Origin: a virus
DNA length: 28,712 nt
Virus record (IMG/VR): IMGVR_UViG_2162886015_000006
Coordinates: 1-28,712 of that record
Reading direction: 5' to 3' (one strand)
Shown one piece after another: positions 1 to 28,712 of this stretch. Numbering within the stretch: position 1 is the stretch's first letter; each line of letters begins with the position of its first letter. A program made the translations under genes and the position numbers. The notes beneath the pieces were generated by a model. That model worked only from the letters and a program-made list of their open reading frames with translations. It was not told the DNA's origin and searched no databases.

Positions 1-122
1 CTGTAGGTCACGGCGCCCGGTACCTCTAGCCCGATCTCAACCAGACGCTCGGTCTCCCGCGCCTCGCGCTCGTCCTCATCGAGCCGGGCCCGCAGGAAGT
101 TCACCAAGTCGTTGTCACTCAT
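1..122 (-). CDS. DUF6221-like small phage protein, partial (N-terminus only)
   Basis: An open frame starts at ATG (122-120) and runs off the left window edge. It begins MSDNDLVNFLRARLDEDERE, rich in Asp, Glu and Arg, which resembles the N-terminus of the DUF6221 family seen repeatedly in Streptomyces and their phages. That assignment is by recalled family pattern, and no function is known to me. A good ribosome-binding site (AGGAGG) lies just upstream, overlapping the stop of the 67-aa gene before it, so the two are probably co-transcribed. The C-terminal part is outside the window. Confidence 0.7.
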   Translation of the reverse strand, partial: MSDNDLVNFLRARLDEDEREARETERLVEIGLEVPGAVTY

Positions 123-126
123 GCTC

Positions 127-330
127 TTAGCCTCCTGTGATGTCGTCAAAGGTCCTGCGGAGCAGGTCGTAGTCCGCGACGACTCGCTCGGGCGCGTTCC
201 GAGGGGGTCGGATGTCCCCGGCCACCGTGCTGAAGATTTCGCGGTCCGATGCGCGCGGCATGACCACACGCATCATCGCGAGCAACTGCGTGGCCTGGGT
301 GTTGGCCTCCGCCAGTGTCATCATCTGCAT
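127..330 (-). CDS. hypothetical 67-aa protein
   Basis: A short soluble protein with no family I recognise. It has an N-terminal helix rich in Met, Ala and Gln and an Arg/Asp-rich C-terminal half. The ATG at 330 is followed by further in-frame ATGs at 324 and 321. The upstream GAAAGG sequence is better spaced for 324 or 321, so the exact start is uncertain. Its stop lies within the leader of the DUF6221-like gene, with five bases between stop and next start, so it is the first gene of a two-gene minus-strand unit. A promoter candidate lies at 357-385. Confidence 0.6.
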   Translation of the reverse strand: MQMMTLAEANTQATQLLAMMRVVMPRASDREIFSTVAGDIRPPRNAPERVVADYDLLRRTFDDITGG

Positions 331-356
331 CCTTTCGTCCCCCGCGCTTCCAGACC

Positions 357-385
357 ATCGTACAGCCGTTGAGGCTTAGTTGCAA
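357..385 (-). promoter_or_regulatory. candidate promoter for the 330-to-1 minus-strand unit
   Basis: On the minus strand, TTGCAA (385-380) and TACGAT (362-357) are separated by exactly 17 bp, about 27 bp before the ATG at 330. The -35 and following bases TTGCAACTAAG are identical to those of the plus-strand candidate at 1468. The match to a sigma-70-type promoter is seen; activity is inferred. Confidence 0.5.
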
Positions 386-834
386 GCCTGTGTGGCGCTT
401 AGTTGGGCTTGGTTGGGGCGTCCAAGGGGTCTGACCTGCGGTTCTTTAGGGCTGTGGGTAGACCGTGGGGAGAAGGTGCAGGTCAGAGCTTGGGCGGGCA
501 GCTTGGTCGGGCAACTAAGGTCTTTTTATTTCCCCCGCCCGCCACACCAGACCAACCGCTGGAGGTAGATACCCCACACACTTTTTAAGTGTGGGGTTCT
601 ATCCAGCTGGGTTGGTGGCTTGCTTGGTTGTTGGTTATGTATAGGGGTCTGCCAAGCATCAAGCCAGGTCAGAGGCCTATTGGGGTATCGGGGCGCCCAA
701 GCTACCTCAAGCACGTTTTCGCAGGTCACAGCGTTTCATGGTTCAGCGGCTTGGGTGGGCGACCAAGGGTCCGAGAACTGGGGGGCCCCTGACCTGGGCT
801 TCTTTGACGTTTTCGCAGGTACCAAGCTTGCGGA
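386..834. other. repeat-rich non-coding region, possible control region
   Basis: No convincing gene is present across about 450 bp. The region carries five copies of a CAGGTCA/TGACCTG element (about 431-438, 479-486, 665-672, 722-728, 789-796), in both orientations. It also has two copies of ACGTTTTCGCAGGT (713-726 and 807-820), several GCTTGG(G/T) runs, and a hairpin at 571-597. Clustered short repeats of this kind are typical of operator, replication-initiation or regulatory-RNA regions in phages; which applies cannot be decided from sequence. Open frames crossing it have no ribosome-binding sites and run into the antisense of neighbouring genes. Confidence 0.5.
571..597. repeat. 9-bp inverted repeat with T-rich loop
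   Basis: ACCCCACAC (571-579) is matched exactly by GTGTGGGGT (589-597) around a 9-base loop containing a run of five T. No T-run follows the stem on either strand, so this is a poor intrinsic terminator. It is better considered an operator or an RNA structure within the non-coding region. Confidence 0.5.
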
Positions 835-987
835 TCACGGCAGCCGGCGCATGGCCAGGCAGAACAGCGTCCACTCCTCCTTCGAGGCGGGACGGACCGC
901 GGTCACACATCCCAGCTTGTCGAGCCGCTCCAGGGCGTACGGCGACGTGGTCATGCCTGTGCGGACCACGCGGAACTCAAGTTGCAT
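835..987 (-). CDS. hypothetical 50-aa protein
   Basis: A small basic protein beginning MQLEFRVVRTGM that overlaps the end of the 138-aa gene by 11 bases. The ATG at 987 is chosen because GGAG lies at a suitable distance upstream. An in-frame ATG five codons earlier (1002) has no comparable site. No domain recognised. The overlap suggests translational coupling with the upstream gene. Confidence 0.55.
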   Translation of the reverse strand: MQLEFRVVRTGMTTSPYALERLDKLGCVTAVRPASKEEWTLFCLAMRRLP

Positions 988-1393
988 CGGTGCTCCATTC
1001 ATCAATCTGGGCAGCCAACACGTCGTCGGCCACCGGCTCGGGGTCCTCGTAAAGCTCAACAACCTGATCAACGAAGCCGCAGAACACATCGGCGGGGTAG
1101 TGGGCCTCCGCCGTCCCTTCATCGCTGTGCAGCTCGATGGCGACGCAGCCCTCCGAGCATCGGTAGATCCGGACGTCCCCGCGGCCGGCGGGAGAGTCGG
1201 GCGGGCAGTAGACGCCGGCGATCGCCACTGAGACGTCGACAAGATGTGTAGACCAGGCCGGCCCGCCGAAGCCGAGGATCAGCTCGAACGGGCGCCCGCT
1301 GCCGTAGCCGAGGGCGGCCTTCTCGATCCTGATCCTGTCGCCCTGCATGAGGCGGACGTCAAGCTGCTCCGCCACGGTCCGCTCCGTTGTCAC
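977..1393 (-). CDS. hypothetical 138-aa protein
   Basis: A soluble acidic protein of unknown function with a GTG start and a strong upstream GGAAGGAG. It has several Cys residues in the middle and C-terminal third (YCPP, YRCSEGC, FCGF) and a strongly acidic tail. The composition suggests a compact alpha/beta fold, but I recognise no family. It heads a two-gene minus-strand unit with the 50-aa gene. A promoter candidate (TTGACG, 17 bp, TTGACT) lies 29-57 bp upstream, in the divergent intergenic region shared with the plus-strand early genes. Confidence 0.7.
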   Translation of the reverse strand: MTTERTVAEQLDVRLMQGDRIRIEKAALGYGSGRPFELILGFGGPAWSTHLVDVSVAIAGVYCPPDSPAGRGDVRIYRCSEGCVAIELHSDEGTAEAHYPADVFCGFVDQVVELYEDPEPVADDVLAAQIDEWSTDAT

Positions 1394-1421
1394 GTTGTCT
1401 CCTTCCTCTGTGCCTGGCTCC

Positions 1422-1450
1422 AGTCAACCATGGGGCGGGCCAAACGTCAA
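1422..1450 (-). promoter_or_regulatory. candidate promoter, minus strand
   Basis: TTGACG (1450-1445) and TTGACT (1427-1422) are separated by 17 bp, upstream of the GTG at 1393. The -10 is one base from the TAGACT used throughout the plus-strand early region. It forms a divergent pair with the candidate at 1468-1496. Confidence 0.5.
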
Positions 1451-1467
1451 CCATGATGCAGCATAGA

Positions 1468-1496
1468 TTGCAACTAAGGGACAAATAGCTTAAGCT
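1468..1496 (+). promoter_or_regulatory. candidate promoter for the first early gene
   Basis: TTGCAA and TAAGCT with 17-bp spacing, about 52 bp before the ATG at 1549. The sequence TTGCAACTAAG is shared with the minus-strand candidate at 357-385, which could mean common regulation. Confidence 0.5.
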
Positions 1497-1548
1497 GGAC
1501 GTAACGCATCCCCCCAAGGGCACAGTCAGCAAGGCAGGAGATGGGGTC

Positions 1549-1956
1549 ATGGCGAAGCACGCTAAGCAGTCCGCCGTCAAGGCGCACAGCCGCAAGGTGA
1601 GGGGCCGGACTCAGAAGGTCCGGGCGCACAGCCGCAAGCACGAGTGGTCAGACGCCAAGACAGCCGTCGTGGTAGCCGGAGCGGCTGGCACCGTCTTCGT
1701 AGGGACGGCCATGGAGCTGGGGTTCAAGGTTGCGACGCTCGTCCTCCTTCTCCTCCTTGGGGTCATCACCGCCTTCCTCGGCAGAAACAGGAAGGCACTG
1801 GTGCCAACGAGGCGGGGCGGGAAGCGCCGGCAGACCCGGGGTGCGTTCACGTGCCGCCGGTGCCGGGGCAAGTACACCAACGCCTTCAACCATCGATGCC
1901 AGGTCCGCTGGTCCCAGATGAAGAAGCAGCGGCCGGTATCCAAGCAGTCTAGTTGA
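1549..1956 (+). CDS. membrane-anchored basic protein with C-terminal zinc knuckle
   Basis: 135 aa. The N-terminus (1-32) is Lys/Arg/His-rich with a repeated AHSRK motif, encoded by a 15-bp direct repeat (1582-1596 and 1624-1638). Two hydrophobic segments follow (about 37-55 and 60-77), then a very basic stretch. The C-terminal motif is Cys102-x2-Cys105-x9-His-x-Cys followed by WSQMKK. The Cys/His pattern looks like a zinc knuckle. The same motif and WSQM tail recur in the protein at 3478-3807, so the two are paralogues. Membrane location with a nucleic-acid-binding or partner-binding tail is inferred; function is unknown. The TAG stop abuts the next promoter. Confidence 0.75.
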   Translation: MAKHAKQSAVKAHSRKVRGRTQKVRAHSRKHEWSDAKTAVVVAGAAGTVFVGTAMELGFKVATLVLLLLLGVITAFLGRNRKALVPTRRGGKRRQTRGAFTCRRCRGKYTNAFNHRCQVRWSQMKKQRPVSKQSS

Positions 1957-1992
1957 CACATCGTTGACGTCAGCGTAGACTCAACGTAGGTC
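1953..1992 (+). promoter_or_regulatory. doubled promoter before the 85-aa gene
   Basis: TTGACA (1953-1958), 17 bp, TAGACT (1976-1981) is close to consensus. A second pair, TTGACG (1964-1969), 17 bp, TAGGTC (1987-1992), is offset by exactly 11 bp. The sequence is nearly repeated at 3411-3452. Confidence 0.75.
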
Positions 1993-2019
1993 GACAGCAA
2001 GACAGGGAAGGAACCCAAG

Positions 2020-2277
2020 ATGTTCGGAAGCGGAAAGAAGCAGCAGCGCGAGGCGTCCGCCGCCCGGTGGTCGAAGTGGGCCGACGACGCAGCCAAGGAT
2101 GCCAGCGCCGAAGCCAAGAAGGTCGCGGCGTACAAGAAGAGCCTCAAGTCCGGTAAGAGCAGCGACCCCGCCGCCGACCGGTACATGATCCGGCAGCACG
2201 ACTCGGCGCTCCGCATCGCCAGGGCCAACGAGCGCGACTTCCGCGCCAACGCGAAGAACCTGAAGAAGTGGTGGTAA
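2020..2277 (+). CDS. hypothetical basic helical 85-aa protein
   Basis: A highly charged, Lys/Ala/Arg/Asp-rich protein predicted by composition to be almost entirely helical. It has no hydrophobic core segment and ends in a KKWW tail. No family recognised. It could be a small nucleic-acid-binding or host-modifying protein, but nothing in the sequence proves that. It lies directly behind the near-consensus doubled promoter at 1953. GGAAGGAA sits at the usual distance before the ATG. It appears monocistronic, because a terminator-promoter cassette follows at 2357. Confidence 0.7.
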   Translation: MFGSGKKQQREASAARWSKWADDAAKDASAEAKKVAAYKKSLKSGKSSDPAADRYMIRQHDSALRIARANERDFRANAKNLKKWW

Positions 2278-2294
2278 GAGCCTGCCCGTTTGCC

Positions 2295-2319
2295 GCCTGA
2301 TCAACAGCAACCAACCCGA
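2295..2319. repeat. 25-bp direct repeat, copy 1
   Basis: GCCTGATCAACAGCAACCAA and the next five bases (CCCGA) are repeated exactly at 3127-3151. The first 12 bases occur a third time at 2713-2724. All three copies lie at or just after gene ends, which suggests gene blocks were duplicated or exchanged together with their 3' flanks. Confidence 0.8.
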
Positions 2320-2356
2320 GGGCTACGGCGGGCCGGCGGTAGTCGTCCTGAGCGAA

Positions 2357-2388
2357 CAACCCTCGGAGACATGGGTCTCTGGGGGTTG
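2357..2388 (+). terminator. hairpin terminator, cassette A
   Basis: CAACCC (2357-2362) pairs with GGGTTG (2383-2388), and GGAGAC pairs inside with GTCTC. The sequence after the stem, TGTCTTGTTT, is only moderately T-rich. The stem overlaps the first -35 of the following promoter. Confidence 0.6.
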
Positions 2389-2424
2389 TGTCTTGTTTGA
2401 GCCCTGGTAGACTGATAGTAGACA
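2386..2424 (+). promoter_or_regulatory. doubled promoter, cassette A
   Basis: First pair: TTGTGT (2386), 16 bp, TAGACT (2408-2413). Second pair: TTGAGC (2397), 16 bp, TAGACA (2419-2424). Both elements are offset by 11 bp. Drives the gene at 2448. Confidence 0.65.
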
Positions 2425-2447
2425 CCAGACACAGGCAGGGGGCTCCC

Positions 2448-2717
2448 ATGAGCCGGATCAAGACCCAGGTGTACGCACCGGGAAGCAAGAGAATCACCGC
2501 GACCCTCCGCGGCAACGTCCACGTAGACAAGGCGATCGAGGAGGCGCGGGAGGAGCTGGCCGAGATGGTCGATGCTGCCCAAGCCGCCCTGGTTGCGCCG
2601 AATAGCGAGTGGCGGGTCGTCGTGTCCGCCTCCGACGACGTCAGCAACGTAACTGAGGTCGGCGGGAGACTCTCCTTTCTGCCCGACGAGGAGAGCGCCC
2701 TCGAGCCCACCGCCTGA
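2448..2717 (+). CDS. hypothetical 89-aa protein
   Basis: An acidic soluble protein. Residues 1-30 look like beta strands (KTQVYAPGSKRITATLRGNV). A strongly amphipathic Ala/Glu-rich helix follows (about 27-50), then more strands. I recognise no family. The ATG at 2448 is taken because it is the first in-frame start after the promoter at 2386-2424; a purine-rich GCAGGGGG lies just upstream. The next gene starts 46 bases downstream with its own ribosome-binding site, so both can share this transcript. Confidence 0.7.
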   Translation: MSRIKTQVYAPGSKRITATLRGNVHVDKAIEEAREELAEMVDAAQAALVAPNSEWRVVVSASDDVSNVTEVGGRLSFLPDEESALEPTA

Positions 2718-2763
2718 TCAACATCCTAGCGTCAAGGAAGTATCAAGGACGGAGCAACAAGAC

Positions 2764-3132
2764 ATGACCCCTGTCAAGACAGCAGACACGATCGACACCG
2801 ACGCCGTACGCCGCGTCATGCGACGCCACGACACCGACGGCAACGACGTGTTCGGGTGGCTCGTCCACCGCAACATCGAGGACGCGGGACACGTCCTGAT
2901 CACGTGCGACACCACGGACAACTGGCTGCCCGGTCCGGCCATGCGTCAGGCGGTGGCTCGGCTGATGCGGGCGTACACCGAATCGTTGCGCGCCGCCGGC
3001 TTCGGAACCGCCACCTGGAAGTACCAGGGTCAGGACGACGTCTTGATCGTGGCCACTAACCAGGAGCGTGCCGACGCCATCGCCCCGGGCATCCGGGCGC
3101 ACCTGACCGAATTGAACCCTGACGCAGCCTGA
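2764..3132 (+). CDS. hypothetical 122-aa protein
   Basis: A soluble alpha/beta protein of unknown function. It contains HDTDGNDVFGWLVHR, a CDTTDNWLPGP turn region, and a long helix with MRQAVARLMRAYTESLRAAG. GGAG precedes the ATG at good distance. It follows the 89-aa gene on the same strand and is followed by a weak hairpin at 3151-3180, so the two probably form one unit. Its stop lies inside the second copy of the 25-bp repeat (3127-3151). Confidence 0.7.
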   Translation: MTPVKTADTIDTDAVRRVMRRHDTDGNDVFGWLVHRNIEDAGHVLITCDTTDNWLPGPAMRQAVARLMRAYTESLRAAGFGTATWKYQGQDDVLIVATNQERADAIAPGIRAHLTELNPDAA

Positions 3133-3151
3133 TCAACAGCAACCAACCCGA
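3127..3151. repeat. 25-bp direct repeat, copy 2
   Basis: Exact copy of 2295-2319, located at the 3' end of the 122-aa gene, so its first bases are coding (the TGA is at 3130-3132). Confidence 0.8.
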
Positions 3152-3180
3152 AGGCCCCGACGTCCAACTGTCTGGGCCTT
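3151..3180 (+). terminator. weak hairpin terminator
   Basis: AAGGCCC (3151-3157) pairs with GGGCCTT (3174-3180) around a 16-base loop, followed by CCCCTTT. It lies after the 122-aa gene and only 19 bp before the next start, so it may allow read-through. Confidence 0.5.
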
Positions 3181-3198
3181 CCCCTTTAGTGAGGGGTC

Positions 3199-3375
3199 AT
3201 GAACAAACGAGAGATCGCCATCGTGGGCGGGGCAGTGGCGCCGGGTGCGTTATTGCTGGCACTGCTGTTCGGGAGCTCGCCGAAGCCAGCAGACGACGCC
3301 CCCGCGCCGGTCCTCGTGCACCAGATCCCGGCGTGGCGGCAGCCGGCCCCGACGGCCAGGGTGGTAAACGCCTAA
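3199..3375 (+). CDS. small single-pass membrane protein, 58 aa
   Basis: MNKREIAIVGGAVAPGALLL begins a basic tip followed by one hydrophobic helix (about 6-26). A Pro/Ala-rich, probably extracytoplasmic tail follows. This is the layout of a signal-anchor protein, and no lipobox Cys is present. GAGGGG sits two bases before the ATG, a short spacing. Function unknown. The next gene (3478) encodes another membrane protein but has its own promoter. Confidence 0.6.
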   Translation: MNKREIAIVGGAVAPGALLLALLFGSSPKPADDAPAPVLVHQIPAWRQPAPTARVVNA

Positions 3376-3412
3376 GTTATATGCCCTCGGCCTCCTGGCG
3401 TACGTCGGCTAG

Positions 3413-3452
3413 TTGACGCATAGTTGGCGACAGCGTAGACTCAAGGTTGAGG
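3413..3452 (+). promoter_or_regulatory. doubled promoter before the zinc-knuckle paralogue
   Basis: TTGACG (3413), 17 bp, TAGACT (3436-3441), plus TTGGCG (3424), 17 bp, TTGAGG (3447-3452): an 11-bp offset. It matches the promoter at 1953 at nearly every position from CTAGTTGAC through TAGACTCAA. Confidence 0.7.
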
Positions 3453-3477
3453 CGGACAGGAAGGCAGGGGAGGGGCG

Positions 3478-3807
3478 ATGGTATCGGGGCGGGCATTCAT
3501 GGCCACGGCGGCTGAGGTCGGCTTCACGGCCGCTGCCGCACTCATCGCCCTCGTCCTCATCGCCCTCCTCTTCTTCATCGGCATAGAGCGGGCCTGCGCC
3601 GAACACAGGGCCCTCCGGGACAAGAGGAGGAAGGCCGCCGAGCGGAAGAAGCGGCGGGGCAAGGGCAAGAAGCGTGGCGGCAAGAGGCGCCCCAAGAAGA
3701 AGGGCTACGGCCTGATCGGGTGCCGGCACTGCCACAAGAGGTACACGAACCCCCGCGGCCATGTGTGTCAGCTCAGTTGGTCGCAGATGCAGAAGGTGAG
3801 GAAGTAA
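3478..3807 (+). CDS. membrane-anchored basic protein with C-terminal zinc knuckle (paralogue)
   Basis: 109 aa. One long hydrophobic segment (about 14-36) is followed by a Lys/Arg-rich tract (47-76) and a C-terminal Cys82-x2-Cys85-x9-His-x-Cys motif ending WSQMQK. Cys spacing, the YTN after the second Cys and the WSQM tail match the protein at 1549-1956, so these are diverged duplicates. This copy has one membrane segment rather than two. The ATG at 3478 follows GGGGAGGGG; a second ATG seven codons in is possible. It overlaps the next gene by one base (TAATG), which implies coupling. A 33-bp copy of its 3' end lies downstream at 3979-4011. Confidence 0.75.
   Translation: MVSGRAFMATAAEVGFTAAAALIALVLIALLFFIGIERACAEHRALRDKRRKAAERKKRRGKGKKRGGKRRPKKKGYGLIGCRHCHKRYTNPRGHVCQLSWSQMQKVRK
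3772..3804. repeat. 33-bp direct repeat, copy 1 (inside the zinc-knuckle gene)
   Basis: The segment encoding the WSQMQKVRK end of the 109-aa protein. 32 of 33 bases recur at 3979-4011, where they no longer encode that protein. Confidence 0.85.
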
Positions 3808-3974
3808 TGAAGAACGAAGCCATCGACGCCAGGTTGGAGCACGCCGAGGGCGCCATCAGGAGGGTCCGTGTCCTGCACTCCCACGGGCTGGGCACCGACA
3901 CCTGCAACGGCTGTGGTGAGTGCTGGCCCTGCTCGACGATCGACGCCATCGATGCCCTGGGCAACCAGTCCTGA
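3807..3974 (+). CDS. small protein with CxxCxxCxxC zinc-binding motif, 55 aa
   Basis: The C-terminal half contains Cys-Asn-Gly-Cys-Gly-Glu-Cys-Trp-Pro-Cys, four cysteines in CxxC steps, preceded by His-rich HSHGLG. The CG-x-WPC pattern is common in short unknown proteins of Streptomyces and their phages, from recalled pattern. A zinc-binding role is likely; no activity is known. The ATG overlaps the previous stop as TAATG. The gene is bracketed by the two 33-bp repeats, as if a cassette was inserted or duplicated here. Confidence 0.7.
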   Translation: MKNEAIDARLEHAEGAIRRVRVLHSHGLGTDTCNGCGECWPCSTIDAIDALGNQS

Positions 3975-3978
3975 CCTA

Positions 3979-4011
3979 CTCATTTGGTCGCAGATGCAGA
4001 AGGTGAGGAAG
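3979..4011. repeat. 33-bp direct repeat, copy 2 (intergenic)
   Basis: A 32/33 copy of the 3' end of the zinc-knuckle gene, now non-coding. It supplies the GAGGAAGG ribosome-binding site of the 55-aa gene that starts at 4014. Confidence 0.85.
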
Positions 4012-4013
4012 GC

Positions 4014-4181
4014 ATGACCGACAAGAACCAGCTCCCCTACACCCGCACCCAGATGCAGGACTTTGCCGCCGAAGCAGCAGAGGCCAGCAACCGGTTCGAC
4101 TCCGTGTACTGGTCGAGCCTGAGCCACGGCGACACCGTCACCGAGGCGCTCGCCAACGCCCGTGAGGCGGTAGGTCGGTGA
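4014..4181 (+). CDS. hypothetical acidic 55-aa protein
   Basis: A helical, Ala/Glu-rich soluble protein (MTDKNQLPYTRTQMQDFAAE at the N-terminus) of unknown function. The start is set by GAGGAAGG, provided by the second 33-bp repeat. It ends in a GTGA overlap with the next small membrane gene, so the two are translationally coupled. Confidence 0.6.
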   Translation: MTDKNQLPYTRTQMQDFAAEAAEASNRFDSVYWSSLSHGDTVTEALANAREAVGR

Positions 4182-4306
4182 AGAAACTCGCTATCGGCGC
4201 AGCGGCCGGGTTCGCCGTGATCCTGATCCTGAAGCACCCCGTCGTCTGGTCCCACGCAGTAACCGGCGTCTGGCACAGCGTCCGCGCCTTCGTTGGTGCC
4301 CTGTAG
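4178..4306 (+). CDS. tiny membrane protein, 42 aa
   Basis: Begins MKKLAIGAAAGFAVILIL: a basic tip plus one hydrophobic helix. The remainder is amphipathic, with His, Trp and Val (VVWSHAVTGVWHSVRAF). GTG start in a GTGA overlap with the preceding stop. Short proteins of this shape are common in actinobacterial phages, and their roles are unknown. It is too short for most gene callers, but the overlap and codon use support it. Confidence 0.6.
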   Translation: MKKLAIGAAAGFAVILILKHPVVWSHAVTGVWHSVRAFVGAL

Positions 4307-4330
4307 TCGAGAAGTAAGGAGAGGCAAGAG

Positions 4331-5002
4331 ATGGACTACGTGACGAAGGACAGCGGGAAGCGCACCACCTTTGAGTCCGGCATGGTACGGGACACAGCAG
4401 ACGACAAGGCGAACTTCTTCCTCCTCCTAGTCCGCGGCATGCCGTACGAGGAGCAGTTCCTGACCCGCCTGGCCGCGCTGATGACGCGCGGGGCGAGGAA
4501 GTATTCGGCTCGGGGCTTCGAGAAGGCGAACTCGCAGGAGGAGCTCGATCGGTTCAAGGAGTCCGCCCTCCGCCACCTGGTCCAGTACGTCAGCGGGGAC
4601 ACGAGTGAGGACCACGCGGCGGCCGTTGCCTACAACCTGATCGGCGCCACGATGGTGGAGTGGAAGCTGCGGGCCGCGGAGGAGCTCGAGAAGCTGGGAG
4701 GCACCATGACCGATCCACACGCCACCATCGAGCGCCTGATCGAGAAGGTCAGGGGCGAGGACTGGGCAAGTAACGTGGCCCGGCGGGGAGTCCTGACCGG
4801 ACTCCGGATGTCCCTCGCTGCCTTGGCGGAAGACGAGCCGGCCGCGGATCCCCTCGACGTCGGCACCTTCGTCCGGGACGACCAGGGCCGTACTGGCCAG
4901 GTGGTCCGGCTCTGGGACGGGGGCAAGTTGGTTGACGTCGACATGGGCCCTTACTGGGGCTCCTGCGTCAACGTGCTGGCCGAGCGTCTGGAGCGGATCT
5001 GA
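4331..5002 (+). CDS. MazZ-like dATP/dGTP diphosphohydrolase domain protein with extra C-terminal domain
   Basis: 223 aa. Residues 14-112 match the pattern of the N-terminal domain of dATP/dGTP diphosphohydrolases (formerly DUF5664). Seen are SGMVRDTADDK, the hydrophobic-Leu run, an MTRGARKYSARGFEKA block, EELDRFKESALRHLVQY and the acidic EDHAAAVAYN metal-binding helix. This family includes MazZ, which converts dGTP/dATP to the monophosphate and pyrophosphate and supplies dGMP in phages that make 2-aminoadenine DNA. Residues 126-223 form a second region with beta-rich VGTFVRDDQGRTGQVVRLWD. An internal ATG at 4706 (Met126) has GGGAGG five bases upstream and may start a separate 98-aa product. 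No PurZ or polymerase lies in this window. The domain is fairly sure; the physiological role is inferred. Confidence 0.75.
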   Translation: MDYVTKDSGKRTTFESGMVRDTADDKANFFLLLVRGMPYEEQFLTRLAALMTRGARKYSARGFEKANSQEELDRFKESALRHLVQYVSGDTSEDHAAAVAYNLIGATMVEWKLRAAEELEKLGGTMTDPHATIERLIEKVRGEDWASNVARRGVLTGLRMSLAALAEDEPAADPLDVGTFVRDDQGRTGQVVRLWDGGKLVDVDMGPYWGSCVNVLAERLERI

Positions 5003-5016
5003 CCGCAGCAACAGTG

Positions 5017-5043
5017 ACCCCCGACGCCCCTGGCTTCGGGGGT
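5017..5043 (+). terminator. hairpin terminator, cassette B
   Basis: ACCCCCGA (5017-5024) pairs with TCGGGGGT (5036-5043), followed by TGCTTCTTAATT. It ends the transcript of the MazZ-like gene and abuts the next promoter. Confidence 0.75.
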
Positions 5044-5081
5044 TGCTTCTTAATTGAGCCATGGTAGACTCTTGGTAGAAC
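5043..5081 (+). promoter_or_regulatory. doubled promoter, cassette B
   Basis: TTGCTT (5043), 16 bp, TAGACT (5065-5070), and TTGAGC (5054), 16 bp, TAGAAC (5076-5081), both offset by 11 bp. The first -35 starts in the last base of the terminator stem. Drives the genes at 5100 and 5204. Confidence 0.65.
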
Positions 5082-5099
5082 CTAGGCCAGGAGGCCCCC

Positions 5100-5204
5100 A
5101 TGAGCGAGCACACGATCCTCGACCCCCACGGCACGCGGTACGAGAACCAGGACCCCGCCCAGCTGGACGAGATCCCCACGAACCACACGGGCGGGCGGGC
5201 CTGA
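5100..5204 (+). CDS. tiny hypothetical protein, 34 aa
   Basis: MSEHTILDPHGTRYENQDPA and a further 14 residues; hydrophilic, with no hydrophobic segment and no known family. CAGGAGGC sits at good spacing before the ATG, and the ATG is about 20 bp after the promoter's second -10. It ends in a TGATG overlap with the 76-aa gene, so it could be a real protein or a coupling leader for that gene. Confidence 0.55.
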   Translation: MSEHTILDPHGTRYENQDPAQLDEIPTNHTGGRA

Positions 5205-5434
5205 TGATCGGACCTAGGGACGCGAGTGCCCGCCACCCGATGGCCAAGGCGTTCGGTTACCCGCTTCACCGGCTGGTGGAGGGGACACGCCGTGTCAACA
5301 AGAACGGCCTCTTCATCCACGACCTGACCGCAGCGTGCGGCCACCAGGAGTCCGCGGTGGGTTCGTCCTCGCCGGCCAAGGACTTCCGCTCCGGCCGCCG
5401 CGGGGAGTTCTGCGAGAACGGGTGCTGGGACTGA
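5204..5434 (+). CDS. hypothetical Cys-containing 76-aa protein
   Basis: A basic protein with AACGHQE in the middle and EFCENGCWD at the C-terminus. Three Cys and several His could bind a metal. The start is the ATG in TGATG, overlapping the preceding stop; longer readings of this frame would run back through the promoter. Function unknown. It is followed by a strong hairpin (5448-5476). Confidence 0.6.
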   Translation: MIGPRDASARHPMAKAFGYPLHRLVEGTRRVNKNGLFIHDLTAACGHQESAVGSSSPAKDFRSGRRGEFCENGCWD

Positions 5435-5447
5435 CTCAGCCGATGCG

Positions 5448-5476
5448 ACCCCCGGAGTCTTTTGACTCCGGGGGGT
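5448..5476 (+). terminator. hairpin terminator, cassette C
   Basis: ACCCCCGGAGTC (5448-5459) pairs with GACTCCGGGGG across a 4-T loop: an 11- to 12-bp stem, the strongest of the four cassette hairpins. It is followed by TTGCGCTTTAG. Confidence 0.75.
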
Positions 5477-5515
5477 TGCGCTTTAGTTGGGCCCTGACTA
5501 GACTCATAGTAGAAC
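5476..5515 (+). promoter_or_regulatory. doubled promoter, cassette C
   Basis: TTGCGC (5476), 17 bp, TAGACT (5499-5504), and TTGGGC (5487), 17 bp, TAGAAC (5510-5515), offset by 11 bp. Drives the run of small genes starting at 5535. Confidence 0.65.
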
Positions 5516-5534
5516 GATGAGCCAAGGGGGCAAC

Positions 5535-5642
5535 ATGACAGACACCTCGCTCGACACCGAAGTTGAGCAGATGCAGGCAGAGCAGCGCAGCAGCAAGGGT
5601 CCCTGCGCAGCCTGTGACGCGGCCGTCTGCGAATTCGACTAA
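5535..5642 (+). CDS. tiny Cys-containing protein, 35 aa
   Basis: An acidic N-terminal helix (TEVEQMQAEQR) followed by CAACDAAVCEFD, a CxxC plus one further Cys near the C-terminus. The ATG at 5535 is preferred because AAGGGGG lies upstream of it. An in-frame ATG at 5517 overlaps the promoter region and lacks a ribosome-binding site. Function unknown; a zinc-bound or redox-active turn is possible. Confidence 0.55.
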   Translation: MTDTSLDTEVEQMQAEQRSSKGPCAACDAAVCEFD

Positions 5643-5653
5643 GGGAGAACGTG

Positions 5654-5794
5654 ATGAAGATCAAGCCGCTGATGGATCACGAGTACGCCCGACCCTGCCC
5701 GGACTGTGACGCCATGACGCTCACCGTCTGGACCGGAGACAACGGAGCCCGACGGGGCATGTGCAACAACCCACGTTGTTCCTACGGGTTTTAG
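5654..5794 (+). CDS. zinc-ribbon mini-protein, 46 aa
   Basis: Cys-Pro-Asp-Cys near residues 15-18 and Cys-x4-Cys (CNNPRC) near the C-terminus, separated by an antiparallel-strand region (MTLTVWTG). This is a typical zinc ribbon. The ATG at 5654 follows GGGAG; GTG at 5651 is an alternative. The TAG stop is immediately followed by the next gene's AGGAG. No specific function can be assigned. Confidence 0.65.
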   Translation: MKIKPLMDHEYARPCPDCDAMTLTVWTGDNGARRGMCNNPRCSYGF

Positions 5795-5802
5795 GAGAAG
5801 TG

Positions 5803-5979
5803 ATGCAGAAGATCCGATACGACGTGTACGAGTCCCGCGATGGGGTCGCCTGGGTCCTCTGGGACCGACAGACGAGGCACAGGGCCACCGAGGACCGCTT
5901 CCGCCTGGAGCGGGAGGCGCAGGTGGTTGCTGACCAGATGAACGCCTTCCTTACCTACGAGCTGGCGGTAGCCGCGTGA
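5803..5979 (+). CDS. hypothetical 58-aa protein
   Basis: Begins MQKIRYDVYESRDGVAWVLW: two short beta strands, then an Arg/Glu-rich helix (DRFRLEREAQVVADQMNAFL). Compact alpha/beta proteins of this kind are frequent in phage early regions; no family named. TAGGAGAAG sets the ATG at 5803. It overlaps the next gene by four bases (GTGA). Confidence 0.65.
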   Translation: MQKIRYDVYESRDGVAWVLWDRQTRHRATEDRFRLEREAQVVADQMNAFLTYELAVAA

Positions 5980-6269
5980 CCACGACCACCGAGGCACTCC
6001 ACATCGATGTCAGTGCCACGCATCCGGGGCGGGACGAGCACCTGCGAGCCGGCCTCGTGGCCCTCGCCGAATATCTAACCAACCTCGACGACTACCCGGA
6101 CCCCTGGGACCTGTTCGCGGCCTTCGTGCCCTGGCAGAAGAACAGGCGGGCCATCGAGGACTGGGCGTCCGAGCTGCTCCGCCTCGTCGTCTGCCGAGCG
6201 GCGACGCCGGCCCGGTTCAACCAGTTCGATGTGGAGGTCGCCCTCGACTACCTCACGGGGGCGGGGTAG
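5976..6269 (+). CDS. hypothetical 97-aa protein
   Basis: An acidic, helical protein with Trp-rich segments (YPDPWDLFAAFVPWQKNRR and IEDWASELLRLVV). GTG start in a GTGA overlap with the preceding gene. No family recognised. It is the last gene of the unit that began at 5535, because a terminator follows at 6286. Confidence 0.65.
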   Translation: MTTTTEALHIDVSATHPGRDEHLRAGLVALAEYLTNLDDYPDPWDLFAAFVPWQKNRRAIEDWASELLRLVVCRAATPARFNQFDVEVALDYLTGAG

Positions 6270-6285
6270 TCGGTCGGCCTCATGT

Positions 6286-6315
6286 AACCCCCGGAGTCCT
6301 TTGGCTTCGGGGGTT
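6286..6315 (+). terminator. hairpin terminator, cassette D
   Basis: AACCCCCG (6286-6293) pairs with CGGGGGTT (6308-6315), followed by GCTTCTTGGTT. Sequence and position match cassette B closely. Confidence 0.75.
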
Positions 6316-6353
6316 GCTTCTTGGTTGGGACATGGTAGACTCTTGATTAGACG
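6314..6353 (+). promoter_or_regulatory. doubled promoter, cassette D
   Basis: TTGCTT (6314), 16 bp, TAGACT (6336-6341), and TTGGGA (6325), 17 bp, TAGACG (6348-6353). The -35 offset is 11 bp and the -10 offset is 12 bp. Drives the 72-aa gene. Confidence 0.65.
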
Positions 6354-6372
6354 AAGAGGAAGGAACCACAAA

Positions 6373-6591
6373 ATGAAGCTCTTCATCGCGAAGCGCACGG
6401 AATCGGTCGGCTACGACGAGCACGACAGCGTCGTGGTCCGCGCAAGGACCAAGAACGATGCGCGCGTTCTGGTCATGACGGGCTACTTCGATGGGCCGTA
6501 CAGCGGCTTCCGCCCGGGAAACTTCACCCTGACAGAGCTGACCGCCGACGGGCCGGCGGGTGAGGTCATCGCCAGCTTCAACGCCGGATAG
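6373..6591 (+). CDS. hypothetical 72-aa phage protein
   Basis: MKLFIAKRTESVGYDEHDSV begins two beta strands, followed by VVRARTKNDARVLVM (strand-helix) and a Gly-rich loop. Short proteins with this YDE...VVRA...DAR pattern recur in actinophage early regions, from recalled pattern; their role is unknown. GAGGAAGGAA lies upstream of the ATG. It has its own promoter and two following terminators, so it is transcriptionally isolated and closes the early block. Confidence 0.7.
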   Translation: MKLFIAKRTESVGYDEHDSVVVRARTKNDARVLVMTGYFDGPYSGFRPGNFTLTELTADGPAGEVIASFNAG

Positions 6592-6605
6592 ACCCCGCTG
6601 GCCAA

Positions 6606-6634
6606 GCCCCCGCCTCTTGACACCTGGCGGGGGC
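6606..6634 (+). terminator. intrinsic terminator, first of two
   Basis: GCCCCCGCC (6606-6614) pairs with GGCGGGGGC (6626-6634), followed by TTCTT. It lies directly after the 72-aa gene. Confidence 0.85.
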
Positions 6635-6690
6635 TTCTTGCTGTCTGCCGCCGGCCGTCCAACAACCTTCATCAGTGGAACAGATTCACG

Positions 6691-6724
6691 AGAGACCCGA
6701 CACCGGCGTGTCGGGTCTCTTTTT
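6691..6724 (+). terminator. strong intrinsic terminator, second of two
   Basis: AGAGACCCGACA (6691-6702) pairs perfectly with TGTCGGGTCTCT (6709-6720) and runs into TTTTT. This textbook terminator, 57 bp after another, insulates the recombinase region from early transcription. Confidence 0.93.
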
Positions 6725-6991
6725 CGTTCCAGAGGTTTTCTCTCAAGGCATCGTTCCGTGACTTCGTACATTCCTAACTTCGGGAAGACCTCTTGCAGGA
6801 GGAGTTGCGCCTTGGTGTTTGGCTCGTGCATCTGGCCATCGTGTTGCTTCCACGGCCGGGCTGTTGCAGCAGCGGAGTTGCGTCGCGGGCATTCACCTAG
6901 ACCTTCCCCTTGCATGTTGCATCACCCCGACCTTCCATCAAGCGTGTGCAGTCTTACCTTCCACCGCACCAACCGTTCATAGGAGGTACCC
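6725..6991 (+). other. non-coding leader of the resolvase gene, possible recombination site
   Basis: About 265 bp between the double terminator and the resolvase start. I see no supported gene. It contains three copies of ACCTTCC (6901, 6930, 6956), a TTGCATGTTGCAT tandem (about 6910) and no clear promoter. Serine resolvases often act on sites next to their own gene, so this is the first place to look for one; no convincing dyad was found by eye. Confidence 0.4.
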
Positions 6992-7576
6992 GTGCTTGCA
7001 GACAACACCACCGGCGTTCCCCTGGGCTACGCAAGAGTTTCGACGGAGAAGCAGAGCCTTGCTCGGCAAGAGCATGCCTTGACCGCGGCGGGAGTTTCCC
7101 AAGACCGCATCTACGTCGACAAGATGAGCGGCGCCCGTGCCGATCGCCCTGGGCTGCAGGCGCTACTCGGATACGCCCGCGCCGGAGACACGATCGTCGC
7201 CTACACGTTGGACCGGCTAGGCCGCAACCTTCGCGAGGTGCTCAACCTGGTTCACGACCTCGGAGAGCGGGGAGTCCACGTGCGGACCCTGGCCGACCCG
7301 ATGCCAGTCAACACGACAGCCGAGGGCATGGGCCGCATGGCCTTCCTGCTGCTGGCCCTCTTCGCCGAGATGGAGAGGACCTTTGCCCTCGAACGGGCAG
7401 CGCACGCGCGCTCGGTGGCCACAGCCCACGGACGCCGGATCGGCCGGCCCAAGGCGCACAGCGACGAGACGATCGAGTACGCCCGCCTCCTCCGCCAGCA
7501 GGGGGACTCTCTGGGCGAGATCGCGCGGAAGACGGGGATCCCGCGGTCGAGCGCGCACCGATACCTCGTGGCTTGA
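6992..7576 (+). CDS. small serine recombinase (resolvase/invertase type)
   Basis: 194 aa, the usual length for the Tn3-resolvase/Hin-invertase class. The catalytic domain begins with [10 protein letters not shown] (nucleophile Ser17) and continues through [26 protein letters not shown], the [17 protein letters not shown] strand-helix, and the long E helix ([20 protein letters not shown]). [21 protein letters not shown] leads to a C-terminal helix-turn-helix ([20 protein letters not shown]). It breaks and rejoins DNA through a 5'-phosphoserine link between two short sites. GTG start with AGGAGG. It shares the catalytic fold but not the size of the integrase downstream. Its role in this phage (invertase, dimer resolution, or remnant of a mobile element) is not shown by the sequence. 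Confidence 0.92.
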
Positions 7577-7604
7577 GTCTTTGCTTTCTGCCGAGCCCCG
7601 GTCC

Positions 7605-7634
7605 TTGATTTTGACGACTGGGCTGCGCTATGAT
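7605..7634 (+). promoter_or_regulatory. candidate promoter before the iteron/hairpin locus
   Basis: TTGATT (7605-7610), 18 bp, TATGAT (7629-7634), the best -10 in the window. The predicted transcription start is around 7641, where an ATG lies. Confidence 0.6.
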
Positions 7635-7640
7635 TGACGC

Positions 7641-7682
7641 ATGGCAAACGACACGGCGACCACACTAACGAGATCGCCGTAA
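7641..7682 (+). CDS. possible leaderless 13-residue peptide
   Basis: ATG at 7641 lies seven bases after TATGAT, where transcription would start. No ribosome-binding site is present. It encodes MANDTATTLTRSP, and its TAA overlaps the second TAACGAGATC iteron. Leaderless messages are common in actinobacteria, so translation is plausible, but such a short frame can occur by chance. If real, it could be a leader peptide acting on the hairpin just downstream. Confidence 0.25.
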   Translation: MANDTATTLTRSP

Positions 7683-7700
7683 CGAGATCATCCTAACGAC
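7666..7700. repeat. three TAACGA iterons at exact 14-bp spacing
   Basis: TAACGAGATC at 7666-7675 and 7680-7689, and TAACGAC at 7694-7700. Starts are at 7666, 7680 and 7694. The third copy is the outer part of the hairpin's left arm, and its inverse occurs at 7730-7736. Confidence 0.75.
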
Positions 7701-7738
7701 TTGCTAGCCGAGCGAAGCGAGGCTAGCAAGTCGTTAGG
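7692..7738. repeat. 18-bp perfect inverted repeat with GCGAAGC in the loop
   Basis: CCTAACGACTTGCTAGCC (7692-7709) is matched exactly by its reverse complement at 7721-7738. The 11-base loop contains GCGAAGC, a sequence known to fold into an unusually stable DNA mini-hairpin. No T-run follows, so it is not an obvious terminator. A recombination site, protein-binding cruciform, origin-type element or structured RNA are all possible. Confidence 0.85.
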
Positions 7739-7756
7739 GAGTAAGGGAGCAAGGCC

Positions 7757-7876
7757 ATGGGATGCATCTGGTGTGGTGCCACGAGCGGACTAGAAGAGAT
7801 CCGTGTTGGCTGCAGCCGCTTCGTGTGCAGTGACGTGCGGGTCTGCAACGGCCGTTGTTCTGCCTCGACGAGTTGA
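7757..7876 (+). CDS. Cys-rich mini-protein, 39 aa
   Basis: MGCIWCGATSGLEEIRVGCS begins the protein. Six cysteines are present in all, with a CxxC at the N-terminus and pairs further on (VGCSRFVC, VCNGRC). GGGAGC lies upstream of the ATG, and a strong terminator follows 28 bp after the stop. A small zinc-binding or disulfide-rich fold is plausible. It lies between the resolvase and the integrase, so it might be a recombination accessory factor, but that is only positional. No family recognised. Confidence 0.5.
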   Translation: MGCIWCGATSGLEEIRVGCSRFVCSDVRVCNGRCSASTS

Positions 7877-7904
7877 GTCTTGCTAGAGCCTTCGTTGACG
7901 ACCG

Positions 7905-7938
7905 AAGCCCCGGACCCTGAAGAGGGTATCCGGGGCTT
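7905..7938 (+). terminator. intrinsic terminator after the Cys-rich gene
   Basis: AAGCCCCGGA (7905-7914) pairs with TCCGGGGCTT (7929-7938), with inner CCCT/AGGG pairing, followed by GTTTATT. Confidence 0.88.
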
Positions 7939-8099
7939 GTTTATTGCTGTGAGAGCCCCGCTGAGCGCCTGGGCGGGCCGACCCTACCTCGCACTACAGG
8001 TCCGGGAATCTATCGCCGTGGCGGGGCCGAGAGTGAAAAGCGCAACGCTGTGACCTGGGGTTTTGTGTACCCGCGGGGAGTGGGTGGGACTCCCCTCCC

Positions 8100-8151
8100 T
8101 GACCTAGGTGGCGTGCACTACGGCGAGTGGTACTGTACGGCACCTAGGTCA
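8100..8151. other. candidate phage attachment site (attP)
   Basis: A 52-bp dyad. The outer arms TGACCTAGGTG (8100-8110) and CACCTAGGTCA (8141-8151) are perfect inverted repeats. The inner half-sites (8111-8125 against 8126-8140) match at 9 of 15 positions, giving 19 of 25 per half-site. The central dinucleotide (8125-8126) is GA, which is non-palindromic as serine integrases need for directionality. The site lies 22 bp before the integrase start, a usual attP position. Length, imperfect dyad and location all fit; strand exchange there is inferred. Confidence 0.7.
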
Positions 8152-8173
8152 ACGGCGAGTAAGGCTAAACTCC

Positions 8174-9670
8174 ATGAACGATCTAGCTCCGGCCTTCCGT
8201 GCACGACGCCTGAGGGCAGTAATCTACGCCCGCCTGAGCCGCTCCACTGAGGAAAGCACGAGCATCGAGCGTCAGGTGATGGCCTGCCGGTCCTTCGCTG
8301 AGGCCCGCGGGTACGAGGTGGTTCTTGTCTCAGATGTGGACGTTGATGTGAGCGGTGGCCGTCTAGCACGACCGGGCCTCGATGAGGTCCGGGCCCGATG
8401 GGACGAGTTCGACGTACTTATCTTCTTCAAGCTGGACAGGCTATCCCGCTCACTCCTCGACTTCATCTCGATATTGGAGGAAGCGCGGGGGCACAATGTC
8501 GCCCTCGTCTCAGCGACTGAGCCGCTCGACATGACGTCACCAATTGGCGAGGCCATGGTTAAGGTGCTGGCCATCTTCGCCGAGCTGGAGCGGAAGACGA
8601 TCGCATTCCGGGTCACGGGGGCGATAGCGCATCTCCGCTCGAGCGGCCGGATAGCCGGCGGACCCATCCCGTACGGCATGAGGAAGGCCCCGAATCCGGC
8701 CGGCGCAGGCTACGTGCTGGCCATCGACGAGGAGAAGGCCGTGTACGCCCTCGAGATGGTCGACCGCGTCCTAGCCGGCGAGTCGTACCGTTCGATCTGC
8801 CGCCTGATGAACGAGCGGGGGATACCGACCCCGCGGGGTCGCGGGGACACCTGGCGCCCGAACACGGTAAAGGCCATCCTGAAGAATCCGGCCCTCTGGG
8901 GCGCCATAGTCCACCAGGGGCAAATAGTGCGCGGGGAAGACGGGATGCCTATCCTGTCGGCGGCCATAGTCTCGCGGGACACCTGGGACTCCGTGCAGAC
9001 CGAGGTGGAACGGCGGGGAAAGCCGAGCGAGAGGAACGGGTCTCTCCGCCAAGGGCTGCTTTCGGGGCTACTGGTCTGCGACCACTGCGGGACCCGCCTG
9101 GGCATGAACCGCGGTGGGCCGAAGACGAGGGAGCGTGTCTACACGTGCCCAACGAAGGGCCACGGCGGGAAGTGTGTCGGGGTCGCTATCACGGCAGCGC
9201 GCGTAGAGGAGTACGTGACCGCCCGGTTCCTGGAGAAGTATGGCACCTGGTCTATGCCGCTACCCGTGTTCTTCGAGGAGGAGGCGGAGGTGCGGACGGA
9301 GCCCGAGGAGCTGAGGGCCGTCGAGACCGCGATGGCCGATCTAGAGGCGGACCGGTACGAACGCGGCCTGTTCGGTGGGGAGAACGGTGCCCACCGGTTC
9401 GCCGAGATGTACCAGCGGCTGGAGCTGCGGCGAGACGTGTTGCTCACCGAGGTACGTGCAACCCCCGACGGGGACAACTTCGAGATCTTGTCAACGACGA
9501 TGGGCGAATACTGGGGGACCGCCGGGCCAGAGGATCGACGTCTCATGGAGGATCGCCGTCTCCTCCTCCGCGGCCTGGTCGGGTCCATCCGTGTCAAGAA
9601 GGGCCAGCCCGGTCGCAAGGGACTCGATCCGGCCCGGGTCATCTTCGAGAAGGGGTTGGCCGGATCGTGA
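8174..9670 (+). CDS. int: large serine integrase
   Basis: 498 aa, the normal size. The catalytic domain starts VIYARLSRSTEESTSIERQ with nucleophile Ser22 and continues with FFKLDRLSRSLLDF and the E-helix (VKVLAIFAELERKTIAFR). The recombinase domain includes IPYGMRK, RLMNERGIPTPRG and WRPNTVKAILKNP. A zinc ribbon follows (CDHCGTRL with a later CP and KC pair), then a coiled region (about 390-450) typical of the arm controlling directionality. It integrates phage DNA at attP x attB without host factors; excision needs a phage directionality factor. The ATG at 8174 is chosen because the longer reading would cross the attP dyad. AGG eight bases before the ATG is a weak site. Opposite in strand to the lysis genes. 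Confidence 0.95.
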   Translation: MNDLAPAFRARRLRAVIYARLSRSTEESTSIERQVMACRSFAEARGYEVVLVSDVDVDVSGGRLARPGLDEVRARWDEFDVLIFFKLDRLSRSLLDFISILEEARGHNVALVSATEPLDMTSPIGEAMVKVLAIFAELERKTIAFRVTGAIAHLRSSGRIAGGPIPYGMRKAPNPAGAGYVLAIDEEKAVYALEMVDRVLAGESYRSICRLMNERGIPTPRGRGDTWRPNTVKAILKNPALWGAIVHQGQIVRGEDGMPILSAAIVSRDTWDSVQTEVERRGKPSERNGSLRQGLLSGLLVCDHCGTRLGMNRGGPKTRERVYTCPTKGHGGKCVGVAITAARVEEYVTARFLEKYGTWSMPLPVFFEEEAEVRTEPEELRAVETAMADLEADRYERGLFGGENGAHRFAEMYQRLELRRDVLLTEVRATPDGDNFEILSTTMGEYWGTAGPEDRRLMEDRRLLLRGLVGSIRVKKGQPGRKGLDPARVIFEKGLAGS

Positions 9671-9714
9671 CAAGACACCATCTATCCCCGTTGGTAGTGC
9701 TTGTATGACACCCC

Positions 9715-9891
9715 ATGGAACAGCGGGACGATCTTCTAGACCAGATACGGGAACGACTCGGGGACAACGCCGATCGGTATGACCTCGGCGGGATCGTGCA
9801 GGCGATCCTGGACAGGTACGGGGACGTCGCCACATTGGATTACATCGATCCGGACACGCTTCATGCGATCTTTAGCGCCAACGAGACCTGA
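9715..9891 (+). CDS. acidic 58-aa protein after the integrase
   Basis: MEQRDDLLDQIRERLGDNAD begins an acidic, helical, soluble protein; the rest includes LGGIVQAILDRYGDVATLDYI and a DTLHAIF helix. No family recognised. There is no ribosome-binding site. A TATGAC -10-like box ends six bases before the ATG, so the message may be leaderless. A clear -35 is missing. Its place 44 bp after the integrase makes an excision-directionality or regulatory role worth testing, but nothing in the sequence proves it. Confidence 0.6.
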   Translation: MEQRDDLLDQIRERLGDNADRYDLGGIVQAILDRYGDVATLDYIDPDTLHAIFSANET

Positions 9892-9901
9892 AATGACGAA
9901 A

Positions 9902-9930
9902 GCCCCGCCCCAGGATCACCAGGGCGGGGC
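9902..9930. terminator. bidirectional terminator between converging operons
   Basis: GCCCCGCCC (9902-9910) pairs with GGGCGGGGC (9922-9930) around an 11-base loop. TTTCGTCATTT follows on the minus strand and TT on the plus. It serves the integrase side and the minus-strand lysis genes together. Confidence 0.88.
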
Positions 9931-9956
9931 TTCACGTTGCAGCGGACACGGTCAGG

Positions 9957-10121
9957 CTACTTCTGCGCCGGGGTGTTCGGCAGCAGGTAGACGAGCGCGG
10001 CACCAACAGCGGCGATGACCGTGTTGAGCACTACTTCGGCCGTGCCGCTCAGCAGGCCAGACGAGGCGAACACGCCGGCCGCGGCGAGGACAGCGGCAAT
10101 GAGCTTGGAGTACTTACTCAT
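9957..10121 (-). CDS. small holin-like membrane protein, 54 aa
   Basis: Starts MSKYSKLIAAVLAAAGVFAS and ends in a second hydrophobic helix with VYLLPNTPAQK. Two transmembrane segments separated by a short loop, a basic N-terminus and the LPNTP ending are typical of small holin-like proteins at the end of actinophage lysis cassettes. A holin makes lesions in the cytoplasmic membrane so that endolysins reach the wall. AAGGAG gives the start. It lies 10 bp after the peptidase gene, whose TAA overlaps this ribosome-binding site. A role as holin is likely but not certain, because two other membrane proteins lie in the same cluster. Confidence 0.7.
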   Translation of the reverse strand: MSKYSKLIAAVLAAAGVFASSGLLSGTAEVVLNTVIAAVGAALVYLLPNTPAQK

Positions 10122-10130
10122 GAGGTCTCC

Positions 10131-10985
10131 TTAGAGTCCATGCTTCTTGAGCCAGGTGCCGATGCTGTCCAGGAGCTGGCGGAGCAGCGCGGCGAGTTCA
10201 GCGAGAGGGTCGGACGGCGCGGGAGGCGTAGGGGTCGGCGCAGGCTGCGACAAGGGGACAAATGCAGTCACGTCGCCGTCCTCCTTTAGGAGGCGTGCGA
10301 AATCCTCCCAGGAGATGTAGCCGCGTCCTTGCACGCCCCAGCCGGTCCCCCAGCTGTTCGTGAAGCCGACCCGCTGTCCCTCGACGTCGAGCTCGTCGAG
10401 GCAGATCTCATGGCCGCCCCGGACCTGCGCGCCGTCCGTGATGGTCATGAAGCCGGACGGCAGCGGGTAGTCGAAGCTGTCGTACCAGTTGATTCCGGCG
10501 ATTACCGGCCGCTCCGCCAGGGCAGCCAGGGCCGCATTGAGGGACGTCGCGTGCTGGTAGCCCGAGATCAGCCCCGCCTTCTGTGCAGCCTTCGCCACGG
10601 ACAGGCCGTCTGATCCTGTGTCCTCGGGGGGATATGAGCCGCTGTAGCCGTCGAGCTTCGTGGCGGCGCTGTAGAGCGCCACAGCCTGCTTCTCGTCCTT
10701 GGCTGCATCATTCGTCGGCCGGGCTGGGACCGTGCCAGGGAGCGTCGAGTAGAACGGCTCGGTGCCGACGCAGCCCTCCGCTGCGTTACCGGTGCATGAG
10801 CCCAAGTTCCCCTGGTCAAGGACGGGGACGGCGCGTTCGTGGCGAACCGAGGTGAGCGTCGCCGGGTCCCGCTCCGGCACCAGATAGGACAGCGAGCGGG
10901 GGTCGTGCTTGACGTGTCGACCTAGACGCCGGCCTTCGACGAGGCGCTCGGGGATGCGCTTGACGTGCAATCGAACTCCAGACAT
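10131..10985 (-). CDS. papain-like (C1 family) cysteine peptidase
   Basis: 284 aa. The catalytic set is visible in order: Gln58 (oxyanion) and Cys64 in LDQGNLGSCTGNA, His192 in GGHEICL, Asn210 in FTNSWGTGWG. The active-site order and the NSWG-GWG motif are those of the papain/C1 family. There is no signal peptide. After the catalytic domain come a Pro/Thr-rich linker (247-260) and an amphipathic helix (LAELAALLRQLLDSIGTWLK) that could bind a membrane or partner. It could cut peptide cross-links, a virion or host protein, or assist lysis. The ATG at 10985 is used; GGGGC six bases upstream is a weak site, and a hairpin lies directly before it. The enzyme class is confident, the substrate unknown. 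Confidence 0.88.
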   Translation of the reverse strand: MSGVRLHVKRIPERLVEGRRLGRHVKHDPRSLSYLVPERDPATLTSVRHERAVPVLDQGNLGSCTGNAAEGCVGTEPFYSTLPGTVPARPTNDAAKDEKQAVALYSAATKLDGYSGSYPPEDTGSDGLSVAKAAQKAGLISGYQHATSLNAALAALAERPVIAGINWYDSFDYPLPSGFMTITDGAQVRGGHEICLDELDVEGQRVGFTNSWGTGWGVQGRGYISWEDFARLLKEDGDVTAFVPLSQPAPTPTPPAPSDPLAELAALLRQLLDSIGTWLKKHGL

Positions 10986-10991
10986 GCGAAA

Positions 10992-11014
10992 GCCCCGACC
11001 AGTGGGCACGGGGC
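10992..11014 (-). terminator. hairpin overlapping the leader of the peptidase gene
   Basis: GCCCCG (10992-10997) pairs with CGGGGC (11009-11014) around an 11-base loop. On the minus strand it is followed by TTTCGC and then the peptidase ATG. It may be an attenuator or partial terminator that also hides the ribosome-binding site, lowering peptidase expression. Confidence 0.5.
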
Positions 11015-11031
11015 GTTGGGGGAGTGGGGGA

Positions 11032-11364
11032 TCAGGTCAGCAGGAAACCGACGTTCTTCGTTCCCGCGTCCTCACGGGTGACGTAGACGACGCTGGCATT
11101 GCTGGCCAGCGGAATGGTCAGCGTTCCGGTGTGACCGGTCGTGTCGTTCGCGGCACGACCGATTGCCACATGCAGGGTGTCGACGCCTGCCCCGGCGGCG
11201 TCACGGAGCGCCAGGCGGAGCTTCTGCGGCGCCTCGGCGGTGATGCCGTTGGTGGCGTCGGCGAAGGTGTTGTCACAGAACAGCGTGAGCTTGGTGACCT
11301 TGCCGGCCTGCCACGGGATCGTGAACGTCGCGCCGGGCTTCAGGTCGAAGTTGCCAGGAACCAT
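11032..11364 (-). CDS. hypothetical beta-rich 110-aa protein in the lysis cluster
   Basis: A soluble protein with alternating strands and turns (TFTIPWQAGKVTKLTLFCDN, LRLALRDAAG, HTGTLTIPLAS, VVYVTREDAG), probably a small beta-sandwich. No family recognised. The ATG at 11364 follows GGAGGAAG, and both lie inside the coding sequence for the last residues of the GH25 lysin (25-bp overlap). So it is coupled to that gene. It could be a virion-surface or lysin-partner protein; this is inferred from location only. Confidence 0.7.
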   Translation of the reverse strand: MVPGNFDLKPGATFTIPWQAGKVTKLTLFCDNTFADATNGITAEAPQKLRLALRDAAGAGVDTLHVAIGRAANDTTGHTGTLTIPLASNASVVYVTREDAGTKNVGFLLT

Positions 11365-12011
11365 TGGTCTTCCTCCGGTGTGGGAGTGGGCGTGGGTGTG
11401 GGCTTGCTGCCGCGGAGTTCGTCGAGGGCGATAGTCGAGATGTTGGCGTCGAGGCCGTTGAAGTTGTCGGTCCACTGCCAGATGTGAGGCTTGGACCAAC
11501 CGCAGGTGAGGCCGCTCGGCAGCCACGGCGCGAACGAGGTCCGCCACGTTGACGTCGCCGCGGTGCTGGGATACTGCGGATACCACCAGAACGAAAAGTG
11601 CTGGTTGAGGCCGCGGCCGGTGCCGTTGGAGGCGTAGCCGCCGCCCATGTAGATGACCCGGGTGTTGTCAGGCGCCTTCGCCTTGCATCTGTCCGCGAAG
11701 TCCCTCGCGAACGCGTTCGTCTCCGCCTGACTCAGCTTGGAAGCTTCCAGGTCCAGGATCAGTACGTCGCGCGGGCCGGGCTTCACGACGGAGAGGAACC
11801 GGTCCGCCTGCGACGCACCAGAGGATTCCTCCGGGCGGGCGAAGTGGTAGGCGCCGCGGACCTTCGCGCGGGTCTTCGCGCTGGCCCACTGTGCGGCGAA
11901 CTTGGAGGACGTGTACGAGGAGCCTTCGGTGGCTTTCACGAACACAAAGTCAGCGGATGGGACGGTGCCGCCCTGGAAGGCGCTCACGTCGAAGCCATGC
12001 AGGAGGCTCAT
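11340..12011 (-). CDS. GH25 muramidase endolysin
   Basis: 223 aa. A complete glycoside hydrolase family 25 domain (about 4-192): HGFDVSAFQG with Asp8, DFVFVKATEGSSY, RGAYHFARP, LILDLEAS with the Asp87-x-Glu89 catalytic pair, and PHIWQWTD near the end. It cleaves the MurNAc-GlcNAc bond of peptidoglycan. No signal peptide, so it needs a holin. There is no standard wall-binding domain. Instead it has a Pro-Thr linker (204-212) and an EEDQWFLATST tail that matches the tail of the CHAP lysin. Start ATG overlaps the CHAP stop (ATGA). The end overlaps the 110-aa gene. Confidence 0.93.
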   Translation of the reverse strand: MSLLHGFDVSAFQGGTVPSADFVFVKATEGSSYTSSKFAAQWASAKTRAKVRGAYHFARPEESSGASQADRFLSVVKPGPRDVLILDLEASKLSQAETNAFARDFADRCKAKAPDNTRVIYMGGGYASNGTGRGLNQHFSFWWYPQYPSTAATSTWRTSFAPWLPSGLTCGWSKPHIWQWTDNFNGLDANISTIALDELRGSKPTPTPTPTPEEDQWFLATST

Positions 12012-12658
12012 GCCGACACCCCCAGGAACCAGGAGTCGTCAGCCGGCGTGGGGGTAGGTGTTGGGGTCGGAGTAGGCGTGGGCGCGGTCGCGTAGTGCGG
12101 CGAGTAGTGCGCGACGACGCTGGACACGCTCCGGATCTCTCTGGACACCGCGTCGTCACTGCCGGACCGGGCAGTGTTACCGCCGATGGTCTGGAGCCGG
12201 CCACCGGAGAGCACCTTCTCCACGATCTCAATGTGAGCAAACCCGAACAGCGCGACCAGGTCACCGGCCCGGATGCCGGAGTTCCCGAGTTTGATGCCAG
12301 GGATCTGCCGGATGTACGGGACGTACGCTCGCTTGCCATCGATCTCCGCCAGGCCAGCGGGCTGACTGGACCCAGCGTGAGCAAAGCACCAGCTCAAGAA
12401 GATGAAGCACCAGGCTGCGGACGTGCCGTTGCCGTAGTACCACCGGGTGAACTCGTTGACGTTCTCCGGCGGGCCATAGTTCAGCTTGATCTTGCTGGCG
12501 GCCAGTGTCAGCACCTGGCGCATAGTCGGGGCACCAGACACCGACGCGACGAGGGAGGCAGTGCCATCGTCAAGGTCGGGACGGGGATCCTGGTTGGGGG
12601 ACGCTTCCCCGGGTTGACCTTTGTCAGTGGCGCCCGATGGGGGCGCTGGGTTTCTCAT
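12008..12658 (-). CDS. CHAP-type peptidoglycan hydrolase (endolysin)
   Basis: 216 aa. An unstructured N-terminus (1-45) precedes a CHAP/NlpC-P60-like domain: AAWCFIFLSWC (nucleophile Cys84), AGDLVALFGFAHIEIVE (His142), and TIGGN (polar residue Asn161). Such domains act as amidases or endopeptidases on peptidoglycan stem peptides or cross-bridges. No signal peptide. The C-terminus is a Pro-Thr repeat (193-205) and DDSWFLGVSA, shared in form with the GH25 enzyme next door. ATG with GGAGGATC upstream, in ATGA overlap with the preceding membrane-protein gene. Confident as a CHAP-type enzyme; bond specificity not determinable. Confidence 0.88.
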   Translation of the reverse strand: MRNPAPPSGATDKGQPGEASPNQDPRPDLDDGTASLVASVSGAPTMRQVLTLAASKIKLNYGPPENVNEFTRWYYGNGTSAAWCFIFLSWCFAHAGSSQPAGLAEIDGKRAYVPYIRQIPGIKLGNSGIRAGDLVALFGFAHIEIVEKVLSGGRLQTIGGNTARSGSDDAVSREIRSVSSVVAHYSPHYATAPTPTPTPTPTPTPADDSWFLGVSA

Positions 12659-13077
12659 CTGGATCCTCCGAGTCTGAGGCAGGCGTCGAGCGTGAGGGCG
12701 GCGACGCCGACGTCACATCGGGTCGTGGACGGCTGGGCAGCTGTGGGCTGTGGCGCAGGCTCGGACGGTGTGGTGCCACTGGTCCGCTGCGGGCCGATCG
12801 AGGTGGAGTGCGGCGCCGATTCGGCTACGACGTGCCCGACTGGGGGTCCCGATGACGGTGCAGAGGTAGACGGGCGGGGACGCGGTGGTTTAACCGGCGT
12901 AGTCGCCGGGGGTGCCGTGGTAACCGGCGCGGTGGGGGCATGGCTCGGCTGTGGCGTCGCTGTGATGCCGCCGTGGCCGGCGGAGGTAACGAGGGTGATC
13001 GCGAGGAGGGTCATGCCGCTGCCGAGGACCATCGGCCCGCCGTGTTCGCTGATCTTTTTAAGTGCGGCGGTTCTCAT
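12655..13077 (-). CDS. membrane-anchored Pro/Thr-rich protein of the lysis cluster
   Basis: 140 aa. A basic start (MRTAALKKISEHGG), one hydrophobic segment (about 16-33, MVLGSGMTLLAITLVTS), then a long Pro/Thr/Ser/Ala-rich stretch and a C-terminal part with two Cys (RCDVGVAALTLDACLRL). This is the layout of a type II anchored protein with a stalk reaching into the wall. The start is the ATG in TGATG, coupled to the preceding gene. It could be a holin partner, spanin-like or wall-contact protein; no homology supports one choice. Confidence 0.65.
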   Translation of the reverse strand: MRTAALKKISEHGGPMVLGSGMTLLAITLVTSAGHGGITATPQPSHAPTAPVTTAPPATTPVKPPRPRPSTSAPSSGPPVGHVVAESAPHSTSIGPQRTSGTTPSEPAPQPTAAQPSTTRCDVGVAALTLDACLRLGGSR

Positions 13078-13349
13078 CAGTGTCCTAGGGTCGTGAGGTA
13101 GGCAGCGAGGAATGCGAGGGCCGCGCCGATGACGGTTTGGGCGACGCCGAGGAGCCATGTCCTGTTGCCTGTGCTTTTGCTGGTGTCGTCGTCTTCGAGG
13201 CGTTTGATGCGGGCGTCGCGGGCGTCCACGCGGGCGTTCCGGGCCCGCTCGTCGGCGTCGTAGACGTCGCGGCGTAGGTACTCACGACGCTCGTCCCGGA
13301 GTTCGTCGATCGCCCGCCACGCCTCAGGCAGAGAACGTTCGTCAACCAC
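13077..13349 (-). CDS. coiled-coil plus C-terminal membrane helix protein, holin-like
   Basis: 90 aa. Residues 1-53 are strongly charged and helical, with repeated Arg/Asp/Glu patterns (DERREYLRRDVYDADERARN), likely a coiled coil. A single hydrophobic helix follows (about 65-87). Proteins of this form precede endolysins in many Gram-positive phages and are annotated as holin or XhlA-like membrane-associated proteins. GTG start with a strong GGAGGCG. It is the first gene after the tail-operon terminator, so it likely opens a separate lysis transcript. Confidence 0.7.
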   Translation of the reverse strand: MVDERSLPEAWRAIDELRDERREYLRRDVYDADERARNARVDARDARIKRLEDDDTSKSTGNRTWLLGVAQTVIGAALAFLAAYLTTLGH

Positions 13350-13360
13350 TACGCCTCCTT

Positions 13361-13500
13361 CAATCCGGGGATGGTCCGCCCCTCATCCACATCCGGTTGG
13401 TTTTGGTTCCGCAGGAGGCTCTGCTGAGGACAGAAATGGTGTCAAACACACCATCAGAACTGTTTGTGGGCATAAACTGTCCAATATTGGGCGTAAAAGA
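13361..13500 (-). promoter_or_regulatory. AT-richer leader with inverted repeat before the lysis genes
   Basis: The least GC-rich stretch of the right half, between the tail terminator and the first lysis gene. It holds a perfect 7-bp inverted repeat, ATGGTGT/ACACCAT, with a 5-base centre (about 13437-13455), and two AACTGT/AAACTGT repeats (about 13458-13480). I see no well-spaced -35/-10 pair. A lysis promoter with an operator is likely here but not pinpointed. Confidence 0.4.
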
Positions 13501-13526
13501 CCCCGCCCGCTGTGAGGCGGGCGGGG
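13501..13526 (-). terminator. intrinsic terminator of the tail operon
   Basis: CCCCGCCCGC (13501-13510) pairs with GCGGGCGGGG (13517-13526). On the minus strand it is followed by TCTTTTAC. It lies 18 bp after the stop of the 638-aa tail gene. Confidence 0.9.
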
Positions 13527-13544
13527 ATAGCGCGGGGGACACAG

Positions 13545-15461
13545 TTACTGGATGCGGATGGTCTTGCTGCCACCGGCGGCGCTACTGATCTGAGTTGGGA
13601 TCTGCCAGCGCGTGACCTGGTCCAACTCCAAACGACAACTGTTGTCGCTGCTGTTGTACTCGGTGGCGACGACCTTGAAGATGGTGCCGTCGAGCGCAGC
13701 GGAGGGTGCGGTGGCCCCGTAGGACATGTCGGTGGAGCCCGTGCGGGGCGGCAGGTCCGTGATGCGGATGAGCTTGCCGGGGCGGATCATCCAGGGGTCG
13801 ACGCGGCGGCCTGCGCCGCTGTTGCTGTTGGCGCCCGCATCGAAGAGTTGGATGGGGCGCTTGACCGTGAGCGTCCCGGCGTTCTGGACCTTCCGCTTGC
13901 CGTCCAGGAAGCTCGCGCCGAGCGTGTCGGCGGTTGCTCCGGTGGTGGGGTCGGTCTTGTTCACGACGATGGAGCGCGTGAACCCGCCCGTGTTCAGCTC
14001 GGGGGCCATGTCGTCGGTGAGCCAGTTGGTCGTGACGTGGTACACGTTCGCGTCAGCGCTGTCCGGATAGCGGTAGAAAACGAAGTTGAAGACGTCGTCG
14101 CCGTTCGGCTGTTCCTCCAGGCCGTCTTGGCTGGTCGCCAGGTAGCCCCAGTTGTTCGGCCATGTCGCCCACTCGAACCTGTACCCGGGCGTCGCCTGGG
14201 GATCTTCCGGGCTTGTCGCCTTCCAGCCGCTCTCCCAGATCGCCCAGTACGCATCCGTCTGGACCTGGGCGGCTAGGTCGTTGAGGATGCCGGCGGCGGT
14301 TGCCCCGTCGGGGTAGGCGAGGTGGAGGATCTGCGTTGTGTCGCTGGAGTCGATGAACACGTCCTGGGGGCGCACCGAGCCCGGCCAGGGGGTGGAGCCG
14401 CCGAGCTCGTACCAGCCTCCGACCAGGAAGCGTCCGATCACATCTTCAACGACCTGCGCGACGGTCACATAGTTGGTGGCGTAGCTCGCGGAGGTGGTGA
14501 GCTTGTTGCCGAACCTGTCTTGGCGCAGCGCGATTATCTTCGGGTTGCTGACCCTGACCTGCACGGTGTCGCTGCTGGTGACGTCGTAGAAGCCTGTGCC
14601 TGTGAAGGAGTGCCCTACGACGATGTACCGGGTGTTCGCGTCGGTGAAGTCCGTGCCGATCTTGTTTACTTTGGTGACTGCGCCCGCCGAGTACAGGGTG
14701 GAGTCGACCGCTGTGTTCTCGGCGATACCGATTATGACGAGTGCGTTGTTGGTTCCGCTCGGGCCAGCGCCGCGATGCGTTGTGACAAACCGGCCTATCG
14801 ACTGGTCGTAGCCGTGGGCGTCCCATCGCCACGAGTAGTCTTCGTTGCTGGGTCCCTTGCTGTTGAGCTGGTATAGCGGCTGGAAGATGGTCGTCAGGGT
14901 GCGTTGGCCGTCATCTTTGGTGGCTTGCCAGTTCTGCCATGGGAGGGTGTAAACGAAGCCGCCGTTGTCGATGTTGTCGCCGGTTATCCAGCGGTCCAGC
15001 GAGGAGTCGATATAGAAAACTGGTCTTTGGATGTCGCTGGCGGCGACCATGGAGCCGAGCGCGCCGATCTGCCACGTGTCCGGCTCTACTTGCCGCGCCG
15101 GGTCCTCGATCCGGCCCTCCCACGCCACCTCAAGAGTCCGCAGGTCCACGACCTGCACGCGGCTGAACAGTTCGACGAGCCGGGAGAAGCCGAGCTGGTC
15201 TGGGTGGGGAACAGTCCCCAGCCCACGCGGGATGCGCAGCGTGATCGTCGCTGAAGCGAACCCACCCGGGACCACACTGCGGAACTGGATGTCGTCGACC
15301 CAGCGGGTGACCCACCGTTCCCCAGCGTCCACGATCGAGAAGAACCGGACGCCGAGAGGGACAGGGTCGCTGAACGTTGCGGCCGGCTGAGCGACGGGCG
15401 ACTTGAACCCACCGCCGGAGAGGGAGAAGACCGTCGTATTGACGGTAGTGGGGGTGGCCAT
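13545..15461 (-). CDS. minor tail protein, probable tail-tip hub (Tal-like)
   Basis: 638 aa. It is the second gene after the Dit-like gene, where siphophages encode the tail-tip hub or tail-associated protein. The N-terminal 170 residues are beta-rich with RWVDDIQFRSVVPGGFASAT and LVELFSRVQVVDLRTLEVAWEGRI. That resembles the hub-domain pattern seen in actinophage minor tail proteins (recalled, not searched). Long strands with many Tyr, Trp and Thr follow, and the C-terminus has PIQLFDAG and PWMIRPGKLIRITDL. It probably plugs the tail tube and holds the fibre proteins. Its ATG directly follows the TAG of the preceding gene. Confidence 0.75.
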   Translation of the reverse strand: MATPTTVNTTVFSLSGGGFKSPVAQPAATFSDPVPLGVRFFSIVDAGERWVTRWVDDIQFRSVVPGGFASATITLRIPRGLGTVPHPDQLGFSRLVELFSRVQVVDLRTLEVAWEGRIEDPARQVEPDTWQIGALGSMVAASDIQRPVFYIDSSLDRWITGDNIDNGGFVYTLPWQNWQATKDDGQRTLTTIFQPLYQLNSKGPSNEDYSWRWDAHGYDQSIGRFVTTHRGAGPSGTNNALVIIGIAENTAVDSTLYSAGAVTKVNKIGTDFTDANTRYIVVGHSFTGTGFYDVTSSDTVQVRVSNPKIIALRQDRFGNKLTTSASYATNYVTVAQVVEDVIGRFLVGGWYELGGSTPWPGSVRPQDVFIDSSDTTQILHLAYPDGATAAGILNDLAAQVQTDAYWAIWESGWKATSPEDPQATPGYRFEWATWPNNWGYLATSQDGLEEQPNGDDVFNFVFYRYPDSADANVYHVTTNWLTDDMAPELNTGGFTRSIVVNKTDPTTGATADTLGASFLDGKRKVQNAGTLTVKRPIQLFDAGANSNSGAGRRVDPWMIRPGKLIRITDLPPRTGSTDMSYGATAPSAALDGTIFKVVATEYNSSDNSCRLELDQVTRWQIPTQISSAAGGSKTIRIQ

Positions 15462-16334
15462 CTACGCGACCTGCTGTAGCGTCATGTAGCCGCCGGACTG
15501 TACGTTTACGACACCGGCTCCTGACCCGACCTGGGCAGTAAGGGTCCCGGAGGCGGAGACGACCACCGTTCCCCGGATGGCGACCCAAAATGTGGTGCTG
15601 GCAACCCCAGCCGCGGCCGATGCCCGGGCAGAAGACCCTAGGCCCAGGGACCCATGGACAAACCCACTTGAGTTTCCGTCAACCCCAATATTGACGTTCA
15701 AGGTGTAGACCGCAAAACTAGCGGTGCAAGTACCCGCCATGCAGGGCTTAATAGTGGCCGATGTTGATGTCCCCTGCCAGGGTATGTACACGGTAAAGTT
15801 GTACGTCGAACCCGCCGTTACGTTGACCGTCAAGTTGGGCACATTGGCGGGCGTCGCGGGCGCCGTTCCCGTCGTCAGTGTTCCGCCATTGGTGATCAGC
15901 ACAGGAGTAACGATCGGGGTTGTCAAGGTCGGCGACGTCAGCGACTTGTTCGTCAGCGTCTGAGTGTCAGTCGTGCCAACTACGGCGCCACTGACACCGT
16001 GCACACCGGACGTCGCCCCAACGTGCGCCCCAGCCTCGTTGAAGTCCCGCGCGGAGACGCCGTGGTCGACGGTGGCGCCAACTGAATGAGTCTGCCCCGT
16101 TGAGCCATCCTGGCCCCGGACGATCGTAAACGTCGTGCCCGAGGGGCGGGCCGTGACGTTGACAATCTCCTGATCGGCGGCCCCCCAGTTGATCAGCAGA
16201 GCGTAGGGGAAGCTGCCATCAAGGCTCGCGAACGATGCCGTGTCCGCAACCGTGAGAGTCGTCCCAGAGATGCCAGGATCCACGGTCGTGGTCGTCCGCT
16301 TCGTCGCCGACGAGTAGAACCGATTCTGGGTCAT
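15462..16334 (-). CDS. minor tail / fibre-like protein
   Basis: 290 aa. Low-complexity, Thr/Ser/Gly/Val-rich. The N-terminal half has TTTVDPGISGTTLTVADT, a short GAHVGATSGVHGVSG segment and TDTQTLTNKSLTSPTL, a motif commonly seen in phage tail-fibre and minor tail proteins at domain joints. The C-terminal half looks like a beta-sandwich (TYNFTVYIPWQGTST), perhaps for sugar or surface binding. The ATG overlaps the Dit-like gene's stop (ATGA). Likely part of the tail tip and host contact; family-level naming is tentative. Confidence 0.7.
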   Translation of the reverse strand: MTQNRFYSSATKRTTTTVDPGISGTTLTVADTASFASLDGSFPYALLINWGAADQEIVNVTARPSGTTFTIVRGQDGSTGQTHSVGATVDHGVSARDFNEAGAHVGATSGVHGVSGAVVGTTDTQTLTNKSLTSPTLTTPIVTPVLITNGGTLTTGTAPATPANVPNLTVNVTAGSTYNFTVYIPWQGTSTSATIKPCMAGTCTASFAVYTLNVNIGVDGNSSGFVHGSLGLGSSARASAAAGVASTTFWVAIRGTVVVSASGTLTAQVGSGAGVVNVQSGGYMTLQQVA

Positions 16335-17728
16335 GCCGTCGCTACCTCTCGCCACCTGGGCCAATAGGACACATCGACTGTCTTCGTCGTCGTGACGGTG
16401 GCCTTGTCCACCAGCAGATGCCAACGGTTCGTCACGCCTGGCACTAGCAGCGGTGCAGACCCCATCCGGGACACCAGCCCTCCAGCGTTGTCGACTACCC
16501 GCGCCGCCAACGTCCCCGAGAACGGCGACGAACCAGAGGCCATCCCATACGTGGAATCATTCGGACCATCGATCACGATGTAACCGACAGCCCCCGTCGA
16601 CCGGGCTAGGCACATCCGCTCGTCGGCGGGCATCAGGTACACGTAGTCCAGATCAAGGTTCGCCGTGCCGGAGTTACGCTGCGCCTGCAAGGCGAGCGTC
16701 CCCGCCGTCAAGGCGGGGGCCAGACCCGAGTACCCGATGGCGGTTGGTGTCGCGAACGCCGGGAACTCGGCGATGCCGAGGTCGACGAGGAACCAGTTCG
16801 TACCGTCGCCCGTGAACGTGACCTGGGGGCCGTTGATACTGTCCTGGCCAGCCGCAGGGTTCTGTGCATACCGCAGCGTGAATACGCTTGTGGAGTCCGC
16901 AGAGTGTGCGCGGACAAATACCCGGTACCGGCCCCGAAACGCCTCCGCCGAAGACGCCGTAGGTACCGCCGATGTTATCCGAGTAACCAGGCCTGAGTTC
17001 GAGGCGAAAGTCGTGAACGTGCCCGACCCGCCCGACGTGTTAGCCGCCGCCGATGTGGATGTGTCTGTGCCCAGCGTCGCGGACTCCGCCTGGGCAAACA
17101 CCGTCACGGCCGTAGGGTTGTTCACTGTCCGCTGCGACAGAATCGCAGTGCCACCAGCTCCCAGACCCTGAAGCCGCATGAACGCAGGTGTTGGGCTGTC
17201 GCCAACAACCCCAGTCATGTCCCATCGGGCTGGGTTTGTACCAGCTGCTGGGTCGTTAGTAATAGTCACCTGTGCCAGGTCACGTCGGGTCCCGATCGCG
17301 AACGGCTCAGCCATCACCGTGCAGTCGACCCGCCACGCCACGCCAGGGATGAACTGCGTGTTCAGGTCGTAGTCGTCGCTTCTCAAGGTCCTGAAGAACA
17401 CAGGGTTTGTCGACAACGAAGACTGGTACATCAGCAGGTTGTTCGGCCGGGCCAGCTGCGTCACCAGCGCATCCATCTGCGCCTCACGGGCTGCCTCGGT
17501 CGCGCCCGTCAGTTCCAGAGTGAACTGGATCGTCCGTAGATCGTAGGCAGCCGAGGTGAGCATGCCGCCGTCGGTCAGGGCGTTCGTAGCGACACTGCGC
17601 CGCAGCGGAGGCGATGGGAGATGGAAGAAGTCCCCGCCTAGCGTCTTCCACGCTGCCCCATCGTTCATGTCCAAAAACACCGACGGCGAGGCGGTCGGCT
17701 GGTCAACGAATCTCCAGATCGTCGGCAT
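16331..17728 (-). CDS. distal tail (Dit-like) minor tail protein
   Basis: 465 aa, directly after the tape measure, the standard Dit position. The N-terminal half has the expected LDMNDG...W.TLGGDFFHLP opening, a domain with MLTSAAYDLRTIQFTLELTG and PNNLLMYQSSLSTNPVFFRT, and a strand-rich part with WRVDCTVMAEPFAIG. The C-terminal half carries further beta domains (QNPAAGQDS, TALALQAQRN-like strands) that may bind carbohydrate. Dit forms the hexameric ring joining tail tube to tip. Start ATG overlaps the tape-measure stop (TGATG). Confidence 0.8.
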   Translation of the reverse strand: MPTIWRFVDQPTASPSVFLDMNDGAAWKTLGGDFFHLPSPPLRRSVATNALTDGGMLTSAAYDLRTIQFTLELTGATEAAREAQMDALVTQLARPNNLLMYQSSLSTNPVFFRTLRSDDYDLNTQFIPGVAWRVDCTVMAEPFAIGTRRDLAQVTITNDPAAGTNPARWDMTGVVGDSPTPAFMRLQGLGAGGTAILSQRTVNNPTAVTVFAQAESATLGTDTSTSAAANTSGGSGTFTTFASNSGLVTRITSAVPTASSAEAFRGRYRVFVRAHSADSTSVFTLRYAQNPAAGQDSINGPQVTFTGDGTNWFLVDLGIAEFPAFATPTAIGYSGLAPALTAGTLALQAQRNSGTANLDLDYVYLMPADERMCLARSTGAVGYIVIDGPNDSTYGMASGSSPFSGTLAARVVDNAGGLVSRMGSAPLLVPGVTNRWHLLVDKATVTTTKTVDVSYWPRWREVATA

Positions 17729-20268
17729 CAGCCGGTCCTCCTACGCTGGTCTGTGCTACGGCCAAGAGCCTTTGACACGATCTGCCCGACCGGCTGTGAG
17801 TCCAGCTGTACGGTCGTGCCGTGCAGTGCGTCCCGGACCGCAGCGGCAATAGCCTTCGCATTGATGCCGACTGAGCCGCCACCTGCCGCACCAGCACTCG
17901 CTACGGTGGCCACACCCGCCGGAGTGGCCCAACTAGGAGCGATGCCTGCGCTGATGGTGTCGGTCACGCCGCCCAGCGCCGACCGCAGCCCCGGCACGCC
18001 ACCACTGATCCCGGCGACGAGGCCGGTCATGATTGCCGCACCGGACGGCTGCAGCAGCTTGAGGTCCGTCGACATCGGCCCCTTCCATGAAGGGATCCAC
18101 GACGTGACCCTGCTTAGCAGATTGCGGAGCGCCCCGACGGCCGAGGAGATGCCGTTGATCAGGCCGTTGATGATGGCGCGGCCCGCGTCCCACAGCCAGT
18201 TCGCGGCACCCGAGAAGACGTTCTTGATCATGCCCGGGAGCTTCCCGAACCAGTTGATGGTGCCGTTGACGATGTCCGGGATGACCGAATGGCCGAGCAG
18301 CACATCGAACAGCCACTTGAACCACCCGAAGATCGCATTGAGCCCCCAGGCGATCACCTTTACCGCATCCGTCACGCCGCCGCCGAGAGCGCCAGCCAGC
18401 GCAGTCGAGATCTGCAAGATGATGGACAGAACCGGGACCATGATCGGTGTCCACTGCGTCATCAGCGTGATCAGCTGGATCAGCGGCGGGATCAGCTGCG
18501 GCAGCGTCTGCACGAGGTTCTGTGCGAGAACGACGCCGAGTTGCACCAGCTGCGGAAGCAGCGGAGTAACGGCGATCAGCAGCTGGATCATCGCAGGGAT
18601 CAGGCCCTGCAGGAGCTGCGGGACCATCGCGAGGAGCTGCGGGAGGATCTTCCTCAGCGCCCCGCCGAGCTGCTGCCCGAGGAGCGCCGCTACGGGTATG
18701 ACCGCTGTCGCCCACTGCTGGAATGCCGCCGTGATCTGCGGGATGATCGGCACGAGACTCTGTGCGATAGCGGCAATCACCGGGCCGAGCAGCGCCACGA
18801 GTTCACGCAACGCGCCCGACAGTTGCTGTGCGAGCAGGCCCGCGAGTTGCGCCGCGAGTGGCAGCAGCGGAGTCAGTGCGACGATCGCCTGAGCGACGAG
18901 CGGCAGGACCGGGCCGAGCGCGCTACCGATCTGAGCGAGCGCCTGGCCGAGCGGCAGCAGCGCAGGCCCGAGCGCCGTCACCGCGGTGCCGAGGCCAGTA
19001 AAGAGCGCCTGCAGACCGGGGGCGAGTGCGGCCAGCGCCGGCGCTAGGGCTTTGATCGCCGTCGTCAGGATCGGGCCGATCATCTCGGCGAGCGCACCGA
19101 TCGGGTTGGCGAGCGCACCCAGGCCGGACACGAGGGCACCGATGACCGGGCCGAGGGTCTGCCCGATCGCTGCGAGGCCCTGGAAGATGGACTGGAGAGC
19201 GGACTTACCTGCAGCCGTCTTGAGGAACGCGTTCAGCTGCTTAAGTGCGGCGCCGATGACACCGAGGAACCCGGAGCCGGCGGCGCTGGCGGCGGAGAAC
19301 ACCGACTTGAGGACCCCGCCGACCTGGCCGACGATCCCGAACAGCTGCTTGAACGTCGCCAGGGCATTCCGGATCCAGGCTGTCGCCTTGCCGGACGCGA
19401 CGATCTGCTGCAACCACAGCCCGAACTTCGTCGCCAAGTTCCCAACAGACGTCGCGAGCTGCGGGAGCCACGTCTGCCCTTCCATCGCCAGCGCCCGGAA
19501 CCCGGCCAGGACCGGCTGAAGCGCGGGCAGCAGCGCATGGATCGAGACGGCAACCTGCCCGAACGATGACCGGACCAGCGCCACCGTGTCGGACTGCCGC
19601 AGGAACGCGCTGACCTGCTGCCCCGCCAACCCGAACTCATGCGCGACCATCGCCAAGCCCTGCCGCAGCGGCCCACCCAGCACCTTCACCAGGCCCGTCA
19701 GCTGCCCCTGCAAAGGCGCGAACAACGCCTGCTGGGCGGCGTTCTTGATGCCCAGCAGCTCCGGCCGCAGCTTGTGCAGCTCCAATGCGACGCTCTTGGC
19801 CGCCGGCGACAGATCCTTCAACGCTGCAGCGAACTTCTTCGGAGAGGCTGTGCTGCTCATCGCATCTTTGAATGCGGTGCCCATTCCGGCCGTGGCGAGC
19901 TTCAGCGTGCCGAGTGCGGCCCCAGCGGCAAGCGCGGCACCTGGCAGCAGGAGTAGCGCCCCAGCGAGCGGCGCGAGTGCCGTCCCCGCCCCGATGACCG
20001 TGTTCAGGGATGCGGCACCTGCGGCAACGGCGGTGAGGCCGATCGCAGCGGTCTTCGTGAACTGTGCGACCTTCGCCAGCCCGGCGGTGAGCCCGGTGAG
20101 GCTGCCGCGGCCGAGGTTGGACAGCGTCGTCCCGAACCGGTTGGAGCCCTTATCGGCGCTGTCCAGCTCGCGGTTCGTTTCCCGCAGGCCGTCGGTGACC
20201 CGCCGGATCCCCTTGTCAGTGTTCTCCGAGACGGAGATCCGGACGATGAGGTTACGTATCGTCGCCAT
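17728..20268 (-). CDS. tape measure protein
   Basis: 846 aa. It sets tail length and is threaded through the tail tube. An N-terminal charged coiled coil (NTDKGIRRVTDGLRETNREL) is followed by long hydrophobic, Ala/Leu/Gly/Gln-rich helices. A quasi-repetitive middle (about 300-600) of LxxLxPxLxP units comes next, then a C-terminal amphipathic region with GPMSTDLKLLQPSGAAIMTG, typical of actinophage tape measures. By the usual rule of about 0.15 nm per residue, the tail would be roughly 125 nm. Position right after the frameshifted chaperones and before Dit is diagnostic. ATG overlaps the frameshift product by 17 bp. Confidence 0.95.
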   Translation of the reverse strand: MATIRNLIVRISVSENTDKGIRRVTDGLRETNRELDSADKGSNRFGTTLSNLGRGSLTGLTAGLAKVAQFTKTAAIGLTAVAAGAASLNTVIGAGTALAPLAGALLLLPGAALAAGAALGTLKLATAGMGTAFKDAMSSTASPKKFAAALKDLSPAAKSVALELHKLRPELLGIKNAAQQALFAPLQGQLTGLVKVLGGPLRQGLAMVAHEFGLAGQQVSAFLRQSDTVALVRSSFGQVAVSIHALLPALQPVLAGFRALAMEGQTWLPQLATSVGNLATKFGLWLQQIVASGKATAWIRNALATFKQLFGIVGQVGGVLKSVFSAASAAGSGFLGVIGAALKQLNAFLKTAAGKSALQSIFQGLAAIGQTLGPVIGALVSGLGALANPIGALAEMIGPILTTAIKALAPALAALAPGLQALFTGLGTAVTALGPALLPLGQALAQIGSALGPVLPLVAQAIVALTPLLPLAAQLAGLLAQQLSGALRELVALLGPVIAAIAQSLVPIIPQITAAFQQWATAVIPVAALLGQQLGGALRKILPQLLAMVPQLLQGLIPAMIQLLIAVTPLLPQLVQLGVVLAQNLVQTLPQLIPPLIQLITLMTQWTPIMVPVLSIILQISTALAGALGGGVTDAVKVIAWGLNAIFGWFKWLFDVLLGHSVIPDIVNGTINWFGKLPGMIKNVFSGAANWLWDAGRAIINGLINGISSAVGALRNLLSRVTSWIPSWKGPMSTDLKLLQPSGAAIMTGLVAGISGGVPGLRSALGGVTDTISAGIAPSWATPAGVATVASAGAAGGGSVGINAKAIAAAVRDALHGTTVQLDSQPVGQIVSKALGRSTDQRRRTG

Positions 20269-20880
20269 CAGTCGCCTCCCAGTCGGGCATAAAGTCGGCC
20301 ATAGGTGGGGCCTTGCCTTGTTCGGCGACGGTCGCAGCGATGGTGGTGGAGATCATTGCGGCGAGGTAGTCATCGCGGGCACCGCCGATCGGCCCGTACA
20401 GCCGCTCGAACGCCTGCCACTCGGTCAGCTCATAGGAGCTAATGCCGGCCAGGAGCTCCGCGACGGTACGGCCGAGGTGTGCTGCTAGACGGAAGTAGAA
20501 GGCCCGCTCGGGGCGGGCTCTGAATTTCCCTCGAGGTCCTTCACGTCCTCGTCGGTGATGCCAGACAGGCGACAGGCGGCATCGAAGAGGCGGGACAGTG
20601 CGACACTGGAACGCTTCGCGAGCGCGGCCACCTCGTTCTGCTCAAACATCGTCGTCCCGTCCTCATTGATCGCCGAGAGTGCGACGAGGCGGGCCCGGAA
20701 GTTCCGTAGGTCCTGGACCTGCTTGCCACCTACCTGCTTCTGCATGGACGCCTCGTAGGCGTCCCGCTCGGTGCCGTTCAGGCCACGGAGGCGCACGGTG
20801 CCACCCCACTCGGGAACGTCGACGTCCTCGAATACGCGGTCATCGGCGGCGAAGATTTCGCCCTTGGAGAGGAGGCTCAT
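20252..20880 (-). CDS. tail assembly chaperone, -1 frameshift fusion (GpG-GpT type)
   Basis: Ribosomes that slip back one base at GGGAAAT (20530-20524) leave the 131-aa frame after residue 119. They then read 90 further codons to TAA at 20254-20252, for about 209 aa in total. The extension has YFRLAAHLGRTVAELLAGIS, YELTEWQAFERLYGPIGGAR and FMPDW, a clear match to the conserved T-type chaperone domain. The extension has no own start, so frameshifting is the only evident way to make it. The two forms act on the tape measure during tail assembly and are absent from the virion. Confidence 0.92.
20485..20880 (-). CDS. tail assembly chaperone, unshifted form (GpG type)
   Basis: 131 aa. It starts MSLLSKGEIFAADDRVFEDV and contains the typical strand-rich VPEWGGTVRLRGLNGTERDAY and a helix with AALAKRSSVALSRLFDAACRL, ending EGNSEPAPSGPSTSV. 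Chaperones of this type coat the tape measure while tail-tube subunits polymerise. The start is the ATG in ATGA, overlapping the previous stop. A slippery site occurs 12 codons before the stop. Located between tail tube and tape measure, as expected. Confidence 0.9.
   Translation of the reverse strand: MSLLSKGEIFAADDRVFEDVDVPEWGGTVRLRGLNGTERDAYEASMQKQVGGKQVQDLRNFRARLVALSAINEDGTTMFEQNEVAALAKRSSVALSRLFDAACRLSGITDEDVKDLEGNSEPAPSGPSTSV
20524..20530 (-). promoter_or_regulatory. programmed -1 ribosomal frameshift site GGGAAAT
   Basis: On the minus strand the zero-frame codons are GAG GGA AAT, giving the slippery heptamer G GGA AAT of the X XXY YYZ form. The conserved T-domain is open in the -1 frame just beyond it. 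No downstream pseudoknot was modelled. Confidence 0.92.
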
Positions 20881-21128
20881 GGAGTGGGTTCCTTCTCGAT
20901 GATGGGGATCGTCAGGCGATGCGTGGCGACGTTCTCGCCGTTGTGAGTCCACCGCCAGCCAGGCTTGTTCGGCTTGCCATCGGAGAAGACCTCGACATGG
21001 ATCGCATCGTGATCGAACCGCAGCCCGGAGATCTGCTTCGGATCGATGCCGAGGGTCTCGATGGCGGCAAGGACGTCCGTGCGAGAGACGGCCGCCGGGA
21101 CACCATGGATCGTGATCGACTCGCTCAC
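20877..21128 (-). CDS. hypothetical 83-aa protein between tail tube and chaperone
   Basis: A small alpha/beta protein with SITIHGVPAAVSRTDVLAAI at the start and WRWTHNGENVATHRLTIPII near the end. GTG start within GTGA of the tail-tube gene and ATGA overlap with the chaperone, so it is tightly coupled. Small genes at this place are frequent in actinophages and have no agreed role. It may be a minor tail or assembly factor. Confidence 0.7.
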   Translation of the reverse strand: MSESITIHGVPAAVSRTDVLAAIETLGIDPKQISGLRFDHDAIHVEVFSDGKPNKPGWRWTHNGENVATHRLTIPIIEKEPTP

Positions 21129-21610
21129 GGGATAGTGATGTTCTCGGCGGGCACGTTGGTGATCGCGTACATGACCTCGACCGTGGCCGCTTCCTTGCCG
21201 TCAGTGCTGCGTGCCTTGTTGTGGGAGGCGACCGTGACGGGGTAGACGTCCATCTTCCGGCCGGTCACATCGCCGGCATCCATCCACACGACGTAGCCGG
21301 TGGCGTTGACTGGCATCAGCGCCGTGGCGTCAGTGCCGCCAAGGTCCCGGTACATCGTCAGCGAGGAGTCGTCCGCGATGATCCGGCCAGGAATCTTCGA
21401 GGTGAATCGGCTGGCCATGGTCGGGGTCTCGACCAGGTCGGTTTTCACACTCCAGCCGGACGATGCGGAGTTCTCGTTCACCAGGTTCGTGCCCGCGTTT
21501 AGTTCGGCGCGGGTCGGTGAAGCCGGGTTAGAGAGGGTCGCGCACCAATACACAACCGTCGTTCCGACGTTGATGAACCTGTCGCTTGCGGTGATCGGCG
21601 TGGCAACCAT
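21125..21610 (-). CDS. major tail (tube) protein
   Basis: 161 aa. Tail tube subunit, deduced from size, beta-rich composition and place just before the chaperones. Seen: ASDRFINVGTTVVYWCATLS at the N-terminus, a SSGWSVKTDLVETPTM segment, DDSSLTMYRDL, and a C-terminal VMYAITNVPAENITIP. These strands fit the tube fold in which subunits form stacked hexamers. Start ATG in TGATG overlap with the preceding gene. Confidence 0.85.
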   Translation of the reverse strand: MVATPITASDRFINVGTTVVYWCATLSNPASPTRAELNAGTNLVNENSASSGWSVKTDLVETPTMASRFTSKIPGRIIADDSSLTMYRDLGGTDATALMPVNATGYVVWMDAGDVTGRKMDVYPVTVASHNKARSTDGKEAATVEVMYAITNVPAENITIP

Positions 21611-21969
21611 CAGCCCTGACCCTCTTTCTTCTTCGCGGCGCTGGCCTGCTGCCGCCCGCCCTTGGTCTTGTTGCCGTCCGGCTTGCCGGCGGCGGCCTGC
21701 TCGTTCGGTGTGTCCTCGATGACGGACCAGCCGGAGGCGGTGTGGAACGGCACCGCCGATTGGGCGACGGTGATCTCGTCGTCCACCTCGGGGTGGCGCA
21801 TCCTCACGCTCGTTGCACGGGGAGTCTTGTCGCCGGCGGCGTCAGCCTTGGGTTTCTGGGGCGGGTCGACATCGAACCAGCCGCCCCCGCGGTGCTGCGG
21901 GGCCGCGGAATCAGCGACCTCGATCGGGTCGTTGTCCGGTAGGTCCGGGTGTTTCATCCACACGCTCAC
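21610..21969 (-). CDS. hypothetical protein with a tandemly duplicated GW motif, 119 aa
   Basis: The sequence contains two similar units. Residues 3-36 have VWMKHPDL...IEVADSAAPQH...GWFDV and residues 55-88 have VRMRHPEV...ITVAQSAVPFH...GWSVI. A charged low-complexity tail follows (Gly/Lys/Gln/Ala-rich). Single units of this pattern occur in many actinophage head-tail region proteins, from recalled pattern. Two in tandem suggest an internal duplication. The start is GTG at 21969, overlapping the previous stop; an upstream ATG reading is less likely. Possibly a virion accessory protein. Confidence 0.7.
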   Translation of the reverse strand: MSVWMKHPDLPDNDPIEVADSAAPQHRGGGWFDVDPPQKPKADAAGDKTPRATSVRMRHPEVDDEITVAQSAVPFHTASGWSVIEDTPNEQAAAGKPDGNKTKGGRQQASAAKKKEGQG

Positions 21970-22307
21970 GGGACCGCCACCACACAAACGGTGAGCGACG
22001 CTGCGCCCGTGTAGGTGATGGACGCCACGCCCGTGATCGGGTCCCTGTAGACGTCCCGCAGAGGGATCGTAGACTCGGCGCCTGGCCCTGCTGCGAGCGC
22101 GAACGAACGGCCTGGGACAGTCTGGTCACCGTCGTACTTCTGCGGGTACCCGATTGTGACCGTTGCCGCCGAGCCGGAGTTCTTGACCAGAAGGAGCACC
22201 CCAGCACCAGTCGGGGCCGTGTCCGGCCCGCCGGTGTTGGCTGCCAGGAACAGGTTGTCTATCCGGAGCCCGGCAGAGCCTGCGGAGTTCTTCGGTAGTG
22301 CAGTCAC
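21966..22307 (-). CDS. hypothetical beta-sandwich-like virion protein, 113 aa
   Basis: Begins with MTALPKNSAGSAGLRIDNLF. Alternating strands (GVLLLVKNSGSAATVTIGYP, GVASITYTGAASLTVCVVAV) suggest a small beta-sandwich similar in style to head-decoration or tail-surface proteins. GTG start with GAGGAG upstream. Overlaps the next gene by four bases. Function not known; it lies between the gp10-like gene and the tail tube. Confidence 0.65.
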   Translation of the reverse strand: MTALPKNSAGSAGLRIDNLFLAANTGGPDTAPTGAGVLLLVKNSGSAATVTIGYPQKYDGDQTVPGRSFALAAGPGAESTIPLRDVYRDPITGVASITYTGAASLTVCVVAVP

Positions 22308-22320
22308 GTGCCACTCCTCA

Positions 22321-22740
22321 TCAATGGAACCCGCCCGTGTCGCGGGTGACTCGGTCGACCACGTCGGTGATCTTCCGTTCGGCCTCCGGGGCCCTCTCCT
22401 CGAGCGCCTTTGCCAGGAACGGGCGGGCGCGTTGGGCTACCCAGACCTTCTTGTTGCCGAAGACCGGGTGCCGGAAATTGCCGGGCTGGCCGCCATGCTC
22501 GAACGGTCTGGCGTGCGGAGCCTTGTTCTTGTTGACGACAACCGAGACACCCGGATTACGTGCCGTGAAGCCGACACCGACCCGCGTCGCTGCCGGGATC
22601 CGCTTCGACCACGAGGCGTTCAGGCGCGCCTGATCCCGGACAATCTCGCCGGCCTTACGTAGCCCGGGCCGCAGCTCAACCTTCAACTCTTTCGGGATCT
22701 TCCCCAGGTCATCGATGAGCCGTCGGATCTCATCCGCCAT
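22321..22740 (-). CDS. HK97 gp10-like head-tail / tail completion protein
   Basis: 139 aa. It has the family hallmarks: an N-terminal helical part (LIDDLGKIPKELKVELRPGL, KAGEIVRDQARLNASW), then HARPFEHGG, FRHPVFGNK and a WVAQRARPFL helix ending in a charged helix. HK97 gp10-type proteins join the tail to the head or complete the tail end. ATG four bases after the previous stop. Order (connector, terminator-like, gp10-like, tail tube) fits a siphophage. Confidence 0.88.
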   Translation of the reverse strand: MADEIRRLIDDLGKIPKELKVELRPGLRKAGEIVRDQARLNASWSKRIPAATRVGVGFTARNPGVSVVVNKNKAPHARPFEHGGQPGNFRHPVFGNKKVWVAQRARPFLAKALEERAPEAERKITDVVDRVTRDTGGFH

Positions 22741-22744
22741 GGCA

Positions 22745-23176
22745 CTACTCCCAGGCTGGACCGGTTGTCGCCACGACCACCTGCAGCTTGCAGCCGAGGT
22801 TGTCGACGCCGGCCATGGTGAAGTTCGTGCCGTAGCTGTTCATCCCTGCCACGTAGGCGGCGAGGACGTCTGTGCGGCCCAGGCCACGATTCCGCATGAA
22901 GATCTGCCGGAGCGACGTCGAGCCGCTGCCGGAGATGTACTGGTCAAGTTGCTCCTGTGCGACACCGGCCTCGCCGTAGGAGACCATCACCGCCAGCTCG
23001 AACTGCCACTCATCTTCGGCGCGGGCCTGGGTGAACGGGAACGTCGCATCAGTCGGCTGCACCACGATCGCCGGCAGGTTCGCCCGGTCTGGGACCATTG
23101 CGTACAGGTGCACCCCGGGCAGTGCGCCGCCCAGGATGGTGACGATGGCGTCGCGGAGCTCGCTGAATGTTGCCAT
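22745..23176 (-). CDS. tail terminator-like protein
   Basis: 143 aa, starting MATFSELRDAIVTILGGALP. It has an N-terminal helix, a VHLYAMVPDRANLPAIVVQP strand pair and a WQFELAVMVSY strand, then a helix with LDQYIS. The fold pattern and position after the head-tail connector fit a tail terminator or joining protein. I do not see a motif that settles it. Start ATG in TGATG overlap with the connector gene. Confidence 0.68.
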   Translation of the reverse strand: MATFSELRDAIVTILGGALPGVHLYAMVPDRANLPAIVVQPTDATFPFTQARAEDEWQFELAVMVSYGEAGVAQEQLDQYISGSGSTSLRQIFMRNRGLGRTDVLAAYVAGMNSYGTNFTMAGVDNLGCKLQVVVATTGPAWE

Positions 23177-23790
23177 CACGCCACCGCCGTGATCTGGAAT
23201 GGGGACAGGAGGTCTGTGACGTCCGGGTCTCTCTTGGTGATTCGGACGGGTCCAAAATCTCCGAAGCCGGCGACACCGAAGGGCGCATCCTTGCGCATGA
23301 ACAGGCTGACGGACTTCAGTACGGCCGCCTCGACGACATCGTCGGGGATAGCCGACCAGCCCCACTGGGCGGTTACCTGAAGGGCTGGATGACCGCCGTA
23401 CCGACAGCACGGGAAGGTCTTCCCGCCTAGCGCGGCGATCTGCCGCCAGGAGAAGGCGCCGCCGTCAGCATCCGCGTTCAGGGGGCGCAGCTGGTAGTCC
23501 GTGGTAGCCCAGGTCGTCGCGTAGGTGCCGTCGCCGCCGGTGTCGACCTTCACAATCATCCCGGCCGCTGTGGAGATGTCATCGACGTCTACCACGCACG
23601 GGTCAAGGGCTGTATATAGGCGTGTGACCGGGGCCGGGTCCTGCCAGAACCGGCGGTTGCAGTATCGGTCGATCGCCCGTGAGGTCGCCGCGATCGCTTT
23701 TTCGATCAGGCTGGTGTCGAGCGTGCTGGCTGAGTCGCCGAGCTGGCTGCGGACGTCAGCTACCTGACAGTACGGATTCGTCAGTGCCAT
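23176..23790 (-). CDS. head-tail connector (gp6-like adaptor)
   Basis: 204 aa. Pattern of the HK97 gp6-like connector family: TNPYCQVADVRSQLGDSAS, a helix with IEKAIAATSRAIDRYCNRRF, the strand block with TRLYTALDP, and a final helix (VVEAAVLKSVSLFMRKDAP). Such proteins form a ring under the portal. ATG after a purine-rich GGAAGAAGG. Situated just downstream of the glycosyltransferase-like gene. Confidence 0.85.
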   Translation of the reverse strand: MALTNPYCQVADVRSQLGDSASTLDTSLIEKAIAATSRAIDRYCNRRFWQDPAPVTRLYTALDPCVVDVDDISTAAGMIVKVDTGGDGTYATTWATTDYQLRPLNADADGGAFSWRQIAALGGKTFPCCRYGGHPALQVTAQWGWSAIPDDVVEAAVLKSVSLFMRKDAPFGVAGFGDFGPVRITKRDPDVTDLLSPFQITAVA

Positions 23791-23808
23791 CGGTAGCCTT
23801 CTTCCGCC

Positions 23809-24495
23809 TCATATTTCCCGCACCTGCTCAATGTCGGGCACCATCGCGTAGTAGTCGGCCTTCATCTGTTTGCGCTGGGCGCTGCGACTCTGCTTGCGGT
23901 GCTCCAGGCGCGTGTCCCACAGGTCCTGGGCTGGTTCGATGTTGTGGATCGAGTGGTTGCCCGACAGGATCCTGACGCCGGTGTCCGTAGGTACCGTCAC
24001 CACGTAGTGCGCGTCGCGGTAAGTGATGCCGGGAAGTGCGCGGAACAGCCGCCGGTGCGGGGTCCGCGATTCGGCGTCGCCGCGCTCCCAGATCATCACC
24101 TCGGCGACGTCGAGATCCGTCTCGGACAGCTTCTGTCGCACATCGGCCGGGTTGGTCACCAGCACCTCATCGGCATCGATGACCAAAAACCAGTCGTCCG
24201 GCTTGGCGATCGTCATCCCAAGATCGAACATGAAGCCGCGTTTTTCGACCTCGTTGCCCCACCAGATTTGTCGGGGTGCATGGATCGTGCAGCCGATCCC
24301 GGCGCCGGCCGCGGTGTGGGTGATGACCTCCGCCTGCTCCGTCCCCGAAGCGGGCTTCATCGTCGCGCCCGGGAACATCGCGTAAGGCCCGTCAACGGCG
24401 ACGATGTGGTCACACAGCCGCGCGGCGGACGCGACCGTCTCCGCAAGCCACGACGCCGGCTCCTCATACCAACTGAGCAGGCCGATAATCCTCAC
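23809..24495 (-). CDS. glycosyltransferase-like (GT-A, family-2-type) protein
   Basis: 228 aa. N-terminal IGLLSWYEEPASWLAETVAS and CDHIVAVDGPY fit the nucleotide-sugar-binding half of a GT-A fold. WFLVIDADEVL (residues 102-112) carries the D-x-D-type metal motif (Asp107, Asp109, Glu110). Later residues include RLFRALPGITYRDAHYVV and GNHSIHNI. Family-2 enzymes move a sugar from a nucleotide-sugar to an acceptor. No membrane segment. GTG start in a GTGA overlap with the previous gene. It sits among head genes, so the likely acceptor is a phage structural protein (inferred). No sugar specificity can be read from sequence. Confidence 0.8.
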   Translation of the reverse strand: MRIIGLLSWYEEPASWLAETVASAARLCDHIVAVDGPYAMFPGATMKPASGTEQAEVITHTAAGAGIGCTIHAPRQIWWGNEVEKRGFMFDLGMTIAKPDDWFLVIDADEVLVTNPADVRQKLSETDLDVAEVMIWERGDAESRTPHRRLFRALPGITYRDAHYVVTVPTDTGVRILSGNHSIHNIEPAQDLWDTRLEHRKQSRSAQRKQMKADYYAMVPDIEQVREI

Positions 24496-24719
24496 TCGGC
24501 GGCCTTGCTGCGGGGCGCGGGCTTCCGCCTCGCAGGCTTAGGTTCGGCCGTGGTTTCCGGTGCCTTGTCGTCGGCGCGCTCGGGCGCGTCAACCTCGTAG
24601 CCGTAATCGTCACGAAGTATCCGCGCGAGCTCGTCGGCGTCCTCCGTGCGACCCGCCTGAACGCATGACTCATACGACGTCTTGTACGCGGCCAGGTAGT
24701 CAGCGTGAATGTCCCTCAT
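24492..24719 (-). CDS. hypothetical 75-aa protein downstream of capsid
   Basis: An acidic helical N-terminal half (DYLAAYKTSYESCVQAGRTE and ELARILRDDYGY) followed by an Ala/Pro/Lys/Glu tail (PKPARRKPAPRSKAAE). Helix plus flexible basic tail is common in small head-associated proteins. Function unknown. ATG with a GGGAG/GGAA site. Coupled by GTGA to the glycosyltransferase-like gene. A hairpin separates it from the capsid gene. Confidence 0.72.
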   Translation of the reverse strand: MRDIHADYLAAYKTSYESCVQAGRTEDADELARILRDDYGYEVDAPERADDKAPETTAEPKPARRKPAPRSKAAE

Positions 24720-24740
24720 ATTCCTGTCTCCCGAAACAAG

Positions 24741-24769
24741 CGCCGGGGCCCCAGCTAGGGACCCCGGCG
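24741..24769 (-). terminator. hairpin after the major capsid gene
   Basis: CGCCGGGG-CC (24741-24750) pairs with GGACCCCGGCG (24759-24769) around a short loop, 9 bp after the capsid stop. On the minus strand it is followed by CTTGTTTC, a poor T-run. Likely a partial terminator or mRNA-end stabiliser that gives excess capsid message. Confidence 0.65.
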
Positions 24770-24777
24770 GTTAACCG

Positions 24778-26160
24778 CTAGAAGGTCGGCGGGGTCAGGC
24801 CACCGATCTCCACGACGGACTGCGGGTAGCGGCCGGCGGTGAATGCCAGGTAGCCGTACACCTGAAGGCGGACGGTCAGGTTCGCCGACCCGACGTCCGG
24901 CATGACGCGGCTACGGATGCCGGACTCGAACAGAACCAGGTCGCTGGCACGCAGGACGTGGATGACGTCCGCGTTGGTGGACGCGCCCGTGGTGATCGGG
25001 ATCGACGGGTCCGTGACGACCGGCAGGCCGTGCATCTGCCCGACGACCTGTTCCGCGCCGACGGTGCCGAGCGTGGCAATGGCGTTCATCGGGTTGCCGG
25101 CGTTCGGGGTGACCAACGGCCGGCCGGAGCTGTCGGAGGCAGCGAGGAAGAACGCCCACCGGCGCGGGTGCATGACGATCACGGTCGGCGGCATGAACCG
25201 CGTCGTGTGAACGGTCTGGACGGCGTTGGCGATCGCGCTGTAGATGCCCGATACGGTCACAGCCGACGGGGTGATGGTGAGGATGTTCGCCGTGTTACGC
25301 ACGCCAGTGACCTGACCGGACGCACCGGATCCGTTGATGACCTGCAGGTCAACCTTCGTCGCGTAATCGCTCACCAAATCCCTGAAGATGACCTGGTCGA
25401 AGTTGACCGGGCTCTGGTCCAGCAACTGGATCGCGACGTCCTGCTGGCCGGCGATGGTGCGGACCGGCGCGACCACGGACGTGTCGGTCAGGTCCGTGTC
25501 CACGACGGCCGTGTTGTCCGCGGTCTGGATCGCAGTGGCGGTTCCACTGGCGACCTTCGGGATGTTGATCGAGTCGGTGCCCGGGGGGAGCGCCTGGCCG
25601 TTGCAGAGGTTCGCGTACGCCCTGCCCGCCCTCGCGAGCTCGACGTAGTTGTTCATGAGCCACAGCGGCGGGACGAAGAAACCGCCCTGGCCGTCCGTGC
25701 GGTTCGGCAGGACGCGGTATTCCTTGTCGGTCTCGACGTCGTGCGCGTGACGTCGGAGTCGCTCGACCGCCGACCCGTCGCCGTCCATGTTGAGCTGCAT
25801 CCGCATGAGGTCCTGCAGGTACGAGCGGCCGTTGCCCTGCTCGTACGTGCGACCCTCGGAGACGGTCATCGCGCGGGCCTGAGCCTTGCGGACCGCTGTC
25901 GCTCCGGCGGTGACCTGCTGGTCCCGCTCGGCCTCCTCCGACAGCTCGGTGATCCGCAGGTCGAAGGACCGCAGGTCCTCGTCCTTGCCCTTGATCTGGG
26001 AGGTCAGAGTGCGGAACTCACCGTCCTCCTCCTCGGAGAGGTCCGCGCGGGCCTCCTCCTCGGCAATGTCAGTGATGGCCTTGCGCTGTGCGAGCAGCTG
26101 CTCGCGGTCCTTCGCGGCCTGCTCGCGCTTGGCGATGAGCCGCTTCAAACGCTCGTCCAT
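24778..26160 (-). CDS. major capsid protein (HK97 fold, fused scaffold)
   Basis: 460 aa. Residues 1-85 form a charged coiled coil (MDERLKRLIAKREQAAKDRE..), the delta/scaffold domain removed by the protease. The capsid domain follows with FFVPPLWLMNNYVELARAGR, a PPGTDSINIPKVASGT strand, VDLQVINGSGASGQVTG (E-loop/A-domain region), MPPTVIVMHPRRWAFFLAAS and VRLQVYGYLAFTAGRYPQSV. HK97-type subunits assemble into the icosahedral shell. ATG with AAGGAG; the longer reading of the frame crosses a repeat-rich leader and is rejected. No separate scaffold gene is seen. Confidence 0.95.
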   Translation of the reverse strand: MDERLKRLIAKREQAAKDREQLLAQRKAITDIAEEEARADLSEEEDGEFRTLTSQIKGKDEDLRSFDLRITELSEEAERDQQVTAGATAVRKAQARAMTVSEGRTYEQGNGRSYLQDLMRMQLNMDGDGSAVERLRRHAHDVETDKEYRVLPNRTDGQGGFFVPPLWLMNNYVELARAGRAYANLCNGQALPPGTDSINIPKVASGTATAIQTADNTAVVDTDLTDTSVVAPVRTIAGQQDVAIQLLDQSPVNFDQVIFRDLVSDYATKVDLQVINGSGASGQVTGVRNTANILTITPSAVTVSGIYSAIANAVQTVHTTRFMPPTVIVMHPRRWAFFLAASDSSGRPLVTPNAGNPMNAIATLGTVGAEQVVGQMHGLPVVTDPSIPITTGASTNADVIHVLRASDLVLFESGIRSRVMPDVGSANLTVRLQVYGYLAFTAGRYPQSVVEIGGLTPPTF

Positions 26161-26197
26161 GACGAGGCTCCTTAACGTTTGTGCGTACTGGGAAGCG

Positions 26198-26242
26198 GCC
26201 AGTGCCAGGCCGGCGAGGTGCCGCCGGTAGCCAGTGCCAGGC
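26198..26242. repeat. 13-bp direct repeat upstream of the capsid gene
   Basis: GCCAGTGCCAGGC occurs at 26198-26210 and 26230-26242, 32 bp apart, in the 134-bp gap between protease and capsid genes. Confidence 0.75.
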
Positions 26243-26253
26243 ATGCGACAGCG

Positions 26254-26277
26254 CCGCGGATCCGTGCCGGACCGCGG
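26254..26277 (-). repeat. hairpin in the capsid-gene leader
   Basis: CCGCGG (26254-26259) with TCCG pairs with CGGA and CCGCGG (26268-26277) around TGC, with one bulged base. No T-run follows on the minus strand. It could be an RNA-processing or stability element that starts the capsid message. Confidence 0.6.
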
Positions 26278-26294
26278 GTAGAGCGCCGCCCGGC

Positions 26295-27014
26295 TTACTC
26301 GGCGGAGATCTTGAGGGCTTCCTGCAGAGTCAGGGTCCGCGTGCTCTTTGGCGCCATTGACCTATGCAGACTCGTGAGTGCATCGCGTGCTTCAGCAATG
26401 CGCCCAAGAACATCAGAACCGCCGGACCGGAGCTCTGCGAGTGCCGCCTCAGGCTCGAGGTCAGCCACGACGTCGAGGGCGGCACGAAGACTGTTCAGCT
26501 GTGCCGACGTTGCCGGGTTCGCCCCGAAATTGACGACGCTGACGTCGCCCTTGTGTAGGGAGACCTCAGTGAGGCGCCGCTGCGAATCGTCATCGGACCA
26601 CGAGTCATTCTTCACACGGAATGCGAACGACATCTCATCCATGTCGCCCCGCTGCATCTTCGTCTCGAGCCGTTGGACGTCCGGGTCCCGGCGGTCCAGG
26701 TTCGCTGTGACGAGAAGCCCGCGGGCGTCGGTGCCGAGGGTCAGCGTGCCGCTCTTGGTCCTGGCCAGCGGCATCCCCTCGTGGTTGATGAGCAGGTGCA
26801 CATCAGGTTTGCCAGCAAGGGTCTGGTCGAACGCGCGCTTGTCGACAGTCTCCGTCCACCCGCGCGGAGAACCGCCCATAACGTCGTAAGGATGGTCAAA
26901 TATCGACGCGTATCCCTTGAGTACTAGAGAATCGCCGTCGGAGTGGACATCGAAGTCACTGGCGGCGATACTACGCCGCTCCGGGGCGTCGATCAGCGTG
27001 CGCCGATCAACCAT
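26295..27014 (-). CDS. HK97-type prohead protease
   Basis: 239 aa. Family motifs in order: LVLKGYASIFDHPYDV, VDKRAFDQTL, VHLLINHEGMPLART (catalytic His78), RRDPDVQRL, GDMDEMSFAF (catalytic Ser129), VSVVNFGANPA. It cuts the scaffold domain off the capsid protein and itself during head maturation. The C-terminal 60 residues are a charged helical extension. The start is ATG at 27014 with AGGAG five bases upstream, overlapping the portal end by 8 bp; GTG two codons earlier lacks proper spacing. Confidence 0.95.
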   Translation of the reverse strand: MVDRRTLIDAPERRSIAASDFDVHSDGDSLVLKGYASIFDHPYDVMGGSPRGWTETVDKRAFDQTLAGKPDVHLLINHEGMPLARTKSGTLTLGTDARGLLVTANLDRRDPDVQRLETKMQRGDMDEMSFAFRVKNDSWSDDDSQRRLTEVSLHKGDVSVVNFGANPATSAQLNSLRAALDVVADLEPEAALAELRSGGSDVLGRIAEARDALTSLHRSMAPKSTRTLTLQEALKISAE

Positions 27015-28269
27015 GGTCACTCCTAGAAGTCTCGATGAGCCGCAACCGGCCGTCCTCGCCCGCGTCGTCCGTGCTGCGGATCGCAGGCACAGCGACCTTC
27101 GCGCCGGCCGCAATCGGCATCGGCGTGTAGTCCTTGCCAGCACCGCCAGGCAGCGGCGGCAGGTCCTCGCGGGCTCGCAGGCCGTCAACATTGTCGAACC
27201 CGATCAGGCGCGCCTTCTCGTACACCTCGAAGCGGGTCTTCAGGTCAGCACGGATCAGCATGTCCGGATCGAACTTCACGTATTGGCCACGGGGCAGCAG
27301 CGCGCTCAGGTGTGACTCCAGCAGCGTGAGCCAGGGCAGCAGCGAGAACTGCACCAGCTCGATCTGCCGCTGCTCTGGTGAGCTGTAGGACATCGACCCG
27401 CCGGTCTCACCGCCGATCATCTCCGGTGGGATGCCGTAGATCGAGGCGATCGTGGACGCGCTCAGCCGCATCGTTTCCACGAACTGCGCCTCGTTCGGGG
27501 AGATCATGAACGGGTCGTATTCCCAGTCGGCTCCGTACACAATCGGCTCATGGGAGCGGATCGCCTGCACGAGACGGCGTTTGATGATGTTCGCGTCGTC
27601 CTGGGAGACCTGCTGTGTCGAGTTCTTGAACCGACCCGGCGGGACACCACCGCTCCGAAACCAGTCATCGGTGAACTTCTGCGCGGCCAGGCCCGTGGAC
27701 ACGGTCACCGCGTAGGCGCCGATCGGCGTCATCCCCCACACGCGGCCTGGGAGCTGGAACCAGGGGATGTGCACGATGTCCTCAGGCGGGACCGGCTCAC
27801 CCAGGTAGTACCACTTCGGGTTCGTGAACGAACCTGGTGAGCCCAGCGGCGTCAACTGAACCCGGTCCTCGCACAGGACGTTCGCCGGGTCCAGCCACTC
27901 GATCCGCGTCGGATACTCCAACGAGTCCCGAGCGGTCACGATGCCCACAGCGTTCCCGCGGTAGGCCAGGGAGGTGACGGCACGGAAAAGCCAGTCGTGC
28001 AGTGTGCCTTGGGCACACGGCTGAGTGAACAGCGATGGAGTCGGCAACGCGCGGCGCTCATCCCCCACCTGCCGGTAGACCTGCATCGGGATGCCAGCAA
28101 TGTTCGCGGCCAACAGCCGACCAGCGGCCAACACGGGTGCAAGCCGTAGAGCACCATCCTCGTGCAGCGCCGCTGGCGCCGCGAGGGGATCGGCCGGCCA
28201 TGACACAGTGGAGGAGTCCAAGGTCCGCTTCTCGGGGTCTCCCCGCCGGAACATGCCGCGCCAGTTCAC
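27007..28269 (-). CDS. phage portal protein (HK97 family)
   Basis: 420 aa. It forms the dodecameric ring for DNA entry at one head vertex. Seen: ALRLAPVLAAGRLLAANIAG near the start, an AYRGNAVGIV segment, a VHIPWF and PGRVWGMTPIGAYA block, WFRSGGVPPG, and a C-terminal part with IYGIPPEMIGGETGGSMSYS and LLPWLTLLESHLSALL, all typical of this family. The start is GTG at 28269, overlapping the terminase stop, with GGGGAG six bases upstream. Reading further back would run into terminase-coding sequence. Confidence 0.95.
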   Translation of the reverse strand: MNWRGMFRRGDPEKRTLDSSTVSWPADPLAAPAALHEDGALRLAPVLAAGRLLAANIAGIPMQVYRQVGDERRALPTPSLFTQPCAQGTLHDWLFRAVTSLAYRGNAVGIVTARDSLEYPTRIEWLDPANVLCEDRVQLTPLGSPGSFTNPKWYYLGEPVPPEDIVHIPWFQLPGRVWGMTPIGAYAVTVSTGLAAQKFTDDWFRSGGVPPGRFKNSTQQVSQDDANIIKRRLVQAIRSHEPIVYGADWEYDPFMISPNEAQFVETMRLSASTIASIYGIPPEMIGGETGGSMSYSSPEQRQIELVQFSLLPWLTLLESHLSALLPRGQYVKFDPDMLIRADLKTRFEVYEKARLIGFDNVDGLRAREDLPPLPGGAGKDYTPMPIAAGAKVAVPAIRSTDDAGEDGRLRLIETSRSDHG

Positions 28270-28712
28270 CAGATGCTCCCCAGCACGTCGTAGGTCACGT
28301 TCAGGCCATGCGTTGCGAATCCGTGGCGGGCCAGAGTGACCACCTCCAAGGGCGTGATATCGGCGGGACTGTCCTTGCGGGACCATGCGTAGGCGTCCGC
28401 TAGCGGCCTGGTTCGTACGGAGCGGGCCGCGGTGTTCAGCTCTGGCCGGTTACGGTGCCGGAGCCGGTCGTTGACGACGTCATCGACGAGAGCCCCGCAC
28501 GCCTGGGCGTACTCGCGGGCGGTGATGATGGCTAGCCGACGTTCTCCGGGGCCCGGCTTCGTTGAGAAACCCGCCTCTATGAGGTCCTTCTCCAGTGCCC
28601 CCGCCGGGCCAGTCGGGTCCAACACGAGGGCGCACGACGCGGTTTCGTCGTAGAGCTCCACGCACCGGTCGACAATCCAGCCAGTGCCAGCCCGGTGATC
28701 GAGGACATCGAC
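28266..28712 (-). CDS. terL: terminase large subunit, C-terminal nuclease part (partial)
   Basis: The open frame runs off the right window edge; the visible 148 codons are the C-terminus. Features: TGWIVDRCVELYDET, a VLDPTGPAG strand, an ITAREYAQACGALVDDVVND helix, the RLRHRNRPELNTAARSV segment and AYAWSRKDSPADITPLEVVT, which fit the RNase H-like nuclease end of siphophage terminases. It cuts concatemeric DNA and, with its unseen ATPase half, packages it. A GTG at 28661 gives a shorter reading but is not the true start, since the family pattern continues upstream. Overlaps the portal start. Confidence 0.9.
   Translation of the reverse strand, partial: VDVLDHRAGTGWIVDRCVELYDETASCALVLDPTGPAGALEKDLIEAGFSTKPGPGERRLAIITAREYAQACGALVDDVVNDRLRHRNRPELNTAARSVRTRPLADAYAWSRKDSPADITPLEVVTLARHGFATHGLNVTYDVLGSIW

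Follow-up and report, generated by a model that had tools for sequence, protein, structure and literature searches.

A probable intact attP site adjoining the large serine integrase gene of a temperate phage

Positions 8100-8151 of the window (the whole stretch of DNA analysed here, 28,712 nucleotides long, which comes from a linear virus record of 28.7 kb) very probably constitute the intact phage attachment site, attP, of a temperate phage whose large serine integrase gene lies alongside. Comparison with relatives of that integrase indicates that the site, with GA as its central dinucleotide, has most likely escaped recombination and that the DNA was most likely not integrated there. The features concerned are as follows.

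8100-8151, plus strand: predicted attP, full site of two 26-bp half-sites; a dyad matching at 20/26 positions, with a position, centre and symmetry that agree with attP sites rebuilt from relatives.
8100-8125, plus strand: P half-site, int-distal, delimited on the sequence.
8126-8151, plus strand: P' half-site, int-proximal, likewise delimited.
8125-8126, plus strand: central dinucleotide GA, the predicted 2-bp crossover, at the dyad centre, which is the place of the crossover in four relatives, Bxb1 and phiC31.
8166-8171, plus strand: TAAACT, candidate -10 box of a leaderless int transcript, proposed from sequence alone.
8174-9670, plus strand: large serine integrase of 498 aa, with Resolvase, Recombinase and zinc beta-ribbon domains (Pfam).

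The dyad reads TGACCTAGGTGGCGTGCACTACGGCG followed by AGTGGTACTGTACGGCACCTAGGTCA. Its outer 11 bp, TGACCTAGGTG in the P half-site (8100-8110) and CACCTAGGTCA in the P' half-site (8141-8151), pair without mismatch, and the half-sites match at 20 of 26 positions, or at 19 of 25 when the outermost pair is left out and 8101-8125 is set against 8126-8150. An attP of this kind is expected to be an imperfect repeat of ~45-50 bp with half-sites of ~25 bp, an asymmetric dinucleotide at its centre and a complete large serine integrase alongside. Here, the repeat measures 52 bp, the pair at its centre (G8125-A8126) is non-palindromic, and the integrase ATG (8174) follows after a gap of 22 bp (8152-8173), with the dyad centre 48 bp before it. 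The preliminary description had listed perfect 11-bp outer arms, 19/25 matching positions, a non-palindromic GA and a spacing of 22 bp to the ATG, all of which were reproduced exactly. When the centre is moved by up to 10 bp, other registers reach at most 9/25, and the dyad is the best even-centred one in the 28.7-kb window, scoring 20 where the runner-up scores 16. Under a chance model defined as the first-order Markov composition of the window, a score of 20 was reached in 2 of 300 simulated whole windows; in a larger simulation of 11.8 million centres, 20/26 matches arose in three and 11 perfect outer pairs in seven. No further copy of the half-site is present in the window, even with up to three mismatches allowed.

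The integrase itself is intact, with all three Pfam domains present, and its predicted catalytic Ser22 and zinc-binding Cys302, Cys305, Cys325 and Cys334 are invariant across the aligned relatives; its nearest solved structure is that of a 500-aa integrase, 9iu2. Minus-strand genes for portal, capsid, tape-measure and peptidase proteins occupy the right-hand side. The left side holds small genes, most of them without assignment, together with a small serine recombinase gene of the DNA-invertase family (6992-7576, PHROG 125), which precedes the large integrase by 0.5 kb. The DNA separating these two genes contains, ahead of a short cysteine-rich ORF, a near-perfect long hairpin (7693-7740) of ~21 paired bases, the best odd-centred dyad of the window. 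The left part also contains recurring intergenic cassettes, each a hairpin with a promoter-like sequence ending in TAGACT (2361-2417, 5018-5074, 5443-5474 and 6282-6345; also 1949-1987 and 3409-3447). Immediately after int, a 58-aa ORF (9716-9892) is a possible candidate for an accessory factor such as a recombination directionality factor (RDF).

The search for attP as an inverted repeat of ~50 bp beside int is established practice (PMC5311408). The attP of phage phiJoe, for which the same line of reasoning was followed, is an inverted repeat 18 bp upstream of int and was proved by integration and in vitro recombination; phiJoe is a different phage, of Streptomyces, with a different integrase, and its attB and RDF are known (PMC5311408). 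Applied to two well-studied systems as controls, our scan located the attP of Bxb1 (16/25, centre at -25, GT) and that of phiC31 (15/25, centre at -59, TT), although in Bxb1 a terminator outscored it. In both phages, the scan centres agree with the experimentally known attP and crossover. These dyads equal the window site in size and likewise lie close before int with the crossover at their centre, but they are less symmetric (15-16/25 against 19/25) and have other sequences and dinucleotides. The same scan found no such dyad upstream of int in SV1, and an attP dyad upstream of int is accordingly a common arrangement, not a universal one. In a wider survey of the interval 30-140 bp before a reference residue, a dyad at p≤0.05 preceded int in 18 of the 30 phage records whose integrases are related, as against 1 of 16 integrated or resident genome copies, counts that are descriptive because the records are related to one another and the phage records are not independent. 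Among known phages, Adolin and Crewmate, Arthrobacter phages of the Manhattanvirus group whose integrases are 39-40% identical to that of the window, resemble it in having a strong dyad (18-19/25), a putative attP, immediately before int; they differ in the dyad sequence and in that the dyad lies still nearer to int.

The best relatives of the integrase reside in integrative elements of Streptomyces, a host group identified from gene content and neighbouring genes, inserted where an xpb-type helicase gene has its 5' end. Most of the remaining genomes of the genus have this gene uninterrupted, and there it starts with GTGAACGG(A/T)CC.CT.ATCGTCCAG. Serine-integrase elements enter it at about codon 5 and thereby give it a new start; such insertions were seen at locus L102 (14030-14080) and in genomes G124, G792, G920, G911, G998, G777 and G877. 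In G124, the integrase lies within an 18-kb element that adjoins the helicase gene and carries GntR, FtsK-like and replication-type genes (types judged from translations); its int-side junction, the crossover centre, is 46 bp before the int ATG, and its second junction reads GTGAACGGACCGCTGATCGTCCA, followed by element DNA. Both junctions could be located in four elements (G124, G920, G911 and G777), from which attP was rebuilt by joining the two element ends and attB by joining the host flanks. In all four, the best dyad of the rebuilt attP falls exactly at the shared crossover, with 15, 18, 15 and 16 of 25 matches, respectively, whereas the rebuilt attB sites score 11, 10, 7 and 7. One junction of G911 has TA in place of CA at the centre, which is best read as decay after integration. 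Like the window site, these attP sites, whose integrases are 43-45% identical to that of the window over nearly their full length, are imperfect dyads of ~50 bp just upstream of int, with the centre in G124 at almost the same distance from the ATG (46 bp, as against 48 bp in the window). They differ from it in half-site sequence, in their central CA (TG in int orientation) instead of GA and in their lower symmetry (15-18/25 against 19/25); their carriers, moreover, are conjugative-type elements and not phages, whereas the window is phage DNA. The int-side junction in these integrated relatives corresponds in position to the centre of the window dyad, and the earlier proposal that the dyad is the phage attachment site is strongly supported by the four rebuilt sites together with the Bxb1 and phiC31 controls.

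The same elements bear on the state of the site. Their int-side arm lies just before int, and neither the hybrid sites nor the empty site displays a dyad: the actual attL and attR hybrids score 4-10 of 25 as against 15-18 for the rebuilt attP. The window site, at 19/25, is therefore most likely an unrecombined attP, which upholds the earlier suggestion that the DNA was not integrated at this position.

Other roles for the dyad deserve consideration. A palindrome ahead of a gene could bind a regulator, and it is conceivable that 8100-8151 is an operator or promoter element at which a regulator, or the integrase itself, controls int while recombination takes place elsewhere. The location of the dyad directly upstream of int would suit such a role, as would the -10-like TAAACT (8166-8171), which would bring the P' arm over the -35 region. 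Most phage operators, however, have a second copy of their half-site, which is absent from the window, and the 52-bp length and non-palindromic central pair fit attP instead; in addition, when the int-side arm of a relative is joined to the arm at its other end, the crossover shows this same geometry. Repression of int by attP-bound integrase would be an added role of the site rather than an alternative to it. We regard the operator explanation as very unlikely.

The proximity of a second serine recombinase, the invertase-like product of 6992-7576 encoded 0.5 kb upstream, raises the prospect that the smaller enzyme uses the dyad for its crossover. Known crossover sites of invertases and resolvases, at ~26-28 bp, are half as long as the dyad, and the window holds no partner copy with which inversion or resolution could take place; the dyad adjoins the large integrase, whose class of attP it matches in length and position, and the probability left to an invertase site is minimal. 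An RNA hairpin, whether a terminator or a leader structure, would be consistent with the good fold of the sequence as RNA (-34.9 kcal/mol, z -4.4), but such folding is expected of any dyad, a T-run is absent and no terminator was called. Nor does a chance palindrome account well for the dyad, at ~2.5e-7 per position, or a few in 100,000 over the ~100 bp before int; it is the place directly before an integrase that makes a fortuitous dyad so improbable. Taken as one, the hairpin and chance explanations are exceedingly unlikely.

Closer relatives were sought in several ways. Pattern scans of viral and genome contigs recovered no close integrase relative, and plasmid records likewise held no close integrase; profile and genome searches yielded integrases 42-46% identical, of the Streptomyces family. 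The preliminary description had proposed a comparison with prophages carrying a close integrase. No such prophage was found in the pattern, profile and genome searches, and the comparison of junctions could be made only in relatives ~45% identical. An exact 20-bp half-site had no match in viral contigs. A 15-base arm pattern had 25 matches, only one of them at a locus with a related integrase (33%), ~5 kb off; the likeness to the half-site was at chance level. A search for the host by means of the portal protein returned a single 38% match in 396 genomes and was uninformative. Neither a host nor a matching attB emerged from these searches, and attB patterns derived from attP, being short and degenerate, would mostly match by chance when no host narrows the field. 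A related phage, G001 (IMGVR_UViG_3300046683_000404; 42,654 bp), has structural genes in common with the window at 73-80% DNA identity. Its large serine integrase is another one (31%), which indicates that the integration module has been swapped, and it was consequently ruled out for mapping the site despite the common structural genes.

From established serine-integrase biochemistry we infer how the site would be used, including binding, cutting at GA and the choice of a host target. An integrase dimer would occupy the two half-sites, its zinc-ribbon domains contacting the outer 11 bp and its recombinase domains the inner part, and would form a synapse with a second dimer bound to attB in the host. 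All strands would then be cut at GA (8125-8126), in the centre, with a 2-bp stagger, and partners would be exchanged by subunit rotation before religation, giving attL and attR. After integration, int would adjoin one hybrid site, as it does in the Streptomyces relatives. In the structure of the LI/A118 integrase bound to attP, the zinc-ribbon domain recognizes positions ~16-24, counted from the centre, and the recombinase domain the innermost ~12 (PMC3783163). By analogy, the outer 11 bp of the window site (positions 16-26 from the centre) are likely the motif of the zinc-ribbon domain, and the inner part that of the recombinase domain.

The position of TAAACT (8166-8171) suggests a leaderless int transcript with its -35 region beneath the P' arm. 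The hexamer was not called by a sigma-70 scan; the Streptomyces relatives, too, have TAnnnT-like hexamers ahead of int. Because this placement would put the -35 region of int under the P' arm, autorepression is possible. We entertain, as a rather doubtful extension, that attP may also be the control switch of int: the P' arm would overlap the int promoter, integrase bound there would repress its own expression, and the control would be reset upon integration, which changes the sequence past the centre.

The window site is a new example of a well-known kind of site. It adds a pair from a little-sampled branch of integrases, in which the best relatives are ~45% identical, with an attP that is unusually symmetric. 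The relatives, for their part, supply a mapped set of attP and attB sites at the 5' end of the Streptomyces xpb-type helicase gene. Integrase/attP pairs can serve as orthogonal integration tools and help in the study of how serine integrases recognize their sites.
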